A DNA stretch of 64,000 bases from the NCBI GenBank assembly GCA_018222915.1, contig JAAEZI010000005.1, positions 25,131-89,130 on the forward strand, written 5' to 3'. The notes beneath the pieces are model-generated. The model was not told the DNA's origin and ran no database searches. It was given only the letters and a program-made list of their open reading frames with translations. The position numbers and the translations under genes are program-made. Each line of letters begins with the position of its first letter. The stretch's first letter is position 1. Positions 1-64,000 of this stretch are shown piece by piece. This DNA is from Algicola sp. GTDB lineage: Bacteria; Bacteroidota; Bacteroidia; Flavobacteriales; Flavobacteriaceae.

Positions 1-13
1 GTTAACTACTTTT

Positions 14-892
14 TTAAGCTTTTTTCTTAGTGGGTTTTGAACTGTGAATGACATGGATACTTGTAGTTTCTAAATCGATGGTTTTAGGGGTTTTATTTAA
101 AATATCATCCAACATTTGATGATAGGATTCAAAATTATTAAGATTTTTATGACCACCTCCAATGACCGTATGTAATGTCGTGAGTTTTGGGTTCACCTTA
201 GACAATTTTACACTGGTTTTAAATGGTATTAACTTATCGTGTGTTCCATGAATAATATGAATCGGACATTGCACATATTTTAGCCATTTATAAGTCGGTA
301 ATGGGTATTTCATCAGTAACGATAAAGGCATAAATGGCGCATAACGCGCAGTCACTTTTGTGAGGCTATAATAGGGCGCATCCAATATCAACATTTTAGG
401 ATGATTCATGGAAGCCAATTTTGCTGCGAAACCTGAGCCCAATGAGCGTCCGTAAAGAATAATGCGGTCTTCAGTTGTTTTTTCTTTTATCTTATTATAT
501 ACCAATTGTAAATCACGCTTAATAGCCTTTTGAGTACGTCTGCCCGTACTTTTTCCAAAGCCTCGATAATCAACCATGAGCACATTATAACCATGCCTGG
601 TAAAGTCTACGGCAAATTTTCCCCAACCTTTGATGCTTTTTGAATTCCCCTTTAGATAAAGCACAACCCCTTTGCTTTCTCCTTTAGGAAAAAAACGCAA
701 ACCGTTAATGATAGCACCATCGCGTGTTTCTAAGTTATATTCTTTGGTTACCTGATTTTCATAATCAAATTGGAAATCGGCAGGCAGTTTTTCAGGCTTG
801 AAAAGCATATAATCCTGCAAATAATACAACGCAATACTAATCGCGATATAAATTATTAAAACAGTGATAATTGTGGATAACCAATAAGGCAT
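14..892 (-). CDS. membrane-anchored alpha/beta hydrolase
   Basis: The protein has 292 residues. An N-terminal hydrophobic segment at about residues 5-25 should anchor it in the inner membrane. An alpha/beta-hydrolase fold follows: the nucleophile elbow GRSLG puts Ser at 150, and the likely acid and base are Asp219 (in GTHD) and His248 (in GGGHK). This matches the BEM46/YfhR-like serine hydrolases, whose substrates are mostly unknown. It is the last gene of a leftward run of membrane proteins, about 50 bases after the CPBP-like gene. The family call is secure; the substrate cannot be read from sequence. Confidence 0.85.
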   Translation of the reverse strand: MPYWLSTIITVLIIYIAISIALYYLQDYMLFKPEKLPADFQFDYENQVTKEYNLETRDGAIINGLRFFPKGESKGVVLYLKGNSKSIKGWGKFAVDFTRHGYNVLMVDYRGFGKSTGRRTQKAIKRDLQLVYNKIKEKTTEDRIILYGRSLGSGFAAKLASMNHPKMLILDAPYYSLTKVTARYAPFMPLSLLMKYPLPTYKWLKYVQCPIHIIHGTHDKLIPFKTSVKLSKVNPKLTTLHTVIGGGHKNLNNFESYHQMLDDILNKTPKTIDLETTSIHVIHSSKPTKKKA

Positions 893-941
893 TTCAAGAA
901 TTTTCTTCTAACAAGATAGGAAAAATTTGTGAGTGCTAGTG

Positions 942-1637
942 CTAATGAAAATACTTCAAAAACACGTCCGCAAATGGATCTTGATTAACAACAGTGTAAT
1001 AAAACAAAGCACCCAACCAGCCATGGAATAGACCCAAAACATACAAGTTCTTTGTCTTCAAATAAACAGACGTGTACACCAATGCTAGTGTGAAGGTGCC
1101 AATTACTAGCCAAATTGACGGATAATGAACTAAGGAAAACACCATAGCTGTAATTAGTACTACCAGCCAATTCTTCAGTCTTATAGATTTCATCGTACTC
1201 AAGTTTCCCGCAACCAAAGCAATCGTTAAAAATTGTTGAATCGTTCCCCAAATAGGATACGTGATAAGCAAAGGTAATATGTGCCAACTTAAGTTTAGCG
1301 TGTTTTGTATATATCCAATAACAAAGAAGGATATCACTGCAAGAATCACGAATGGCATAATCATAAACAGTACCGATTTAAAATTATCCCTTCGAAATCC
1401 CCAATCTTGCAATACAAGTGGATTTTTTCTATATCTCAACATGACATATGTTGACCATGCAAGAATGACAATGACTACATATGGTAATCGCCAATTGAGA
1501 TAATCCATAAACACAAATTTCCCTATACCAGTGAGGATTACGGCCATAATTTCTAGCCATCGCGTTCTATCCGAAATCGGTCTCGTTAATTGAGTATTCC
1601 AATAGTCAATTAAATAAGTGGTGAGTTTTGGTTTCAT
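942..1637 (-). CDS. CPBP/CAAX-protease-like membrane protein without the Glu-Glu motif
   Basis: A 231-residue protein with about six to seven membrane segments. Its layout follows the CPBP (Abi/CAAX protease) family: conserved histidines sit in FSLVH (His171) and GLFHG (His205). Where the family carries the catalytic EExxxR motif, this protein has Gln134-Gln135 followed by no Arg. The usual metal-water chemistry therefore looks lost, or is done differently. It lies in a leftward set with two other small membrane proteins, separated from the upstream one by a weak hairpin at 1657-1681. Fold call fairly sure, function unknown. Confidence 0.7.
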   Translation of the reverse strand: MKPKLTTYLIDYWNTQLTRPISDRTRWLEIMAVILTGIGKFVFMDYLNWRLPYVVIVILAWSTYVMLRYRKNPLVLQDWGFRRDNFKSVLFMIMPFVILAVISFFVIGYIQNTLNLSWHILPLLITYPIWGTIQQFLTIALVAGNLSTMKSIRLKNWLVVLITAMVFSLVHYPSIWLVIGTFTLALVYTSVYLKTKNLYVLGLFHGWLGALFYYTVVNQDPFADVFLKYFH

Positions 1638-1705
1638 AACTAATCAATATTTTAAACCTTCCAGACTTACAGCCTGAAAGGCTTAGGGTCACAATTCAAC
1701 CATCA

Positions 1706-2188
1706 TCAAAACAAAAAAATCATATAAATAATGATGCCTTCTGCTATACCTGTAATGATGCTCATTCCCAGAACATCCTTTATTTTACTGCGCATAAAAA
1801 ACACCATGCTGAGAATCGCCATAATGGCGGCCAATAGGATTTCAAGAGCGTCAATCTTAGTCATTAAATAAGTAACTCCTGTGAACATGGCGGTTATACC
1901 GACAGTTATAAGGCAAAATTTGAGTATTTCATCCTTGGTATAATTCCCATCTTTAAATCCCTTTCGCAAATCCCTTAAAATGGAGAGAATGAATAGCAAG
2001 GGTACTACAGACAAAAATGGTGCAAAAATGACTTTGATTCCCTTTTCAATTCTCAAGTTGAAATGAAAGAAAAAAGCGATAGCTGTAAAAGCTAACAAAC
2101 CAGTCACAATAATGGATTGAAATGTAAACAATAACTCACGTTTATGAGCATTTGTTTTGGGTTTTGGAGGTTGCATAATTGGATTCAT
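1706..2188 (-). CDS. small multi-spanning membrane protein, unknown function
   Basis: A 160-residue protein with about four hydrophobic segments, after a basic N-terminus holding a PPKPK stretch. I recognise no family. The frame could start at a TTG at 2215, but the first ATG at 2188 (MNPIMQPP) is the better start. It lies between two other unknown membrane proteins on the same strand, about 37 bases after the previous stop codon, so the three are probably co-transcribed. No catalytic or binding motif is visible. Confidence 0.7.
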   Translation of the reverse strand: MNPIMQPPKPKTNAHKRELLFTFQSIIVTGLLAFTAIAFFFHFNLRIEKGIKVIFAPFLSVVPLLFILSILRDLRKGFKDGNYTKDEILKFCLITVGITAMFTGVTYLMTKIDALEILLAAIMAILSMVFFMRSKIKDVLGMSIITGIAEGIIIYMIFLF

Positions 2189-2225
2189 AATTAAAAAGTT
2201 TTGATGATTTAACAATTAGTTTTGG

Positions 2226-2693
2226 TTAAGCGGATATAAAAAATACATGGATAGCTAATGCGAGTAACATACCGCTTAAAATCCCATTAGCTCTCAAGTT
2301 GTTGTATAACAAATAATTAAGGACATAACTACTGATGGTCGTGGAATTTATTAAATGCGCAACAATGAGATGATCTTCTAATTTTTGACCTGTGATCCAT
2401 TCCAAGATTTTCATAAATGACACACCAATAATCACGGTCACAACGAGAAGAATGGTTGCTGGTCTTTGATTTTCCAACTTATACTCATCCGTGTTTTCTG
2501 GCATGATATGCTCTATAAGTACAAATCTTACAAAAAACAGCAATGGTAGTGGAAACAAAACGGATGCAACGATTTTAACGAGATCCTTAAGTGTCTTGAT
2601 ATCGTCATAGCCTAGAAACACCAGGTAAATGAATACCACTACAGATACTCCAGTAGTTACTAAGAAAGCCGTATTTACTTTTTTGAGTTGCAT
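2226..2693 (-). CDS. four-helix membrane protein, unknown function
   Basis: A 155-residue protein with four predicted membrane segments at about residues 8-28, 40-60, 80-100 and 135-153. A charged loop with ENTDEYKLENQR lies in the middle. No family recognised. Its start lies one base after the stop of the 52-residue gene upstream (2695-2853), which implies translational coupling. It is similar in size and hydrophobicity to its downstream neighbour, so the two may form one membrane assembly; that is inference only. Confidence 0.7.
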   Translation of the reverse strand: MQLKKVNTAFLVTTGVSVVVFIYLVFLGYDDIKTLKDLVKIVASVLFPLPLLFFVRFVLIEHIMPENTDEYKLENQRPATILLVVTVIIGVSFMKILEWITGQKLEDHLIVAHLINSTTISSYVLNYLLYNNLRANGILSGMLLALAIHVFFISA

Positions 2694-2694
2694 T

Positions 2695-2853
2695 CTAAAG
2701 TCCTATCGGATTGGTATTGGCTAAGGTGTTTCCTGCCAACTGATTTATGCAATATTCATAATTCTTAGAAGCATAATTCTGAATCGATTTCGAACAAATA
2801 ACTATTGTTCCGAGACACATAATAATGACGATGGTTTTCAAATACTGTTTCAT
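2695..2853 (-). CDS. 52-residue single-helix membrane or secreted peptide
   Basis: The start is the ATG at 2853 (MKQYLKTIV...). The longer reading up to 2901 would run through the likely promoter and has no ribosome-binding context. The product has one hydrophobic segment at about residues 5-22 and then a short polar tail with one Cys. It may be a small membrane protein or a secreted peptide with an uncleaved signal. It is the first gene of the leftward membrane-protein run and its stop is one base from the next gene. No homolog recognised. Confidence 0.5.
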   Translation of the reverse strand: MKQYLKTIVIIMCLGTIVICSKSIQNYASKNYEYCINQLAGNTLANTNPIGL

Positions 2854-2878
2854 TTTTTTTGCTTTGTTGATTAGGATA

Positions 2879-2909
2879 CAAATATGAAACGAAGCTGTCA
2901 CATCCTCAA
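2879..2909 (-). promoter_or_regulatory. probable promoter of the 2853-to-14 leftward run
   Basis: Reading leftward, TTG (2909-2907) is followed by 20 bases and then CATATTTG (2886-2879), a 7-of-8 match to the Bacteroidota -7 element TAnnTTTG. It lies about 26 bases upstream of the ATG at 2853. Found by eye; no transcript data. Confidence 0.45.
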
Positions 2910-3003
2910 TACAGATTTAAAATATTACTGACGATTTATTTATTTAATAATATAATATTACCTTTATAATTACTCATACAGGAAATAATATACTGACGAT
3001 AAA

Positions 3004-4515
3004 ATGACAGACCTTAAAGCCATAATTCAGATACTAACTCCAGAAGAGGAACAGCGTTATATTGCGTTGCTCGAAAGAAACAACAAGCGAAATGACACCA
3101 AAAACATTCAACTTTTTAAGCTGCTAGCACAAAATGAATTAAGTTCTAATGATATTTGTTTTAAGATATACAACAGTCATAAAAAAGGCGCTTATCATGC
3201 GCTTCGTAAGCGTCTTTACCAATCGCTTATAGACTTTATAGCCAATCGAAGTTTAGCTGAAGAAAACTCCGTAGACATGAAAGTTATCAAATACATTCTG
3301 GCTTCTAGGACATTTCTGATTCATAAAGAACCTAAAATAGCCTATGATGTTTTAGACAAAGCGGAAAGTCTTGCGCAAGAATATCAGCTATTTCCGATTC
3401 TCAATGAAATTTATCACACAAAGATCCAATACGCTTATCTCAATCCATCGATAGATCTAAACGATGTCATTACCAGCTTCCGAAGAAATCAAAAACAACA
3501 TGCTATGGAAGAAGAATTGAATTTAGTCTACGCAAAAGTGCGACAAACGCTTAGCGATATGACATATGATGGCAAAGTTCTCGATTTCGAAACCATACTC
3601 AAAAACGTGCTAAAAGAACACCAAATTGATCTATCGCAAGCTTTTTCATTCAAATCGCTTTACCAGCTAATGACCATTGTGAGTATTTCAGCCTTTGTAA
3701 ATAACGACTATTTAAAGATTGAACCATTTCTATTGGCGACCTACCAAAAGATTCATCAACACAAGACTAAAGACAAACAGCTCATATACCACATAGAAGT
3801 GGTTTATATGATTGCCAACACGTTATTTCGAAACAAAAAATTCAATCAATCTATCGATTTTTTGGAACAAATGCGGAAGCTCATGAAGCAACAACGCAGT
3901 AAATATGAAACCGCCTTCAAACTGAAATATTTTTTGCTAATGGCACTCAATAAAAATTATTTAGGCCATCAAGATGAAGCTATTGATCTACTCGAATCTG
4001 TCAAAACCGAAAAACACGTAGATACCGAAAGCATTCTTGATATACATTTAAGTTTGGTCATGTTTTACATGCAAAAAAACGACTTGAAAAAAGCAAAATC
4101 CCTTTACGCTAAATTTTATCACACCGATAACTATTACGCAGAAAAAGCCGGTAAAGAATGGGTAATAAAAAAGAACTTAGCGGAAATCATCCTATATATC
4201 GAATTAGGGGAAATTGACCTGGTAGATTCCCGATTTTTAAGTTTTAAACGCTCTTATTATAAGTATTTAAAAGCCATCAATCAAGATCGAGTTATTGTAT
4301 ACCTGAATTTCGTAAATACGTATTACAAACAACCTCATATTGTAAAAACCACCGCTTTTAAGGAGCGAGTTGAGCTCGCCTTTGATTGGGTAAATGAACA
4401 ACAAGAAGACATTTTTGTGATGAGCTTTTATGCTTGGCTAAAAAGCAAAATGGAACAAAGGGATCTATACAAGACAACGCTAGATCTTATCGCCAAAGCT
4501 CAAAATGTTAATTAG
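3004..4515 (+). CDS. all-helical repeat protein, unknown function
   Basis: A 503-residue soluble protein without signal peptide or membrane segment. Nearly every stretch reads as amphipathic helix in roughly 35-residue units, as in TPR-like scaffolds (for example near residues 270-300 and 355-385). Proteins of this build are common in Bacteroidota and lack an assigned role. It stands alone on the plus strand, with 103 bases divergent from the membrane-protein run; TACCTTTA near 2968 is a weak -7 candidate. A protein-interaction role is a guess from fold only. Confidence 0.75.
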   Translation: MTDLKAIIQILTPEEEQRYIALLERNNKRNDTKNIQLFKLLAQNELSSNDICFKIYNSHKKGAYHALRKRLYQSLIDFIANRSLAEENSVDMKVIKYILASRTFLIHKEPKIAYDVLDKAESLAQEYQLFPILNEIYHTKIQYAYLNPSIDLNDVITSFRRNQKQHAMEEELNLVYAKVRQTLSDMTYDGKVLDFETILKNVLKEHQIDLSQAFSFKSLYQLMTIVSISAFVNNDYLKIEPFLLATYQKIHQHKTKDKQLIYHIEVVYMIANTLFRNKKFNQSIDFLEQMRKLMKQQRSKYETAFKLKYFLLMALNKNYLGHQDEAIDLLESVKTEKHVDTESILDIHLSLVMFYMQKNDLKKAKSLYAKFYHTDNYYAEKAGKEWVIKKNLAEIILYIELGEIDLVDSRFLSFKRSYYKYLKAINQDRVIVYLNFVNTYYKQPHIVKTTAFKERVELAFDWVNEQQEDIFVMSFYAWLKSKMEQRDLYKTTLDLIAKAQNVN

Positions 4516-4609
4516 AGGTTAAAATCTAAGCGCTTATTAAACCATAATCCAAATCTAAAGTCAAAGCAGTATCAATTAAAAAACAATAACATATTTAATT
4601 ACGAAACAC

Positions 4610-5071
4610 ATGAAGAAATTATTTTTAATTGCAATTGCTTTTACAACGCTTCAAGCAGTTGCCCAAGACGGAAAGAAACGCGCATCCAATGAAATGAGAA
4701 AAGAACGCATGGCAAAATTGCAAGACTTATCTCCTGAGGAAATGGCAACCTTGAAATCTAAAAAATTAACCTTAGCTCTAGACTTATCAGATAAACAACA
4801 GAATCAGGTCAAAGCGCTATTTCTAGATGAAGCCAAGACTAGAAAGGCAAAAATGGAAGCTCATAAAAAAATGAAGGAAAGCGGAGCATTAGAAAAACTT
4901 TCTAAAGAAGAGCGCTATGAAATGAAGAATGAGCGCTTAGATGCACAAATAGCTTTTAAACAACAAATGAAATCTATTTTGTCTGAGGAACAATTCCAAA
5001 AATGGGAAAAGAGTCAACGCAGAAGACATCATAAAAGCAAGAACAAGGACAAACGACCGCAAAGACATTAA
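4610..5071 (+). CDS. secreted, highly charged helical protein (Spy/CpxP-like)
   Basis: A 153-residue protein with a signal peptide (MKKLFLIAIAFTTLQAVAQ) and a very charged helical body. The body holds LSDKQQNQVKALF near residues 63-75 and ILSEEQFQKWEK near residues 125-136, then a basic tail rich in Arg, Lys and His. Two LTxxQ-like motifs framing helices resemble periplasmic Spy/CpxP chaperones and the DUF4890-type proteins of Bacteroidota. The C-terminal LSxEQ motif recurs in the proteins at 5186 and 18700. Followed by a strong terminator. Periplasmic location is well supported; chaperone function is inferred. Confidence 0.75.
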   Translation: MKKLFLIAIAFTTLQAVAQDGKKRASNEMRKERMAKLQDLSPEEMATLKSKKLTLALDLSDKQQNQVKALFLDEAKTRKAKMEAHKKMKESGALEKLSKEERYEMKNERLDAQIAFKQQMKSILSEEQFQKWEKSQRRRHHKSKNKDKRPQRH

Positions 5072-5101
5072 ATACGATCTATTCGTCTGATTTTTCAACA
5101 A

Positions 5102-5133
5102 AGCATCGATTTTTGTAATCGATGCTTTTTTTT
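5102..5133 (+). terminator. Rho-independent terminator after the 4610 gene
   Basis: A perfect 10-bp stem (5102-5111 with 5117-5126), a five-base loop TTTGT, and a run of T's to 5133. It lies about 30 bases after the stop codon at 5071. Confidence 0.9.
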
Positions 5134-5185
5134 ATCACAAAATTGATTAATTTTAAATCCTGTTGAATTAATTACTACAAAGACC

Positions 5186-5512
5186 ATGAAAAAAATAGTT
5201 ACTATTTGCGCATTTGCTTTAGCCCTCCTCTTTAGCGCCCAAACATTATCTGCACAAAACACCTTAGAGATTAATGCAGAAGCGAATACAAAGACAAAAG
5301 AGCTAAGAAAAGTGATCAAGTTTGAACAAGCTAAAATGCATGATGTATATGAAGCGTATCGCAATTACGCCATAGCATATAAAAAGATCAGTGACAAAAT
5401 AGAGCTCAATGCCGAACGCTTAGAAAAAATCAATAACAAATTTGACGAAGAACTAAAAGAAATTTTGACAGACGAGCAATACGAAAAATACCTGGCAACG
5501 TTTCGAAATTAA
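5186..5512 (+). CDS. small secreted helical protein
   Basis: A 108-residue protein with a clear signal peptide (residues 1-23, ending LSAQ) and a charged helical mature part. It closes with LTDEQYEKYLATF, the same C-terminal motif type as the proteins at 4610 and 18700. It probably lives in the periplasm. It has its own transcription unit, between the terminator at 5102 and the bidirectional one at 5535. No experimentally known homolog recognised. Confidence 0.75.
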   Translation: MKKIVTICAFALALLFSAQTLSAQNTLEINAEANTKTKELRKVIKFEQAKMHDVYEAYRNYAIAYKKISDKIELNAERLEKINNKFDEELKEILTDEQYEKYLATFRN

Positions 5513-5534
5513 TCTTTAAGACATCTATAAATTA

Positions 5535-5562
5535 AAAAGCGACCAAAATGGTCGCTTTTCTA
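5535..5562. terminator. bidirectional terminator between the 5186 gene and hemL
   Basis: Stem AAAAGCGACC (5535-5544), loop AAAAT, stem GGTCGCTTTT (5550-5559). There are A's before and T's after, so it can work for both convergent genes. The same stem recurs at 18653 and 45287. Confidence 0.9.
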
Positions 5563-5565
5563 TTT

Positions 5566-6852
5566 TTATAAGGTTTGTGCTACTTTTTCAACAGCTTTTA
5601 TAGTTTCATCGAGGTCAGCATAAGTCAAGGCATCTGTAACAAACCAGGTCTCAAAAGCACTAGGCGCAATATAGATTCCCTCCTTTAATAAGCCATGAAA
5701 AAAGGCTTTAAAGGTCTCATTATTACCTTTGGCTGCAGATGCAAAATCAACAACGGCTTCATCAGTAAAATGAATGGATATCATAGAGCCTTTTCTATTA
5801 ATCGTATGAGTGATCCCAAATTTTGTCAAGGCTTGAGCACATCCTTCATGTAAATAACGGGTTTTTTCTTCTAAGCGTTGAAAAAGTGCTTGATCGTTAT
5901 CAATAGCAGTCAACATTGCTAATCCCGCTGCCATGGCTAATGGATTGCCACTGAGTGTTCCTGCTTGATACACGTTTCCTAAGGGTGCTAAATGACTCAT
6001 AATTTCATTACGAGCGGCAAATGCTCCTACTGGTAATCCACCACCTATCACCTTTCCGAAGCAAACAATATCAGCATCCACACCATAAAGTTCTTGAACA
6101 CCACCTCTAGAAAGTCTGAAACCTGTCATCACTTCGTCAAACACAAGAAGTATGTCGTGAAGATCACAGAGCACACGTAATTGTTTCAGAAAATCATTTT
6201 TTGGTGGAATGCATCCCATATTACCAGCAACTGGTTCTAAAATAATACAAGCGATGGCTCCTTCATTGGCTTCCACTAATGCTTTCACATGATCAATATC
6301 ATTATAGGTAGCCAAAAGTGTATCTCGTGCAGTTCCCTGAGTAACACCAGGGCTGTTAGGACTTCCAAAAGTAACAGCACCACTACCCGCTTGAATTAAA
6401 AACGCATCACTATGACCATGATAACAACCGGCAAACTTGATTATTTTATCTTTACCAGTATAACCTCTGGCCAATCTTACAGCACTCATACAAGCCTCGG
6501 TTCCTGAATTCACAAACCTGATCTTATCGATATTAGGCACCATCGAAACCGCTAATTCGGCAATTTTAGTTTCTATTTCTGTTGGCATCCCAAAAGAAGT
6601 CCCCTGTTTTGCCTTCTCGATAACGGCATCGACCACTGGTTCATAGGCATGTCCCAAAATCATAGGTCCCCAAGAATTGATGTAATCTATAAAACGATTC
6701 CCATCTTCGTCATACACATAGGCACCTTTAGCTGATTTTGCAAAAATAGGAGTACCTCCAACCGCCTTAAAAGCTCTAACCGGTGAATTTACTCCACCAG
6801 GAATGACTGTTTCCGCAGATTTAAATAACGTACTGCTACGTTGATATAACAT
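5566..6852 (-). CDS. hemL: glutamate-1-semialdehyde 2,1-aminomutase
   Basis: A 428-residue PLP enzyme that converts glutamate-1-semialdehyde to 5-aminolevulinate, the C5 route to heme. The signature regions are present: the N-terminal [10 protein letters not shown], the cofactor-site [21 protein letters not shown], the FDEVMTGFR stretch, and the Schiff-base Lys in [15 protein letters not shown]. Full length for the family (about 425-430). The next gene upstream on the strand, the glucosaminidase, ends two bases before this start, so the two are probably co-transcribed without an obvious functional link. Confidence 0.97.
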
Positions 6853-6853
6853 A

Positions 6854-7663
6854 TTAATTTGATTTTACAATTAGCATTTGACCAAGAGAAAGGTCATTAT
6901 TTTTTAAGCCATTAAGACGCTTCAATTCCTCAACCGTAGTATCATACCGTTTTGATAATGAATACAGCGTATCTCCCTTGACCACCTTATGACTAACCAC
7001 TTCTAGTTCAGGTAAGTCTACTGATTTCGTAGTTTTCACACCATGAAGTACCATATCATCGTATTGATCTAATTGATAACGCTCAATAAGACTTATGAGT
7101 TTATCAGGATACTTTCTATCTGTTGCATATCCAGCGGCACGCAACCCTCTGGCCCAACCTTTGTAATCATTTTCACGAAGTTTAAACAAATTCGCATAAC
7201 GGCCTCTTGAAGTCAAGAAATCAGAATGATCTTCAAAAGATGTTTTGGCATGATCATACTTTCTGAAACATTCTTGCGAACGATCATCATCGTGATAAAT
7301 TTTCTTACCGGTCCAGCCATGACATTTGATTCCAAAATGGTTGTTAGCTTCTACTGAAAGACGACCTCTGCCTGAACCAGATTCCAAAATCCCTTGTGCC
7401 AAAGTAATACTCGCAGGTATTTTATACTTGCGCATTTCCTCCATAGCGATTAAATGATAATCTAAGATGTATTGTTCCGTAGCATTTAAAACGGTCTCTG
7501 TTGGTTTACTTATTATCGAGACAGGTTCCTTTGCTGGTTCTGTATTTGTAGTTGGCTGAACAACCTCTGGCTCAGCGCGCTTTTTTTTAGTCACTATCCT
7601 TTTTTTAGATCCACAACTAAAAACGACCAAACCCACAAGTAAAACGATTAGTATTCTTTTCAT
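6854..7663 (-). CDS. glucosaminidase lipoprotein with C-terminal LysM
   Basis: A 269-residue lipoprotein with a lipobox ending at Cys17 (VVFSC), then a Lys/Pro/Thr-rich linker. A glucosaminidase domain spans about residues 62-205 ([13 protein letters not shown], with Glu94 the likely catalytic acid, and NNHFGIKC). A LysM peptidoglycan-binding domain lies at about 222-268 ([14 protein letters not shown]). It should cleave the GlcNAc-MurNAc backbone from the outer-membrane or periplasmic side, in wall remodelling. It sits tightly between the ACC-deaminase-like gene (6-base gap) and hemL. Confidence 0.92.
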
Positions 7664-7669
7664 AAAATT

Positions 7670-8560
7670 TTAAACGATTAAAGCCTTATTTTGTTGCTTT
7701 AATTTTTGATTCATTCCTATTATACCTTGCAATCCGCCAGTATGAATTGCCAATATTTTTGAATGCTTCGGAAAAAAGCCTTGTTGTAACAAATCATTAA
7801 TTCCGAACATCATTTTACCAGTATAAATTGGGTCTAACGGAATTTGATGCGTTCTTTTAAAATCATTGATAAATGCGATTAAGGCATCATCAGTTTTTGC
7901 ATAACCTCCAAAATGATAATTCGTTATTAACTCCCAATTCGACTGGCATGCAAATTTAGTAATTTCTTCTTGTAAAAAATCACCTTTCAATGCAGGAAAA
8001 CCAAGAATTTTTTGATGTGGCAATGCTGAATTTATGATCCCAGCAATAGTGCCGCCAGTCCCAACAGGACAACAAATAAAATCATAGATTGCATCGTCCT
8101 TAATGAGGATTTCTTCGCATCCCTTAACAGCCAAGGTGTTGGTACCGCCTTCTGGAAGCAGATAGAAATCATCAAACTCTGATCGTAATTCTTTTAGCAT
8201 ACTGGAACTTGTCTTGTTGCGATACTCTGCTCGTGATATGAATTTAAGTACCATGCCACAAGATTCCGCAAAGCGCAAGGTCGGATTGTCTTGATAAGAG
8301 GCAGCCAGTTCATCGCCTCTGATAATACCTATGGTTTGAAAACCTAGCTCCTGCCCAGCAGCTGCTAAGGCGGCTATATGATTGGAATAGGCACCACCAA
8401 AACTAAGCAAGGTTTTGACATTTTGCTTTTTTGCCTCAAAAAGGTTATATTTTAGCTTACGATATTTATTACCAGAAACATAGGCATGATTCAAATAATC
8501 GGGCTTTAAGTCTAGTTGATGACTTAGTTTTTGGTTAATATAATCTGTTATTTGTAACAT
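7670..8560 (-). CDS. ACC deaminase / D-cysteine desulfhydrase-like PLP enzyme
   Basis: A 296-residue fold-type II PLP enzyme. GNKYRKLKYNL carries the likely Schiff-base Lys35, followed by SFGGAYSNHIAALA and the phosphate-binding CPVGTGGTIAG. These match the ACC deaminase/D-cysteine desulfhydrase family, which opens aminocyclopropane carboxylate or removes H2S from D-cysteine. The sequence alone does not choose between them; in Bacteroidota the desulfhydrase reading seems more likely, but that is inference. First gene of the leftward run to hemL. Confidence 0.85.
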   Translation of the reverse strand: MLQITDYINQKLSHQLDLKPDYLNHAYVSGNKYRKLKYNLFEAKKQNVKTLLSFGGAYSNHIAALAAAGQELGFQTIGIIRGDELAASYQDNPTLRFAESCGMVLKFISRAEYRNKTSSSMLKELRSEFDDFYLLPEGGTNTLAVKGCEEILIKDDAIYDFICCPVGTGGTIAGIINSALPHQKILGFPALKGDFLQEEITKFACQSNWELITNYHFGGYAKTDDALIAFINDFKRTHQIPLDPIYTGKMMFGINDLLQQGFFPKHSKILAIHTGGLQGIIGMNQKLKQQNKALIV

Positions 8561-8720
8561 GTTAACTAAAATTGTAATAATTATTTAAAAAAATGTTAAA
8601 ATTATTATTATTTTTAATAATTTAACACCCTGTTTATCCCCAAATCTATAGCTAATAACATCTACAATTACCTTAGCCGTTTTTAAAAAATGGTTAAGTT
8701 ATTATTAAAACATATAGATT

Positions 8721-11700
8721 ATGATTAAAAGATTACTTTCAAATGTCTTTTATAAGCACATCCCTCGATTACCCATTATTACCATTCTAAGTATTTTCTG
8801 CATTAGTTTTTATTCAGAAGCTCAAACGACCTTGCTCGACCCAACTGGTGATGGTGGCTTTGAAAGCGGCACCACCTTTGCCGCCAATGGTTGGTTGAAC
8901 GATAATCCTAATCAAGCTAACAGAAATCAATGGGCCATTAACACAGGTGCACAAGCAGGATATTCAGGAGCAAGGGCCGCATACATAACCGATAATGCTA
9001 ACGGAGCACCACCAACACATACGTACAATTTTGGCACCAATAGGGTTGTACATATGTACAGAGACATTACAGTACCTGCTGGTGAAGATCTAATAACGTT
9101 AAATTTTGATTGGGTAGGTATTGGTCAAAATGGATCTGATTTCATGCAAGTTTGGGCAGCTCCAACTAGTTATGCACCAAGTTATGCCACTACCGTTTTA
9201 TCAGCGGCTCCAACCTCAACGCAACTTGGCGTTAATTACAGTGGTCAAACAAATTGGACGAACGTCAACATCACAATTCCTGCCTCTTTTGCTGGTACTA
9301 CCTTTCGGTTAGTTTTCGAGTGGAGAAATAATAACAATACAGGTTCCAATCCACCAGCAGCCGTTGATAACATTTCAATAATATCGGACACCTCATCTCC
9401 TCCACCTCCAAATAATGACTGTACAGGCGCTATAGGCCTGACCGTTAATGCCGATTTAGCTTGTGGTGTAGTAACCGCAGGAACCAATGTGGATGCGACG
9501 GCCTCGTCTCAAGCCGATGACGTAACAGGAACGCCCGATGATGATGTGTGGTTTAGTTTTGTAGCAACAAGTACGGTGCATCAAGTAAGTCTCACAAACA
9601 TTGTGGCTATCGTTGGTGCCTCTACAAATATGGGTATGGGTGTTTATGATGGCTCTTCGGGCTGTGGCGCTTTAACTTTTGAGGCAACAAGCGACCCAAA
9701 CACACTAAATCTCAACGGATTAACTATAGGAGTCACCTATTACGTACGAGTTTATGGCTGGGTGGCAGGTGCAGGAAGCGCCCAGACGAATTTTGACATC
9801 TGTGTAGGAACACCACCTCCACCACCTTCAAACGACGAACCTTGTAATGCTATTGCGTTACCGAATAACGCTACTTGTTCGTTTAGCACTTATACCAATG
9901 AATCTGCCACAGCAAGTTCTGGTGTGCCAGCACCTGGTTGTGCCGGATACTCTGGTGGTGATGTTTGGTTTACAACCGTAGTACCAGCCAGTGGTAATAT
10001 CGTCATTGACATGGATACTGGCGTGATGACTGATAGCGGAATGGCCATTTACTCCGGTACTTGTGGAGCACTAACCTTAGTGGAATGTGATGATGATGAT
10101 AGTCTAAATGGCAATATGTCTGCCATTACCTTAACTGGCAGAACGCCAGGCGAAACTTTATATATTCGAGTTTGGGAGCTTGGCAATAATAACAACGGAA
10201 CGTTCGATATATGTTCTTCACAGCCGCCACCGCCACCCTCGAATGACGAATGTGTGAATGCTATTGGTTTGACCGTTAATACCGATTTAAACTGTGGAAA
10301 CACGACTCCAGGAACAACCGTTTCAGCAACAGCCTCAGCACAAGCCGATGATGTTATAGGTACTCCTAATAATGATGTTTGGTTTAGCTTTGTTGCGACG
10401 AGCACAGCCCATCAAGTGTCACTTCAAAATGTTGTAGCCGTAAACGGCAGTACAGATATGGCCTTTGGAGTTTATGACGGCACCTCAGGTTGTGCTGCAT
10501 TAGTATTAGAAAACGATAGTGACCCAAACACACTAAATCTCACAGGACTAACAATAGGAAACACCTATTATGTGCGTGTTTACGGTTTTTACAATAATTC
10601 AAGTGATGAAACAAATTTTAATATTTGTGTTGGAACGCCTCCGCCTCCTCCAACCAATGACACTTGTGCTGGCGCCATATCTTTAACAGTTGATACGGTT
10701 TGCAACTATGCGACCTACACTACTGAAAGTGCACTCGATAGTGGTGTAGCTGGTCCAGGTTGTGCTTTTTATTCCGGAGGCGATGTCTGGTTTACAGTTA
10801 CCGTACCATCCAGTGGTGAAATTACGGTAGATAGTCAAACAGGGGTCATAACCGATAGTGGTATGGCTATATATTCAGGAAGTTGTGGTGCTTTGTCACT
10901 CATTGAATGCGACGACGATGACAGCCCTAATGGCGCTATGTCTTTAATCACATTAACTGGACGAACGCCTGGCGAAGTTTTGTATATCAGATTCTGGGAA
11001 TATGGAAACAATAATAATGGGACGTTTGATATTTGTGTGACGTCGCCAACACCTCCTGTTATTTGTGAAGGTGGTAGCGGCACAATCACATCTGGTATAT
11101 CATGTAACGGAACTACGAGTTTAGGTGATGCCATAACTGGTAATCTTAATGCCGCAACAGACCCAATTGCTAACCGCCCAATTATTTTTATTGATGATGC
11201 AGATGGTTGTGCGTTTGATGCAGCTCTTACCTCGAACTATACCACCGTAGATTTTACAGTGACGGTGTCTGGTACTTACTCCTTTACTTCGAACTCTGGA
11301 TTTGATTGTATGGGTTATATTGTAACCAACACACCAACAGCATTCACTCCGGGTTCTTGTGCTACAGGTACATGGATTACTGGTGATGATGACAATGGAC
11401 CGGGACTGGAAGCCATGTTAACTGCTAATTTAACCGCAGGAACCACTTATACCTTGATTACAACAGTTTACGATTTTGCTAGCACCACTATTACCTCTAA
11501 TTTTACTTGGAATGTTTCAGGTCCTCCTACGGGTATTGAATGGTATACAGCTGCAACTGGTGGTACCGCTATAGGTACAGGATCACCTTTCAATCCAGTT
11601 GGAGTCGCAGGTTCTGGATTGCCAGATACCAATACAGCAGGAACTTACACCTTTTATTCTGCTTGTGCTAATAGTCCAGCAACTCGTGTCCCTGTAGATT

Positions 11701-13757
11701 TTGTTATCGAACCATTACCAACTGCGAACCTATCAGGAACAGGATCGGCTTGTGGTGGAACTGTCGATCTTACGGTTACTTTTACAGGTGCACAACCTTG
11801 GAGTTTTACGTACACGGATGGTGTAACACCCGTTACTATAAATGGCATCACGTCATCTCCATACACCTTCAGTGTCACACCATCTGGCGCGACTACCTAT
11901 ACGCTGACAGATGCTTATGATATAAATTGTACCGCTGACCCTACGGGTCTTACCGGAAGTGTGGTTATTTCTGGTGGTAAAACTTGGGATGGCTCAGCAA
12001 GTACCGATTGGAATAACGCTAATAATTGGACACCTGTTGGTGTTCCTACCAGCACTGACTGTGTCATCATCCCTAATAACGGTATTCAGTGTATAATTTC
12101 TAATACCACAGATGCCAATGCTTTTAATTTAACGGTAGAGATTGGAGGAAATTTATTAGTTAGACCAAGTGGTACGATCACTGTTCAAGATGCGGTTACG
12201 GTTGAACCAGGAGGCACTTTCCTATTAGATGGGTTTGAATATGACACAGGGAGTTTGATCCAAGTGAATGATGTGGCCAATTCTGGAGAAATTACCATGC
12301 GGAGAGATACCAATATTAGAAGACAAGATTATGTGTATTGGTCTACTCCAGTTGCTAATTACCCATTATCGTCTGTATCGCCAACAACACCTGCAACTTT
12401 AATTAGTGAATGGATACCTACCATTGATAGACCTGATGGTCCGCCACCACAAAATGTTCCTAATGACTACGGTGAATGGGTCAATGTGACTGGAAATATG
12501 CAAACAGGAAAAGGATACATTATACGTGGCCCTAGTGCGTATGACATTGTAAATCCTGCATGGTATTCAGCAAATTTTACAGGTGTACCAAATAATGGAA
12601 CAATTAGTAAGGCCATCAATAGAGGAACCTACACTGGCTCCAATTACGTGGATCAAGGCGGTCCTGTAACTAGTGATGATGACAATTGGAATTTGGTCGG
12701 AAATCCTTATCCTTCCGCACTTGATGCCAACGCTTTCCTGTCCTTTGCTGGAAATGATGTCATTGATGGAACAGTCTATTTATGGACTCATGGAACTAGA
12801 GTACAACAAGGATTTGGAAGTCCTTTTTATGGCAACTATGTTTACAATTATAACATTTCAGATTATTTAGAATATAACTTAAGTGGTCCTTCGGTTCAAA
12901 ATGGCTTTAATGGTTATATCGGATCAGGCCAAGGGTTCTTTGTTCTTATGGAAGAATCACCAAATGCTTCTACCAACGAGAACCTTACATTCAACAATGC
13001 CATGCGAAGTAGTACATATGGTAATGATCAATTTTTCAGAACTAATAGCGACTACAACAGCACCACAACGATTCCTAAAGATAGAATATGGTTAGACTTA
13101 ATTTCTCCGTCAGAAATTACGAGTACAACGCTCGTGGCTTATGTTCAAGGAGCAACCAATAGTGATGACCGCCTATATGATGCTTCAACCATAGGCGGAA
13201 CCGGGAAAAGTTTATATTCTCTAATTGGAAATGAGCCTTATATTATTCAAGGTAGAAGTTATCCTTTAGATGTTTATGATCAAGTACCGATTGGAATGTT
13301 GATTGAAGAACCAGGAAATCACACCATAGCCATCCATGGCCTTGATGGGTTGTTCGCAAGTGATCAAAATGTATACTTAGAGGATCTTGAACTTAATATT
13401 ATTCATGATCTTAAAAATGCACCTTACACGTTTACTGAAACGATTTTAGGAAATCTGGATGACAGATTTATATTAAGATACACAGATGATACCTTAGGCT
13501 TGAGCGAGTTTGAGAATAGTGCATTAATTACCATTATGGCTCCTAAAGGAGCGTTTATTAAAGTACAATCCAACAGAGATTTAATCGATCGTGTGATAGT
13601 TTATGATTTATTTGGTAGAGTCCTTATTGATAAAGCAGCAATTAATGCACATGAATTGACTTTAAACCGATTAAATTTTTCTGATGGCGCCTACATAGTT
13701 AAAGCCATTCTCAGTAATCAAAAACAAAAAATTCAAAAAGTCGTTATTAAATTATAA
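8721..13757 (+). CDS. giant secreted repeat protein with type IX sorting domain
   Basis: A 1678-residue protein. A signal peptide lies at about 1-35. A jelly-roll MAM/cleaved-adhesin-like region covers about 40-225 (GGFESG, AVDNISI). Four beta domains at 231-775 are joined by poly-Pro linkers ending PPPPPSND, in the order A-B-A-B. Further beta domains and Ig-like segments follow. A C-terminal type IX sorting domain begins near 1600 (VYDLFGRVLIDK...DGAYIVKAI). It should be exported by T9SS and anchored on or released from the surface, probably as an adhesin or scaffold; no enzymatic motif is seen. Its last 6 bases overlap the convergent gene at 13752. Confidence 0.9.
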   Translation: MIKRLLSNVFYKHIPRLPIITILSIFCISFYSEAQTTLLDPTGDGGFESGTTFAANGWLNDNPNQANRNQWAINTGAQAGYSGARAAYITDNANGAPPTHTYNFGTNRVVHMYRDITVPAGEDLITLNFDWVGIGQNGSDFMQVWAAPTSYAPSYATTVLSAAPTSTQLGVNYSGQTNWTNVNITIPASFAGTTFRLVFEWRNNNNTGSNPPAAVDNISIISDTSSPPPPNNDCTGAIGLTVNADLACGVVTAGTNVDATASSQADDVTGTPDDDVWFSFVATSTVHQVSLTNIVAIVGASTNMGMGVYDGSSGCGALTFEATSDPNTLNLNGLTIGVTYYVRVYGWVAGAGSAQTNFDICVGTPPPPPSNDEPCNAIALPNNATCSFSTYTNESATASSGVPAPGCAGYSGGDVWFTTVVPASGNIVIDMDTGVMTDSGMAIYSGTCGALTLVECDDDDSLNGNMSAITLTGRTPGETLYIRVWELGNNNNGTFDICSSQPPPPPSNDECVNAIGLTVNTDLNCGNTTPGTTVSATASAQADDVIGTPNNDVWFSFVATSTAHQVSLQNVVAVNGSTDMAFGVYDGTSGCAALVLENDSDPNTLNLTGLTIGNTYYVRVYGFYNNSSDETNFNICVGTPPPPPTNDTCAGAISLTVDTVCNYATYTTESALDSGVAGPGCAFYSGGDVWFTVTVPSSGEITVDSQTGVITDSGMAIYSGSCGALSLIECDDDDSPNGAMSLITLTGRTPGEVLYIRFWEYGNNNNGTFDICVTSPTPPVICEGGSGTITSGISCNGTTSLGDAITGNLNAATDPIANRPIIFIDDADGCAFDAALTSNYTTVDFTVTVSGTYSFTSNSGFDCMGYIVTNTPTAFTPGSCATGTWITGDDDNGPGLEAMLTANLTAGTTYTLITTVYDFASTTITSNFTWNVSGPPTGIEWYTAATGGTAIGTGSPFNPVGVAGSGLPDTNTAGTYTFYSACANSPATRVPVDFVIEPLPTANLSGTGSACGGTVDLTVTFTGAQPWSFTYTDGVTPVTINGITSSPYTFSVTPSGATTYTLTDAYDINCTADPTGLTGSVVISGGKTWDGSASTDWNNANNWTPVGVPTSTDCVIIPNNGIQCIISNTTDANAFNLTVEIGGNLLVRPSGTITVQDAVTVEPGGTFLLDGFEYDTGSLIQVNDVANSGEITMRRDTNIRRQDYVYWSTPVANYPLSSVSPTTPATLISEWIPTIDRPDGPPPQNVPNDYGEWVNVTGNMQTGKGYIIRGPSAYDIVNPAWYSANFTGVPNNGTISKAINRGTYTGSNYVDQGGPVTSDDDNWNLVGNPYPSALDANAFLSFAGNDVIDGTVYLWTHGTRVQQGFGSPFYGNYVYNYNISDYLEYNLSGPSVQNGFNGYIGSGQGFFVLMEESPNASTNENLTFNNAMRSSTYGNDQFFRTNSDYNSTTTIPKDRIWLDLISPSEITSTTLVAYVQGATNSDDRLYDASTIGGTGKSLYSLIGNEPYIIQGRSYPLDVYDQVPIGMLIEEPGNHTIAIHGLDGLFASDQNVYLEDLELNIIHDLKNAPYTFTETILGNLDDRFILRYTDDTLGLSEFENSALITIMAPKGAFIKVQSNRDLIDRVIVYDLFGRVLIDKAAINAHELTLNRLNFSDGAYIVKAILSNQKQKIQKVVIKL
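9411..11045 (+). repeat. A-B-A-B coding tandem duplication in the T9SS protein
   Basis: Four units begin at 9411 (A1), 9831 (B1), 10242 (A2) and 10656 (B2), each about 410-420 bases, with B2 ending near 11045. A units share DVWFSFVATST and DPNTLNL. B units share GGDVWFT, VECDDDDS and NNNNGTFDIC. Each A-B pair is about 830 bases, and the order implies duplication of the pair, not of single domains. Linkers encode proline runs. Confidence 0.85.
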
Positions 13758-14075
13758 GTACTTTATAAAACTCCAAAATGGCCTTGATTTTAAATAATCA
13801 AGGCTTTTTTCATTGCTATAAGCTTCTTTTTCAAATGAAATACTTGAATATGCAAGTCGCCAATTGCGTTTGCGTATCAACCTTATCACAAACTCCAACA
13901 CGTAAAACACATAAAAAGGTATAATCAATAACTCAAGTTGTTGTCGTAAATGAATGCGCTCATGATTCATTAAAACACGGTCCTTTTTTAATCGATAATC
14001 TTTCAACAAAATAAATGGAAAAACAGTCATCCCTACATACCCTTTAGGTACCAAATATTTTGAAACTAAAACCAT
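13752..14075 (-). CDS. small membrane protein with HExxH motif
   Basis: A 107-residue protein with a short hydrophobic start, then NHERIHLRQQLELLIIPFYVFYVLEFVIRL: an HExxH zinc-peptidase-type motif directly before one membrane helix, with an acidic FEKEAY further on. It resembles the small M48/M56-like 'peptidase' proteins annotated in Bacteroidota. HExxH with a downstream Glu suggests metal binding, though at this length an independent protease is doubtful. Its 3' end overlaps the T9SS gene by 6 bases and contains that gene's terminator. Confidence 0.65.
   Translation of the reverse strand: MVLVSKYLVPKGYVGMTVFPFILLKDYRLKKDRVLMNHERIHLRQQLELLIIPFYVFYVLEFVIRLIRKRNWRLAYSSISFEKEAYSNEKSLDYLKSRPFWSFIKYL
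13781..13810 (+). terminator. terminator of the T9SS gene, inside the convergent coding sequence
   Basis: Stem GCCTTGATT (13781-13789), loop TTAAAT, stem AATCAAGGC (13796-13804), then six T's. It works for the plus-strand gene ending at 13757, and it lies inside the last codons of the minus-strand gene 13752-14075. Confidence 0.85.
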
Positions 14076-14110
14076 ATTAACGTGCTATCAAAAATCTCTC
14101 CAATTTACAT

Positions 14111-14118
14111 TATCTTTG
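14111..14118 (+). promoter_or_regulatory. -7 element of the 14123-hutU unit
   Basis: TATCTTTG matches TAnnTTTG perfectly and ends 4 bases before the ATG at 14123. The transcript would start at about or just after that ATG, so the message may be leaderless. No clear TTG is seen at the -33 position. Confidence 0.45.
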
Positions 14119-14122
14119 TGAC

Positions 14123-14284
14123 ATGAAGAAGATTATTCCAATTGAGGAAGGTGATTATTATCTAACTCCTGAGGGCTATCGCTGTTTTACAGAGCAATAT
14201 CATTTAAAAAGAGGTTATTGTTGCGAAAGCGGCTGTAGACATTGTCCTTACGGCTTTGATAAAAACAAATTAAAATCAAACTAA
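14123..14284 (+). CDS. 53-residue Cys-rich DUF5522-type protein
   Basis: Starts ATG at 14123 and stops TAA at 14282-14284. The last base of the stop is the first base of the hutU ATG (TAATG), so the two are translationally coupled. The product holds YYLTPEGYRCFTEQYHLKRG followed by the hallmark CCESGCRHCPYG (Cys33, 34, 38, 41). This is the DUF5522 signature, a small probable metal-binding domain of unknown function found also in eukaryotes. Coupling to urocanate hydratase suggests a role near that enzyme, which is inference. The family call rests on the CxSGCRHCPY motif. Confidence 0.85.
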   Translation: MKKIIPIEEGDYYLTPEGYRCFTEQYHLKRGYCCESGCRHCPYGFDKNKLKSN

Positions 14285-16287
14285 TGCATACATCGACATT
14301 ATCTTTTAAAGATCAAATCAAAGAAGGTATTCCTAATAAGCTCCCTAACCCAAAACCGTATGATGATAGTATCAATCATGCACCAAAACGGAAAGCCATT
14401 TTATCAGTCGAAGAAGAAAAGTTAGCATTAAAAAATGCCCTTCGATATTTTGAAAAATCCCATCACGAATTGTTATTGCCAGAATTTAAGAACGAACTAC
14501 GTCGTTATGGAAGAATCTATATGTATCGCTTACGTCCAGATTACAAAATATATGCGCGACCTATTGAAGAATACCCTGCAAAATGTCATCAAGCCGCAGC
14601 GATAATGCTGATGATCCAAAATAATTTAGATGACGCCGTAGCTCAACACCCTCATGAGCTCATTACCTATGGTGGAAACGGAGCGGTTTTTTCTAATTGG
14701 GCGCAGTACCGACTTACAATGAAGTATTTATCAGAAATGACAGACGAGCAAACCTTAGTGATGTATTCTGGTCATCCCATGGGACTTTTTCCAAGTCATA
14801 AAGAGGCTCCAAGGGTTGTAGTCACAAATGGTATGATGATTCCCAACTACTCTCAACCCGATGATTGGGAAAAATTTAATGCTTTAGGTGTTACCCAATA
14901 TGGACAAATGACGGCGGGAAGTTATATGTACATTGGGCCACAAGGCATTGTTCATGGCACAACAATCACAGTGTTGAATGGATTCAGAAAAATAAAAAAG
15001 ACTCCGAAGGGTCATCTTTTTGTCACTTCAGGATTAGGAGGCATGTCTGGTGCGCAACCAAAAGCTGGTAACATCGCAGGATGTATTACTGTTTGCGCCG
15101 AAGTCAATCCTAAAATTACACAAGTAAGACTGGATCAAGGTTGGATTGATGAAAAAATCACAAACTTAGATGCTTTAGTTTCAAGAGTTAAACAGGCGAA
15201 AGAGCAATCAGAAACCATTTCAATTGCTTATTTAGGGAATATTGTTGATGTCTGGGAAAAATTTGACGAGGAGTCCATTCAAATCGATTTAGGGAGTGAT
15301 CAAACCTCACTTCACAATCCATGGGCTGGTGGCTATTATCCAGCAGATCTATCTTTCGAAGCTGCTAATGACATGATGGCCAATGATCCAGAACAATTTA
15401 AATTGAAAGTTCAAGAAAGTTTGCGTCGACATGCCACAGCCATCAACAAACACACTGCAAAAGGCACCTATTTCTTTGATTATGGGAACGCCTTTCTCTT
15501 AGAAGCTTCAAGGGCTGGTGCAGATATCATGGCTGAAAATGGTATTGATTTTAGATACCCTTCCTATGTACAAGATATTATGGGACCTATGTGTTTCGAC
15601 TACGGCTTTGGGCCTTTTAGATGGGTTTGCGCTTCTGGCAAGCCAGAAGATTTACAAAAAACTGATACCATTGCTTGTGAAATTTTAGAGCAAATAAAAT
15701 TGCATTCACCTGAAGAAATTCAGCAACAAATGAGTGATAATATTCAATGGATCAAAGGGGCTCAAGAAAATAAACTCGTCGTTGGTTCGCAGGCAAGAAT
15801 TTTATACGCAGATGCAGAAGGTAGGATGAAAATAGCAGAAGCGTTCAACAATGCTATTGCTGCGGGTCATATTGGTCCTGTGATTTTAGGTCGTGATCAT
15901 CACGATGTATCTGGAACTGATTCGCCCTATAGAGAAACTAGTAATATATACGATGGTTCGCGCTTTACTGCAGATATGGCTATTCACAATGTGATTGGTG
16001 ACAGTTTTAGAGGTGCAACTTGGGTCAGTATCCACAATGGAGGTGGTGTTGGTTGGGGAGAGGTTATAAATGGTGGTTTTGGTATGGTTCTTGATGGTAG
16101 TAAAGAAGCGGAAAGACGCTTAAAATCAATGTTGTTCTGGGATGTTAACAATGGAATTGCTAGGAGAAGCTGGGCTAGAAATGATGAGGCAATTTTTGCG
16201 ATTAAACGTGCCATGGAGGTTGAACCTAATTTAAAGGTCACACTGCCTCATACCGTTGATGAAAAACTTTGGGACTCGTTATTTTAA
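14284..16287 (+). CDS. hutU: urocanate hydratase
   Basis: A 667-residue NAD-dependent lyase that turns urocanate into imidazolone propionate, the second step of histidine breakdown. Family marks: GGNGAVFSNWAQYRL, NAD-contacting SGLGGMSGAQPKA, and GPMCFDYGFGPFRWVC with the conserved Cys. GRDHHDVSGTDSPYRET and HNGGGVGWGE complete the C-terminal lobe. It is about 100 residues longer than the roughly 555-residue proteobacterial enzyme, mainly at the N-terminus, which is usual for the Bacteroidota form. hutH, hutI and hutG are not in the window. Confidence 0.97.
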   Translation: MHTSTLSFKDQIKEGIPNKLPNPKPYDDSINHAPKRKAILSVEEEKLALKNALRYFEKSHHELLLPEFKNELRRYGRIYMYRLRPDYKIYARPIEEYPAKCHQAAAIMLMIQNNLDDAVAQHPHELITYGGNGAVFSNWAQYRLTMKYLSEMTDEQTLVMYSGHPMGLFPSHKEAPRVVVTNGMMIPNYSQPDDWEKFNALGVTQYGQMTAGSYMYIGPQGIVHGTTITVLNGFRKIKKTPKGHLFVTSGLGGMSGAQPKAGNIAGCITVCAEVNPKITQVRLDQGWIDEKITNLDALVSRVKQAKEQSETISIAYLGNIVDVWEKFDEESIQIDLGSDQTSLHNPWAGGYYPADLSFEAANDMMANDPEQFKLKVQESLRRHATAINKHTAKGTYFFDYGNAFLLEASRAGADIMAENGIDFRYPSYVQDIMGPMCFDYGFGPFRWVCASGKPEDLQKTDTIACEILEQIKLHSPEEIQQQMSDNIQWIKGAQENKLVVGSQARILYADAEGRMKIAEAFNNAIAAGHIGPVILGRDHHDVSGTDSPYRETSNIYDGSRFTADMAIHNVIGDSFRGATWVSIHNGGGVGWGEVINGGFGMVLDGSKEAERRLKSMLFWDVNNGIARRSWARNDEAIFAIKRAMEVEPNLKVTLPHTVDEKLWDSLF

Positions 16288-16308
16288 CTCAAATAAAAAG
16301 AAAAAGAA

Positions 16309-16860
16309 ATGAAAAATTTATTCAAACTATTACCACTATTGCTCGTGACTGTGTTCATGACGTCATGCAGCTCTGTAAAAGTCGCTGCCGATTATGATAA
16401 AAGCGCTAATTTTGACAACTACAAAACGTTTGCGTTTTTTAAAACTGGTATCGATAAAGCTGAAATCAGTGACCTAGATAAAAGAAGAATCTTAAGAGCT
16501 ATTGAGTCTGAACTATTAGCTCAAGGGTATACCAAATCTGAAAATCCAGATATTTTGGTAAGCATTTTCACCAAATCACAAGAAAGAGTTTCAGTCTATA
16601 ACAACAACTGGGGCGTTGGCGCTTGGGGTTGGGGCGGTTTTGGTCCAGGATGGGGCTGGGGTTGGAATACCCAACCAACGGTTACGACACGATCTGAAGG
16701 CACACTTTTTATCGATTTAATTGATACCAAAAAGAAAGAACTCATTTGGCAAGGAATGGGAACAGGCTATCTATCGAAAAATATGGAAAAAAAGGAAGAG
16801 CGTATTAAAGAGTTTGTTTCAGAAGTCATGAAAAAATATCCGCCAGAATCAAAAAATTAA
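16309..16860 (+). CDS. DUF4136 lipoprotein
   Basis: A 183-residue lipoprotein with the lipobox ending TSC at about residue 20. The SVKVAADYDKSANFDNYKTFAFF start is typical of DUF4136, and a Gly/Trp-rich centre (residues about 103-122, repeated GWG) is also family-like. It is probably attached to the outer membrane or inner leaflet facing the periplasm; the function of DUF4136 is unknown. It begins 21 bases after hutU, so may be read from the same transcript, and is closed by the terminator at 16876. Confidence 0.85.
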   Translation: MKNLFKLLPLLLVTVFMTSCSSVKVAADYDKSANFDNYKTFAFFKTGIDKAEISDLDKRRILRAIESELLAQGYTKSENPDILVSIFTKSQERVSVYNNNWGVGAWGWGGFGPGWGWGWNTQPTVTTRSEGTLFIDLIDTKKKELIWQGMGTGYLSKNMEKKEERIKEFVSEVMKKYPPESKN

Positions 16861-16875
16861 ATCTATCGGTTTTCT

Positions 16876-16909
16876 AAAGCACTAGCATTATCATGTTGGT
16901 GCTTTTTTT
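16876..16909 (+). terminator. terminator after the DUF4136 gene
   Basis: Stem AAAGCACTA (16876-16884) with TGGTGCTTT (16896-16904, one G-T pair), an 11-base loop, then T's to 16909. Confidence 0.8.
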
Positions 16910-16947
16910 GTAAAACCTAATCATTTTATTCTTCATTTCTAAAACCC

Positions 16948-16955
16948 TATATTTG
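16948..16955 (+). promoter_or_regulatory. -7 element of the SulP gene
   Basis: TATATTTG matches TAnnTTTG exactly and lies 21 bases before the ATG at 16977. Its final TTG would be the start of the longest open frame, so that extension is promoter, not protein. No clear -33 TTG. Confidence 0.6.
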
Positions 16956-16976
16956 CCGACTTCTAAAACAAGTACT

Positions 16977-18653
16977 ATGATATTAGGTCAAGAAACAAGA
17001 AAAAACTTCACCCAAAACCCTAAAAACGATATTTTATCGGGCTTAACGGTTGCCCTAGCATTAGTCCCTGAAGCTGTAGCCTTTGCGTTTGTTGCAGGAG
17101 TGGATCCGTTGGTAGGTCTTTATGGTGCTTTTATGATGGGGATTGTAACCTCTCTATTTGGAGGTCGACCTGGCATGATTTCAGGCGCAACAGGTGCTAT
17201 GGCAGTTGTAATGGTTCACCTGATACAAAAAGGAAATGAGGTTGGAATGACTCTCGAAAATCCAACAGAAAACTTAGGACTTCAATGGTTGTTTATCACT
17301 TTACTCATAGTGGGCGGAATTCAAATTTTGGCAGGAGTTTTCAAGTTGGGGAAATTTGTTCGATTGATTCCACATCCAGTAATGATGGGTTTTGTAAACG
17401 GTTTAGCCATCGTAATTTTCCTTTCTCAATTACGATTATTCCCAAATGTAGTTCCTAAAGATATTTCATTTATCAATGATACTTCAGAGTGGTTTTCGGC
17501 ACTGTTCTCAAACGGAACATTTTGGACCATGATGGCATTTATCGGACTTACCATGGCTATCATGTATGGTTTACCTAAACTTACTAAAAAAATTCCAGCA
17601 GCCCTTATAGCGATTATCGCTGTTGCTTGCATCACTATCTTTGGAGGTATCGAGGTAAGTACTGTGGGCTCCTTTATTCGTGAAGGTGGAGGAAGCGGCT
17701 TGGAAGGTTCTTTACCGACGTTTCAAGATCAAATTTTCGGATTGTTCGGTTCATTTTCAGGGCATTGGAGTTTGATCATATCTACTGCAATTATTTTAGC
17801 TGCTGTTGGTTTAATAGAGTCATTAATGACCTTGAATTTAGTTGACGAAATTACGGAAACACGAGGCAATGGAAATAGGGAATGTATGGCACAAGGTGGT
17901 GCGAATATATTAAACGGACTATTTGGTGGCATGGGTGGTTGTGCGATGATCGGACAATCGATTATCAATGTAGATTCTGGTGGTCGCGGTCGACTTTCAG
18001 GAGCTATAGCCGCCATTGCTTTATTATGTTTTATTTTATTCGGTGCACCATTGATTGAGCAAATTCCTATTGCGGCCTTAGTAGGCGTCATGTTTATGGT
18101 GGTTATCGGTACATTCGCATGGAGTAGTTTCAGAATCATAAGAAAAATCCCCTTATCTGATGCCTTAGTTTTAATTGCAGTATCTGCTATTACTGTTTGG
18201 AAAGATCTTGCCATTGCTGTTATTGCTGGCGTCATAATTTCAGCACTGGTGTTTGCTTGGAAAAATGCGACCATGATTAGAGCGCGTAAACGCATACAAG
18301 CTGATGGTACAAAAACGTATGAGATTTGGGGACCTCTATTTTTTGGTTCCATCCAAAATTTTAATTCAAAATTTGATGTTAAGAATGATCCGCAGCATGT
18401 TGAAATCGACTTCATTGAGTCTCGCGTGAGTGATCATTCAGCTCTAGAGGCTATATTCAATTTAGTTCATAAATATGAGGCCGAAGGGAAGTCTATCAAA
18501 CTGAAGCATTTAAGTGAAGATTGCAAGCGACTCATGTACAAAGCGAGTCCCAAATTTAAAGAAGTCATTGTTGAAGATATTGACGACCCAAGATACCACC
18601 TGGCTGCAGATCCAGAAAAATTTACGAAACCTTTATCTGAGTACAACATATAA
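16977..18653 (+). CDS. SulP-family anion transporter with STAS domain
   Basis: A 558-residue inner-membrane protein. The transporter core spans about residues 15-420 (ILSGLTVALALVPEAVAFAFVAG, SGATGAMAVV, and GNGRECMAQGGANIL). A STAS domain follows from about 435 (VEIDFIESRVSDHSALEAI). SulP proteins move sulfate, bicarbonate or other anions, usually with Na+ or H+; the substrate is not resolvable here. I chose the ATG at 16977 because the TTG eight codons upstream lies inside the -7 promoter element. Closed by the bidirectional terminator at 18653. Confidence 0.93.
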   Translation: MILGQETRKNFTQNPKNDILSGLTVALALVPEAVAFAFVAGVDPLVGLYGAFMMGIVTSLFGGRPGMISGATGAMAVVMVHLIQKGNEVGMTLENPTENLGLQWLFITLLIVGGIQILAGVFKLGKFVRLIPHPVMMGFVNGLAIVIFLSQLRLFPNVVPKDISFINDTSEWFSALFSNGTFWTMMAFIGLTMAIMYGLPKLTKKIPAALIAIIAVACITIFGGIEVSTVGSFIREGGGSGLEGSLPTFQDQIFGLFGSFSGHWSLIISTAIILAAVGLIESLMTLNLVDEITETRGNGNRECMAQGGANILNGLFGGMGGCAMIGQSIINVDSGGRGRLSGAIAAIALLCFILFGAPLIEQIPIAALVGVMFMVVIGTFAWSSFRIIRKIPLSDALVLIAVSAITVWKDLAIAVIAGVIISALVFAWKNATMIRARKRIQADGTKTYEIWGPLFFGSIQNFNSKFDVKNDPQHVEIDFIESRVSDHSALEAIFNLVHKYEAEGKSIKLKHLSEDCKRLMYKASPKFKEVIVEDIDDPRYHLAADPEKFTKPLSEYNI

Positions 18654-18683
18654 AAAAAGCGACCTTAAAGGGTCGCTTTTTTT
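18653..18683. terminator. bidirectional terminator between SulP and the 18700 gene
   Basis: Stem AAAAAAGCGACC (18653-18664), loop TTAAAG, stem GGTCGCTTTTTT (18671-18682). The same GCGACC/GGTCGC core is present at 5535 and 45287. Confidence 0.9.
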
Positions 18684-18699
18684 GTTTGCTAAAGACGAA

Positions 18700-19071
18700 T
18701 TACTTCGCCGATACTTTTTTCATATAAATTTCATATTGCTCAGACGATAAAACCTGCTTCAATTTTGAGTTGATATAATTCTGCATTTTCTCTTTTTTAA
18801 GAGCTCTTTCCGCAGGATCTTTAACCGCGTCAATTCCTTGCATTTTTTTATCTACGGCATTGTAAATATCATAGACTTGAGCTTTCTGCTTCGCATCTAA
18901 CTTTGCCGATCTTTCCAACATTTGAATCACCTTATCTGCATTTTTCTTAGCAGAACTGGCATCATTGTTTACAGATTCAATTTGTGATTTGGATTTAGCC
19001 TGTGCGAACGATATTTGAGTTCCTGCAAATAAAAAACATGCAAAAGTTAAGAGTAAGAGTTGTTTTTTCAT
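18700..19071 (-). CDS. small secreted helical protein (Spy-like paralog)
   Basis: A 123-residue protein with a signal peptide (cut probably after SFAQ, about residue 23) and a charged helical body with LDAKQKAQVYDIYNAV and a C-terminal LSSEQYEIYMKKV. It shares the end motif LSxEQYxxY with the proteins at 4610 and 5186 and is likely periplasmic. It lies downstream of the E1 gene's end but is divergent from nothing obvious, so it is probably its own unit ended by the 18653 terminator. Confidence 0.7.
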   Translation of the reverse strand: MKKQLLLLTFACFLFAGTQISFAQAKSKSQIESVNNDASSAKKNADKVIQMLERSAKLDAKQKAQVYDIYNAVDKKMQGIDAVKDPAERALKKEKMQNYINSKLKQVLSSEQYEIYMKKVSAK

Positions 19072-19136
19072 GATATAAGTTAATGAATTAGAGGTTCAAT
19101 ATACAAAATTCAAGGCATTAAATTAAAAATTTTTTA

Positions 19137-21239
19137 CTAATACGCCATTAATTCCTCGATCTTCCGCTTTACTTTTTCTGTAGACGGAATCATCGTTTCT
19201 TCTAAGGTCGCATTTAAAGGAATTGCAGGCATATTTTCGCTGCCAATAGTCATCACTGGAGCGTCCAAATACTTAAAACACAGCTCTTGTATTTTTCCTG
19301 CTAATGCTCTCGCGAAACTATTATTTGAAGGTTCTTCCGTCACAACTAAGCACTTGCCTGTTTTCTTTACGGAAGTCATTATGGTCGTCTCATCTATTGG
19401 ATACAATGTGCGTAAATCAACAATCTCAATTCGGTCACGAAGGCCTAATTCACCTGTAGCGTTATAGGCCCAATGTACACCCATACCATAAGTAATAATG
19501 GTCATGGTCTCTTCAGCCTCTTGCTTCCATATTTCTTGCAGCAACCAGGCTTTTCCGAAAGGTAAAACGTAATTCTCATCGGGTTCCACAGATGTTGCTC
19601 CTTGTGTTCCTTTGACCTTACTCCAATATAATCCTTTGTGTTCTAAAATCACGACAGGATTAGGATCATGATAGGCAGCTTTCATCAAACCTTTTAAATC
19701 AGCACCATTACTTGGGTAAGCGATTTTAATTCCTCTAATATTGGTAACGACACTTTCAACAGATGATGAATGATACGGTCCACCACTGCCATAAGCACCA
19801 ATAGGAACACGAAGAATCATGCTCACAGGCCATTTCCCATTAGATAAATAGCAGCTTCGACTTACTTCTGTAAACAATTGATTAAGCCCTGGCCAAATAT
19901 AATCTGCAAATTGCACCTCAACAATGGGTTTAAGTCCAACAGCACTCATGCCTACTGTTGATCCAACGATAAATGCCTCTTGAATAGGTGTGTTAAATAC
20001 GCGACTATCTCCAAATTTCTGTGCCAAGGTTGCAGCTTCCCTAAATACACCGCCTAAGCGACCACCAACATCTTGTCCATACAATAAACATGCTTTATGC
20101 TTTGCCATAAGTTCTTCCACTGCAAACAGTGCGCAATCCACCATAACCACCTTATCGGCACCTTCCGGTGCACGTACGCCTTTTTCTTCCAAAATGGGAG
20201 TTGGCGCAAAATCATGCGTATATAAATCTTCAGCTTTTGGGTCTTCAGCTTTCAAAGCCTTTTCAAAATCGGCTTGCACATTGTTCTTAGCAGCTTCTTC
20301 TATTTGAGAAACCTCTGTATCGGAGAAACCATGATCTAAAAGCTGCTGTTTTAATACAGGATAAGGATCTCTAGATTTCGCTTCATCCAAATCATCACGA
20401 TACCACTCCATGCGTACACCAGAGGTATGATGATTCAATAGTGGTACTTTGGCATGGACCAAGAACGGACGTCTTTCTTTCCTGATAGTCTCTATCACCT
20501 TTTCAAGTGCTTGATAGCTTTCTATAAAATTGGCACCATCAATTGAAATGGCTTCAAGACCATGAAAACCTTTAGCGTACTCGAAGGCGTTTTGCGCTCT
20601 TGTTTCAGCTTCATTTGCCGAAATATCCCAGCCATTATCTTGCACCAGATATAAAATAGGCATTTGCTTTAATGCTGCCATTTGAAAGGCTTCAGCTATC
20701 TCTCCTTCGGTAACTGATGCATCACCTAATGAACATACCGTAATAGGAGGAACTTGCTTCGACTGCTTTTGAGTTTCTGTGTCAAGAATCGGATTATCAA
20801 GCTCATGCTTTTCCATGTATTGCATGCCCATAGCGACGCCAGTTGCTGGAATAGCCTGCATTCCAGTGGCCGATGATTGGTGGGGTATCTTTGGTTTATC
20901 CTGATCTTTTAAACTTGGATGAGAATAATAGGTTCTACCTCCAGAAAATGGATCCTCTTTTTTTGCTAATAATTGCAACATCAAGTCATAAGGTTTCAAT
21001 CCAAATGCCAATAACATGGCATCGTCACGATAGTATGGAAAAGCATAATCTTGCGGCAACAACTGCATACCAAGAGCCGTTTGGATGGCTTCATGTCCTC
21101 GCGAGGTAGCGTGGACATATTTTGACACCAATTTAAAGTTCTCTTCATATAATTCAGCCATTGCTTTAGCTGTACATAAATTCGAAAATCCAGTTTTTAA
21201 TAGTTCTTTATTCATTATCAGGTCTGCCAAAGCAGTCAT
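19137..21239 (-). CDS. 2-oxoacid dehydrogenase E1, alpha and beta subunits fused
   Basis: A 700-residue thiamine-pyrophosphate enzyme. The alpha part covers about residues 1-330, with the ThDP motif GDASVTEG...QDNGWDIS. The beta part runs from about 360 (LYGQDVGGRLGGVFREAATLAQKFGD, PIQEAFIVGSTVGMSAVG). Fused E1 of this length is typical of Bacteroidota and usually labelled branched-chain 2-oxoacid dehydrogenase. It decarboxylates a 2-oxoacid and passes the acyl group to E2, encoded 2 bases upstream. No E3 lies here, so E3 is presumably shared. Being last in the paa cluster, phenylpyruvate is a plausible substrate (inference). Confidence 0.92.
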   Translation of the reverse strand: MTALADLIMNKELLKTGFSNLCTAKAMAELYEENFKLVSKYVHATSRGHEAIQTALGMQLLPQDYAFPYYRDDAMLLAFGLKPYDLMLQLLAKKEDPFSGGRTYYSHPSLKDQDKPKIPHQSSATGMQAIPATGVAMGMQYMEKHELDNPILDTETQKQSKQVPPITVCSLGDASVTEGEIAEAFQMAALKQMPILYLVQDNGWDISANEAETRAQNAFEYAKGFHGLEAISIDGANFIESYQALEKVIETIRKERRPFLVHAKVPLLNHHTSGVRMEWYRDDLDEAKSRDPYPVLKQQLLDHGFSDTEVSQIEEAAKNNVQADFEKALKAEDPKAEDLYTHDFAPTPILEEKGVRAPEGADKVVMVDCALFAVEELMAKHKACLLYGQDVGGRLGGVFREAATLAQKFGDSRVFNTPIQEAFIVGSTVGMSAVGLKPIVEVQFADYIWPGLNQLFTEVSRSCYLSNGKWPVSMILRVPIGAYGSGGPYHSSSVESVVTNIRGIKIAYPSNGADLKGLMKAAYHDPNPVVILEHKGLYWSKVKGTQGATSVEPDENYVLPFGKAWLLQEIWKQEAEETMTIITYGMGVHWAYNATGELGLRDRIEIVDLRTLYPIDETTIMTSVKKTGKCLVVTEEPSNNSFARALAGKIQELCFKYLDAPVMTIGSENMPAIPLNATLEETMIPSTEKVKRKIEELMAY

Positions 21240-21241
21240 TA

Positions 21242-22534
21242 TTATATAGTTCTATGTAAATCAAATTTTTCAAAATAGTCGGCCACACGTCTTACGAAAC
21301 TTCCTCCCAAAAAGCCATCTACGACACGATGATCAAACGATAAAGACAGATACATCATACTCCTTATGGCGATTTCATCTCCCTTATCGGTTTCAATCAC
21401 TTCAGGTCTTTTTTTAATAATTCCCAGAGCCAAAATAGCCACTTCAGGTTGGTTGATAATTGGTGTTCCCATAACGCTTCCGAAGGTTCCCACATTTGAG
21501 ATGGTAAACGTGCTTCCTTTGATATCATCGCCACTCAATGCATTAGCTCTCGCTTTTTCAGACAACGCATTGACATCTGTTGCTAATTCTTGTAAATTTT
21601 TTGTATCGGCATTTTTTACCACTGGAACAATTAAATTTCCGCTAGGTAGAGCCGTTGCCATACCTATGTTAACGTCCTCTTTCACAATGATGTTCTGGCC
21701 ATCAACTGAGGCATTGATATTTGGAAAATCCTTAATAGCCTTTGCAACAGCCTCGACAAACAAAGGCGTGAATGTTAACCGTTGCCCATACTTCTCCTGA
21801 AACGCCTTTTTATTTGCATTTCGCCACTTTACCATATTCGTTAAATCAGCTTCTACATAAGCTGTCACGTGAGGTGATGTGTGTTTAGAGTACACCATAT
21901 GATCCGCGATCATTTGGCGCATTCGATCCATTTCAATAATCTTCCCTTTACCTTTATCAAAGTGCAACTGCGGAATACGATAAGCGGTTGGGTCTGTGAC
22001 TGATGGTTGTGCAAACTTATAAGGTCGACCATCTTCAATGTAAGCGAATACATCACTTTTTCGCAAACGGCCATCATGACCCGTTGCTGGAATTCTCGCG
22101 AGCTCTTCAAAGCTGATATGATGCGCTTTGGCAATCTCTATAATTAATGGTGAGAAAAACGTATTGGAATTTGTGACATTGAATTGTTGAGACTTTGCAC
22201 TTATCGTAGGTTTCACTTTCGCCTTTTTCTCTGGCTTAGGTGTCTTTTCAGGCGCTTTATTCGTGGTTTTGTCGGGATTGCTTACTGTAGCTTCTGACAA
22301 CTCCAGTTCGGCAATCACTTCACCTACGGGAACAACATCCTTAGCATGGTGTATCAGTTTTACTATAGAACCAGCTGCTGGTGCAGGGACTTCATTGTCG
22401 ACTTTATCTGTAGCTACTTCCAGTAAAATATCCCCTTCTTCAAAAGTATCTCCCTCCTCCAACAACCAATTGATTATTGTTCCTTCCGTAATACTTTCGC
22501 CCATTTTGGGCATTATTAATTCAAATTTTGACAT
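21242..22534 (-). CDS. 2-oxoacid dehydrogenase E2 (lipoyl acyltransferase)
   Basis: A 430-residue E2. One N-terminal lipoyl domain has Lys44 in ATDKVDNEV as the lipoylation site. An Ala/Pro/Lys linker follows, then a peripheral subunit-binding domain at about 130-170 (FSPLIIEIAKAHHISFEELARI) and a C-terminal catalytic domain with SLSFDHRVVDG as the HxxxD active-site motif. It transfers the acyl group from E1 to CoA. The 2-base spacing to E1 and 2-base spacing from the paaY-like gene put it in the same operon as the phenylacetate genes. Confidence 0.93.
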   Translation of the reverse strand: MSKFELIMPKMGESITEGTIINWLLEEGDTFEEGDILLEVATDKVDNEVPAPAAGSIVKLIHHAKDVVPVGEVIAELELSEATVSNPDKTTNKAPEKTPKPEKKAKVKPTISAKSQQFNVTNSNTFFSPLIIEIAKAHHISFEELARIPATGHDGRLRKSDVFAYIEDGRPYKFAQPSVTDPTAYRIPQLHFDKGKGKIIEMDRMRQMIADHMVYSKHTSPHVTAYVEADLTNMVKWRNANKKAFQEKYGQRLTFTPLFVEAVAKAIKDFPNINASVDGQNIIVKEDVNIGMATALPSGNLIVPVVKNADTKNLQELATDVNALSEKARANALSGDDIKGSTFTISNVGTFGSVMGTPIINQPEVAILALGIIKKRPEVIETDKGDEIAIRSMMYLSLSFDHRVVDGFLGGSFVRRVADYFEKFDLHRTI

Positions 22535-22536
22535 CC

Positions 22537-23133
22537 TTAATTTTTCATAAAATCACGCAATGTCTGATAGACATCATCTTGTAATTTCAATTCTTTCGGA
22601 ACCTCTCTTAAAGGCTCTACTTCTTTTAAACTTTCATGACACTCCGCTGGTAATTGTTGATACAAGCTAGTGCCTTTGGTCTTCCAAGCTATCATCTCAT
22701 CACTCACCTCTTTGATAATTTTTGATGGATTACCAACAACGAGACTTCGTTTCGGAATTTTCGTTTCAGCTTTAACAAAGGCCATAGCTCCAACAATCGC
22801 TTCATCACCAATATCGGCATCATCCATAATGACAGCATTCATACCTATCAAGCAATTTCTACCCAAATTGGCACCATGAATAATGGCACCATGTCCAACA
22901 TGGGCACTTTCTTTGAGTACGATAGACTTCCCTGGAAACATGTGCACGGTACAATTTTCCTGCACATTCACACCATCCTCAAGGATGATTTGACCCCAAT
23001 CACCTCTGATAGCTGCTCCAGGACCGATGTAACAGTTTTTACCAATAATGACGTTTCCTGTTACAGCAGCCAATGGATGCACAAAACTACTTTCATGAAC
23101 TACTGGAATAAATCCCTTGAAACTGTAAATCAT
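22537..23133 (-). CDS. paaY: PaaY-like hexapeptide-repeat protein
   Basis: A 198-residue left-handed beta-helix protein of hexapeptide repeats (residues about 15-150). Metal-ligand histidines lie in CTVHMFPG and HVGHGAIIHG, as in gamma-carbonic anhydrases and PaaY. A helical tail follows. In known paa clusters PaaY is a thioesterase that clears the toxic dead-end cycloheptatriene-CoA. The name rests on fold plus position between the E2 gene and the crotonase; a plain gamma-CA-like protein is the alternative. Confidence 0.85.
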   Translation of the reverse strand: MIYSFKGFIPVVHESSFVHPLAAVTGNVIIGKNCYIGPGAAIRGDWGQIILEDGVNVQENCTVHMFPGKSIVLKESAHVGHGAIIHGANLGRNCLIGMNAVIMDDADIGDEAIVGAMAFVKAETKIPKRSLVVGNPSKIIKEVSDEMIAWKTKGTSLYQQLPAECHESLKEVEPLREVPKELKLQDDVYQTLRDFMKN

Positions 23134-23134
23134 G

Positions 23135-23887
23135 CTACTTAAATCCTTTTAATTTTTCTTTAGTGAATTCTGAAAGCACCAATCGCCCACTTGTTTCTGC
23201 CCTTTCTGCCAAAAGATCATCCCAATCATCTGTGCCTTTCCAAAAGACTTTTTTCATCTCCTTCATGGCTTCAGGATTATAGGTACACAAATGTTCTGCA
23301 GTGGTTTTAACAGCCTCATCTAAGGCTTCCGTACTCTCATAAACATGTGTATACAGCCCTTTTGATTGCGCCCATTCAGGCGAATAAAATGTATTAGCAT
23401 CGATGGCAATTTGAGACATCGCACTTAATCCCATTTTGCGTTCAATGGCTGGTCCCACAACAAATGGTCCGATACCAATATTCAATTCACTTAACTTAAT
23501 TGCAGCAAACTTGGTGGCCATACAATAATCGGTTGAAGCTGCTAATCCGACGCCTCCGCCCACGGTTTTTCCTTGAATACGTCCGATAATAAATTTCGGG
23601 CATTTGCGCATGGCATTGATGACGTTGGCAAATCCCGAAAAGAATACTTTACCAGTTGCGGAATCATTAATATTGATCAGTTCTTTAAAACTTGCACCTG
23701 CACAGAACGTGCGATCACCACCACTTTTTAAAACAATGACTTTTATGGCATCATTTTGTCCTGCTTCAGTAATAGTTTTAGACAAATCTGCTAAAACAGC
23801 ACCTGGCAAAGAATTATGTGCAGGATGAAAAAACTCTATATATCCTACTTCATTATCGATATCTAACTTCACATAAGGTTCACTCAT
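23135..23887 (-). CDS. crotonase-fold enzyme, atypical active site
   Basis: A 250-residue enoyl-CoA hydratase/isomerase family member (oxyanion-hole region CAGASFKEL, and GKTVGGGVGLAAS). The second catalytic Glu is present (KLSELNIGIGP), but the first, normally in GCELA, is replaced (GGGVGLA), so classic syn-hydration is doubtful. Its place between paaZ and paaY suggests the PaaF slot (2,3-dehydroadipyl-CoA hydratase), yet the missing Glu argues for an isomerase or a methylglutaconyl-type activity. Its stop is one base from the paaY-like start. Confidence 0.8.
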   Translation of the reverse strand: MSEPYVKLDIDNEVGYIEFFHPAHNSLPGAVLADLSKTITEAGQNDAIKVIVLKSGGDRTFCAGASFKELININDSATGKVFFSGFANVINAMRKCPKFIIGRIQGKTVGGGVGLAASTDYCMATKFAAIKLSELNIGIGPFVVGPAIERKMGLSAMSQIAIDANTFYSPEWAQSKGLYTHVYESTEALDEAVKTTAEHLCTYNPEAMKEMKKVFWKGTDDWDDLLAERAETSGRLVLSEFTKEKLKGFK

Positions 23888-23912
23888 ATTTCAAAATATT
23901 TTATCTAATTAA

Positions 23913-26411
23913 TTATATCAATCCGAATTGTTCGAAATGATGGTTTAAATGTTTTCGTTCTAACAGATAAGACTCATATCTGCTTAATTCTCCAAAGACC
24001 AAGTTTTTCAATTTGGCATCTGGATGTTCCTTGAAAAATTCTAAATACTTTTCTCTTTGTGCTTTAAATTTTTCGATGGCAGTAGTCAAATTTGGATGCT
24101 TCAGCTCCGCTAAGGTATCCTTTTCCAATAATGGGAAATTGGTGTTCTGCGGAAACTTCTCGTAATTGTAAAGACTCGCATGTACTTTTTCTAGGATCTT
24201 TTCTGGTGTCGCCACCTCAAAATCTTGAATCTCTCCAGCAGCAATTTTATAAGTAAATTCTAAATGCTCAATCATGTGCTGCGGTGTCATAATACCCCAT
24301 TTTGGCTTCATGGCTTCTGAAAGTTTCGATAAACAAGCATCTATTTTTTCATCAGTCATTTCTACAAATGTTTCTTGTTTCTTTTGAACCATGGTAAGCA
24401 CCGTTGCTAATGCGACCAATTCATCATCCGCATCAAAAATTTCTGCTAACCATTTTACAATACCGCTTGGATGCTCGGCAGACGCCACATCCCGATCTAC
24501 TTTTTGCTTACAAGTTAAACGTACATAAATGGTATCGTTATGATACAATGGACGTAAGAAACGACACTCTTCTAAACCGTAGTTTGCTGAAACAGGCCCT
24601 TTATTTGGATACACGAACAAGCCAGCTGCCGCTGCAATTATGAAATAGCCGTGGGCAGTTCGCTTTTCGAAAATGCTTCCATCTAAAGATGTAATATCGG
24701 TATGCGCATAAAAGTGGTCCCAAGTAAGATTGGAGAAATTGATGATGTCCGAATCCGTAATTGTTCGTTTATGCGTTTTCATGGACATCCCTGGTTGAAT
24801 ATCTTCCCAATGGTACTTAAAAGGATGTTCTTCTGCCTCCTTATACTTGGCTTTTTGTTGATAGATTCCTGTAATTTCTGTAATAGTTGTTGGCGATCCT
24901 TGTATAGCAGTTCGTTGTAAATAATGCTTGATTCCACGCATACCGCCCATTTCTTCACCACCACCAGCACGTCCTGGACCTCCATGAACTAAATAAGGCA
25001 AGGGAGAACCATGGCCAGTACTTTCTTTGGCACTTTCGCGATTTAATACGAGGATTCTTCCGTGATGACTGGCCGCATTGACCACATAATCTTTGGCGAT
25101 GTTATCGTTAAATGTTGCTATGGAAGATACTAATGAGCCTTTACCCATTTTTGCTAATTCCACAGCTTCATCCATATTTTTATAAGGCATAATCGTACTC
25201 ACTGGACCAAAGGCTTCACGTTCGTGAATGATGGTATTTTGAAACGGATGATCGGCACGAAGTAAAATAGGGCTTATAAAGGCACCTTTACTAGCATCGG
25301 CACCTATGGTTTCGAGATGGTCGAGATTGCCATAAACAATCTTAGCCTCTTTGGCTAAATCATTCACTGAGTCCTTAACCGCTTGCACTTGTTGTTTACT
25401 GACTAAAGATCCCATTCTAACTTCCTTAAGTCTGGGATCACCAATGGTGACTTTATCTAATGCTTTCCCGAGGGCTATTTGAACATCTTCAACAAGATTT
25501 TCGGGTACAATGACACGTCGGATAGCCGTACATTTTTGACCGGCTTTCACCGTCATCTCTTTACGCACCTCTTTGATGAATAAATCAAATTCTGGTGTTC
25601 CCGGAACAGCGTCCTCACCCAGAATTGAAGCATTGAGCGAATCGGCTTCCATGGTAAAAGGCACTGATTCTTGAATCAATCGTGGATGCGCTTTTAACAA
25701 ACGTCCCGTACTTGCAGACCCAGTAAACGTGACAACATCTTGAGATTCTACAGTGTCAAATATCGTTTTAACGGTCCCGTTAATAATTTGCAGAGCACCT
25801 TCTGGAATGATTCCTGAATTGATGATTTCCCGAGCAACGGCCTCAGCTAAATAAGATGAGGAAGGTGCTGGTAAGACCACTGCTGGCACACCAGCCATCC
25901 AATTAACAGCACATTTTTCTAACATGCCCCAAACAGGAAAGTTAAAAGCATTTATATGTACAGCCACACCTTTTTTAGGCACCATAATATGATGCGCCAT
26001 AAAGCGACCACCACGAGATAAATCTATGGGATCTCCTTCAACATGATAGGGTTGATTAGGAAATAGTTTTCTGAGAGACGCATTGGCAAATAAATTACCG
26101 AAACCGCCTTCAATATCAATCCAGCTATCGACACGCGTAGCACCTGTTCGATAACTCAAATCGTAAAACTGTTCTTTTCTTTTTGTAAGATATAAGGCCA
26201 GTTTTTTCAACATATTGCCACGTTCTTGAAAGGTCATCTTTCTAAGAACCTCACCACCTTTAGTTCTTCCGTAATGAAGGATTTCAGGAATATCTAATCC
26301 TTCAACAGCCACACTTGTGAATATTTCACCAGTTATGGCATCATGTACAGGAGCACCTTCTTCTTTCCCAGTGGTCCATTGTCCTTGAACGTAATGTTGT
26401 ATTTTATCCAT
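23913..26411 (-). CDS. paaZ: PaaZ, oxepin-CoA hydrolase/dehydrogenase, with extra C-terminal domain
   Basis: An 832-residue protein, against about 680 for E. coli PaaZ. The aldehyde dehydrogenase domain (about 1-515) has Glu255 (FTMEADS) and Cys294 (GQKCTAIRR), the positions of the known catalytic pair. The MaoC-like hydratase domain (about 535-680) has FSNLTWDHFYAHTD. It opens the oxepin ring and oxidises the aldehyde. Residues about 690-832 are extra and resemble DUF1569/DinB-like helical domains (MTPQHMIEHLEFTYK, HLNHHFEQFGL). Repeat A lies upstream of it, between paaJ and paaZ. Confidence 0.93.
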   Translation of the reverse strand: MDKIQHYVQGQWTTGKEEGAPVHDAITGEIFTSVAVEGLDIPEILHYGRTKGGEVLRKMTFQERGNMLKKLALYLTKRKEQFYDLSYRTGATRVDSWIDIEGGFGNLFANASLRKLFPNQPYHVEGDPIDLSRGGRFMAHHIMVPKKGVAVHINAFNFPVWGMLEKCAVNWMAGVPAVVLPAPSSSYLAEAVAREIINSGIIPEGALQIINGTVKTIFDTVESQDVVTFTGSASTGRLLKAHPRLIQESVPFTMEADSLNASILGEDAVPGTPEFDLFIKEVRKEMTVKAGQKCTAIRRVIVPENLVEDVQIALGKALDKVTIGDPRLKEVRMGSLVSKQQVQAVKDSVNDLAKEAKIVYGNLDHLETIGADASKGAFISPILLRADHPFQNTIIHEREAFGPVSTIMPYKNMDEAVELAKMGKGSLVSSIATFNDNIAKDYVVNAASHHGRILVLNRESAKESTGHGSPLPYLVHGGPGRAGGGEEMGGMRGIKHYLQRTAIQGSPTTITEITGIYQQKAKYKEAEEHPFKYHWEDIQPGMSMKTHKRTITDSDIINFSNLTWDHFYAHTDITSLDGSIFEKRTAHGYFIIAAAAGLFVYPNKGPVSANYGLEECRFLRPLYHNDTIYVRLTCKQKVDRDVASAEHPSGIVKWLAEIFDADDELVALATVLTMVQKKQETFVEMTDEKIDACLSKLSEAMKPKWGIMTPQHMIEHLEFTYKIAAGEIQDFEVATPEKILEKVHASLYNYEKFPQNTNFPLLEKDTLAELKHPNLTTAIEKFKAQREKYLEFFKEHPDAKLKNLVFGELSRYESYLLERKHLNHHFEQFGLI

Positions 26412-26438
26412 TCTTATTCTTGTTTAAGACCGATACCT

Positions 26439-26512
26439 GCGTTAGCGATTGAACGGTCTGTTTGAGCGCCTTGAAAAGCGCGAGTAGTGAAAGCGCGACC
26501 CTCGGGTAACGC
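26439..26512. repeat. structured intergenic repeat, copy A
   Basis: 74 bases bounded by perfect inverted ends GCGTTA and TAACGC, with an internal hairpin GCGC-CTTGAAAA-GCGC and a CCC/GGG pair next to the 3' end. It lies between paaJ and paaZ, inside a co-directional gene run. Copies B (30159) and C (46396) share the layout, with compensating base changes. The strand of action, if any, is unknown; the leftward transcript would include it. Confidence 0.75.
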
Positions 26513-26522
26513 CCAAAACCCT

Positions 26523-27734
26523 TTAATAATTTACATTTTCAATAATTGCAGCATAGCCTTGTCCAACACCAATACACATAGTCACTAGGGCATACTTTTT
26601 ACCTTGCTCTTGCAACTCCAGCGCTGCCGAATAGGCAATTCTAGTTCCTGTAACACCAAGTGGATGACCAATTGCTACTGACCCACCATTAGGATTCAAT
26701 CTCGGGTCGTCATCTGACAAACCCCAAGCTCTAATACATGCTAAGGCTTGAGCCGCAAACGCTTCGTTGAGCTCAATAATATCCATATCTGCCATGGTAA
26801 GACCTGCTTTTTCAAGCGCTTTATTAGAAGCTTCAACTGGACCAATGCCCATAATTCTAGGTTCGACACCAACGACAGCTGAACTTACAATTCGTGCCAA
26901 TGGTTTTAAATTGTATTGTTTAACAGCGTCTTCTGACGCAATAATTGTTGCTGCGGCACCATCATTCAATCCTGAAGAATTTCCAGCAGTCACACTACCA
27001 TCTTTTTTAAAAGCAGGACGCAGTTTTCCTAAAACTCCCAATGTCGTCGTAGGTTTTATGAATTCATCTTTTGAAAACTTAATCGGGTCTTTTTTGCGTT
27101 GTGGTATTTCTACGGTGACTATTTCTTTATCTAGTCGACCGTTTTCTTGCGCCTTGGTGGCTTTCATTTGACTCCAAAAAGCAAACTTATCTTGATCGGC
27201 TCTCGAAATGTCATACTTTTCTACTAAGTTTTCAGCCGTCATGCCCATCGCATCGATACCGTACAATTCCTGCATTTTAGGATTTACAAATCGCCATCCG
27301 AAACTAGAGTCGTACATTTTGGCATCATTTCCGAAAGCACTTGAGGGCTTCGCCACCACATATGGGCCTCGCGTCATATTTTCAACACCACCAGCGATAA
27401 ATACATCACCGTCGCCTGCTTTGATTGCTCTATTCGCATGAATGATTGCTGATAAGCCAGAGCTACATAATCGGTTTACCGTTTCTCCTGGTACCGAAAA
27501 TGGTAATCCTCCCAAAGGCGCTGCCATTCTAGCCACATTACGATTGTCTTCACCAGCTTGATTGGCACAGCCTAAAATCACGTCATCGTATGCTTCTTTC
27601 GGGATGCTAGGGTTTCGTTTCACAACTTCTGAAATAACCAACGCGGCTAAATCATCCGTTCTGACCGCTGATAAGGTTCCTTTATAGTTTCCAATTGGCG
27701 TTCTAATGCCATCTATGATATATGCGTTTTTCAT
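26523..27734 (-). CDS. paaJ: thiolase, 3-oxoadipyl-CoA type
   Basis: A 403-residue acetyl-CoA acyltransferase. The nucleophile Cys90 is in VNRLCSSGLSA, the general base His lies in GGSVAIGHPLGVTG and the second Cys in VTMCIGVGQG. In the paa pathway PaaJ cleaves 3-oxo-5,6-didehydrosuberyl-CoA and 3-oxoadipyl-CoA. I start at ATG 27734; the frame has a TTG three codons earlier. It begins 10 bases after the paaI stop, so it belongs to the same operon. Assignment to PaaJ and not PcaF is by position. Confidence 0.9.
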   Translation of the reverse strand: MKNAYIIDGIRTPIGNYKGTLSAVRTDDLAALVISEVVKRNPSIPKEAYDDVILGCANQAGEDNRNVARMAAPLGGLPFSVPGETVNRLCSSGLSAIIHANRAIKAGDGDVFIAGGVENMTRGPYVVAKPSSAFGNDAKMYDSSFGWRFVNPKMQELYGIDAMGMTAENLVEKYDISRADQDKFAFWSQMKATKAQENGRLDKEIVTVEIPQRKKDPIKFSKDEFIKPTTTLGVLGKLRPAFKKDGSVTAGNSSGLNDGAAATIIASEDAVKQYNLKPLARIVSSAVVGVEPRIMGIGPVEASNKALEKAGLTMADMDIIELNEAFAAQALACIRAWGLSDDDPRLNPNGGSVAIGHPLGVTGTRIAYSAALELQEQGKKYALVTMCIGVGQGYAAIIENVNY

Positions 27735-27744
27735 GTTGTTCAAT

Positions 27745-28152
27745 TTAATCTTCCCAGTCTTTTTGTGTTCTATAAACTACGCCTTTGAAAAGCGCTACTA
27801 ATTGGTCATCGCGTTTCACTTCGATGACATTAAAACCTAATTTATTATTGACCTTTTCAATAACAGATTCAGCAACGAGGTAATCCCCTTCTTCTAAGGC
27901 TTCAATATGATTGATACTCGTTTCAATGGACACAGCATATTTACCATGCGTGTTAGCTGCAAAACCGAAAGCCGTATCTGCCAAAGAGTAGCTAATGCCT
28001 CCATGTGCTTTATTCATGCTGTTCAGCATGTCTTTACGTATGGTCAGTGCCACTTTACAGCGTCCGACCTCACATTCTAAAATCTCGATACCTAGCCATT
28101 GGCTAAACGCATCTTGACGTAACATTTTATATGGAATTAGTTCTCCTTTCAT
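27745..28152 (-). CDS. paaI: PaaI hotdog thioesterase
   Basis: A 135-residue hotdog-fold protein with the PaaI hallmark NKAHGGISYSLADTAFGFAANTHG (active-site Asn and Asp-containing stretch). PaaI hydrolyses phenylacetyl-CoA and ring-hydroxylated derivatives to spare trapped CoA. The start directly follows the paaH stop (28153), so the genes are coupled. Family length is about 140. A secure call from motif and context. Confidence 0.92.
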   Translation of the reverse strand: MKGELIPYKMLRQDAFSQWLGIEILECEVGRCKVALTIRKDMLNSMNKAHGGISYSLADTAFGFAANTHGKYAVSIETSINHIEALEEGDYLVAESVIEKVNNKLGFNVIEVKRDDQLVALFKGVVYRTQKDWED

Positions 28153-29307
28153 TCAAAAGAACGTTTGTTGTTCCTGATTCATTTTTCTCAAAAGCGGACT
28201 ACAGCGGTAACGATCTTCGTGATACATCGCGTAGAGCTCATCCATTTTTTTTACACACCAACCAATCCCCTTATCGTCTGCCCATTGTAACAATCCTTTA
28301 GGATAATTAACACCTTTAGTCATCGCGTTATCGATGTCCTCGGCCGAAGCAATATTTAAAAACAAGGCATCTGCAGCTTCATTGATCAGCATCACTAAGA
28401 CTCGATCAAAAATTTGCTGTGCTAGTAATTTGTCTTCCCTTGGTTTTGGTTGGATGGCATTATCGGAATAATCGTAATAGCCTCGACCAGATTTTCGTCC
28501 TAAGTAGCCAGCTTCCGCAAAGCGTTTTTGTGTAAAGGCTGGTTTATAACGTGGGTCAAAATAAAACGCTGTAAAAACGGTTTCCGTGACTGTATAATTC
28601 ACATCGTTACCTATAAAATCCATAAGCTCGAAAGGTCCCATTCTAAAACCTCCTAAGGTTTTTAGGCTCCAATCAATGGTGGCAAAATCGGCCATGCCCT
28701 CTTCGTAGATTCGCAGTGATTCACCATAGAAAGGTCGCGCAACACGATTGACAATAAAACCTGGTGTGTCTTTAGCCACGGCAACAACTTTCTTCCAATC
28801 GGTAATGGTTTGAACAGCCGTTTCTAAGACCTCATTAGACGTTTGGATGGCTGGAATCACCTCGACCAATTTCATTAAAGGCGCAGGATTAAAGAAATGA
28901 ATCCCGATACAACGCTCTGGTTGATTGAGTGCTGCTGCAATTGATGCTATAGACAAACTAGAAGTGTTGGATGCAATGATGCAATCTGAGGACACATAGC
29001 CTTCTAATTCAGAAAAGACCTGTTTTTTGACATCCAAATTCTCAACAATCGCTTCAATCGTAAGATTAGAATCTGCCAAGTCATGAAGCTTGTCAACATA
29101 GGTTATTTGATTCTGAATTCTTGCTTTTTCAGTGGCATCGATACGTCCTTTTTGAATGAGACGCAATAATATTTTTTCCAAGGCGTCTTTCGCTTTATCT
29201 AAAGCGGCTTGATTGGTATCATAAAGTTTTACTTGGCATCCAGCAGTAGCCGCTACTTGTGCGATTCCGCTTCCCATGGTGCCGCTACCAATAATTCCTA
29301 CTCTCAT
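28153..29307 (-). CDS. paaH: 3-hydroxyacyl-CoA dehydrogenase
   Basis: A 384-residue NAD enzyme with the N-terminal Rossmann motif GSGTMGSGIAQ, HFFNPAPLMKLVEV with the catalytic His, and the VNRVARPFYGESLRI helix domain. PaaH oxidises 3-hydroxyadipyl-CoA in phenylacetate breakdown. At 384 residues it is shorter than E. coli PaaH (about 475). Both halves of the helical C-terminal part look present (GPFELMDFIGND and a second copy near 300-370). Confidence 0.92.
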   Translation of the reverse strand: MRVGIIGSGTMGSGIAQVAATAGCQVKLYDTNQAALDKAKDALEKILLRLIQKGRIDATEKARIQNQITYVDKLHDLADSNLTIEAIVENLDVKKQVFSELEGYVSSDCIIASNTSSLSIASIAAALNQPERCIGIHFFNPAPLMKLVEVIPAIQTSNEVLETAVQTITDWKKVVAVAKDTPGFIVNRVARPFYGESLRIYEEGMADFATIDWSLKTLGGFRMGPFELMDFIGNDVNYTVTETVFTAFYFDPRYKPAFTQKRFAEAGYLGRKSGRGYYDYSDNAIQPKPREDKLLAQQIFDRVLVMLINEAADALFLNIASAEDIDNAMTKGVNYPKGLLQWADDKGIGWCVKKMDELYAMYHEDRYRCSPLLRKMNQEQQTFF

Positions 29308-29330
29308 AAATTCGTTGTCATTTTAAGTCT

Positions 29331-30116
29331 TTATTTTCCTTTGAATTTTGGCTGTCGTTTTTCGATGAATGCCGCCACACCTTCTTTATAATCATCACTT
29401 TGAGCCGCTTCAATCTGGTATTTTGATTCCATTTGCAATTGTTGCTCCAGCGAATGAGTCATGGAAGCATTGAACAATTCCTTGATCATACCAAGTGCTT
29501 TCGTAGGCATATTTGCCAATTTTAAAGCGAGTTTTTGAACGTCTTGTTCGAAGGACTCTAAAGGCAGAACTTTATAAATCATTCCCATGTTTTCGGCTTC
29601 TTCCGCAGAAACTTTATCGCCTAACATGGCCAAGGCAGATGCCTTTTGAAATCCGATTAACCGTGGCAAGAAATAGGTTCCAGCACTATCTGGAATTAAT
29701 CCAATAAGACTAAAAGCCTGAATAAAACTCACTTTTTCATGAGCCACCACGATATCACAAGCCAAGGCAATATTTGCACCAGCACCAGCAGCTACACCAT
29801 TCACGGCAGCTATCACAGGTTTTTTAATGGCTCTAATTTTTGTAATAATTGGATTGTAGTGCTCCTCTAGTATTTTTTTAAATCCAGGGTTTAAATCAGG
29901 TGTCGTGACTTCCTTCAGGTCTTGACCAGCACAAAATGCCTTCCCACTTCCTGAAAGGACAATGGCTCTGACCTCATCATTGGTGTCACAGTTGTCTAAT
30001 ATGGCCTGTAATTTTAGAGCCATCTCACGATTAAAACTGTTGAAGACCTCTGGTCTATTTAAAGTGACGTGTGCGACACTGTTTTCAATTTTTAATAGAA
30101 TTGAATTATTGCTCAT
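29331..30116 (-). CDS. paaG: ring-1,2-epoxyphenylacetyl-CoA isomerase
   Basis: A 261-residue crotonase with CAGQDLKEV and NGVAAGAGANIALACD, lacking the first hydratase Glu, and GLIPDSAGTYFLPRLIG, where the Asp matches the PaaG active-site acid. That pattern fits PaaG, which converts the epoxide to oxepin-CoA, better than PaaF. It lies between repeat B and paaH. Start ATG at 30116, about 24 bases from the following gene. Confidence 0.9.
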   Translation of the reverse strand: MSNNSILLKIENSVAHVTLNRPEVFNSFNREMALKLQAILDNCDTNDEVRAIVLSGSGKAFCAGQDLKEVTTPDLNPGFKKILEEHYNPIITKIRAIKKPVIAAVNGVAAGAGANIALACDIVVAHEKVSFIQAFSLIGLIPDSAGTYFLPRLIGFQKASALAMLGDKVSAEEAENMGMIYKVLPLESFEQDVQKLALKLANMPTKALGMIKELFNASMTHSLEQQLQMESKYQIEAAQSDDYKEGVAAFIEKRQPKFKGK

Positions 30117-30158
30117 ACCTATTATTTATGCAATGTCAACATTGCCATTTTTAGTTTT

Positions 30159-30231
30159 GCGTTAAGGATGGAGGCTTTGTTGGAGCTCCTTGAAAAGAGC
30201 GACTGCCGAGAGCCTGACCCTAGGGTAACGC
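30159..30231. repeat. structured intergenic repeat, copy B
   Basis: 73 bases with inverted ends GCGTTA and TAACGC. The internal hairpin is GCTC-CTTGAAAA-GAGC, where copy A has GCGC/GCGC: both sides changed together, so pairing is kept. A CCCTAGGG palindrome sits near the 3' end. It lies between paaD and paaG, on the same run as copy A. Confidence 0.75.
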
Positions 30232-30236
30232 CATTG

Positions 30237-30737
30237 TTATTTTAAACATTTAAAATAGTCGAATGGTTCTTGGCAATCGTCACATTGAAACTGTGCTTTA
30301 CATGCGGTTGAACCAAACTGACTGACCAATCGTGTATTTGTGGATCCACAATGGGTACATTTAACTTTTCGCTTACCTCGAAGCAGCACATCTTTATCGG
30401 CTTCTGGTTCCAAAGGTGCTGCAATGCCGTAATCTTCCAGAGCTTTTCGTCCTCTAGGAGTGATCCAATCGGTTGTCCAAGCAGGATGTAAAACGAGTTC
30501 TATGTGGGATTCATATCCCGCTTCTTTCAAAGCGCTTTTAATATCGTCACCAATGACGTCCATTGCAGGACAACCACTATAGGTTGGTGTAATCTCCACA
30601 TGAACCACATGATCGATAATGACCGCAGAACGCACAACACCCATATCCATAATTGACAATACTGGAATTTCAGGATCTGACACCTTTTCCAAAATGGGTA
30701 TTAATCTTTCATCAATTTGTTGTTCTGTTGTCATCAT
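30237..30737 (-). CDS. paaD: phenylacetyl-CoA epoxidase subunit PaaD
   Basis: A 166-residue protein. An N-terminal MIP18/DUF59 domain (DPEIPVLSIMDMGVVR, YSGCPAMDVIG) is followed by a C-terminal zinc ribbon (CTHCGS, GSTACKAQFQCDDC). PaaD is thought to mature metal or Fe-S centres for the epoxidase. Two adjacent ATGs at 30737 and 30734 can start it. Its stop is 6 bases from repeat B. Confidence 0.93.
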   Translation of the reverse strand: MMTTEQQIDERLIPILEKVSDPEIPVLSIMDMGVVRSAVIIDHVVHVEITPTYSGCPAMDVIGDDIKSALKEAGYESHIELVLHPAWTTDWITPRGRKALEDYGIAAPLEPEADKDVLLRGKRKVKCTHCGSTNTRLVSQFGSTACKAQFQCDDCQEPFDYFKCLK

Positions 30738-30770
30738 TTAACTACGACTCTTTCTTTTTTATATTGTTTA

Positions 30771-31526
30771 TTACCATTCCATATTGGGATATGCACGTTG
30801 CATATATTGTAATTCACTCAGAATATATCCCATATGCTCGGTATGAATCCCACGCTTACCACCTTTGTGGAAATATTTGGATTCTGGAACCTCTAGTGTG
30901 GCTTCTTGTAACACGTCACCGACCTTCTTATAGTAGCTTTCTTTTAGTGTTGTAACATCCACTCCAATACCTTCAGCTACCATAGCTTTATCGGCCTCTG
31001 TTTGATGAAACAATTCATCTGTGTACATCCATAAATCTGAAATTGCTTCTTGCATTTTTAATTTGCTTTCATCAGTCCCATCACCTAAACGTCTGACCCA
31101 ATCTGATGAAAACCTCTCGTGATAACTCACTTCCTTGATGGATTTATTCGCAATGGCAGACAAGGTTAAATCCTTACTTTTTTGCAATTCACGTAAAAAT
31201 GCTAAATGATAGACATCAAATAAGAACTGTCTTCCTATGGTGTAAGCAAAATTCGTGTCTGGTTGTTCTACTAATAAGACATTTAAATAGTCACGTTCTT
31301 TGCGAAGCATGGCAATATCATCTTCAGATCTTCCATCACCAGCCAATTTTGCGGCATACTGATAGTAGCTTCTTACCTGCCCAAATAAATCGAGGGAAAT
31401 ATTGGTACAAGCGATGTCTGTTTCTAAGCTCGGTCCATGTCCTGTTAATGCGCCTAAGCGTTGTCCTAAAATGAGGCTATTATCAGCGATACCAAGAATG
31501 TATGTGTATAAATTTTCGTTCTTCAT
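30771..31526 (-). CDS. paaC: phenylacetyl-CoA epoxidase structural subunit PaaC
   Basis: A 251-residue ferritin-like helical protein (LGIADNSLILGQRLGALTGHGPSLE, KEVSYHERFSSDWVRRLGDG) that pairs with PaaA in the epoxidase. Its start overlaps the paaB stop by one base (31526), so translation is coupled. The C-terminal HTEHMGYILSELQYMQRAYP segment, conserved in PaaC, is present. Standard length. Confidence 0.95.
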   Translation of the reverse strand: MKNENLYTYILGIADNSLILGQRLGALTGHGPSLETDIACTNISLDLFGQVRSYYQYAAKLAGDGRSEDDIAMLRKERDYLNVLLVEQPDTNFAYTIGRQFLFDVYHLAFLRELQKSKDLTLSAIANKSIKEVSYHERFSSDWVRRLGDGTDESKLKMQEAISDLWMYTDELFHQTEADKAMVAEGIGVDVTTLKESYYKKVGDVLQEATLEVPESKYFHKGGKRGIHTEHMGYILSELQYMQRAYPNMEW

Positions 31527-31813
31527 TACATGTGTTTTACATCATCTGGCAAATTATAAAACGTTGGGTGGCGATAGACTTTATCTTGCGCTGGTTCAAA
31601 TAATTCACCGTTGTGTTCTGGGTTTGAGGCTGTGATATGTTTTGATTCTACCACCCAAATACTCACACCTTCATTCCGTCTGGTGTATACGTCCCGAGCA
31701 TTTTCCAATGCCATTTCCGCATCTGCTGCATGCAGACTACCAAAATGTCGATGCTCTAATCCGTTTTTACTTCTTACGAAGATTTCCCAAAGCGGCCAGT
31801 TTTTTGTTGCCAT
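31526..31813 (-). CDS. paaB: phenylacetyl-CoA epoxidase subunit PaaB
   Basis: A 95-residue protein with WPLWEIFVRSKNGLEHRHFGSLHAADAEMALENARDVY, nearly the full PaaB signature, including the RNEGVSIWVV stretch. PaaB connects the subunits of the A-B-C complex. The ATG at 31813 (MATKNW) is preferred; another ATG two codons upstream at 31819 would add Met-Ile. Overlaps paaC by one base. Confidence 0.95.
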   Translation of the reverse strand: MATKNWPLWEIFVRSKNGLEHRHFGSLHAADAEMALENARDVYTRRNEGVSIWVVESKHITASNPEHNGELFEPAQDKVYRHPTFYNLPDDVKHM

Positions 31814-31885
31814 AATCATTAGTATTTCATAGTAAGCACTTATAGAGCGATGTGTTATCTAACTCGAGTGCGCACTTGTTTAAAT

Positions 31886-32842
31886 TTAAACTGCTTGTTT
31901 TTCTTTTCGTTCTTGTTGTTTGTCGGCATATGCCATAGCTGCATTTCTCACCCATGCGCCACGTTCCCATGCGCCAACTCTTGCTTTCATTCGTTCCTTA
32001 TTCATTGGACCATGACCTTTAACAACTTGCCAAAATTCCTCCCAATCTATTGCACCAAAATCATAACTCCCGCGTTCCTCATTCCATTTTAAATCTGGGT
32101 CTGGAATAGTCAATCCAAGAATATCGGCTTGTGGTACCGTTTGGTCAATAAATTGCTGACGCAATTCATCATTGGTCTTACGCTTTAATTTCCATTTCAT
32201 GGACTGTGCCGTGTGCACGGATTCGTCATCCGTTGGCCCAAGCATCATAAGACTTGGCCACCACCAGCGGTTCAAAGCATCTTGTGCCATTTCCTTTTGC
32301 TCTGGAGTTCCATTGGCTAATTTCAACATAATTTCATAGCCTTGTCTTTGGTGAAAACTTTCTTCTTTACATACACGAATCATAGCACGTGCATAAGGAC
32401 CATAAGACGTGTTACACAAAGGAACCTGATTAATAATGGCTGCGCCATCCACTAACCAACCTATGGCACCCATATCAGCCCAAGTTAAGGTAGGGTAATT
32501 AAAAATACTTGAGTATTTGGCCTTACCTGAATGTAATTGTTCGTACAATTCTTCTCGTGAAACTCCAAGAGTTTCACAAGCAGAATACAAGTATAAGCCA
32601 TGTCCAGCTTCGTCTTGTACCTTTGCCAATAAGGCTACTTTACGTCTTAGAGATGGTGCCCGTGTTATCCAGTTTCCTTCAGGTAGCATTCCTACAATTT
32701 CGGAATGTGCATGTTGAGAGATCTGTCTGATATGCGTTTTGCGATATTTCTCAGGCATCCAATCTTTGGGCTCAATCTTTTCGTCACGTGCGATACGTGC
32801 TTCAAAATGGGCCTCTAAATTTTTAATTTGTTCTTCACTCAT
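31886..32842 (-). CDS. paaA: phenylacetyl-CoA epoxidase catalytic subunit PaaA
   Basis: A 318-residue ferritin-like diiron protein. The conserved [13 protein letters not shown] and [18 protein letters not shown] supply carboxylate/His ligands, and [15 protein letters not shown] supplies the second set. It inserts oxygen into the ring of phenylacetyl-CoA, with PaaE as reductase. It ends about 73 bases before paaB starts, a gap holding the short palindrome AGTGCGCACT. Confidence 0.96.
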
Positions 32843-32937
32843 AACGATTGTTTTTTGTGATTTACGTTTTCTTTTTCAATATGTTGTTCGTTTCAAATAG
32901 ACCAACCCTGTGTAGGTCATTTCAAACTTCTAAAATG

Positions 32938-34011
32938 CTATACGTCGAAATCGACAATTACCTTTTCTGTAGTAGGAACAGCTTGACAACTCAAAACATA
33001 ATTTTGAGCTACCTCCTTCTCCTCTAAAGCATAGTTGATCTTCATTTCTACTTCCCCTTCTTTCACTTGACACTTACAAGTACTGCACACACCACCTTTA
33101 CAAGCAAATGGTAAATCGGCTCCAGCACCTAAGGCAGCGTCTAAAATATTGTCGTACTCTTTAGTCATGGTAAACTGGAATTCTTTTCCGCCATCAACGA
33201 TAGTGACTTCCACGCCTTCAACATTTTGTTTCGCCAGTCGTTCAGCCCGTTTGATATCTTCCTCAGACAATCCTGTAACGAATAATTCGAAGTGGATTAA
33301 TTCCTTGGGCAAACCTGCTTGAATGAGGTAATCACTTACGAAGGTCACCATCTGTTCAGGACCACATAAGAACACTTCATTCGTATCTGGAATATCAATA
33401 AATGTTTTACTCAGCACCTCCATTTTTTCGTCGTCAAATCTTCCATTGAAAAGGTCGATGTCACGACGTTCCTTAGTTAGAAAATAATAAATTTCTAGGC
33501 GACCAAAAAATGTATTTCTCAACTGCTCTAGTTCTTCCTTAAAGATAATGGATTTCGCCGTTTTATTGACATAGAACAATTTACACGTGGCATTTGGTTC
33601 TGCATATAAATGCGTTTTGATCATAGAAAGCACTGGCGTGATCCCACTACCAGCCGCAAAGAAAAGGTAATTCTTCGCTTGTTTAGGGTCTACATGTACT
33701 CCAAAGGTTCCACTAGGCACCATGACTTCCAAGAAATCACCAGATTTTAATTGTTCATTTACAAAAGTTGAAAATTTACCTCCTGCAATTTGCTTAACAG
33801 CGACTTTCCATTGATGATCTCTCGGACTAGAGCACAAGGAGTAAGAACGACGCACATCTTCACCGTTTATATCGGCTTTTAGCGTTAAGTGCTGGCCTTG
33901 TCTGAAATTGAATTCATCTTGTAAATTCTCAGGAACTTCAAAAGTCACGACCGAACAATCATCGGTCTCCTTATAAATATCTTGTATTTTTAGCTTATAA
34001 AATTGAGCCAT
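32938..34011 (-). CDS. paaE: phenylacetyl-CoA epoxidase reductase PaaE
   Basis: A 357-residue reductase. An N-terminal FAD-binding beta barrel (RRSYSLCSSP) is followed by an NAD(P)H domain (FFAAGSGITPVLSMI) and a C-terminal plant-type 2Fe-2S ferredoxin from about 265 (CKGGVCSTCKC ... LSCQ). It passes electrons from NADPH to PaaA. It is the first gene of the paa run, beneath a palindromic operator and a -7 element. Confidence 0.95.
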   Translation of the reverse strand: MAQFYKLKIQDIYKETDDCSVVTFEVPENLQDEFNFRQGQHLTLKADINGEDVRRSYSLCSSPRDHQWKVAVKQIAGGKFSTFVNEQLKSGDFLEVMVPSGTFGVHVDPKQAKNYLFFAAGSGITPVLSMIKTHLYAEPNATCKLFYVNKTAKSIIFKEELEQLRNTFFGRLEIYYFLTKERRDIDLFNGRFDDEKMEVLSKTFIDIPDTNEVFLCGPEQMVTFVSDYLIQAGLPKELIHFELFVTGLSEEDIKRAERLAKQNVEGVEVTIVDGGKEFQFTMTKEYDNILDAALGAGADLPFACKGGVCSTCKCQVKEGEVEMKINYALEEKEVAQNYVLSCQAVPTTEKVIVDFDV

Positions 34012-34029
34012 ATTTCTGCCTTAATATCT

Positions 34030-34047
34030 AACTAACACTTGTTAGTT
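34030..34047. promoter_or_regulatory. 18-bp palindrome, probable TetR operator
   Basis: AACTAACACTTGTTAGTT is self-complementary at 16 of 18 positions; only the central pair differs. It starts 8 bases downstream of the -7 element (34062-34055), so it covers the likely transcription start of the paa operon. It lies 33 bases from the TetR stop codon. I found no second copy in the window. Confidence 0.7.
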
Positions 34048-34054
34048 TGGAGAA

Positions 34055-34062
34055 CAAATATA
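34055..34062 (-). promoter_or_regulatory. -7 element of the paa operon
   Basis: Reading leftward TATATTTG, a full match to TAnnTTTG, at 34062-34055, 44 bases upstream of the paaE ATG. No clear TTG at the -33 position, which fits a promoter under repressor control. Confidence 0.6.
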
Positions 34063-34079
34063 CGAAATTTAATTCTTAA

Positions 34080-34649
34080 TTACTTGTTAATTCCTTCAAT
34101 GAGGACTTCACTCAGGCTCTCGGCTAAATCGTTTGCGTCCAAATCTTCTTTTTTTGGAATCCATAGATATAACGAACGTAATGTTGTAAGCATTGAAAAC
34201 ATCACAATCTCTGGATTGGTCGACTTGATTTCAGAAGCATGGATTCCATTTTTGATAATCGTTAAAAAATTAGTCTCATACTCATTACGCAATCGCAGAT
34301 AATAATCTAATTGATCTTCTAAGTGCATCCAGTCATTGTTCAAGGATGCCATGCCATTGGTATTTTGGGCCGTAATGTTGACGTGTAAGCTAACAATCTT
34401 TTTTAGCTTAGAAATGTTAGACGTTTCAGAATTAATAATCTCAGTCATGCCTTCTGTAAATGTTTCAGCAATTGAGATAATAATATTTTTAAGGATATCT
34501 TGTTTTGAGGCTATATGATTGTACAAACTTGCAGCCTTCATTCCCATCGCAGTCGCTAAATCGCGCATAGTTACAGCACTATATCCTTTATCTTTAAAAA
34601 GTTTCGCTGCTGTTGAAATTATTTCGTCTTTTCTAGTTTCGAGTTTCAA
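34080..34649 (-). CDS. TetR-family regulator, probable paa repressor
   Basis: A 189-residue regulator. The N-terminal TetR helix-turn-helix is DEIISTAAKLFKDKGYSAVTMRDLATAMGMKAASLYNHIASKQDIL, followed by an all-helical ligand domain. I start at the TTG at 34649, which gives a normal TetR length. The longer frame needs a GTG at 34727 and would overlap the divergent rhodanese gene by 29 bases. Its stop lies 33 bases upstream of the palindrome at the paa promoter. A phenylacetyl-CoA-sensing PaaR role is inferred from position. Confidence 0.85.
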   Translation of the reverse strand: MKLETRKDEIISTAAKLFKDKGYSAVTMRDLATAMGMKAASLYNHIASKQDILKNIIISIAETFTEGMTEIINSETSNISKLKKIVSLHVNITAQNTNGMASLNNDWMHLEDQLDYYLRLRNEYETNFLTIIKNGIHASEIKSTNPEIVMFSMLTTLRSLYLWIPKKEDLDANDLAESLSEVLIEGINK

Positions 34650-34698
34650 AGGTTCGTGAGTTCTTGTAATTCTTTGTAAATTTAAATAAAAAGAAACT

Positions 34699-35004
34699 AT
34701 GGGATTTTTTGATTTTATTTTTGGCACTAAAAAGCGACAAGTAATGTCCTATTTAAAAAATAATGCACTGATCTTAGATGTTCGAACACAACGTGAGTGG
34801 GATCGTGGTCATCTCGAACAGGCGAGACTTATTCCTTTGGACGACTTAAACAATCGCGTGGAAGAACTTCAGTCTTTAAATCGACCGGTCATTGTTTGCT
34901 GTGAAAGCGGTGTTCGTTCTTCTAAAGCCGCCAAATTCTTAAACCTCCATAACATCGATGCTATTAATGGAGGTGGTTGGGTAAGACTCTCAAAACAGTT
35001 ATAG
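34699..35004 (+). CDS. rhodanese-like protein
   Basis: A 101-residue single rhodanese domain: DVRTQREWDRGHLEQARLIPLDDL, and the active-site loop CCESGVRSSKAA with the nucleophilic Cys. It likely transfers sulfane sulfur, in the cytoplasm. Its 3' end overlaps the convergent DUF4230 gene by 6 bases. No terminator is visible between them. Substrate unknown. Confidence 0.85.
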   Translation: MGFFDFIFGTKKRQVMSYLKNNALILDVRTQREWDRGHLEQARLIPLDDLNNRVEELQSLNRPVIVCCESGVRSSKAAKFLNLHNIDAINGGGWVRLSKQL

Positions 35005-35613
35005 TTTTAAATCTTGTAGTTGCTCCAAATTGTTCACTGGATTTTCATTGTATTGGAGTGTCCATCCCATTGATTTGGTGAGGATGAAGAATTTAGCCAA
35101 TTCACTGATGAGTCGATTTTGTGCATTGGATTTAAGATCGGAAGCTTCTATCTTTTTTAATAAAGATTTTTGTACTGTCTGTTTAATGGCATTGTAATCC
35201 TTAGCCTCAAATTGATTGAGGAAATCGGCTTGAATATCATAATATTCGAAATCTGGACTTATTTTAATTTCTTCTTTTGGAATACTTAAAATTCGCAACA
35301 CTTTTTGAAGCTCATCTATTTCATATTCGATTTGATTTAAGTCATAACCTATTGTGACATCCGCATTAACAACGACAATCGCTTTTTTCTCAGCTTCTAT
35401 TAAATCGCCAAAAATCGCTTTAGAGTTTTTATATGTAAACACCTCAGAAAAATGTCCTTCAGTCACCACTAACTTTCCCACATTTTTCACCTGTTCTTGT
35501 ATGAGTGCGGTGTTTTCCTTGAGCGTTATTTCATCTTTCCGCTTATCACCACAGTACTTAAAAGTGAGCAAAATAAGCAAAGTGATAACGATTCCAAAAA
35601 GAATTTTTCGCAT
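34999..35613 (-). CDS. DUF4230 membrane-anchored protein
   Basis: A 204-residue protein with one N-terminal membrane helix (residues 3-21) and a mixed alpha/beta body typical of DUF4230 (KNVGKLVVTEGHFSEVFTYKN, KAIVVVNADVTIGYDL). The family is common in Bacteroidota and unstudied. It follows gldB-gldC by 10 bases on the same strand and may be carried on that transcript. Location: inner membrane facing the periplasm. Confidence 0.8.
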   Translation of the reverse strand: MRKILFGIVITLLILLTFKYCGDKRKDEITLKENTALIQEQVKNVGKLVVTEGHFSEVFTYKNSKAIFGDLIEAEKKAIVVVNADVTIGYDLNQIEYEIDELQKVLRILSIPKEEIKISPDFEYYDIQADFLNQFEAKDYNAIKQTVQKSLLKKIEASDLKSNAQNRLISELAKFFILTKSMGWTLQYNENPVNNLEQLQDLKL

Positions 35614-35622
35614 AGTTTTCTT

Positions 35623-35958
35623 TTACTTATTCAACTCCAATTTTTCTGCAAAATAATCACAGAAATCTTTCATTGTGGCTGTCATTTTCTCATCTTGAGT
35701 TGCCCTGTGAAATGTGTTAGACATTTCCACTAAGGTCTGATGAAAAAATTGCTTCATTTCGTCTACAGGCATGTCCTTGGTCCAAAGATCAATTCGCAAG
35801 GTCTCTTTGGCTTTAGAATCCCACACAGAAAGCATTACTGCCTTGGCTTCTTCCTGAGATATACCGCCATCTTCCGCTGACCAATGCAATTTTTCAGGAA
35901 CTCTATTTTCATCGAGTTCTACGCTTAGTTCTATTTTTGAAGTATGTGTTTCTGCCAT
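35623..35958 (-). CDS. gldC: gliding motility protein GldC
   Basis: A 111-residue soluble protein with the GldC pattern ETHTSKIELSVELDENRVPEKLHWSAEDGG and DLWTKDMPVDEMKQFFHQT. GldC is one of the Gld proteins linked to Flavobacterium gliding, and was first found next to GldB. Its start overlaps the gldB stop by one base (35958), so the two are coupled. No signal peptide, which fits a cytoplasmic accessory. Confidence 0.93.
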   Translation of the reverse strand: MAETHTSKIELSVELDENRVPEKLHWSAEDGGISQEEAKAVMLSVWDSKAKETLRIDLWTKDMPVDEMKQFFHQTLVEMSNTFHRATQDEKMTATMKDFCDYFAEKLELNK

Positions 35959-36917
35959 TATTTAGGTGGTTTATAGTTTGAATTGTTAAAAATTTCTATC
36001 GCCTCTGTTTGCAACATTTGCTCTAAGGTGACGTCATTGTTTTTCATGTAAGCTCTCACAATTTGCCAACCTATATATTGGCCCAATCGACCTGGAGTTT
36101 CACGGTCCAATTCCAAGTAGAACTTTGTAAAAGGCGCCTCAGCAATAAATCGACCAGGCAAACTGCTATCGGTGTCGTACAACATTTCGTGGGATACAAA
36201 ATGCCGCCATATCATATCTTCATTAACTTGAGCAAATTCCAACTGATCCTCCGTATACCCAATTTTTTCAGCATCTGTTTTAAAAGGAATCACTTTATCC
36301 TTAAAGTATAATTGCTTTCCAAAATAGATCATTTCGTCCAATAATGTTTTCTTTTGAAGCTGAAAAATGTAACGCTCACTGTAAGCTTTGGCTAAGTCGA
36401 CCACGATCTGTGATGCCTTCATGTTTTCAGTTAAATACCGTGGAATTCCATCATAAAATTCATGATTTGTTCCGAGATAGTTATCAATAGCAATTAAAAC
36501 AATCGTATCTGTAACAACGACTTTATTTCTATAATCGACAAAGTTCGAAAGTGTTACAACTCTTGGTTCAGAGAAGGTTTTATCGTAATACTTCAGGTGT
36601 TGAAACAAGCGTTCAATGTCTAAAGTTTCAGACTTAAAATCATCAAATACTTCCCCAATCGCTTTATTCAATCCAATTTGCAATGTATCCTGCATTCTCT
36701 CTACCCAAACTGAATCTGGAATTCGGTTTGAGAACAAAAAAGGAAATGCCTTTTTTAACTCGTCCAAATTATCAGGTGCTGTATTCGCAAAGGCACGATC
36801 GAATCGTTCAACCATCACATTGGTGTCAATTTTAGCAATTTCAGAGGCAACGCCATCGTCATTTTTACAATTAAAAAGTATGAGAAAAACTAGAGTTAAT
36901 AAAGCTATTTGTTTCAT
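35958..36917 (-). CDS. gldB: gliding motility lipoprotein GldB
   Basis: A 319-residue lipoprotein with lipobox Cys17 (LILFNC) and the GldB features EIAKIDTNVMVERFDRAFAN, FPFLFSNRIPDSVW and FVSHEMLYDTDSSLPGRFI. GldB is needed for gliding and secretion in Flavobacterium johnsoniae. It is first in a gldB-gldC-DUF4230 run, divergent from nadE; that nadE/gldB pairing is seen in other flavobacteria. -7 element at 36994-36987. Confidence 0.93.
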   Translation of the reverse strand: MKQIALLTLVFLILFNCKNDDGVASEIAKIDTNVMVERFDRAFANTAPDNLDELKKAFPFLFSNRIPDSVWVERMQDTLQIGLNKAIGEVFDDFKSETLDIERLFQHLKYYDKTFSEPRVVTLSNFVDYRNKVVVTDTIVLIAIDNYLGTNHEFYDGIPRYLTENMKASQIVVDLAKAYSERYIFQLQKKTLLDEMIYFGKQLYFKDKVIPFKTDAEKIGYTEDQLEFAQVNEDMIWRHFVSHEMLYDTDSSLPGRFIAEAPFTKFYLELDRETPGRLGQYIGWQIVRAYMKNNDVTLEQMLQTEAIEIFNNSNYKPPK

Positions 36918-36973
36918 GTACTGAATTTATAAAAACTTAATCGAGTAAATTTTTATTACTAACGCTATTAGGT

Positions 36974-36981
36974 TATTTTTG
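36974..36981 (+). promoter_or_regulatory. -7 element of nadE
   Basis: TATTTTTG, a full match to TAnnTTTG, 40 bases upstream of the nadE ATG at 37022. It lies 5 bases from the opposing gldB -7 element, so polymerase footprints would overlap. Confidence 0.5.
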
Positions 36982-36986
36982 TTTTG

Positions 36987-36994
36987 CAAAGGTA
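36987..36994 (-). promoter_or_regulatory. -7 element of gldB
   Basis: Reading leftward TACCTTTG at 36994-36987, a full match to TAnnTTTG, about 70 bases upstream of the gldB ATG. No good -33 TTG. Confidence 0.5.
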
Positions 36995-37021
36995 CTCAAT
37001 TAGACTAAAACACTCATTAAA

Positions 37022-37810
37022 ATGCAAACAGAAAAAGTTATTGATCATATCGTAAAATGGTTAAAAGATTATGCCAATAATGCTGGTATGAAAGGATTTG
37101 TAGTTGGGATTTCTGGTGGTATTGATTCTGCAGTGACCTCAACGCTTTGCGCTAAAACCGGATTAGAGGTATTGTGTATTGAAATGCCCATTCATCAGGC
37201 AGCAAGTCATGTAAGTAGAGCTCAGGAACACATTGAACAATTAAAACAACGTTTTCAAAATGTTAGAGACACCAGAGTGGATTTAACGCCTGTTTTTGAA
37301 GAATTTAAAACTGAAGTCTCCTTAGATGGTAAACAGGCCACTGTAGATATGGCCTTAGCCAACACAAGGGCGAGATTAAGAATGACCACTTTGTATTACC
37401 ATGCTGGTCTTTTAGGTTTATTGGTGGCAGGAACTGGAAATAAGGTCGAGGATTTTGGCGTTGGGTTTTACACGAAATATGGCGATGGTGGTGTCGATTT
37501 GAGTCCGATAGCAGACTTACTGAAGTCGGAGGTTTATCAACTGGGAGCGTTCCTAGATGTGCCTGATTCTATTATGGCAGCCGCACCAAGTGATGGTTTG
37601 TTTGGTGATGCTAGAAGTGATGAAGACCAAATTGGGGCATCGTATCCAGAACTGGAATGGGCGATGGCCATGAAAGACCAAGGAAAAACAGAAGCCGATT
37701 TTGAAGGACGTCAAAAAGAAGTGTTTCAGATATTTATGAGATATAATCGATCGAACACACATAAAATGATTCCTATTCCAATTTGCGAAATCCCTAATAA
37801 TTTAAAATAA
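37022..37810 (+). CDS. nadE: NAD synthetase, ammonia type
   Basis: A 262-residue enzyme that amidates nicotinic acid adenine dinucleotide with ATP to give NAD. The PP-loop GISGGIDSAVTS and AGTGNKVEDFGVGFYTKYGDGGVDLSPIADLLKSEVY are diagnostic. There is no N-terminal glutaminase domain, so ammonia is the donor. Divergent from gldB; start chosen as the only plausible ATG after the -7 element. Confidence 0.95.
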   Translation: MQTEKVIDHIVKWLKDYANNAGMKGFVVGISGGIDSAVTSTLCAKTGLEVLCIEMPIHQAASHVSRAQEHIEQLKQRFQNVRDTRVDLTPVFEEFKTEVSLDGKQATVDMALANTRARLRMTTLYYHAGLLGLLVAGTGNKVEDFGVGFYTKYGDGGVDLSPIADLLKSEVYQLGAFLDVPDSIMAAAPSDGLFGDARSDEDQIGASYPELEWAMAMKDQGKTEADFEGRQKEVFQIFMRYNRSNTHKMIPIPICEIPNNLK

Positions 37811-37857
37811 TCCTTGAATTTAATATCGTTAAAAATGGGTTATGTTGATTTTTTTAC

Positions 37858-37865
37858 TAATTTTG
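37858..37865 (+). promoter_or_regulatory. -7 element of the response-regulator gene
   Basis: TAATTTTG, a full match to TAnnTTTG, about 81 bases upstream of the ATG at 37947, predicting a leader of roughly 75 bases. No convincing -33 TTG. Confidence 0.4.
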
Positions 37866-37946
37866 CATTGCAAATCTCCACATTCTTGAATTTATTGATA
37901 TAAGTTCTGGCACTCTATTACTAACTAACCAAAAAATTTATGTATC

Positions 37947-38576
37947 ATGATTAAGGTATTAATCGTTGACAATCATCCTATCGTCACTACTGGCTTTCAG
38001 TTGTTATATGAAAATCATGAAGACATCAAAATAGTCGGTACTGTAGGGAGTGGTGTTGAAATCTTTGAATTTGTAAGAAGACATGACGTGGATGTTATCG
38101 TCTCCGAAATTGAATTACCTGAATTAAATGGTATCACGGCTTTAAGAGCTATTAAAAAAGAGCACAGCCATATTAATATTGTGATGTTCAGTTATCATCC
38201 TGAAGAAATTTATGCCATAAGCACTATTAAAGCAGGTGCTTCCGGCTATGTCTCTAAATCTGCACCTATAGATGTTATTACCAAGGCTATTAAACTGGCT
38301 GCTGAAGGTGAAATACATTTGAGTAATAAAATGTCCAAACATCTCAATTACAATGACACCAAGCAATCTAAGAGTAGAATTTACAAACGTCTTTCAACAC
38401 GCGAAGTTGAAGTTCTTAAATTATTGTCTTCCGGTAAGAAGAACAAGGAAATTGCACAAGAATTAAACATCAACGAAAAAACAGTCAGTACCTATAAAGC
38501 TAGGTTGTTTAAAAAATTGAATGTTAACAACCTCATTGACTTGGTAAATCAAGGGAAGCAATTGGATCTGACTTAA
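37947..38576 (+). CDS. NarL-type response regulator with Glu at the phosphorylation site
   Basis: A 209-residue regulator with a receiver domain (1-120) and a LuxR-type HTH (STREVEVLKLLSSGKKNKEIAQELNINEKTVSTYKARLFKKL). The acid pocket is partly kept (Asp8 and Asn9, VDNHP), but the position normally held by phospho-Asp reads SEIELPELNG, with Glu54. That is a natural D-to-E change, so it may be a constitutive, phosphorylation-independent regulator. No histidine kinase lies nearby. Ends 4 bases into the convergent dnaG. Confidence 0.9.
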   Translation: MIKVLIVDNHPIVTTGFQLLYENHEDIKIVGTVGSGVEIFEFVRRHDVDVIVSEIELPELNGITALRAIKKEHSHINIVMFSYHPEEIYAISTIKAGASGYVSKSAPIDVITKAIKLAAEGEIHLSNKMSKHLNYNDTKQSKSRIYKRLSTREVEVLKLLSSGKKNKEIAQELNINEKTVSTYKARLFKKLNVNNLIDLVNQGKQLDLT

Positions 38577-40540
38577 ATTTTACCTCCAACAACTTTACCC
38601 AGTTTTCTAGACAACAACATTTTTAGTCCTAAATAATCTTTAACATCTTCCAATATCCCTCTGGTATTTGTCTCTTCACGCAAGGTATCATTTTGATACT
38701 CGGCCACTTTTTTATCAATGAGATAACACCTTAGCGTTAAAATCGTTTGTGTAACTAATTGCGCTATGGTATGTTTTTTTTCCTTTGGAATGATGTTATT
38801 ACGCTCCCAATCATGCAGATTGTAACGCTCATCATTCATCAAAATAGTAGTGACGTCACTAGCTAATTGTTGCTCCAGTTGATTGACAAAATTCTTGGTA
38901 GAAAACTCTGGATCTTGGTGAAGCGTATCAATAATAGTGTAATACAATGACTTAAAATTCGGATTGGAGAATTGCATTTCATCCTCTTGCAAATCAAGAT
39001 ATATTTTTTCAAAAACTTTAGCGTTATGCACAACGGGTTCTAGTTTCAGCTCACCATCATCCGTTTCTTTTAAAACCAAATCTTCAAAATCTTCAGTTTC
39101 GGTCCCGTACAACAATAAGATTTCAATAATCTTCCGTTCTAGCTCATATTGCAAATCCACCTTAGGTGCTTTAGGTTCGGGCTTCACAACATTAAAAGCC
39201 TTTTGTTCAGACTTATAAGCTTTTTGACTCTCCTGAGCGTCCTTTTTATTCATCTGTGCCAAGGTACTGAAGAGCACCTCTTCGCTAATATCCATGATGC
39301 GAGAACACTCTTGAATATAGATTTCCTTTTTTATCTGGTCTGGAATTTTTGAAATACTGTTGACGATATCCCTAATGGTTTCCGCTTTCTTTATAGGATC
39401 ATTGTTCGCTTCCTTTATCAGTAGCGATGCTTTAAACTGAATAAAATCTTTGGAGTGGTCTTCGAGAAACTCTTTTAATTCTTCAAGCGTGTTTTGTTTC
39501 GCAAAACTATCTGGGTCTTCACCTTCAGGAAATGAACATACTTTGACATTCATCCCTTGTTCCAAAATAAGATCAATCCCGCGGAGCGATGCTCGAATAC
39601 CAGCAGCATCTCCATCAAAAAGCACGGTAATATTGTTGGTAAGACGATTAATGAGTCGTATCTGTTCTGGTGTTAAAGCGGTACCTGAGGATGCCACCAC
39701 ATTTTTGATACCTGTTTGATAAAACTGAATAACATCTGTATACCCCTCAACCAAGTAGCAATTATCTTCTTTAGCAATGGCTTGTTTCGCATGGTAAATC
39801 CCGTAGAGAATCTTACTCTTATGATACACTTCACTCTCGGGTGAATTCAAGTATTTCGCCGCTTTTTTATCCGTTTTAAGAATGCGTCCACCAAATCCTA
39901 AAACACGTCCGCTCATACTGTGAATTGGAAACATGACACGTCCTTTAAAACGATCAAACTGGCGTTCAGGCTTTACAATGGTTAGTCCTGTTTTTTCAAG
40001 GAAATCTAGTTGATAGCCTTTTTTGATAGCCTCATCAGTAAATGCTTGCCATTCATCCAAGGCATAGCCCAAATTAAATTGCTTGATGGTCTCATTAGTA
40101 AAACCACGCTCTTTAAAATAGCTTAACCCAATAGCCTGCCCTTGATCTGTTTTAAATAAGATACGCTCAAAATAGGATTGTGCAAATTCGTTGACCAAAT
40201 AAAGGCTTTCGCGCTCATTAGCTTCCTGCTTTTGTTCATTGGTCTGCTCCGTTTCCTCGATTTCTATGTTATACTTCTTAGCCAAGTATTTTATAGCTTC
40301 CGGATAGGTAAAGTGCTCATGCTCCATTAAAAATGTCACAGCATTACCTCCTTTGCCACTTGAAAAATCTTTCCAGATTTGCTTGACAGGAGACACCATA
40401 AAGCTCGGTGAACGTTCATCACTAAACGGACTCAATCCTTTGAAATTACTTCCCGCTTTTTTTAATTGCACAAAATCGCCTATAACCTCCTCTACTCGAG
40501 CGGTTTCAAAAACTTGTTCTATCGTGGATTTTGATATCAA
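38573..40540 (-). CDS. dnaG: DNA primase, zinc-ligand-free form
   Basis: A 655-residue primase. The N-terminal domain (residues 1-95) keeps FKGLSPFSDERSPSFMVSP and WKDFSSGKGGNAVTFLM, but the four zinc ligands of the CPFH...CxxC type are Ser, Ser, Asp and Ser. The TOPRIM core has CYLVEGYTDVIQFYQ and TVLFDGDAAG. A C-terminal helicase-binding region follows. It makes RNA primers for replication. I start at TTG 40540 (MISKSTIEQVFETARVEEV); the longer frame runs through the terminator at 40572-40604. Confidence 0.93.
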   Translation of the reverse strand: MISKSTIEQVFETARVEEVIGDFVQLKKAGSNFKGLSPFSDERSPSFMVSPVKQIWKDFSSGKGGNAVTFLMEHEHFTYPEAIKYLAKKYNIEIEETEQTNEQKQEANERESLYLVNEFAQSYFERILFKTDQGQAIGLSYFKERGFTNETIKQFNLGYALDEWQAFTDEAIKKGYQLDFLEKTGLTIVKPERQFDRFKGRVMFPIHSMSGRVLGFGGRILKTDKKAAKYLNSPESEVYHKSKILYGIYHAKQAIAKEDNCYLVEGYTDVIQFYQTGIKNVVASSGTALTPEQIRLINRLTNNITVLFDGDAAGIRASLRGIDLILEQGMNVKVCSFPEGEDPDSFAKQNTLEELKEFLEDHSKDFIQFKASLLIKEANNDPIKKAETIRDIVNSISKIPDQIKKEIYIQECSRIMDISEEVLFSTLAQMNKKDAQESQKAYKSEQKAFNVVKPEPKAPKVDLQYELERKIIEILLLYGTETEDFEDLVLKETDDGELKLEPVVHNAKVFEKIYLDLQEDEMQFSNPNFKSLYYTIIDTLHQDPEFSTKNFVNQLEQQLASDVTTILMNDERYNLHDWERNNIIPKEKKHTIAQLVTQTILTLRCYLIDKKVAEYQNDTLREETNTRGILEDVKDYLGLKMLLSRKLGKVVGGKI

Positions 40541-40571
40541 TTTATAGCATATTAAGAAGCGTAAATTTAAC

Positions 40572-40604
40572 AAAAAAAGCTCCATTTCCGAAGGAAATAG
40601 AGCT
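40572..40604 (-). terminator. terminator after the sigma/anti-sigma/outer-membrane run
   Basis: Reading leftward, stem AGCTCTATTTCC (40604-40593), loop TTC, stem GGAAATGGAGCT (40589-40578, one G-T pair), then seven T's (40578-40572). It ends the run 43093-40629 just before dnaG. Confidence 0.85.
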
Positions 40605-40628
40605 GATAATATAATCATGTTATGAACT

Positions 40629-41702
40629 TTAATCTAAGTCAAATCGCATTCCTATTGACAAGTTGTGTTGATCAAAAGCTTGGTCTTTAAACATGGGACT
40701 TAAATCATACTTCACATACAAGCCTACACCACTGTAACCAATATATCCGCTCAATCCGTAAACAAAAGGTGATGCATTGTAATTACGTCTAATCTTTTGT
40801 TTAACACGATCACCATCTTCTTCAAATCGCAATTTTTGTTGGGTCCCAATATTGAAACCTGCATATCCTCCAAAACCTACTTTAAAATGATCTGAAGTAC
40901 TATATCTAAAATAATCATCGCGCTCAATCTTTCTGGAAGGTCCAAATTCAAAATGAATAGGCACAACTAAATTCGTGATTCGAAACTCTGATTCTTTTAA
41001 TTCACTCGGAAAAACTTCCAAGGTGGTTGTATTTCCATTTTGAACAAAATACCGATCACCCTTTGGTGTCAACTTATTCCATTGTACAGATAATCCATAT
41101 TTGAAACGCATGGCATTTGATTCTTTAAAAACTCTTGTTTTCCATGCCAGACCCAATTCTACGAAACCAGAGGTTAAAAAGGTATATTTATCACCAATTT
41201 TTTGTCCGTCTCCTATCGCATTATTAGCACCTAAGGCAAAGACTAAATCGCTTGTCGTACGTTTGTCATATTTTCTAGGCTTATTTTTTCTTTTGAATTT
41301 GATGCCACTAAACTCACCAAAATTATTGAATCCAATCCTTACTGCGTCCTCAATGTCATCTTCATAGATGGCATCATTGCGTTTGATTAATGCAATTTTG
41401 TTCTCAATAATGGCGATTCTGTTCTCAATGTTTGAAGCCCGTTTTTTGGCCAATTCCATCTTTTTCATTTCAGCTTCAGCTTCTGTGAGTTCACCATTTT
41501 CCATGCGTTGATTTACAGCTTCCACCTCTGCTTTTAGAAATTCCCGCTCTTCATCTTGAATCAATTTCTTTAACCTTTCAAGGTTTTCAATTTTATATTT
41601 CAACGGTGTTGAAACTGAATCTGTTTGAGTTTCTTGTGCATTCACTCGACTAACAATTAGACATAGGGTGACTAGCACTACATACTTTGTAATAGTGTTC
41701 AT
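40629..41702 (-). CDS. outer-membrane beta-barrel protein with coiled-coil linker
   Basis: A 357-residue protein with a signal peptide (MNTITKYVVLVTLCLIVSRVNAQ) and a charged coiled coil at about 35-115 (Glu/Lys/Met-rich). The C-terminal part looks like an outer-membrane barrel, with alternating aromatic strands and a terminal LSIGMRFDLD. Function unknown. Start chosen at ATG 41702; a frame start at 41747 would overlap the anti-sigma gene by 20 bases. It is last in the ECF sigma operon. Confidence 0.8.
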   Translation of the reverse strand: MNTITKYVVLVTLCLIVSRVNAQETQTDSVSTPLKYKIENLERLKKLIQDEEREFLKAEVEAVNQRMENGELTEAEAEMKKMELAKKRASNIENRIAIIENKIALIKRNDAIYEDDIEDAVRIGFNNFGEFSGIKFKRKNKPRKYDKRTTSDLVFALGANNAIGDGQKIGDKYTFLTSGFVELGLAWKTRVFKESNAMRFKYGLSVQWNKLTPKGDRYFVQNGNTTTLEVFPSELKESEFRITNLVVPIHFEFGPSRKIERDDYFRYSTSDHFKVGFGGYAGFNIGTQQKLRFEEDGDRVKQKIRRNYNASPFVYGLSGYIGYSGVGLYVKYDLSPMFKDQAFDQHNLSIGMRFDLD

Positions 41703-41727
41703 AATGTTTGTTTTTAATTGATGTTTA

Positions 41728-42540
41728 TTATTGGTTACGCTCGGCAACTGCAGTCTTTACCGTTCGATAACTAGATTTTAAGCTTTCAAATACTCGTGTT
41801 CTAAAGGATTGTTCAATATCGTACTCTACGTCTTCGAGGAGTGCTCTTGCATCAACCGTTCTGGTAGTTTCACTATATATACGCTCACGCAAAATTTCTT
41901 TTTCTGCCTGTTTCAGAAGGGCTTCTATTTCAGAATCCGAAACAGTACCCTCTTGTAATTCTAGCCTTTTTATTTCCTGAACCACTTCAATAACCTTTGC
42001 CTCTTCCAGACTCATTGTCGCTAACACTTTTTCTTTTTGTGGCTGAGTAATAGCAGCTACAGTAGTTTCAGAATTATGGATAGATATTTTAGGATCTTCT
42101 TCAATAACATTGACCTTGGGAACGTTTTGAGATGCCACTAGCAACTCTGATTCTTCCTTTCTAGTAGTTACTGAAGTATTCATCTCGAGTACATCCTCAT
42201 TCGTCTTAATATTATCATCTATATTTTCAAACAACTCAGTAGCCAGTTTATCTTGCTGAGACTTCATAACGGGTTCCTTCTTAACATCCGTTTTCATTTC
42301 CGTTTCAACAATAACTGGTGAGATATTAGAACTTTCAGGAGATTTAAAAAACAGGGTTGTTACTAGTAACACACCAACCAAACTTGCCGCTATGCCTACA
42401 TAGAGAAATAACCCTTTAGACTTACGCTTGTCACGCGACTCTAATTGATCTTCAAGTTTTCCCCAAGCATCTGCTGACGGCTGAAGCGTTCGCTTTTCTA
42501 ATTTTTGTTTTATATTTTCATCAAACTTAATTGGTGCCAT
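41728..42540 (-). CDS. single-pass anti-sigma-like protein
   Basis: A 270-residue protein with a cytoplasmic N-terminus (IKFDENIKQKLEKRTLQPSADAWGKLEDQLESRD), one membrane helix at about residues 44-65 and a long, Glu/Thr/Lys-rich periplasmic or linker part. Immediately downstream of an ECF sigma gene and overlapping it by 14 bases, it has the layout of Bacteroidota anti-sigma factors. The W-containing N-terminal motif is often seen in that group. Anti-sigma role is inferred from position. Confidence 0.75.
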   Translation of the reverse strand: MAPIKFDENIKQKLEKRTLQPSADAWGKLEDQLESRDKRKSKGLFLYVGIAASLVGVLLVTTLFFKSPESSNISPVIVETEMKTDVKKEPVMKSQQDKLATELFENIDDNIKTNEDVLEMNTSVTTRKEESELLVASQNVPKVNVIEEDPKISIHNSETTVAAITQPQKEKVLATMSLEEAKVIEVVQEIKRLELQEGTVSDSEIEALLKQAEKEILRERIYSETTRTVDARALLEDVEYDIEQSFRTRVFESLKSSYRTVKTAVAERNQ

Positions 42541-43093
42541 AACTCGTGGTATTAATGTCTTTAATTTTCTTTTGAAGCATTTGTCTTGCCTTGAACAGTT
42601 GTGATTTTGAGGTGCCTAATGAAATATTCAAAATTTCAGCAATCTCTTGGTGTTTGTAACCCTCTATAGCATACATCACAAACACGACCTTATAACCTTC
42701 AGGCAGCTCATCAATAAGCTGTTGAATCTGCGCCACCTCTATCTGGGATTCTACATTGTTGTACGGCTCCTGTTGTAATTGGTCCTCTTCAACCGAAAAT
42801 TCCATCTGTTTCTGTTGGCGTAAAAAAGAGATACTTTCTCTTACCATGATTCGTCTTAACCAACCTTCAAAACTTCCTTCATTTTTAAAGTTTTTCAGAT
42901 TCACAAATGCTTTATAAAAAGCGTTTAACATCACAGACTCGGCATGTTGCATATCCTTTACATAATAACGACAAACACTCAACATTTTTGGCGCATGGAT
43001 TTCAAACAAAGTTTGCTGCGCATTGCGCTTTCCTTTTGCTGCCTTTTTTAAAAGGGTTGTATTGTTCTTATGATGTAATTGAATGACTTTCAA
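42527..43093 (-). CDS. ECF sigma-70 factor
   Basis: A 188-residue sigma factor. Region 2 (residues about 25-90) has AESVMLNAFYKAFVNLKNFKNEGSFEGWLRRIMVRESISFLR. Region 4 (about 125-180) has IDELPEGYKVVFVMYAIEGYKHQEIAEILNISLGTSKSQLFKARQML. It starts at a TTG (43093), the only start in the frame before region 2. It heads a three-gene unit with the anti-sigma-like and outer-membrane genes, and probably answers envelope signals. Confidence 0.9.
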   Translation of the reverse strand: MKVIQLHHKNNTTLLKKAAKGKRNAQQTLFEIHAPKMLSVCRYYVKDMQHAESVMLNAFYKAFVNLKNFKNEGSFEGWLRRIMVRESISFLRQQKQMEFSVEEDQLQQEPYNNVESQIEVAQIQQLIDELPEGYKVVFVMYAIEGYKHQEIAEILNISLGTSKSQLFKARQMLQKKIKDINTTSYGTN

Positions 43094-43198
43094 GATTACT
43101 TATGTTTTGCCTTCTATTTATATAGACGCTTTATTTAAAAAAATGGTTGCCTGCGTGTGAAAAAAAATTACAAAATACTATATTTCAGTAATATAAAT

Positions 43199-44176
43199 TT
43201 ACTTTTTTCTTTCTATTACGTAGTTCACCATCAATTTCAATGCCGATTTATATTCAGAATCTGGGTAAGTATCTAAGATTTGTAGGGCTTGGCTTTGAAA
43301 CGCATGCATTTTTTCAATCGCATAATCTAAGCCATTGTTTGTCTTGACGAAATCAATAACCTCCTTAACACGTTTCTTATTCTTGTTATGGTTTTTGACT
43401 GAATTTATAAGCCAAGCCTTTTCTTTTTTTGTGCAAGTGTTGAGAACATGAATTAAAGGCAAGGTCATTTTTTGTTCCTTAATATCGATTCCAGTAGGTT
43501 TACCAATGGCTTCCTCGCCATAATCGAATAAGTCATCCTTAATTTGAAAAGCCATACCAATAAGCTCACCAAATTTGCGCATCGATTCAACATCTGGTGC
43601 ATTGGGTTTTACGGAGGCAGCTCCCAAACTACAGCACGCGGCAATTAAGGTCGCCGTTTTTTGCCGAATAATGTCGTAATAAATTGCTTCCGTAATATCT
43701 AATTGCCGCGCCTTTTCGATTTGCAATAATTCGCCTTCACTCATTTCGCGTACTGCCACAGATATAATTTTCAATAGATCGAAATCATTATTATCAATTG
43801 ATAGTAGTAAACCTTTGGACAATAAATAATCACCAATAAGAACGGCTATTTTATTTTTCCATAAGGCATTTATAGAGAAAAATCCGCGTCGTCTATTGCT
43901 ATCATCAACCACATCATCATGCACCAAAGTAGCGGTATGAATCAATTCAATAACGGCTGCTCCTCGATAAGTACGCTCACTGACTTGACCATTATCGACC
44001 ATTTTAGCCACCAAGAAGACAAACATCGGACGCATTTGTTTACCCTTTCGGTTAACGATATAATGTGTAATCCGATTTAATAATGCTACCTTACTAGACA
44101 TAGATAATAGAAACTTTTGTTCGAAAAGTTCCATTTCATAGGCAATAGGCTGTTTTATTTTTTCAGTAATCTTCAA
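43199..44176 (-). CDS. all-trans polyprenyl diphosphate synthase
   Basis: A 325-residue prenyltransferase. The first Asp-rich motif is DDVVDD at residues 87-92, and the second is FQIKDDLFDYGEE near 215. It condenses isopentenyl units on FPP to make a long prenyl chain, most likely the menaquinone tail. Closest to IspB/octaprenyl synthases. Starts at a TTG at 44176, because the N-terminus MKITEKIKQPIAYEMELF is typical. -7 element at 44213-44206. Confidence 0.93.
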   Translation of the reverse strand: MKITEKIKQPIAYEMELFEQKFLLSMSSKVALLNRITHYIVNRKGKQMRPMFVFLVAKMVDNGQVSERTYRGAAVIELIHTATLVHDDVVDDSNRRRGFFSINALWKNKIAVLIGDYLLSKGLLLSIDNNDFDLLKIISVAVREMSEGELLQIEKARQLDITEAIYYDIIRQKTATLIAACCSLGAASVKPNAPDVESMRKFGELIGMAFQIKDDLFDYGEEAIGKPTGIDIKEQKMTLPLIHVLNTCTKKEKAWLINSVKNHNKNKKRVKEVIDFVKTNNGLDYAIEKMHAFQSQALQILDTYPDSEYKSALKLMVNYVIERKK

Positions 44177-44205
44177 TTAGGATGCTCAAAATTTAAGGAA
44201 TACTA

Positions 44206-44213
44206 CAAAATTA
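44206..44213 (-). promoter_or_regulatory. -7 element of the polyprenyl synthase gene
   Basis: Reading leftward TAATTTTG at 44213-44206, full match to TAnnTTTG, about 30 bases upstream of the TTG start. Confidence 0.45.
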
Positions 44214-44266
44214 CTAATTAAGTCGCTAAGGAAATGAAATACTAATAATAAATCGTTAAAATTTAC

Positions 44267-44296
44267 TTGTAGGAAAAGGTCACACCAATATTTTTG
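44267..44296 (+). promoter_or_regulatory. canonical promoter of the 44334 gene
   Basis: TTG (44267-44269), a 19-base spacer, then TATTTTTG (44289-44296). This is the consensus Bacteroidota arrangement. The ATG lies 38 bases downstream of the -7 element. Confidence 0.75.
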
Positions 44297-44333
44297 TATA
44301 TTTAATTGTTAATTAATTTAAAACCCGAACTTT

Positions 44334-45263
44334 ATGAAAAAAATTACTCTTTTATTTTTAACTCTCATTGCTTTTACTTTCGGTTATGCTCAAGAAACCA
44401 TTTCTTTTGAGGCTGCTGAAGGTTATACTTTGGGTGACATCAACACACAAAATGGATGGACAACTACTGGAACTGGTCCAGGGACCTTTGTCACAAATCA
44501 AGTAGTGAGCAATGAGCAAGCTACGGATGGCACTAATTCCTTAAAAATTGTTCAAGAAACAGCTTTTCCCGGGCAAAGTTCGGCGATTGTTGGTGGATTT
44601 TATAATTATGCCGTTCCTGTACCTCAGGATGGTTCTGTTTTTTCTGCAGACATGCGTATTACGTTGCAAAGTGCGAATAGCTCCAATTTTATTTTTGGAA
44701 TAGTTAATTTAACAGCTGGTTCATTTATCGCTTGGTTAGAATTTGATTTTGGCGGTAATATTTTTGTGCTTGTTGACGATGGCTTAGGTACCGTTGTAAG
44801 AAATGATACTGGTGTGAGCTGGAGTCAAGACACTTGGTACAATGTACGTATGGAAATTGCCGCTTCAACCATTACTTTCTACGTGGATGACGTTTTGGTA
44901 AGTACAGGCACCGTTATCATTCCTGACGCTGTTGAGCAAGTACGTTTTTCACATGATAACTTTGAAGGCGATGCTTTTATTGATAATTTCAGAACTAACG
45001 ATGAAGACTTATCTGTTAATGAATTTGATACCAATGCTTTCACGCATTTTTACAACAAGAATTCTAAAACCTTAGAGTTATCATCAAGCCAAACTGCTTT
45101 GACTAATATTCAGATTTTTGACGTGTTAGGAAAGCGTATTTTAAACAGTAGCTTAACTGGAAACGACGCTACCGTAAATACCGCGAATTTTAAAGATGGT
45201 ATTTATATTGCTAGAGTAGCTACTGCCCAAGGTGCAGAAACTATTAAGTTCCTTAAAAATTAG
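44334..45263 (+). CDS. secreted LamG-like protein with type IX sorting domain
   Basis: A 309-residue protein. Signal peptide at 1-19 (ending FGYAQ). A concanavalin/LamG-like jelly roll covers about 20-215 (ADMRITLQSANSSNFIFGI, VRMEIAASTITFYVDD, FIDNFRTND). A type IX sorting domain begins at about 235 (QIFDVLGKRILNSS, FKDGIYIARVAT). Likely exported to the surface or medium, possibly binding a glycan. Its own unit, with a textbook promoter and a bidirectional terminator after it. Confidence 0.88.
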   Translation: MKKITLLFLTLIAFTFGYAQETISFEAAEGYTLGDINTQNGWTTTGTGPGTFVTNQVVSNEQATDGTNSLKIVQETAFPGQSSAIVGGFYNYAVPVPQDGSVFSADMRITLQSANSSNFIFGIVNLTAGSFIAWLEFDFGGNIFVLVDDGLGTVVRNDTGVSWSQDTWYNVRMEIAASTITFYVDDVLVSTGTVIIPDAVEQVRFSHDNFEGDAFIDNFRTNDEDLSVNEFDTNAFTHFYNKNSKTLELSSSQTALTNIQIFDVLGKRILNSSLTGNDATVNTANFKDGIYIARVATAQGAETIKFLKN

Positions 45264-45286
45264 GAAGTTGATGATCTATGAAATTA

Positions 45287-45314
45287 AAAAAAGCGACCGA
45301 TGGTCGCTTTTTTT
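45287..45314. terminator. bidirectional terminator between the 44334 gene and rlmN
   Basis: Stem AAAAAAGCGACC (45287-45298), loop GAT, stem GGTCGCTTTTTT (45302-45313), with A's before and T's after. Third instance of the GCGACC/GGTCGC stem. Confidence 0.9.
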
Positions 45315-45315
45315 A

Positions 45316-46356
45316 TTAGGTCTTATTAGCTAATTGTCCGCAAGCAGCATCAATATCTTTTCCTCGAGAGCGTCTTACAGTTACGGTAATTCGGTGAGCT
45401 TCCAACATATTGACATACATATCTATGGCTTTTGAATCTGCTTGCTGGAATTCACCATCGTCAATTGGATTGTATTCAATTAAATTCACTTTACTAGGTG
45501 CGAACTTACAGAACTCAATAAGAGCATCCACATCTTTTTTTGTATCGTTAATGCCATCCCAAACCACATACTCATAAGTAATCCTATTTTTAGTCTTAGC
45601 ATACCAGTATTCTAAAGCTTCCCTTAAATCTTCCAATGGAAAGGTGGCATTAAAAGGCATGATGGATGTTCTGATATCATTGATGGCTGAGTGCAAAGAC
45701 ACCGCTAAATTGAATTTCACCTCATCATCGGCCATTTTCTTGATCATTTTAGGAACGCCTGAGGTTGATACGGTGATTCTTTTTGGAGACATGCCTAAAC
45801 CTTCGGGTGAGGTTATTTTATCGATTGATTTAATGACATTATTGTAGTTCATGAGTGGCTCACCCATACCCATAAAAACGATATTTGTTAATGGTCGGTC
45901 AAAATACAATCGACTTTCATTATCTATGGCAACGACTTGATCAAAAATTTCATCAGGATTGAGGTTACGCATTCTTTTGAGTCTAGACGTTGCACAAAAT
46001 CGGCAATCCAAACTACAACCTACTTGACTTGACACACACGCGGTTGTTCTTGTTTTTGTAGGAATCAATACAGATTCTACCACCAATCCGTCATGTAATC
46101 GTACCGCATTTTTGACGGTTCCATCTGAACTCCGCTGCATTTGATCTACTTTGATATGATTGATCACAAAGGCATCCATGAGCATCTGACGGGTTTCCTT
46201 GGAAATGTTGGTCATATCGTCAAAGGTATGTGCACCTTTGTTCCATAACCATTCATAAACCTGGTTTCCACGAAAAGCTTGATCGCCTTGTTGGACAAAA
46301 AAGTCTCGCAATTGTTCTTTAGTTAGTGCTCGTATGTCTTTCTTTTTAGTACTCAT
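45316..46356 (-). CDS. rlmN: 23S rRNA (adenine-2503-C2)-methyltransferase
   Basis: A 346-residue radical-SAM methyltransferase that methylates A2503 of 23S rRNA and A37 of some tRNAs. It shows the CxxxCxxC cluster (VGCSLDCRFCAT), MGMGEPLMNYNNV, SLHSAIND and the C-terminal acceptor Cys (IDAACGQLA). I start at ATG 46356 (MSTKKKDI). The upstream in-frame ATG at 46395 would put the -7 element inside the gene and abuts repeat C. The message is nearly leaderless, with about 9 bases between the -7 element and the ATG. Confidence 0.95.
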   Translation of the reverse strand: MSTKKKDIRALTKEQLRDFFVQQGDQAFRGNQVYEWLWNKGAHTFDDMTNISKETRQMLMDAFVINHIKVDQMQRSSDGTVKNAVRLHDGLVVESVLIPTKTRTTACVSSQVGCSLDCRFCATSRLKRMRNLNPDEIFDQVVAIDNESRLYFDRPLTNIVFMGMGEPLMNYNNVIKSIDKITSPEGLGMSPKRITVSTSGVPKMIKKMADDEVKFNLAVSLHSAINDIRTSIMPFNATFPLEDLREALEYWYAKTKNRITYEYVVWDGINDTKKDVDALIEFCKFAPSKVNLIEYNPIDDGEFQQADSKAIDMYVNMLEAHRITVTVRRSRGKDIDAACGQLANKT

Positions 46357-46364
46357 AAGTTCTG

Positions 46365-46372
46365 CAAAAATA
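46365..46372 (-). promoter_or_regulatory. -7 element of rlmN
   Basis: Reading leftward TATTTTTG at 46372-46365, full match to TAnnTTTG, only 8 bases upstream of the ATG at 46356. Confidence 0.5.
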
Positions 46373-46395
46373 GGATATTTTATAGGACGAGCCAT

Positions 46396-46487
46396 GCATT
46401 AGCGGTTGAAACGGCATCCTTTTGTTCCCAACAAAAGATATAGTGGAAAACGCGGCGCGCCGAAGCCTAAGCGTAGGCGCGCAATGC
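46396..46487. repeat. structured intergenic repeat, copy C
   Basis: 92 bases with inverted ends GCATT and AATGC, where copies A and B have GCGTTA/TAACGC, so both arms changed together. It has a perfect internal hairpin CTTTTGTT-CCC-AACAAAAG. A second palindrome is GCGCGCC...GGCGCGC, holding GCCTA-AGCG-TAGGC. It lies between queA's terminator and rlmN. It shares 'TAGTGGAAA' and 'TTGAAACGG' blocks with copy A, but is longer. Confidence 0.75.
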
Positions 46488-46494
46488 CCAAATA

Positions 46495-46523
46495 AAAAAA
46501 GCCTTGCGAATTACAAGGCTTTT
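46495..46523 (-). terminator. terminator of queA
   Basis: Reading leftward, stem AAAAGCCTTG (46523-46514), 7-base loop TAATTCG, stem CAAGGCTTTT (46506-46497), then more T's. It lies 19 bases after the queA stop codon. Confidence 0.85.
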
Positions 46524-46541
46524 ACTGAATAGTTATATCAT

Positions 46542-47591
46542 TTAGATGATGAGCATGGCATCACCGTAAGTGTAGAATCGGTATTTTTCCTTAACCGCTT
46601 CCTCATACGCTTTTTTCATAAATTCATGACCAGCAAATGCAGACACCATCATCAATAAGGTGGATTTAGGCGTGTGAAAATTCGTGATCATACTATTGGC
46701 AATACTGAATTCGTATGGTGGAAAAATAAATTTATTCGTCCAACCCGAATATTCATTGAGTAAACCATTCGAAGACACCGAACTCTCAATAGTTCTCATT
46801 GCCGTTGTACCTACAGCACACACACGTTTTTTATCTTGGATACCTTTATTAATGATATCTGCAGCCTCTTGTCTGATAACGATTTCTTCACTATCCATTT
46901 TATGTTTAGACAAATCCTCAACTTCAACTGGGTTAAACGTACCCAATCCTACGTGTAAGGTGACCTCTGGCAACTCAACCCCTTTAATTTCCAATCGTTT
47001 AAGCAAATGTCTTGAGAAGTGTAATCCTGCCGTTGGTGCTGCTACAGCGCCTTCGTTTTTAGCAAAAATAGTTTGATAACGCTCTTCATCTTCTGGCTCA
47101 ACGTCTCTTTTGATGTATTTTGGCAATGGTGTTTCACCGAGCTCTGTCAGTTTTCTTCTGAATTCACTATAGGAACCATCATAAAGGAAACGCAATGTTC
47201 TACCTCTTGACGTGGTATTATCGATAACTTCGGCAACTAAGGTTTCGTCTTCACCGAAATATAATTTATTCCCGATACGTATTTTCCTTGCAGGATCAAC
47301 CAACACATCCCAAAGTCGTTGTTCTTCATTTAATTCTCGTAACAAGAACACTTCAATTCTTGCGCCAGTTTTCTCTTTATTCCCGTACAAGCGTGCTGGA
47401 AATACTTTCGTATTATTTAAAATCATCACATCTCCTTCATCGAAATAATCGATGATATCCTTAAAAAGTTTATGTTCGATGGTTTGATTTTTCCTATCCA
47501 AAACCATTAATCGAGATTCGTCTCTTATTTGTGATGGACGCTCTGCTAATAATTCTTCTGGAAGGTCAAAATTAAAGTGTGATAATTTCAT
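46542..47591 (-). CDS. queA: S-adenosylmethionine:tRNA ribosyltransferase-isomerase
   Basis: A 349-residue enzyme making epoxyqueuosine in tRNA, from SAM. Family marks: [26 protein letters not shown] at the start, [30 protein letters not shown] and TTAMRTIES. Full length for the family. It has its own promoter (47646-47615) and terminator, so is transcribed alone; the upstream aroA gene ends 69 bases earlier. Confidence 0.96.
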
Positions 47592-47614
47592 TTGTTATAT
47601 TTTTTTTAAAGGTG

Positions 47615-47646
47615 CAAATATACAATGTCTAGATAGGGGTTGTCAA
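47615..47646 (-). promoter_or_regulatory. promoter of queA
   Basis: Reading leftward, TTG (47646-47644), 21 bases, then TATATTTG (47622-47615). The -7 element is a full match; the spacer is at the long end of the usual range. ATG 24 bases downstream. Confidence 0.65.
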
Positions 47647-47660
47647 GTAAAACACCGTAT

Positions 47661-48887
47661 TTATTTAGAAAATTTAAATCCGATCGCTTTTAAATCATCC
47701 CAAAACGTCGGATATGATTTAGAAACGACCATATAATCTTCTATTTTTAAATTTGTTTTTAATGCTAATGGTGCAAATGCCATGGCCATGCGATGATCGT
47801 TATACGTGGCAATAGTGACATCGTTTTGCCATTCCGAGATAGGCTGTAATTGTAATGCTTCTGATGTAATACTCACCTGAGCCCCAAACTTCTGAAGTTC
47901 GTTTTGTAAGGCCACTAAGCGATCTGTCTCCTTAATTTTTAAAGTGTGTAATCCTGAAAGCTGACATTCCAGACCTAATCCCAAACAGGTTACAGCTATG
48001 GTTTGAGCGATATCTGGCGCATTTTTAAGATTGATTATAATGGGTTGTTTATCGCCATCTTCTTGCTTTATTAAGGTGAGTGCATGTTCATCAAATTTTG
48101 ATGCCACACCAAATAGCTTATAAATATCTACAAGTACCGAATCACCTTGTAAAGAAGTTTTATTATAAGATGACAGCGTAATTTCAGTACCAACAGGGCT
48201 TAGAGCGACCATACTGAAGTAATAAGAAGCCGAAGACCAATCAGATTCTACGGTTATTACTTTTGTTTTTAAAGGGCTGACTTTGGGTTGTACTGAAATT
48301 GTTTGATTCTCAAAGCGTGACTCAATTCCTAATTGACTTAATAAATCCAGCGTCATTTGGATGTATGGCATAGAAGTGATGTCACCTTCCAATGTTAATG
48401 CCAGTCCGTTTTCTAATTTGGAAGCTATTAATAATAATGCTGAAATGTATTGACTACTGACATTGGCCTTTAAACTGACCTGGTTTTTCGATAATGTTTT
48501 ACCTTTAATTAAAAGTGGCGGACAACCTTCAGTCTCTAAATAGGAAATGTCTGCTCCTAATGCCTTCAGTGCTTCTACTAAAATAGCAATTGGGCGTTCC
48601 TTCATCCGTTGAGAACCGGTAAGCACGACTTCTTTTCCTTGGCGACTGGCAAAAAATGCTGTTAAGAAACGCATAGCGGTTCCAGCATGATGGATATCTA
48701 TGATTGAATCGTCACCAGCTAAGGCTTTCGCCATCACTTTACTATCATCGGAATTAGAGCAATTATTTATAACCAATTCTGGGAAAAGTGCCTGCAAGAG
48801 CAATAAGCGATTGGACTCACTTTTAGAACCAGTAATGGTAATACTTGACGCTCTGTGTACCTCCGATTTATATAATTTCAATATCAT
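47661..48887 (-). CDS. aroA: 3-phosphoshikimate 1-carboxyvinyltransferase (EPSP synthase)
   Basis: A 408-residue enzyme of the shikimate pathway, joining PEP to shikimate-3-phosphate. Seen: GSKSESNRLLLLQALF, GTAMRFLTAFFA, SQRMKERPIAILVEALKALGAD, NDHRMAMAFAPLAL and YPTFWDDL. Slightly short against the 427-residue E. coli enzyme, as usual in Bacteroidota. I start at ATG 48887; a TTG lies just before it. It follows mazG by about 30 bases on the same strand and may be read with it. Confidence 0.95.
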   Translation of the reverse strand: MILKLYKSEVHRASSITITGSKSESNRLLLLQALFPELVINNCSNSDDSKVMAKALAGDDSIIDIHHAGTAMRFLTAFFASRQGKEVVLTGSQRMKERPIAILVEALKALGADISYLETEGCPPLLIKGKTLSKNQVSLKANVSSQYISALLLIASKLENGLALTLEGDITSMPYIQMTLDLLSQLGIESRFENQTISVQPKVSPLKTKVITVESDWSSASYYFSMVALSPVGTEITLSSYNKTSLQGDSVLVDIYKLFGVASKFDEHALTLIKQEDGDKQPIIINLKNAPDIAQTIAVTCLGLGLECQLSGLHTLKIKETDRLVALQNELQKFGAQVSITSEALQLQPISEWQNDVTIATYNDHRMAMAFAPLALKTNLKIEDYMVVSKSYPTFWDDLKAIGFKFSK

Positions 48888-48918
48888 CAAAAAGTTCCTA
48901 TTTACAACAAGAAATGGA

Positions 48919-49245
48919 TTATTTTAATTTGTCATTATTGTGGTGCCTATCGTGATCTCTTTTTGTTTTTTTGTCCATTTTTTTATCGAAGGCCTTTTGC
49001 AAATCGATTCCTGTTTGGTTCGCTAAGCACAAAACAACAAATACCACATCCGCTAACTCTTCTCCTAGATCTTTGTCCTTATCACTTTCCTTCTCACTTT
49101 GTTCGCCATATCTGCGTGCGATTATCCTAGCAACCTCACCAACCTCTTCTGTAAGTTGAGCCATGTTAGTTAACTCATTAAAATATCTAACGCCATGTTC
49201 CTTTATCCAGTCATCAACCGCCTTTTGAGCCTTAGCTAAGTCCAT
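48919..49245 (-). CDS. MazG-like nucleotide pyrophosphohydrolase
   Basis: A 108-residue all-alpha NTP pyrophosphatase with the Mg-binding pattern EEVGEVARIIARRYGEQ...LGEELADVVFVVLCLANQTGID (EExxE...ExxD). It probably removes pyrophosphate from non-canonical or damaged NTPs. One base separates it from the stop of the DUF3857 gene at 49247, so it is co-translated with the upstream genes. The single-domain MazG-like form is about 105-110 residues. Confidence 0.9.
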   Translation of the reverse strand: MDLAKAQKAVDDWIKEHGVRYFNELTNMAQLTEEVGEVARIIARRYGEQSEKESDKDKDLGEELADVVFVVLCLANQTGIDLQKAFDKKMDKKTKRDHDRHHNNDKLK

Positions 49246-49246
49246 A

Positions 49247-51268
49247 TTATAACTTTTTTAGAACGATTTTCTCCGATTGCTTCTCGATAACTCTTGTGTA
49301 AAATTTCTTAAAAACCTCGTAGTCTTGTGCTATAATGATAGGAGACCTCATATCTAAGGCGATGGTCAATTGTAAAAAGCTGCCATTTTCTTTTACTAAG
49401 TATGTAAATCCGCCAACATTTGAATTAAAGTCTAACTTCTCACTCTTTGGCAATGATTCTACCGCATACCCTTCAGGAATCATGACGTTCACCATATACT
49501 TTGTTGAAAAGGGATAGGTTAAATCGATAGGATACTGTCTCTTTTCTTGCTTAAATGGGTTCTCTTCAGAAGCCATAAACAGCATAGGAGAGACATATAA
49601 ATTACCGCCTATGTCTTCAACCGCATTTTCTAATTCATAATTGTAGGTGATTTTTACCGGTTCCGTATACGCCATCTCATTTTCAATTTGCAAATCAGAT
49701 ACGAGCAATTCGCCATTATCCTTTTCAATGGTTTTGATATATTCGTCCGGACTGGTATTGGCAAATTTATTTCTAAAATCCATAGCTAAATAATCTGTTT
49801 TTTGCTGACGTAACTTTCCATCAATAGTAAGGTCTGGATTTATCTTCACATTTAAAGAGGTCACTTCAGAAGATAAACTATTTGGATATAAATTAATCCA
49901 AGCAGAACTACCACTCTCGCGAACGACACGTCCTTGCCAATTGAGCACTCGAGCAGGAAGCACATTAAAGCTACTGTAAGGCGAAGAAGCATCTAAAAGC
50001 ACATTAAAACCTTCATGCTCTACCATACAGATCACATAATTGAAACCTTGCTGCGTTGGAAATAATGGAATACCATGATTTTTGGTACTTATCAAGACTG
50101 GATTTGCTTGAATTCCTGCGTATCGCAACATGGCCGTCAGCATTAAATTAATATCGGCTATATTTCCAGCACCATCTTTGTAAGCTCTTCTTACACCAAT
50201 ATCACTTGTGAATCCATAAAACTCATTCCACTGCATTTTTGATTTCACAAAATGATAAATCATTCCCGCTTTTTGTATAGGATCTTCAACACCGCCAACC
50301 AAAGCATCAATATCATTCTCAAAATATCCAGATTTCGACAATTGGCCTCCAAATCCATCATTACTATAAATGGTTTTTGTTACGGCATCCCAATTTGTTG
50401 AGAGTGGTCTTAATTGCTGATTTGGAAATTTTACCGCTGATAATTCCATGATTAATTTAGCTCTATAATTATCAACATTATCTACAAATGGTTCTGGCTT
50501 TAAAGCAGGCACATTATCACATGAGCTAGATAGCACATTTACCCTGTAAGATTCTTTGGATTGTGTGGTTTTAATTCTAGAGGGTTTCAAGTCAGTTGAA
50601 CCTATGTTAGAATTTGTATTGGTAAAGACAATGGTTTTGCTGTCTAAAGACTCCTCAATAGGTGGTGTATATGAAGCCCTTGGGTTTAAGAGCTTATTAT
50701 ACATATAATATTCAGGTGTTTTAATATCTAATTCAAATTTGTTAATAGGAATTGTGTATTGAAAATCAATGTCATCTATTGCAGAAAACGGTGACCTAAT
50801 TTCATAGGTGTACTCAATCACCGCACCTTCCTTTATATTGGGCATTGTAAAGGATTCTGTTTTCCAATATTTATTAGTCTCTTCAGAAAACATCCCGTCC
50901 TTTCTAAGTTTATCTTCCTCAATTTTACCACTCACTAGATTATAGGTATAGCCCTTTAGCTTTGTTAAATTTTCTTTTTTGGCATTCGTTTCATTGTAGA
51001 TTTTGATACGTTTGGTTGCCCATTTATAGCCTTCTTTATTGTAAATTTTAATACGTTCATGCACTTCCTTAACTTGCGTAAAACCATCACCTTGTATGTA
51101 ATCAAATCGAACATGTTCATTACGATATAGAACGGCTGCGTCGGCCAAAGAATCTAATGGATGTGCTTTTTCCATTAACTCTTCTTTAGATACTTTTCCG
51201 AATTTAAAATCTTGGGACTTTGCACTAAATACTATTAGGAATAAGGCTATGGTATATTTGATTTTCAC
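49247..51268 (-). CDS. DUF3857 protein with degenerate transglutaminase core
   Basis: A 673-residue protein with a signal peptide (MKIKYTIALFLIVFSAKSQ, GTG start). A DUF3857 beta domain covers about 60-250, a transglutaminase-like fold about 320-440, and a C-terminal beta domain follows. The transglutaminase Cys position reads GNIADINLMLTAML, without Cys, and the His position reads GFNYVICMV. The catalytic Cys and His are thus gone while the Asp (LLDASS) stays. Probably periplasmic and non-enzymatic. Paired with 51272-53185, where the site is intact. Confidence 0.85.
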   Translation of the reverse strand: MKIKYTIALFLIVFSAKSQDFKFGKVSKEELMEKAHPLDSLADAAVLYRNEHVRFDYIQGDGFTQVKEVHERIKIYNKEGYKWATKRIKIYNETNAKKENLTKLKGYTYNLVSGKIEEDKLRKDGMFSEETNKYWKTESFTMPNIKEGAVIEYTYEIRSPFSAIDDIDFQYTIPINKFELDIKTPEYYMYNKLLNPRASYTPPIEESLDSKTIVFTNTNSNIGSTDLKPSRIKTTQSKESYRVNVLSSSCDNVPALKPEPFVDNVDNYRAKLIMELSAVKFPNQQLRPLSTNWDAVTKTIYSNDGFGGQLSKSGYFENDIDALVGGVEDPIQKAGMIYHFVKSKMQWNEFYGFTSDIGVRRAYKDGAGNIADINLMLTAMLRYAGIQANPVLISTKNHGIPLFPTQQGFNYVICMVEHEGFNVLLDASSPYSSFNVLPARVLNWQGRVVRESGSSAWINLYPNSLSSEVTSLNVKINPDLTIDGKLRQQKTDYLAMDFRNKFANTSPDEYIKTIEKDNGELLVSDLQIENEMAYTEPVKITYNYELENAVEDIGGNLYVSPMLFMASEENPFKQEKRQYPIDLTYPFSTKYMVNVMIPEGYAVESLPKSEKLDFNSNVGGFTYLVKENGSFLQLTIALDMRSPIIIAQDYEVFKKFYTRVIEKQSEKIVLKKL

Positions 51269-51271
51269 TAG

Positions 51272-53185
51272 TTAAGTTTTTGATATGAATACAATTTTTG
51301 TTTTGTCGTGTCTTGTGACTTCTTTTTGAAAATCACGGAATTCTTTATACTGCTCTTTTGAATAATAGCCTTTATTTAAAACATAGGTTCTTTTATAAAG
51401 CAGTTCATGTTCTGATTTTTTTTCAATGGAAAAGGTATAACTTCCATATGTATTCGAAATAGCGACTGGATCTGGCATGGCCTCTACAGCGAGAGACGGG
51501 TCAATTTTAATGACAAATTCATCTTTATCAATAAACCCTCTTTGAATTTCAAAATCCAATTCGCGCTTTTTGTATCTCGGTGGAATGGTGGTCACCCTAT
51601 TAAACGCATTTGGTTGAAACAGGAAACGTTTGCCACTCTTAGTCGCATAATTTGCCGAGGAGACTTTTGCTGTTTCTGTGAATATGACATTTGTTTTGTC
51701 ATTATTGTATGATAAACTTTCAACAGACAAATTATTTATATAGCTCCAGTATTCTTTTATATCCAGTTCTTGTTCACGCGTTGGTTGAAGTTGCACACCT
51801 TCGTGCAATGCGTATTGAAATCCATGGGTTTTTATAACAACATCAGCTGATATCGCACCATCTACGTCTAACATGATGGTCGCATTTGTCAGTTGTAAAT
51901 TTTCTTCCGTAGGATACACGGTAGTATGTACAATTTTACCGCCTTCTGGTGTGATGAGTAAAGCGTCTCTATCGTCAGTGAAATTGGCAATATAACCAAA
52001 CGGATTCGTCTGACTTGTACATTCGAGCCATACGTCTTCTTCGGCATTTGGAATACACAATACAACGTGATTACCTTCCGTCGCAGAAAATTCTTTATCG
52101 ATATTAACCAAATCTCTGTCACCATAAATCACGGCATAATGAGATGTGACACCTACTGCTTTTAATAAAGCTTTGGTATAATTAGTCAACCCTTTACAAT
52201 CTGCATAACCCAATCGATCCACATCTTGCGCTAGCATTGGCTTCCATCCACCAATACCAATTTGAACACTGATATAACGTGTTTTATTCTGCATGTAATT
52301 GTAGACAATTCTCGCTTTTTCCATGTCGGTTGTAGCTTCAGCCGTCAGTTTTTTAACGTCTTCAACGGCAGCACCAAATAAATCATCTGTATCTGTGAGC
52401 AATTCATCATACATCCATTTCCCAAAATCTTCCCAATGTTGATTGACGCCTTTCACGCCTTCCATGTCAAATTCTGTCAATGCTAACTTCAATTCAGGTG
52501 CATAAGTAAAAAAAGACGGACTATAAGCTTCAGGTTTTAAGGACATAAGATGCTTTGCCGAGTAATGGTAATCGCTGTGCTTTTCTATAGCATAATCTTC
52601 AAAATTGGATGCTTTAATTTTCAGTGCAACTTCGGAGTCATTGATAATCTTGAATTCTGAATACTCAGTACTACAGTAAAACCCTGTAATAGGTCGCCAT
52701 CTAGGTAAAAATGCGGTAGAATTATGGATGACTTCTGTTTCTAATACCATGGTGTAGGGGTAATCGACGGGTGTGTAATCCAAATATTTTACGCGATTAT
52801 CGGAATACAATGTTCCGCCACTTACAGCACTCACATCTTGAAAATCGTTTTTTCTGATTTTTTTTATTTCCTCACCATTGGCATCATATATCTTTGCTTC
52901 GAGTTTCGAGATGTTCACGTTGTCATCATAATGGGAAATGGCATTTAATTTTGAATTTCCGTACTCATTGAATACGGTCACTATCCGCTTTTTCGTTAAT
53001 ATGTATTTATCGTAGTCTTTAATTTCAACTATAGTATGATCATAGCGCACCACGGCATTGACCTTAACTTTTAATTCTAAAGGAATGGTATAGGAAACTA
53101 AAAGATCCTCATCTTGAGAAATCATAAGCATGGGTAGTAACAGCAAACAAAGTGTTGCTAAATATTTGAAGGGCATAAAAGACAT
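51272..53185 (-). CDS. DUF3857/transglutaminase-like protein, active-site residues kept
   Basis: A 637-residue protein with a signal peptide (cut probably near ISQDED) and a DUF3857 domain at about 60-260. The transglutaminase-like domain at about 280-420 has the nucleophile region LGYADCKGLTNYTKALL, His in NHVVLCI and an acid in WLECTSQTNPFG. These fit a Cys-His-Glu/Asp site. It is first of the run 51272-47661, 3 bases before the degenerate paralog. Substrate unknown; probably acts in the periplasm. Confidence 0.85.
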   Translation of the reverse strand: MSFMPFKYLATLCLLLLPMLMISQDEDLLVSYTIPLELKVKVNAVVRYDHTIVEIKDYDKYILTKKRIVTVFNEYGNSKLNAISHYDDNVNISKLEAKIYDANGEEIKKIRKNDFQDVSAVSGGTLYSDNRVKYLDYTPVDYPYTMVLETEVIHNSTAFLPRWRPITGFYCSTEYSEFKIINDSEVALKIKASNFEDYAIEKHSDYHYSAKHLMSLKPEAYSPSFFTYAPELKLALTEFDMEGVKGVNQHWEDFGKWMYDELLTDTDDLFGAAVEDVKKLTAEATTDMEKARIVYNYMQNKTRYISVQIGIGGWKPMLAQDVDRLGYADCKGLTNYTKALLKAVGVTSHYAVIYGDRDLVNIDKEFSATEGNHVVLCIPNAEEDVWLECTSQTNPFGYIANFTDDRDALLITPEGGKIVHTTVYPTEENLQLTNATIMLDVDGAISADVVIKTHGFQYALHEGVQLQPTREQELDIKEYWSYINNLSVESLSYNNDKTNVIFTETAKVSSANYATKSGKRFLFQPNAFNRVTTIPPRYKKRELDFEIQRGFIDKDEFVIKIDPSLAVEAMPDPVAISNTYGSYTFSIEKKSEHELLYKRTYVLNKGYYSKEQYKEFRDFQKEVTRHDKTKIVFISKT

Positions 53186-53202
53186 TTAATTTTGTAAGTT
53201 TT

Positions 53203-53210
53203 CAAATATA
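53203..53210 (-). promoter_or_regulatory. -7 element of the DUF3857-mazG-aroA run
   Basis: Reading leftward TATATTTG at 53210-53203, full match to TAnnTTTG, 17 bases upstream of the ATG at 53185. No good -33 TTG. Confidence 0.5.
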
Positions 53211-53263
53211 ATTTTTTTAGTGGAATAGGACCACGAATTTCTAAAATAAACAGTATTAATTAC

Positions 53264-53794
53264 TTAATCCTTTTTGTTTAGACGACCTTTTTTGACGAGA
53301 TAAGTAATCCCCAAAACAATGATACAAGGGGTTAATATATACTTGAATTCACTCCACAACACGCGTAATCCCCATTCTGAAAAAAAAGCGTCAATTCCAA
53401 TGGGAGACACCTTAATGATGCGTTCTGAAAAAAAATATCTGGAGTTGTCAAAGGGAATAAAAAAACCCACCCCTTTACCTCCTGTGGTCATAGCATCTAG
53501 AATTCCATGAGACAGTGTAGATAGAATGATTACTACAAAAAATAGCCACTTTCTATGTTTGCCAAAACTCAGTGCCAGAATACTACTCCAGATGACAGCA
53601 AACATCACAGAATGTGTGAACCCACGATGTCCTAAAGGATGCAAATAAGGGATTCCAAATTGAAAACTCAGCACGTCAATATCTGGAATTACGGCAGAAA
53701 CAATGGCGAAGAATACTAGTAGTTTTCCCGATTTCGAAGAAAGCGCTTTAGAGATTGTAAAAGCTACGATACCATGTCCAAAAATTGATGCCAT
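53264..53794 (-). CDS. YdjM/DUF457-family membrane metal-dependent hydrolase
   Basis: A 176-residue membrane protein with about four membrane segments and the family motif HRGFTHS at about 57-63, plus conserved ALSHGILDAMTTGG-type residues. This group is annotated as metal-dependent inner-membrane hydrolases or LexA-regulated proteins; the substrate is unknown. Its start overlaps the dtd stop by one base, so it is coupled to dtd. Confidence 0.85.
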   Translation of the reverse strand: MASIFGHGIVAFTISKALSSKSGKLLVFFAIVSAVIPDIDVLSFQFGIPYLHPLGHRGFTHSVMFAVIWSSILALSFGKHRKWLFFVVIILSTLSHGILDAMTTGGKGVGFFIPFDNSRYFFSERIIKVSPIGIDAFFSEWGLRVLWSEFKYILTPCIIVLGITYLVKKGRLNKKD

Positions 53795-54246
53795 CAGATA
53801 CGATCTTTGGTGTCTATGATAATGGTTACTGGTCCATCGTTTAATAGGGATACTTTCATATCGGCTCCAAACTTACCTGTTTGAACGCGCTTTCCTAAAT
53901 GGTTTTCCAAAGCAGCTACAAAGGCTTTATATAATGGAATTGCGATATCTGGTTTTGCAGCCGCTAGGTAACTTGGTCGATGGCCCTTTTTGGTACTTGC
54001 GTGCAAGGTAAATTGACTTACGACAATAACATCACCTTCTATTTGCTGCAAGGACTTATTCATCACGCCATGCTCATCATTAAAGATGCGTAAATTGGCT
54101 ACTTTTTTAGACAACCATGAGACATCTTCTTCTGTATCTTCGTTCACAATACCAACCAATACAAGTAACCCATTTGATATTTTCGCTACTTCTTTGTCTT
54201 CAATCACTACGGAAGCATGACTCACACGCTGAATAACTGCTTTCAT
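53794..54246 (-). CDS. dtd: D-aminoacyl-tRNA deacylase
   Basis: A 150-residue enzyme removing D-amino acids from tRNA, the proofreading step. It shows the MKAVIQRVSHASV start, VVSQFTLHA with the active-site region, and NDGPVTIIIDT carrying the Gly-cis-Pro motif. It lies between rsgA (3-base gap) and the ydjM-like gene. Full length for the family. Confidence 0.96.
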   Translation of the reverse strand: MKAVIQRVSHASVVIEDKEVAKISNGLLVLVGIVNEDTEEDVSWLSKKVANLRIFNDEHGVMNKSLQQIEGDVIVVSQFTLHASTKKGHRPSYLAAAKPDIAIPLYKAFVAALENHLGKRVQTGKFGADMKVSLLNDGPVTIIIDTKDRI

Positions 54247-54249
54247 AAC

Positions 54250-55200
54250 TTAGCTTTCTTCCCAATTGTCTGTTCGGTAGTGTTCTTCATCACCATCTAA
54301 TATCTGTAAATAGCTCCGATATCTAGAATACGCAATATCGTCGGTATCTAAAGCATCTTTCACAGCACATTTAGGTTCTTCGACGTGCAGACAGTTGTTG
54401 AACTTGCAATCCTGTTTCAGCTCAAAAAATTCAGGAAAATAGTCGCCTATTTCCTCTTTATCCATGTCCACAACACCAAAACCCTTGATTCCTGGTGTAT
54501 CAATAATCTTCGCATCAAAACTCAAATCGAACATTTCAGCAAATGTCGTCGTGTGTTGACCTTGACTATGCTGGCTTGAAATTTCTTTCGTCTTCAAATC
54601 CAATCCAGGCTCAATCGCATTTACTAAAGTTGACTTGCCAACACCTGAATGACCTGCAAACATACTCACTTGACCAATCATTAAAGATTTGACCTTATCT
54701 ACATTTTTACCTGTTTCCGCTGAAATCCCAATACACTCATAGCCAATCTTTCTATAAACATGTGCTAAATAACGAACTTCATCTAAAGCTTCGTCATTAT
54801 AAGTATCAATTTTGTTGAATAGCAGAATGGTATTGATGGAATAGGCTTCCGCAGTCACTAAGAATCGATCAATAAAACTAGTAAATGTTGGCGGATTATC
54901 AATCGTAATCAGCAAAAAGACTTGATCAATATTAGCCGCAATGATATGTGTTTGCTTTGATAAATTAACCGATTTACGAACAATGTAATTTGTACGATCA
55001 TGAATGCGATGAATAACGCCTGTGGTTTCATCATTATTCATTTCCAACTCAAAATCTACATGATCACCAACAGCTAGAGGGTTGGTGCTTTTGATTCCTT
55101 TTAGTCGAAATTTACCCTTAATTCTACATTGATAGGTCGCACCAAGACTCGTCTTGACGGTATACCAACTTCCTGTAGATTTATATATTGTTCCGGTCAT
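54250..55200 (-). CDS. rsgA: ribosome small-subunit-dependent GTPase RsgA
   Basis: A 316-residue circularly permuted GTPase with an OB domain at the N-terminus (TGTIYKSTGSWYTVK). G4 is LLFNKID and the P-loop GHSGVGKSTLVNAI sits behind it in the permuted order; G3 is IIDTPGIKGF. A zinc knuckle lies at FELKQDCKFNNCLHVEEPKCAV. It helps mature 30S subunits. It heads a three-gene unit with dtd and the ydjM-like gene, divergent from the 55280 gene. Confidence 0.96.
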   Translation of the reverse strand: MTGTIYKSTGSWYTVKTSLGATYQCRIKGKFRLKGIKSTNPLAVGDHVDFELEMNNDETTGVIHRIHDRTNYIVRKSVNLSKQTHIIAANIDQVFLLITIDNPPTFTSFIDRFLVTAEAYSINTILLFNKIDTYNDEALDEVRYLAHVYRKIGYECIGISAETGKNVDKVKSLMIGQVSMFAGHSGVGKSTLVNAIEPGLDLKTKEISSQHSQGQHTTTFAEMFDLSFDAKIIDTPGIKGFGVVDMDKEEIGDYFPEFFELKQDCKFNNCLHVEEPKCAVKDALDTDDIAYSRYRSYLQILDGDEEHYRTDNWEES

Positions 55201-55279
55201 TCATTAAAATTATGAAACAAAATAACGATTTTTAATTTTATGAAATCTTATCTTAGGAATATAATTTAAAATCAACAAT

Positions 55280-55732
55280 ATGAAAAAATTAGCATTAACT
55301 ATGGTATTGGCGATCTTGTCATTCACGGATGCCTTCGCACAAGTTGAGTACAAAGTGGTTACTAGTATCGAATCCATTGTACCCAGTGGACTAGGTAGGT
55401 CACGAATCATTTCTGCCAATGAAGATCGAGACTATAAAGAATTTACATCGGAACAAACTGATGAAGATCATACTAGAAACAAATCAAAACGTGGTGACAT
55501 TCGAGTTAAGGATTTTGAAGAAACCAAACTTTTAAACTTTTACAACATTGGCGGTATCCGATTTCAGAATATCGCAGCAAATGATGCGGTTGTATCCTCT
55601 AAAATAAACGGCATGATTGAAGCGGGATGGGAACTAGCTTTTGTGACTAGCGCTGTAGAAAGTGATAGTGGTAAAGATGATGGTCACGGTATATTTGTGA
55701 CACGCTATATTTTTAAACGCAATAAACAATAA
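55280..55732 (+). CDS. small secreted protein, unknown
   Basis: A 150-residue protein with a signal peptide (MKKLALTMVLAILSFTDAFAQ). The middle is charged (EDRDYKEFTSEQTDEDHTRNKSKRGDIR). The C-terminal part, IGGIRFQNIAANDAVVSSKINGMIEAGWELAFVTSAVESD, resembles the short DUF4177-like fold (W-E-L motif). Function unknown; likely periplasmic. Convergent with the 55783 gene over a shared terminator. Confidence 0.65.
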   Translation: MKKLALTMVLAILSFTDAFAQVEYKVVTSIESIVPSGLGRSRIISANEDRDYKEFTSEQTDEDHTRNKSKRGDIRVKDFEETKLLNFYNIGGIRFQNIAANDAVVSSKINGMIEAGWELAFVTSAVESDSGKDDGHGIFVTRYIFKRNKQ

Positions 55733-55762
55733 AAAAAGCCCGTCAATCGACGGGCTTTTTAA
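55731..55762. terminator. bidirectional terminator between 55280 and 55783 genes
   Basis: Stem AAAAAGCCCGTC (55733-55744), loop AATC, stem GACGGGCTTTTT (55749-55760), with A's before and T's after for both convergent genes. Confidence 0.9.
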
Positions 55763-55782
55763 TTTTTTAAATCGGAATGTTA

Positions 55783-57426
55783 TTAGTTCACAGACATGAC
55801 GCCTAACTTATCCTCGGATTTTCTGGAAGAATAAATAATATATTCGCTAGCCGATTTTCTAAAAAATACACGTGGTCTTAAAACCAATTGAGATTTTTCT
55901 ACATCTTCTTGGTCTACACGCGTCATAACTCCGTTGTTATCAAACATCACAGCTGCTGGAACCGCCTTATTGTAATTACCTAACCATTTGATCTCCTCAA
56001 TATCCGTCACACCATAGTTTTTAGTATTGTCATTGAAAATCACGGTCAACTTATCATTTTCGTAGATAGGCATGGCGCTTAAATACTCAGGTCCTTTCCC
56101 AAGAACAGCGACAGGAACACTAAAACCTGCACTAACCGTAAAGTTCGAATTGCCTGCAAATGCCGCAAAACCAACCGACATTGTAGTGTATGCCGCCTTT
56201 TGTTTTTTTGGAATGACATTAGACCATCCAACAGTACCATCAGGATTTATAGATGTTACAATAATTTCATTATTGATATGTGTGACAGGCGTAAAAGATA
56301 ACGGCCCTATCCCTGAGCTACGGCCAACAATGATTTGTTGATATTCTGATAGAAGTATTAATCCACCATCACTCTTCTGCACTAAACTATGGGTCACATA
56401 CAACGGCTTTACGTCTTTACCTTTTTTAGCTCTACGTTCACCGATGAGCTTAACTTTCGTATCGTAGTCAAATTCATTGAATTTCAATTGATTGACACTT
56501 TTAGAATTGACATCTACAACAGCTGCATAAACACCCTTAAGTTCTTTATTTGCCTTTCCATTCTCTCTCACACTAGAATAAAAACCAACCAATCTTACTA
56601 TATCATCATCGCCAGCTAACATCTCGCAATTGATAATTTCTTTGTCTGTAAATGCAATGTCAATGATTTCTTTTTCATAACCATTAGCAGCCTTAAATGC
56701 ATGTACTTGAAATTTTTCGTTATTCGTTTTCGTTTTTTTATCCCGATAACTTTCATTGATAACAATGAACACATCGTCATTAAAATTAACGTCAAAATCT
56801 GCTATATCAAACTCTAAGTCTCTACGATCATTAAATGGCACTTTTTCTAAATGCTGTGCCATAATATCCAAATTATTATTGATCAGCTTCATTTCATACT
56901 GAATCACTTCTTCTTTGTCAAAAAGAGCAGCATGAAGGATTAGTAGTCGATCAGCATTTGGAGATTCCTTAATATAGAAGGCACCACGCTCACGGTTTTT
57001 TGTAACCTTTGTTGAAAATAATTTCTTTGTGTTTGTCGTTAAGGTTCCGTCTTCAGCTATTTCAGCCGCCAATAAATTCGCTACCTTTTCTTTTTTATCA
57101 TAGACACTACCCAAGATAAATATGCGTCCATCGAGAACAGCGATTTCCTCAAACTCTGGTTCTTTATCCTTAAAATCTCCCATTTCAATCTCATTCGTTG
57201 AGATCAAAGACATGTCGTCGGCATTAAACACTTTAATGTAGAAGTTGTTTTTGGTAGTTGCTAAAGTGTAAATCTTACCATTTGCCTCTCCAGCAATTCT
57301 CACAATTTTTTCCTTGTCAGCTTCAATTTCTTGTCCGAGTGCAATAGAAATAGGTCCAATCGTTTGCGCATTTACTAGACATGAGAGACCAATGGTCATG
57401 AATAGACACAGCATTTTTTTAATCAT
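55783..57426 (-). CDS. secreted all-beta protein, unknown
   Basis: A 547-residue protein with a signal peptide (MIKKMLCLFMTIGLSCLVNAQ). The body is alternating beta strands with short repeats of the kind seen in beta-propellers (for example IFILGSVYDKKEKVANLLAAEI and VRLVGFYSSVRENG). No T9SS sorting domain or enzymatic motif is seen. No family recognised. It has a canonical promoter at 57499-57471. Location is probably periplasmic or outer-membrane associated; the function is open. Confidence 0.65.
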   Translation of the reverse strand: MIKKMLCLFMTIGLSCLVNAQTIGPISIALGQEIEADKEKIVRIAGEANGKIYTLATTKNNFYIKVFNADDMSLISTNEIEMGDFKDKEPEFEEIAVLDGRIFILGSVYDKKEKVANLLAAEIAEDGTLTTNTKKLFSTKVTKNRERGAFYIKESPNADRLLILHAALFDKEEVIQYEMKLINNNLDIMAQHLEKVPFNDRRDLEFDIADFDVNFNDDVFIVINESYRDKKTKTNNEKFQVHAFKAANGYEKEIIDIAFTDKEIINCEMLAGDDDIVRLVGFYSSVRENGKANKELKGVYAAVVDVNSKSVNQLKFNEFDYDTKVKLIGERRAKKGKDVKPLYVTHSLVQKSDGGLILLSEYQQIIVGRSSGIGPLSFTPVTHINNEIIVTSINPDGTVGWSNVIPKKQKAAYTTMSVGFAAFAGNSNFTVSAGFSVPVAVLGKGPEYLSAMPIYENDKLTVIFNDNTKNYGVTDIEEIKWLGNYNKAVPAAVMFDNNGVMTRVDQEDVEKSQLVLRPRVFFRKSASEYIIYSSRKSEDKLGVMSVN

Positions 57427-57470
57427 AAGTAAATCTTGTTGTTGTTAGCGAAAGTATTTTCTTTCAGGAG

Positions 57471-57499
57471 CAAAAATAGACTATTATTTGGTTTTACAA
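57471..57499 (-). promoter_or_regulatory. canonical promoter of the 55783 gene
   Basis: Reading leftward, TTG (57499-57497), 18 bases, TATTTTTG (57478-57471): full match in both elements. The ATG is 44 bases downstream. Confidence 0.75.
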
Positions 57500-57532
57500 A
57501 CTTTTAGGGCTTTGTGTACGAACCACTAAGAG

Positions 57533-57560
57533 CAAAAAGTCTCACCAAATAGTGAGACTT
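57533..57560 (-). terminator. terminator of the aromatic amino-acid operon
   Basis: Reading leftward, stem AAGTCTCAC (57560-57552), 6-base loop, stem GTGAGACTT (57545-57537), then T's. It lies 3 bases after the stop of the DAHP synthase gene. Confidence 0.85.
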
Positions 57561-57563
57561 TAT

Positions 57564-58646
57564 TTATCCGTTGATAATTTTTTCTTGATGATTAATGGAC
57601 TCTTGGTGAATCGCTTTAAATAAGCGTAAGATAAATTCTTCACTCAGGCCTTTATCTTCACCTTCAAGAACCATTTTCCCAAGTATTTCATTCCATCTTT
57701 TACTCTGAAGAACGGCGACGTTCTTTTGTTTTTTCAATTCACCAATACCATCAGCCACCTTCATACGTTTCCCTAACAACTCAATAATTTGATTATCAAC
57801 CACATCAATCTGTGCTCTCAAATTATTTAAGGTGTTATTGTACTCGGCCTCAGGATCTGTTTCTTTACGGATTCTGAGATCTTCCATTATTTGTACAAGA
57901 CTCTTTGGAGTTACCTGTTGAGCGGCATCACTCCACGCATTGTCGGGATCAAAATGTGTTTCTATCATCAAACCATCAAAGTTCAAATCCAAGGCCGTTT
58001 GTGATACATCAAAAATCATGTTGCGTTTTCCTGTAATATGAGATGGGTCATTTATTAAAGGTAAGTCTGGAAATTTTGTTTGAAGCTCAATGGCGATTTG
58101 CCATTCAGGATTGTTACGGTATTTAGATTTTTCATAGGTTGAAAATCCTCTATGAATAACTCCAAGGTTCATAATATCTGAAGAAGCCAATCGTTCGATA
58201 GCGCCTAGCCATAATGGCAAATCTGGATTCACTGGATTTTTAACCAAGACGATTTTATCGGTTCCCTTTAGGGCATCGGCAATTTCTTGAACAATAAATG
58301 GACTCACCGTTGAGCGTGCACCAATCCACAACAAATCAATATCGTGTTCTAGTGCCAATTCCACATGATTTCTGTTAGCAACTTCGGTCGCTGTTTTTAA
58401 TCCTGTTTCTGCTTTGACCTTTTGTAACCATTTTAGTCCTAAGGCTCCAACACCCTCAAAATTTCCAGGACGTGTTCTCGGTTTCCAAATACCTGCTCGA
58501 TAATAATTGACATCCGTATCTTTAAGCTCATGGGCAATTTTAAGGACTTGTTCTTCCGTTTCTGCACTGCAAGGACCAGCGATAACCAGTGGGTGATTTA
58601 ATCCTAGATCATCCAACCATTTTCTCATTTCTTTTGTATTCTCCAT
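57564..58646 (-). CDS. bifunctional DAHP synthase / chorismate mutase
   Basis: A 360-residue enzyme. The DAHP synthase part (about 1-260) has VIAGPCSAETEEQVLKIA, YYRAGIWKPRTRPGNFEGVG and INDPSHITGKR. The C-terminal type II chorismate mutase part is at about 270-355 (LRAQIDVVDNQIIELLGKRMKVADGIGELKKQKN). It makes the first step of the shikimate pathway and turns chorismate to prephenate. Last gene of the pheA operon, and directly followed by the terminator. Confidence 0.95.
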   Translation of the reverse strand: MENTKEMRKWLDDLGLNHPLVIAGPCSAETEEQVLKIAHELKDTDVNYYRAGIWKPRTRPGNFEGVGALGLKWLQKVKAETGLKTATEVANRNHVELALEHDIDLLWIGARSTVSPFIVQEIADALKGTDKIVLVKNPVNPDLPLWLGAIERLASSDIMNLGVIHRGFSTYEKSKYRNNPEWQIAIELQTKFPDLPLINDPSHITGKRNMIFDVSQTALDLNFDGLMIETHFDPDNAWSDAAQQVTPKSLVQIMEDLRIRKETDPEAEYNNTLNNLRAQIDVVDNQIIELLGKRMKVADGIGELKKQKNVAVLQSKRWNEILGKMVLEGEDKGLSEEFILRLFKAIHQESINHQEKIING

Positions 58647-58655
58647 AATTCTCTT

Positions 58656-59507
58656 TTAAGCAATTCCGTTCAATATATCTTTTATATGATTTGTATTTTT
58701 CATTTCGTTGTAAATCTCATCAAAATCATCGGCTTCCATCAAAGCCTTAAATCCTTTGAGGTTATTTATGTATTCCTCTAAAGTTTCAATAACATTGGCT
58801 CTATTTTGTTTAAAAATAGGTGTCCACATATCTGGTGAGCTTTTAGCTAAACGCACGGTACTTTCGAATCCACTTCCCGCCATATCAAAAATATCACGCT
58901 CATTTTTTTCCTTTTCAATGACGGTCTTTCCTAACATAAAGGAAGAGATATGTGACAAATGTGACACATAAGCAATATGCTTATCATGTGCTTCAGGATT
59001 CATATAACGAATACGCATTCCCATATCTGAAAACAACTTCAGTGCTTTCTCTTGTAACTTAAAGGTCGTTTTTTCAACTTCACAAATGATGTTTGTTTTT
59101 TTCTGAAATAAGCCAGTCATAGCTGCCTTAGGTCCAGAAAACTCGGTGCCTGCAATAGGATGCGTTGCCAAAAAATTACGACGTCTTGGGTGTGATTCTA
59201 CTGATTGACAAACTGGTAATTTTGTAGATCCAACATCCACCACTAACGTCGTATCAGAAATAACATCCAGTATCTTAGGTAACACTTTTACAGCCGTATC
59301 TACAGGAATAGAAAGAATGACTAAATCGGCATGAATGAGATCCTCATACGTCGCTTTTTCTTGAATCACGTTTAAATCAATCGCCTGATCTAAATGAGCA
59401 TCATTCGTATCAATCCCATAAACCTTTGCCTTAGGATTTAATGATTGTATATCCATAGCCATACTACCACCAATCAACCCAACACCTATGATGTAAATTT
59501 TATCCAT
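58656..59507 (-). CDS. tyrA: prephenate dehydrogenase
   Basis: A 283-residue enzyme oxidising prephenate to 4-hydroxyphenylpyruvate with NAD. Seen: the GxGxxGG nucleotide site (GVGLIGGSMAMDI), HPIAGTEFSGPKAAM, and SHLSHISSFMLG. I start at ATG 59507 (MDKIYIIG), which begins the Rossmann fold. The frame extends 61 residues upstream (to 59690), but that part overlaps the aminotransferase gene and reads as noise. Six bases separate it from the aminotransferase stop. Confidence 0.94.
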   Translation of the reverse strand: MDKIYIIGVGLIGGSMAMDIQSLNPKAKVYGIDTNDAHLDQAIDLNVIQEKATYEDLIHADLVILSIPVDTAVKVLPKILDVISDTTLVVDVGSTKLPVCQSVESHPRRRNFLATHPIAGTEFSGPKAAMTGLFQKKTNIICEVEKTTFKLQEKALKLFSDMGMRIRYMNPEAHDKHIAYVSHLSHISSFMLGKTVIEKEKNERDIFDMAGSGFESTVRLAKSSPDMWTPIFKQNRANVIETLEEYINNLKGFKALMEADDFDEIYNEMKNTNHIKDILNGIA

Positions 59508-59512
59508 AATTT

Positions 59513-60658
59513 TTATTTCAGTCTTGCTAAAGCCTCTTCTAATTCTTCCAAAGGTGCACAAAGTGAAATCCTTATATATCTCTGACCATTGGATCCAAAA
59601 ATGGTTCCAGGAGTGATAAATATCGATTTCTCTTTTAAAATTAAATCTATGTATTCTTCGGCATCTAAATATTCGGGCAGTTTTGCCCAAACAAAGAGTC
59701 CAGATGCATTTTTATTGAATGTACAGTTTAAAGCTTCTGCAATTTTCCATACGACTTCACGACGTTGCTCATAAACACTATTGAGGCTCATATACCACAT
59801 ATCGGAACAGTTTAACGCTTCAACAGCGCCTTTTTGAATGCCCAAGAACATACCAGAATCCATATTACTTTTCACTCGCAATACCGCCTTTATATAATCA
59901 CCATGACCCATCAACATCCCGACGCGCCAACCTGCCATATTGAACGTTTTACTCAATGAATTTAATTCTAGACAGACCTCTGAAGCTCCTTTGTATTTCA
60001 AAATACTTCTAGGGTATTTGTTCAAAATAAAACTGTAAGGATTATCATTAACAATGAGGATATCATTTCGCTTAGCGAAAGTGATCAAATCTTCAAAAAG
60101 CTTGTTGGTTGCAATCGTTCCTGTTGGCATGTGCGGATAGTTTACCCACATTAATTTAACGTTTTCAACCCCTCTTTTTTCTAAAGCCAGTAAATCTGGG
60201 AACCAATGACTCTCCTCTGTTAGGTCATAAAATACAGGTTTAGCTCCCACCAAATTTGTCACGGATTTATAAGTAGGATAGCCTGGATTGGGAATCAAAA
60301 CCTCATCACCTTCATTTAAAAAAGCCATCGAAATATGCAGAATCCCTTCTTTACTACCCATTAATGGGAGCACTTCGGTTAATGGACTTAAAGGAACATT
60401 AAATCGGTCTTTATAAAATTGAACCATGGCTTCTCTGAGCTCTGGCGTTCCTTGATAACTTTGATATTTATGTGCCGCGTCTTCATTGAACGTCTCAACC
60501 AACGCGTTCAATACGCGTTCGGGCGGATTTAAATCCGGACTCCCAATCCCTAAATTAATAATAGGTTTTCCCTGGGAAATAAGCCTATTGACCTCTCTCA
60601 ATTTCTTTGAAAAGTAATATTCTTCTACTTGCTTCAAACGATCAGCTATCTGTATCAT
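59513..60658 (-). CDS. class I/II aminotransferase, probable aromatic
   Basis: A 381-residue PLP aminotransferase with NLGIGSPDLNPPERVL, the Schiff-base Lys in SLSKTFNMAGWRVG and the phosphate Arg in RISLCAPLEELE. Fold type I. In this operon it most likely makes phenylalanine and tyrosine from phenylpyruvate and hydroxyphenylpyruvate, or transaminates prephenate; the sequence does not decide. Its ATG overlaps the pheA stop by four bases (ATGA). Confidence 0.9.
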   Translation of the reverse strand: MIQIADRLKQVEEYYFSKKLREVNRLISQGKPIINLGIGSPDLNPPERVLNALVETFNEDAAHKYQSYQGTPELREAMVQFYKDRFNVPLSPLTEVLPLMGSKEGILHISMAFLNEGDEVLIPNPGYPTYKSVTNLVGAKPVFYDLTEESHWFPDLLALEKRGVENVKLMWVNYPHMPTGTIATNKLFEDLITFAKRNDILIVNDNPYSFILNKYPRSILKYKGASEVCLELNSLSKTFNMAGWRVGMLMGHGDYIKAVLRVKSNMDSGMFLGIQKGAVEALNCSDMWYMSLNSVYEQRREVVWKIAEALNCTFNKNASGLFVWAKLPEYLDAEEYIDLILKEKSIFITPGTIFGSNGQRYIRISLCAPLEELEEALARLK

Positions 60659-61482
60659 AATTTCGCATTTTTATATTCCCCTAACACCTTAAAATCTTGC
60701 GCCATGATTTCCATGATGGTTTTGGCTTTTTTATAATCCTTATAATCCTCGAAAGTGACATCTACAAAAAAAGCATACTTCCATGGTGTATCCATTTTAG
60801 GGAGTGATTGTATCTTGGTTAAATTTAGTTTACAATCACTTAAAACATTCAAAATAGTCGCCAAACTTCCTCTTTTATGGTCTAATTCAAATTTCACTGA
60901 AGCCTTATTAATTTCCGCCTCTGGAATTTCTGAATTTTTCGTCTTAACCACAAAAAAACGCGTCTCATTGTGCTTGATTGTTTGAATACTCTCTGCTAAA
61001 ATCTCGAGCCCAAACAATTGAGCCGCAAGCGCAGAAGCAATTGCAGCCACTTTACTTATTTGACCTTCTTGAATGCGTCTCGCTACCTCAGCAGTATCCT
61101 TATCTTCTATCAATTTGATATGCGGGTATTGCTTAAAAAATGTCTTGCATTGTAATAAAGCCATAGGATGCGAGTATACCTCTTCAATCTCTAAAATGGA
61201 TTGATTTGGCAATGCCATCAGATGGTGTTGGATATCTAAATAATGTTCTCCTATGATATGCAATCCGTGTAAATCGATAAGTGCATAGTTTGGAATAATG
61301 GAGCCTGCAATGGAATTTTCGATAGCCATTATAGCGGCTTCACTTTGGTTATTTAAAATACTATCTGCCACAGCATCAAAAGTCAAACACTCGTTGACTG
61401 AAATCGTCTCATCAAAAAATTGCTCCGACACAATATGATGAAAAGACCCTTTAATACCCTGTATAGCGACCGATTTTATCAT
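60655..61482 (-). CDS. pheA: prephenate dehydratase
   Basis: A 275-residue enzyme: prephenate dehydratase domain at about 1-175 (GIKGSFHHIVSEQFF, ENSIAGSIIPNY, IKHNETRFFVV with the TRF catalytic motif) and a C-terminal ACT domain at about 190-270 (SVKFELDHKRGSLATILNVLSDCKLNLTKIQS) that usually binds phenylalanine. I start at ATG 61482. The frame runs on to an ATG at 61503, but that codon lies inside the terminator hairpin. The chosen ATG directly follows the T run of the attenuator. Confidence 0.95.
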   Translation of the reverse strand: MIKSVAIQGIKGSFHHIVSEQFFDETISVNECLTFDAVADSILNNQSEAAIMAIENSIAGSIIPNYALIDLHGLHIIGEHYLDIQHHLMALPNQSILEIEEVYSHPMALLQCKTFFKQYPHIKLIEDKDTAEVARRIQEGQISKVAAIASALAAQLFGLEILAESIQTIKHNETRFFVVKTKNSEIPEAEINKASVKFELDHKRGSLATILNVLSDCKLNLTKIQSLPKMDTPWKYAFFVDVTFEDYKDYKKAKTIMEIMAQDFKVLGEYKNAKL

Positions 61483-61509
61483 AAAAAAAGTCCCGATTTT
61501 CATCGAGAC
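61483..61509 (-). terminator. attenuator terminator before pheA
   Basis: Reading leftward, stem GTCTCGAT (61509-61502), tetraloop GAAA, stem ATCGGGAC (61497-61490, one T-G pair), then seven T's (61489-61483), and the pheA ATG at once. It would stop transcription before the operon unless an alternative fold forms. Confidence 0.85.
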
Positions 61510-61555
61510 CTATATTAAATTTATTGTTTATAAATTACACATATAACGCCTCTCA
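61504..61555 (-). promoter_or_regulatory. antiterminator of the pheA leader
   Basis: Two distant segments pair: TGAGA (61555-61551, containing the leader peptide stop codon) with TCTCG (61508-61504), and TTATAT (61546-61541) with ATATAG (61515-61510). They enclose a third, perfect hairpin AATTTAT-AAACA-ATAAATT (61536-61518). The segment TCTCG is also the 5' arm of the terminator, so the two folds exclude each other. Confidence 0.7.
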
Positions 61556-61612
61556 TTTCTCTGAAAAAAAGAAATAAAACCAGTTGTAATATGTGAAACT
61601 AAATGTGTTCAT
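61553..61612 (-). CDS. aromatic leader peptide of the pheA operon
   Basis: Nineteen residues: MNTFSFTYYNWFYFFFSEK, then TGA. Ten are aromatic (six Phe, three Tyr, one Trp), in a genome region where about 9 percent would be expected. It starts about 16 bases after a -7-like element, and lies 43 bases before the terminator hairpin of pheA. In the Phe/Tyr leaders of Proteobacteria a ribosome stalled at such codons frees the antiterminator. The peptide is probably only a sensor. The frame is short and not conserved-checked, but content and position are very unlikely by chance. Confidence 0.85.
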   Translation of the reverse strand: MNTFSFTYYNWFYFFFSEK

Positions 61613-61627
61613 TGTATAATTATGTTG

Positions 61628-61656
61628 CTAATGTAATTATTATTTTAAGAAATCAA
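61628..61656 (-). promoter_or_regulatory. promoter of the pheA leader transcript
   Basis: Reading leftward, TTG (61656-61654), 18 bases, TACATTAG (61635-61628), 7 of 8 to TAnnTTTG. The start of the leader ATG is 16 bases downstream. Spacing is canonical; the penultimate base of the -7 element is off. Confidence 0.55.
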
Positions 61657-61737
61657 AATTGTTCAACCACATTTTTAGGGAATCTATTTCAGTTTTAAAG
61701 ATTTCACAATTTAAACAAACACCTTACTTATAATTAC

Positions 61738-61745
61738 TATTTTTG
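61738..61745 (+). promoter_or_regulatory. -7 element of gldA
   Basis: TATTTTTG, full match to TAnnTTTG, 17 bases upstream of the gldA ATG. No -33 TTG seen. Confidence 0.5.
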
Positions 61746-61762
61746 AATAAATTTATTGCTAT

Positions 61763-62674
61763 ATGTCTATTGAAGTTACTCATATCACCAAATGCTATGG
61801 TGAACAAAAGGCTTTGGATGATATTACCTTCTCTGTAAATAAAGGTGAAATTGTTGGTTTTTTGGGTCCAAATGGTGCCGGAAAATCAACATTAATGAAA
61901 ATACTTACCACATATATTGAGGCTACTGAGGGCGAAGCAAAAGTTAATGGGTTTAATGTACAAAGCGAAAAAATGGCTGTTCAAAAGAGCGTTGGATATT
62001 TACCAGAGCACAACCCGCTTTATTTAGACATGTACGTTAAGGAATATTTAAAGTTTAACGCTGGTGTTTATAATATCAATTCATCTCGAATAGAAGAGGT
62101 TATTTCCTTAACAGGTTTAACACCAGAATCCCACAAGAAAATAGGACAATTATCAAAAGGGTATCGACAACGTGTTGGACTGGCCAACGCATTGTTACAC
62201 GATCCGTCGGTTTTAATTTTAGACGAACCTACAACAGGTCTTGATCCTAACCAATTAATTGATATTAGACATCTTATTAAAAATATTGGTAAGGACAAGA
62301 CCGTATTTCTCTCCACTCACATCATGCAGGAGGTAGAGGCTATTTGTGACCGTGTGATTATCATCAACAAAGGTAAAGTTGTTGCAGACAAGAAACTCAA
62401 AGAATTACGAGATGAGAAAGAACAGACGGTTATTGTAGAATTTGATTATCGGGTTGAAGATGCGTTTCTTCTCAAACTACCAAAAGTTAATCGTGTGAAA
62501 AATACGCATGATTTTGTTTATGAAATCACCTTTTCTACTTCGGAAGATATGCGTTCACATGTGTTTGATTTCGCACATGACAATCAGTTAAAAATTCTTC
62601 AATTAAATCAGAAAAATGCCAGTTTGGAAAGTTTATTCAGAGATTTGACAACGGAGGCTATTCCTCAAAAATAA
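61763..62674 (+). CDS. gldA: gliding-associated ABC transporter ATPase GldA
   Basis: A 303-residue ABC ATPase: Walker A GPNGAGKST, signature LSKGYRQRVG, Walker B VLILDEPTTGLDP, and the H-loop STHIMQEVE. The C-terminal segment after about 220 is the extension seen in GldA. With GldF and GldG it forms a transporter required for gliding and secretion of some cell-surface proteins in Flavobacterium; gldF and gldG are not in the window. Its 3' end overlaps the convergent DUF2807 gene by 17 bases. Confidence 0.9.
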   Translation: MSIEVTHITKCYGEQKALDDITFSVNKGEIVGFLGPNGAGKSTLMKILTTYIEATEGEAKVNGFNVQSEKMAVQKSVGYLPEHNPLYLDMYVKEYLKFNAGVYNINSSRIEEVISLTGLTPESHKKIGQLSKGYRQRVGLANALLHDPSVLILDEPTTGLDPNQLIDIRHLIKNIGKDKTVFLSTHIMQEVEAICDRVIIINKGKVVADKKLKELRDEKEQTVIVEFDYRVEDAFLLKLPKVNRVKNTHDFVYEITFSTSEDMRSHVFDFAHDNQLKILQLNQKNASLESLFRDLTTEAIPQK

Positions 62675-63410
62675 GGGCTCCTGTATAAAATGCTTCTACA
62701 TCAACCACTGGAGGTGTATTCACAGCAATAACATCACCTGTACTTCTTATTTCGCCTGTGAGCGATTGTTGCGCATTGATTATCAAATCATTGCTACTGC
62801 GTTGAAATATGGTGACATCTTGCGCCTCCAGAAAACGCCCTTCAAATCTTGCATCGCCAGCATAAAATCCAATAAAGATAGTATCCACCTGTCCTGATAA
62901 AAAGACACTTGATAAATTATTAACGCCAATATTCATGGTATTGCAATCCACTTCGAGATTAAAATTTCCGTCGGTATGATAGCCTTCTGTGTCTTCAAAA
63001 TCTTCTGAAAGCAACTGTAGAGCGTTATAACTCAAAACCCCTTCACTTCTGACTGTTAAACCCGAACTATTTCTAATTTGCGTAAGATTTGGAGCACTTA
63101 CAAAGACTTTTGTAACACCATAATCACGCGTTATATTACAAGCGTTATTATTATATAACTTTAATCGGCCGTCTTCTACTTTAACATCAATATCATTCAT
63201 CAAATACTCTCCTGTTTGCACCCTAACACTTTGTGTAGGTGCATCAGAAACGATTAACTCTATACGTTCAAAAACGGTGATTTCGGTGAAAGAATCAACT
63301 TCAAATTCCTTCTCGATGATATCACCAGCATTTTGAAAACAATCGGGTACGTTTTCACCGTTGCAAGACAACAATACCAATAGACCAATGATGTAACTAA
63401 CTTTTCTCAT
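62658..63410 (-). CDS. DUF2807 (GIN-domain) lipoprotein
   Basis: A 250-residue lipoprotein (lipobox Cys16, LLVLLSC) whose mature part is a right-handed beta-helix-like GIN/DUF2807 domain: short repeated strands such as VRVQTGEYLMNDIDVKVEDGRLKLYNN, ITVFERIELIVSD, and ISSVFLSGQVDTIFIG-type rungs. These are envelope proteins of unknown function, also named auto-transporter adhesin head-like. It overlaps gldA at the 3' end (62658-62674) and is 4 bases into the PagL-like gene. Family call fair. Confidence 0.85.
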   Translation of the reverse strand: MRKVSYIIGLLVLLSCNGENVPDCFQNAGDIIEKEFEVDSFTEITVFERIELIVSDAPTQSVRVQTGEYLMNDIDVKVEDGRLKLYNNNACNITRDYGVTKVFVSAPNLTQIRNSSGLTVRSEGVLSYNALQLLSEDFEDTEGYHTDGNFNLEVDCNTMNIGVNNLSSVFLSGQVDTIFIGFYAGDARFEGRFLEAQDVTIFQRSSNDLIINAQQSLTGEIRSTGDVIAVNTPPVVDVEAFYTGALIFEE

Positions 63411-64000
63411 AATCTCACCCCTATTCCAAATTCTACAGCTTCTGCTTTTGCCGCATGTGATTTTAACGTAATCGCTCCAAAAAAGCGATCTCCAAAATAA
63501 CGCTTAAGTCCAATCCTGTTATAAACCCGACCCTCAAAATCATAAGGGTAATACACATAATAACCAAGTTGTGTTATAAACGACATTTTATTGATAAATA
63601 ATTCATGACCAACAAAAAGACCTAAACGCTTCCAATCTTCGTTTCCTGTCACATTGAGTTCTGGAAATGCCACAGAATAAAAGTAAATCAATTCTTCTAA
63701 AAATTTTGAAAAAAAGACATCTGCTCCTATTTGAATCGCACTTTTTCGATTTAAGCGTTTATCGGCATATGCTGAAATAATATAAAAAGGATATTGTCCA
63801 ATACCGACAATATCGCTTTCGTTGAGACCACCTCTATAGACTAAGTTATATTTGATAGGTTCATTAAATTTTTTCTCTTCTACGGAAGGCAGATACTCCG
63901 GCGTTTTATCATAATTAAACACATAATTTGTTCCTACATTAAAAACGAACGTATTGGTAGAATTATTGGGCGCTCTAAAATTAGCATTCGAATAATGAAT
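63407..64000 (-). CDS. PagL-like acyloxyacyl hydrolase, cut by the window edge
   Basis: The frame stays open to the edge, so the 5' end is missing; a GTG at 63922 is internal, not the start. Upstream of it the edge sequence reads IHYSNANFRAPNN, and HxSN is the His-Ser catalytic motif of the PagL lipid A 3-O-deacylases. The visible part is an outer-membrane barrel with alternating aromatic strands and a terminal EFGIGVRL. Likely outer membrane; substrate lipid A or another acyl chain. It overlaps the DUF2807 gene by four bases. Confidence 0.8.
   Translation of the reverse strand: MHYSNANFRAPNNSTNTFVFNVGTNYVFNYDKTPEYLPSVEEKKFNEPIKYNLVYRGGLNESDIVGIGQYPFYIISAYADKRLNRKSAIQIGADVFFSKFLEELIYFYSVAFPELNVTGNEDWKRLGLFVGHELFINKMSFITQLGYYVYYPYDFEGRVYNRIGLKRYFGDRFFGAITLKSHAAKAEAVEFGIGVRL

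Follow-up and report, generated by a model that had tools for sequence, protein, structure and literature searches.

A probable ribosome-mediated transcription attenuator with an aromatic leader peptide upstream of the pheA operon in Flavobacteriaceae

Comparative sequence analysis and models of RNA folding indicate, with a probability that we put at about 90%, that the pheA operon in the window (the whole 64,000-nucleotide stretch of DNA analysed here, G000:C84:25131-89130) is preceded by a ribosome-mediated transcription attenuator of the classical kind. Charged tRNA-Phe/Tyr is the best reading of the signal that would be sensed, with the leader perhaps sensing Trp as well. The original prediction for this DNA had proposed ribosome-mediated attenuation by means of an aromatic leader peptide, together with a pheA start at 61482 in place of 61503 and the composition and orientation of the operon, and each of these proposals is well supported by the comparative evidence. 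Its antiterminator register, the role that it gave to the stop codon of the leader and its suggestion of novelty have to be revised.

Results

The source genome is a draft of 3.35 Mb in 94 contigs (completeness 94.98, contamination 5.42). Among the best 80 of 583 pheA matches, the nearest named relatives belong to Psychroserpens, in the family Flavobacteriaceae, with P. jangbogonensis, P. algicola, and P. luteolus showing 87%, 84%, and 82% identity, respectively. The operon is read on the minus strand in the order pheA, aminotransferase, tyrA, and DAHP synthase/chorismate mutase (Table 1), and the family matches identify these as genes for Phe and Tyr synthesis. An open reading frame of 547 aa, for which neither Pfam nor NCBIfam gives a match at E 0.001, is located 3' of the operon (55783-57426, minus strand).

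Table 1. The pheA operon of the window, its putative attenuator and the neighbouring divergent gene
Feature	Position	Strand	Details	Basis
Promoter-like site, Bacteroidota type	61628-61657	-	TTTG 61657-61654, N18, TACATTAG 61635-61628	Sequence and count among loci
Predicted leader ORF	61553-61612	-	MNTFSFTYYNWFYFFFSEK + TGA; ATG 61612, TGA 61555-61553; 6 Phe, 3 Tyr, 1 Trp	Core conserved in relatives
1:2 hairpin	61551-61579	-	61579-61568 with 61562-61551	Leader folds; RNAalifold consensus of 48 relatives, columns 33-42 with 47-58
2:3 antiterminator hairpin	61505-61552	-	GAGGC 61552-61548 with GTCTC 61509-61505	Register, covariation, folds
3:4 intrinsic terminator	61483-61511	-	AGGTCTCGAT-GAAA-ATCGGGACTT + T run 61489-61483	Sequence, relatives, folds
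pheA, prephenate dehydratase	60655-61482	-	275 aa; start ATG 61482	PF00800, E 1.5e-53
Class I/II aminotransferase	59513-60658	-		PF00155
tyrA, prephenate dehydrogenase	58656-59507	-	Read from MDKIYIIG; frame checked	NF006307 above cut-off; PF02153, PF20463
DAHP synthase fused to chorismate mutase type II	57564-58646	-		PF00793 + PF01817
gldA	61763-62674	+	Upstream of pheA, divergent	TIGR03522 above cut-off

All of the minus-strand parts named in the original prediction are located where it had placed them. The promoter-like TTG (61656-61654) is separated by 18 bases from TACATTAG, as had been described, and is named on the basis of the Bacteroidota promoter consensus; 76 of 122 loci have the pattern TTTG-N17-20-TAnnTT[TA]G 5' of the leader core (46 lack it), versus 0.3% of mononucleotide shuffles. 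Further downstream is the 19-codon frame, for which translation predicts the anticipated ten aromatic residues (10/19 being Phe, Tyr, or Trp), and then the hairpin with a GAAA loop (stem 61511-61488), whose run of seven T residues does adjoin the pheA ATG in the window sequence. An ATG lies inside the terminator in 49 of the 122 loci, and the one in the window, being in frame with pheA, can mislead start calls; such an ATG is in frame and open to pheA in only 5 of the 122 loci, the window included, and 61503 was rejected as a conserved pheA start for this reason.

Our script places an intrinsic terminator 3' of the leader in 122 of the 130 loci, and inspection by eye adds three more (L079, L116, and L129). 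Given that the T run of the window adjoins the pheA start, the leader might be thought to act mainly on pheA translation, by reinitiation or occlusion, with termination being secondary, and reinitiation at leader genes is proposed in PMC4833913. The stem, however, is separated from pheA by 4-137 nt in the 122 loci, and by as much as 915 nt at the extreme, while the terminator and the arm are kept, which makes a mainly translational role very improbable. A second terminator with 82% identity over 49 bases to the pheA terminator region is located 5' of another gene in the same genome (G000:C67:4607-4655, L003), with no aromatic frame being apparent within the 300 bases inspected there.

The 3' arm of the antiterminator is shared with the terminator, and the two hairpins are mutually exclusive. 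The original prediction had paired TGAGA (61555-61551) with TCTCG (61508-61504). Both motifs are present, and an antiterminator does exist, but the conserved and stronger register is GAGGC:GTCTC, which has an energy of -4.5 kcal/mol as a small hairpin versus -2.6 kcal/mol for TGAGA:TCTCG. Being weaker, and shifted from the conserved register by three bases in the 5' arm and one base in the 3' arm, TGAGA:TCTCG was rejected as the main pairing. Inner helices of the antiterminator are formed by 61546-61541/61515-61510 and 61536-61530/61524-61518. To these elements we add a 1:2 hairpin, absent from the original prediction, in which the Phe codons are paired with a stretch that precedes the antiterminator arm and includes its start, the overlap with this arm being 2 nt in the window. 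Two hairpins, 1:2 and the 3:4 terminator, are obtained by RNAalifold for 48 close relatives.

If it is assumed that transcription and translation are coupled in Bacteroidota, these parts suggest how the operon might be controlled. RNA polymerase would start near 61623, and a ribosome would translate the aromatic leader. At low levels of charged tRNA-Phe or tRNA-Tyr, the ribosome would stall on the aromatic codons and GAGGC would be left free to pair with GTCTC once the latter has been synthesized, allowing the polymerase to proceed into pheA. A ribosome at the stop codon would cover GAGGC, with the terminator then forming and transcription ending at the T run.

Upstream DNA was taken for all 130 pheA matches in 149 Flavobacteriaceae genomes (19 genomes are without a match), and a leader was defined as a short open reading frame with at least 7 Phe, Tyr, or Trp residues within 14 codons. 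An ORF scan finds such a frame upstream of pheA in 124 of the 130 cases. Among the controls it appears in 34 of 650 dinucleotide shuffles and, when the 130 stretches are read on their reverse strand, in 4 of 130; the stricter threshold of at least 8 aromatic residues retains 120 of 130 versus 7 of 650 dinucleotide shuffles. The aromatic leader exceeds chance expectation. Six loci are missed by the scan (L015, L019, L086, L100, L115, and L123). In L015, a contig end cuts into the leader and the core is still visible, and the element is 514, 339, and 915 nt upstream in L019 (peptide MNTTVYTYQTWNYFFFSKRNETSYV), L086, and L123, respectively; these four bring the total to 128 of 130 pheA-bearing genomes. 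No leader element is seen in the upstream DNA of L100 and L115, both of which have pheA. Alignment of the region across Flavobacteriaceae had been put forward as a check on the original prediction, and both the aromatic frame and the paired arms prove to be conserved.

A second set was composed of the best 80 of 583 confirmed pheA loci, with 420 nt of upstream DNA (less at contig ends). Of these best 80, 79 contain 14 consecutive codons that are free of stops and include at least 7 aromatic residues, a count that has no shuffle control of its own, and no such run is seen in the upstream 420 nt (or less) of the remaining locus, L182. Outside the family and within the same class, 34 pheA loci were examined (39 places minus G000, three from the same family, and G275, which is a partial match). 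An aromatic core of at least 7 residues is found in 18 of these 34 loci; 13 of the 18 have a terminator by script, and arm pairing is at or below -8.0 kcal/mol in all 13.

In alignment A1, which holds the 48 of 122 sequences with a GTCTC-type arm and similar length, 283 of 288 antiterminator cells are paired (98.3%) versus 18-43% when the arms are slid, with zero double changes in the antiterminator among these close relatives. The terminator arm takes the forms GTCTC (70), GTCCC (25), GTCCT (13), and others (14) in the 122 loci, and the leader arm tracks these changes. Mean pairing energy is -10.2 kcal/mol for arms from the same locus versus -7.8 kcal/mol for arms from mixed loci, values that, like the spacing and nascent-fold counts given below, lean towards pairs because the arms were picked by best pairing. 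When all 122 sequences are aligned using MAFFT, without fitting the alignment to the helix, 609 of 731 cells are paired (83.3%, which is probably low given that part of the wider group is off by a column or two) versus 28-56% when slid. When arms are swapped among the 122 sequences (n = 500), paired cells average 77.2% and never exceed 78.9%, the margin of the real arms over the swap mean being six points, and cells changed on both sides number 70 in the 122 sequences versus 13-33 when slid. The antiterminator and the terminator covary across Flavobacteriaceae. The arm pairing of the window is the ninth weakest among the 122, and no good arm (energies above -5 kcal/mol) is present in six loci (L051, L054, L113, L121, L132, and L133), which were left out of the spacing, stop-position, and nascent-fold counts so that these refer to 116 loci.

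The same observations bear on the idea that the hairpin is an ordinary, constitutive terminator that merely limits transcription into pheA, with the upstream frame being fortuitous. Although a strong intrinsic terminator is indeed present, the aromatic frame is kept in nearly all genomes with pheA, the leader and terminator arms covary, and gldA is divergent, meaning that there is no incoming gldA transcript to end; a constitutive terminator is therefore very improbable.

A covariance model trained on the 48 sequences (R1) gave 95 matches in 91 of the 149 family genomes. Of these matches, 90 are upstream of pheA, on the same strand and within 1 kb, with 42 of the 90 genomes being outside the training set. 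The other five comprise a copy on another contig of G048 (G048:C240), a leader rich in Met and Cys in G003, and three terminator-like matches at other genes, and all four apart from the G048 copy have E values of at least 2e-4. The R1 search gave no match in 40 of the 130 pheA genomes. The pattern GAGRC-N25-55-GTCTCGAT-N2-6-ATCGRGAC has a single occurrence in the source genome, which is at this site. A metabolite-binding riboswitch or T-box driving the terminator, with the short frame being incidental, would account for a structured and conserved 5' element with a terminator, but it is scarcely credible given that no Rfam 15 family reaches its cut-off on the window leader (the best, RF01859 Phe_leader, reaches 18.9 bits over the element versus a gathering score of 55, E 0.7) and that aromatic codons and short arms are conserved while the AU-rich linkers drift between groups.

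Attenuation as proposed above depends on where the ribosome stands, and the original prediction had assigned the stop codon of the frame a role within the antiterminator itself. The codon on which that role rests is not a conserved one. TGA is directly before the GAGGC arm, making the window one of 9 of 116 loci with a stop codon at or before the arm, and the stop codon is between -8 and +19 nt from the arm start in 114 of 116 loci, with the remaining two at +22 and +25. In the same-genus loci L005 (P. algicola, also L181) and L179 (P. luteolus), a Lys codon occupies the TGA site and the frame extends to ETLYV*, and in L178 (P. jangbogonensis) a TAA is found right after FFFS, earlier than the stop codon of the window. 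The TGA is lineage-specific and not present in the same-genus relatives; judging from these sequences, the stop codon drifts and the arm stays fixed. At either stop, that of the window or that of the relatives, the arm would still be covered by the ribosome. We considered whether the early stop had arisen through a one-base indel in the T run and dropped this idea, since the window and the same-genus L005 align without gaps there. In L178, L183, L192, L194, L202, and L237, the stop codon is right after the aromatic run (FFFS*, FFFK*, or FFFR*), an arrangement more extreme than that of the window.

In 108 of 116 loci, the arm starts 8-13 nt past the final aromatic codon of the core, and a ribosome stalled at this codon would reach with its front to about the start of the arm. 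Nascent RNA ending before the 3' arm of the terminator was folded with an assumed ribosome footprint. In these models, 114 of 116 loci form the antiterminator when the ribosome is placed two codons short of the last aromatic codon, and 2 of 116 do so when it is at the stop codon. For the window, the antiterminator is predicted with the ribosome at every one of the six aromatic codons that were tried, but not when it is at TGA. When the ribosome is omitted, 74 of 116 loci, including the window, still form the antiterminator, with a shortened 1:2 hairpin next to it, and because of this the classical expectation that an untranslated leader is off is not supported; the notion that the 1:2 hairpin holds an untranslated leader off is likewise not borne out. 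When the whole terminator is available, the antiterminator ranks as the best fold in 1, 12, and 0 of the 116 loci with no ribosome, a stalled ribosome, and a ribosome at the stop codon, respectively, and in the window it is not the best fold with the stalled ribosome. The energies of the two hairpins are close in the window, at -11.6 versus -12.3 kcal/mol, with family medians of -13.55 and -12.9 kcal/mol. Because the terminator is the more stable fold in the finished RNA, the switch would have to be kinetic and set during transcription.

Two other leaders in the source genome are counted in favour of the attenuation reading for pheA. The first (L172, G000:C82) is 5' of hisG and has a His-rich frame, MNFIQLHHHHFHTCTQAS, and then a terminator with a 5' arm that pairs with the end of the frame at -12.4 kcal/mol, features by which it is probably a his attenuator. 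The second (L173, G000:C49) is 5' of trpE, with a Trp-rich frame, MNTILNHTWWWATRNSKFVS, and then a terminator; it is probably a trp attenuator in which pairing of the antiterminator arm is weaker or extends into the loop (-5.6 kcal/mol for the arm, or -8.7 kcal/mol with the loop). No leader is seen in the region upstream of ilvD.

Two further frames were noted in the course of this work. In the source genome, an Ile/Thr/Met-rich frame, MKMSHQVQISLQNSITMIFGMTFGIMTLRG, is found 5' of thrA (L262, G000:C42), shortly before this gene with a homoserine dehydrogenase domain. In another Flavobacteriaceae genome (L258, G003:C4:25571-25691, minus strand), a Met/Cys-rich frame, MNKNLNIMCRCMMCINYAGDTIV, and a terminator precede a metY-like gene, which looks, on the basis of its translation, like one for O-acetylhomoserine sulfhydrylase; L258 might possibly be a Met/Cys attenuator.

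Discussion

The suggestion in the original prediction that this attenuator may be new is too strong. In its section on 5' cis-regulatory RNAs, the 2021 study of F. psychrophilum (PMC9723704) reports strong clues that leader peptides attenuate amino-acid operons from an upstream position, and names conserved, structured 5' elements, upstream of pheA and hisG for example, that occur in other Flavobacteriaceae genera and have no Rfam hits. Its Flavobacterium psychrophilum pheA element precedes the same gene in the same bacterial family, and we infer that it is the element seen in the window; for pheA, the section specifies neither peptide nor arms nor covariation. A search of the open-licence literature found no flavobacterial pheA attenuator worked out to the level of its peptide and arms. 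Others had already noticed this class of element, and what is added here is its anatomy, covariation, spread, and drifting stop, by which a brief mention in a transcriptome paper is turned into a testable anatomy with defined codons, arms, and compensatory changes. Moreover, the covariance model and the leader signature can be used in annotation of this element, the leader peptide being short.

A broader proposal is that attenuation forms an old, class-wide layer of control in Bacteroidota, with Phe/Tyr leaders of pheA in Flavobacteriaceae and other families, His and Trp leaders, and perhaps Met/Cys leaders of metY. One multi-aromatic leader would sense Phe and Tyr together, the drifting stop would tune basal read-through, and many leaders may be on when untranslated; we see the chances for and against this proposal as evenly balanced. 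The authors of PMC2965389 (2010) were aware of no leader-peptide system shown outside Proteobacteria and Actinobacteria before the Firmicutes case that they describe. The element in the window would extend to Bacteroidota a logic that has been described mainly from Proteobacteria and Actinobacteria. Work by Lopatovskaya et al. in 2010, cited in PMC4833913, may be relevant to Bacteroidota as well.

The enterobacterial pheA (pheL) attenuator has a Phe-rich leader peptide, rival hairpins, and a terminator just before the structural gene. The flavobacterial element resembles it, and RF01859 Phe_leader, in all of these respects: a Phe-rich leader ahead of pheA, rival hairpins, and a terminator before the gene. 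It differs in that the flavobacterial peptide is also rich in Tyr and contains Trp, that the operon is composed of pheA, aminotransferase, tyrA, and DAHP synthase, and that the antiterminator has a short GC arm and an AU-rich interior. The leader-peptide attenuators of trp and his operons in Proteobacteria and Actinobacteria likewise carry regulatory codons, and the position of the ribosome picks terminator or antiterminator. Regulatory codons and a choice of hairpin set by the position of the ribosome are also the features of the attenuator proposed here, whereas the host belongs to the Bacteroidota.
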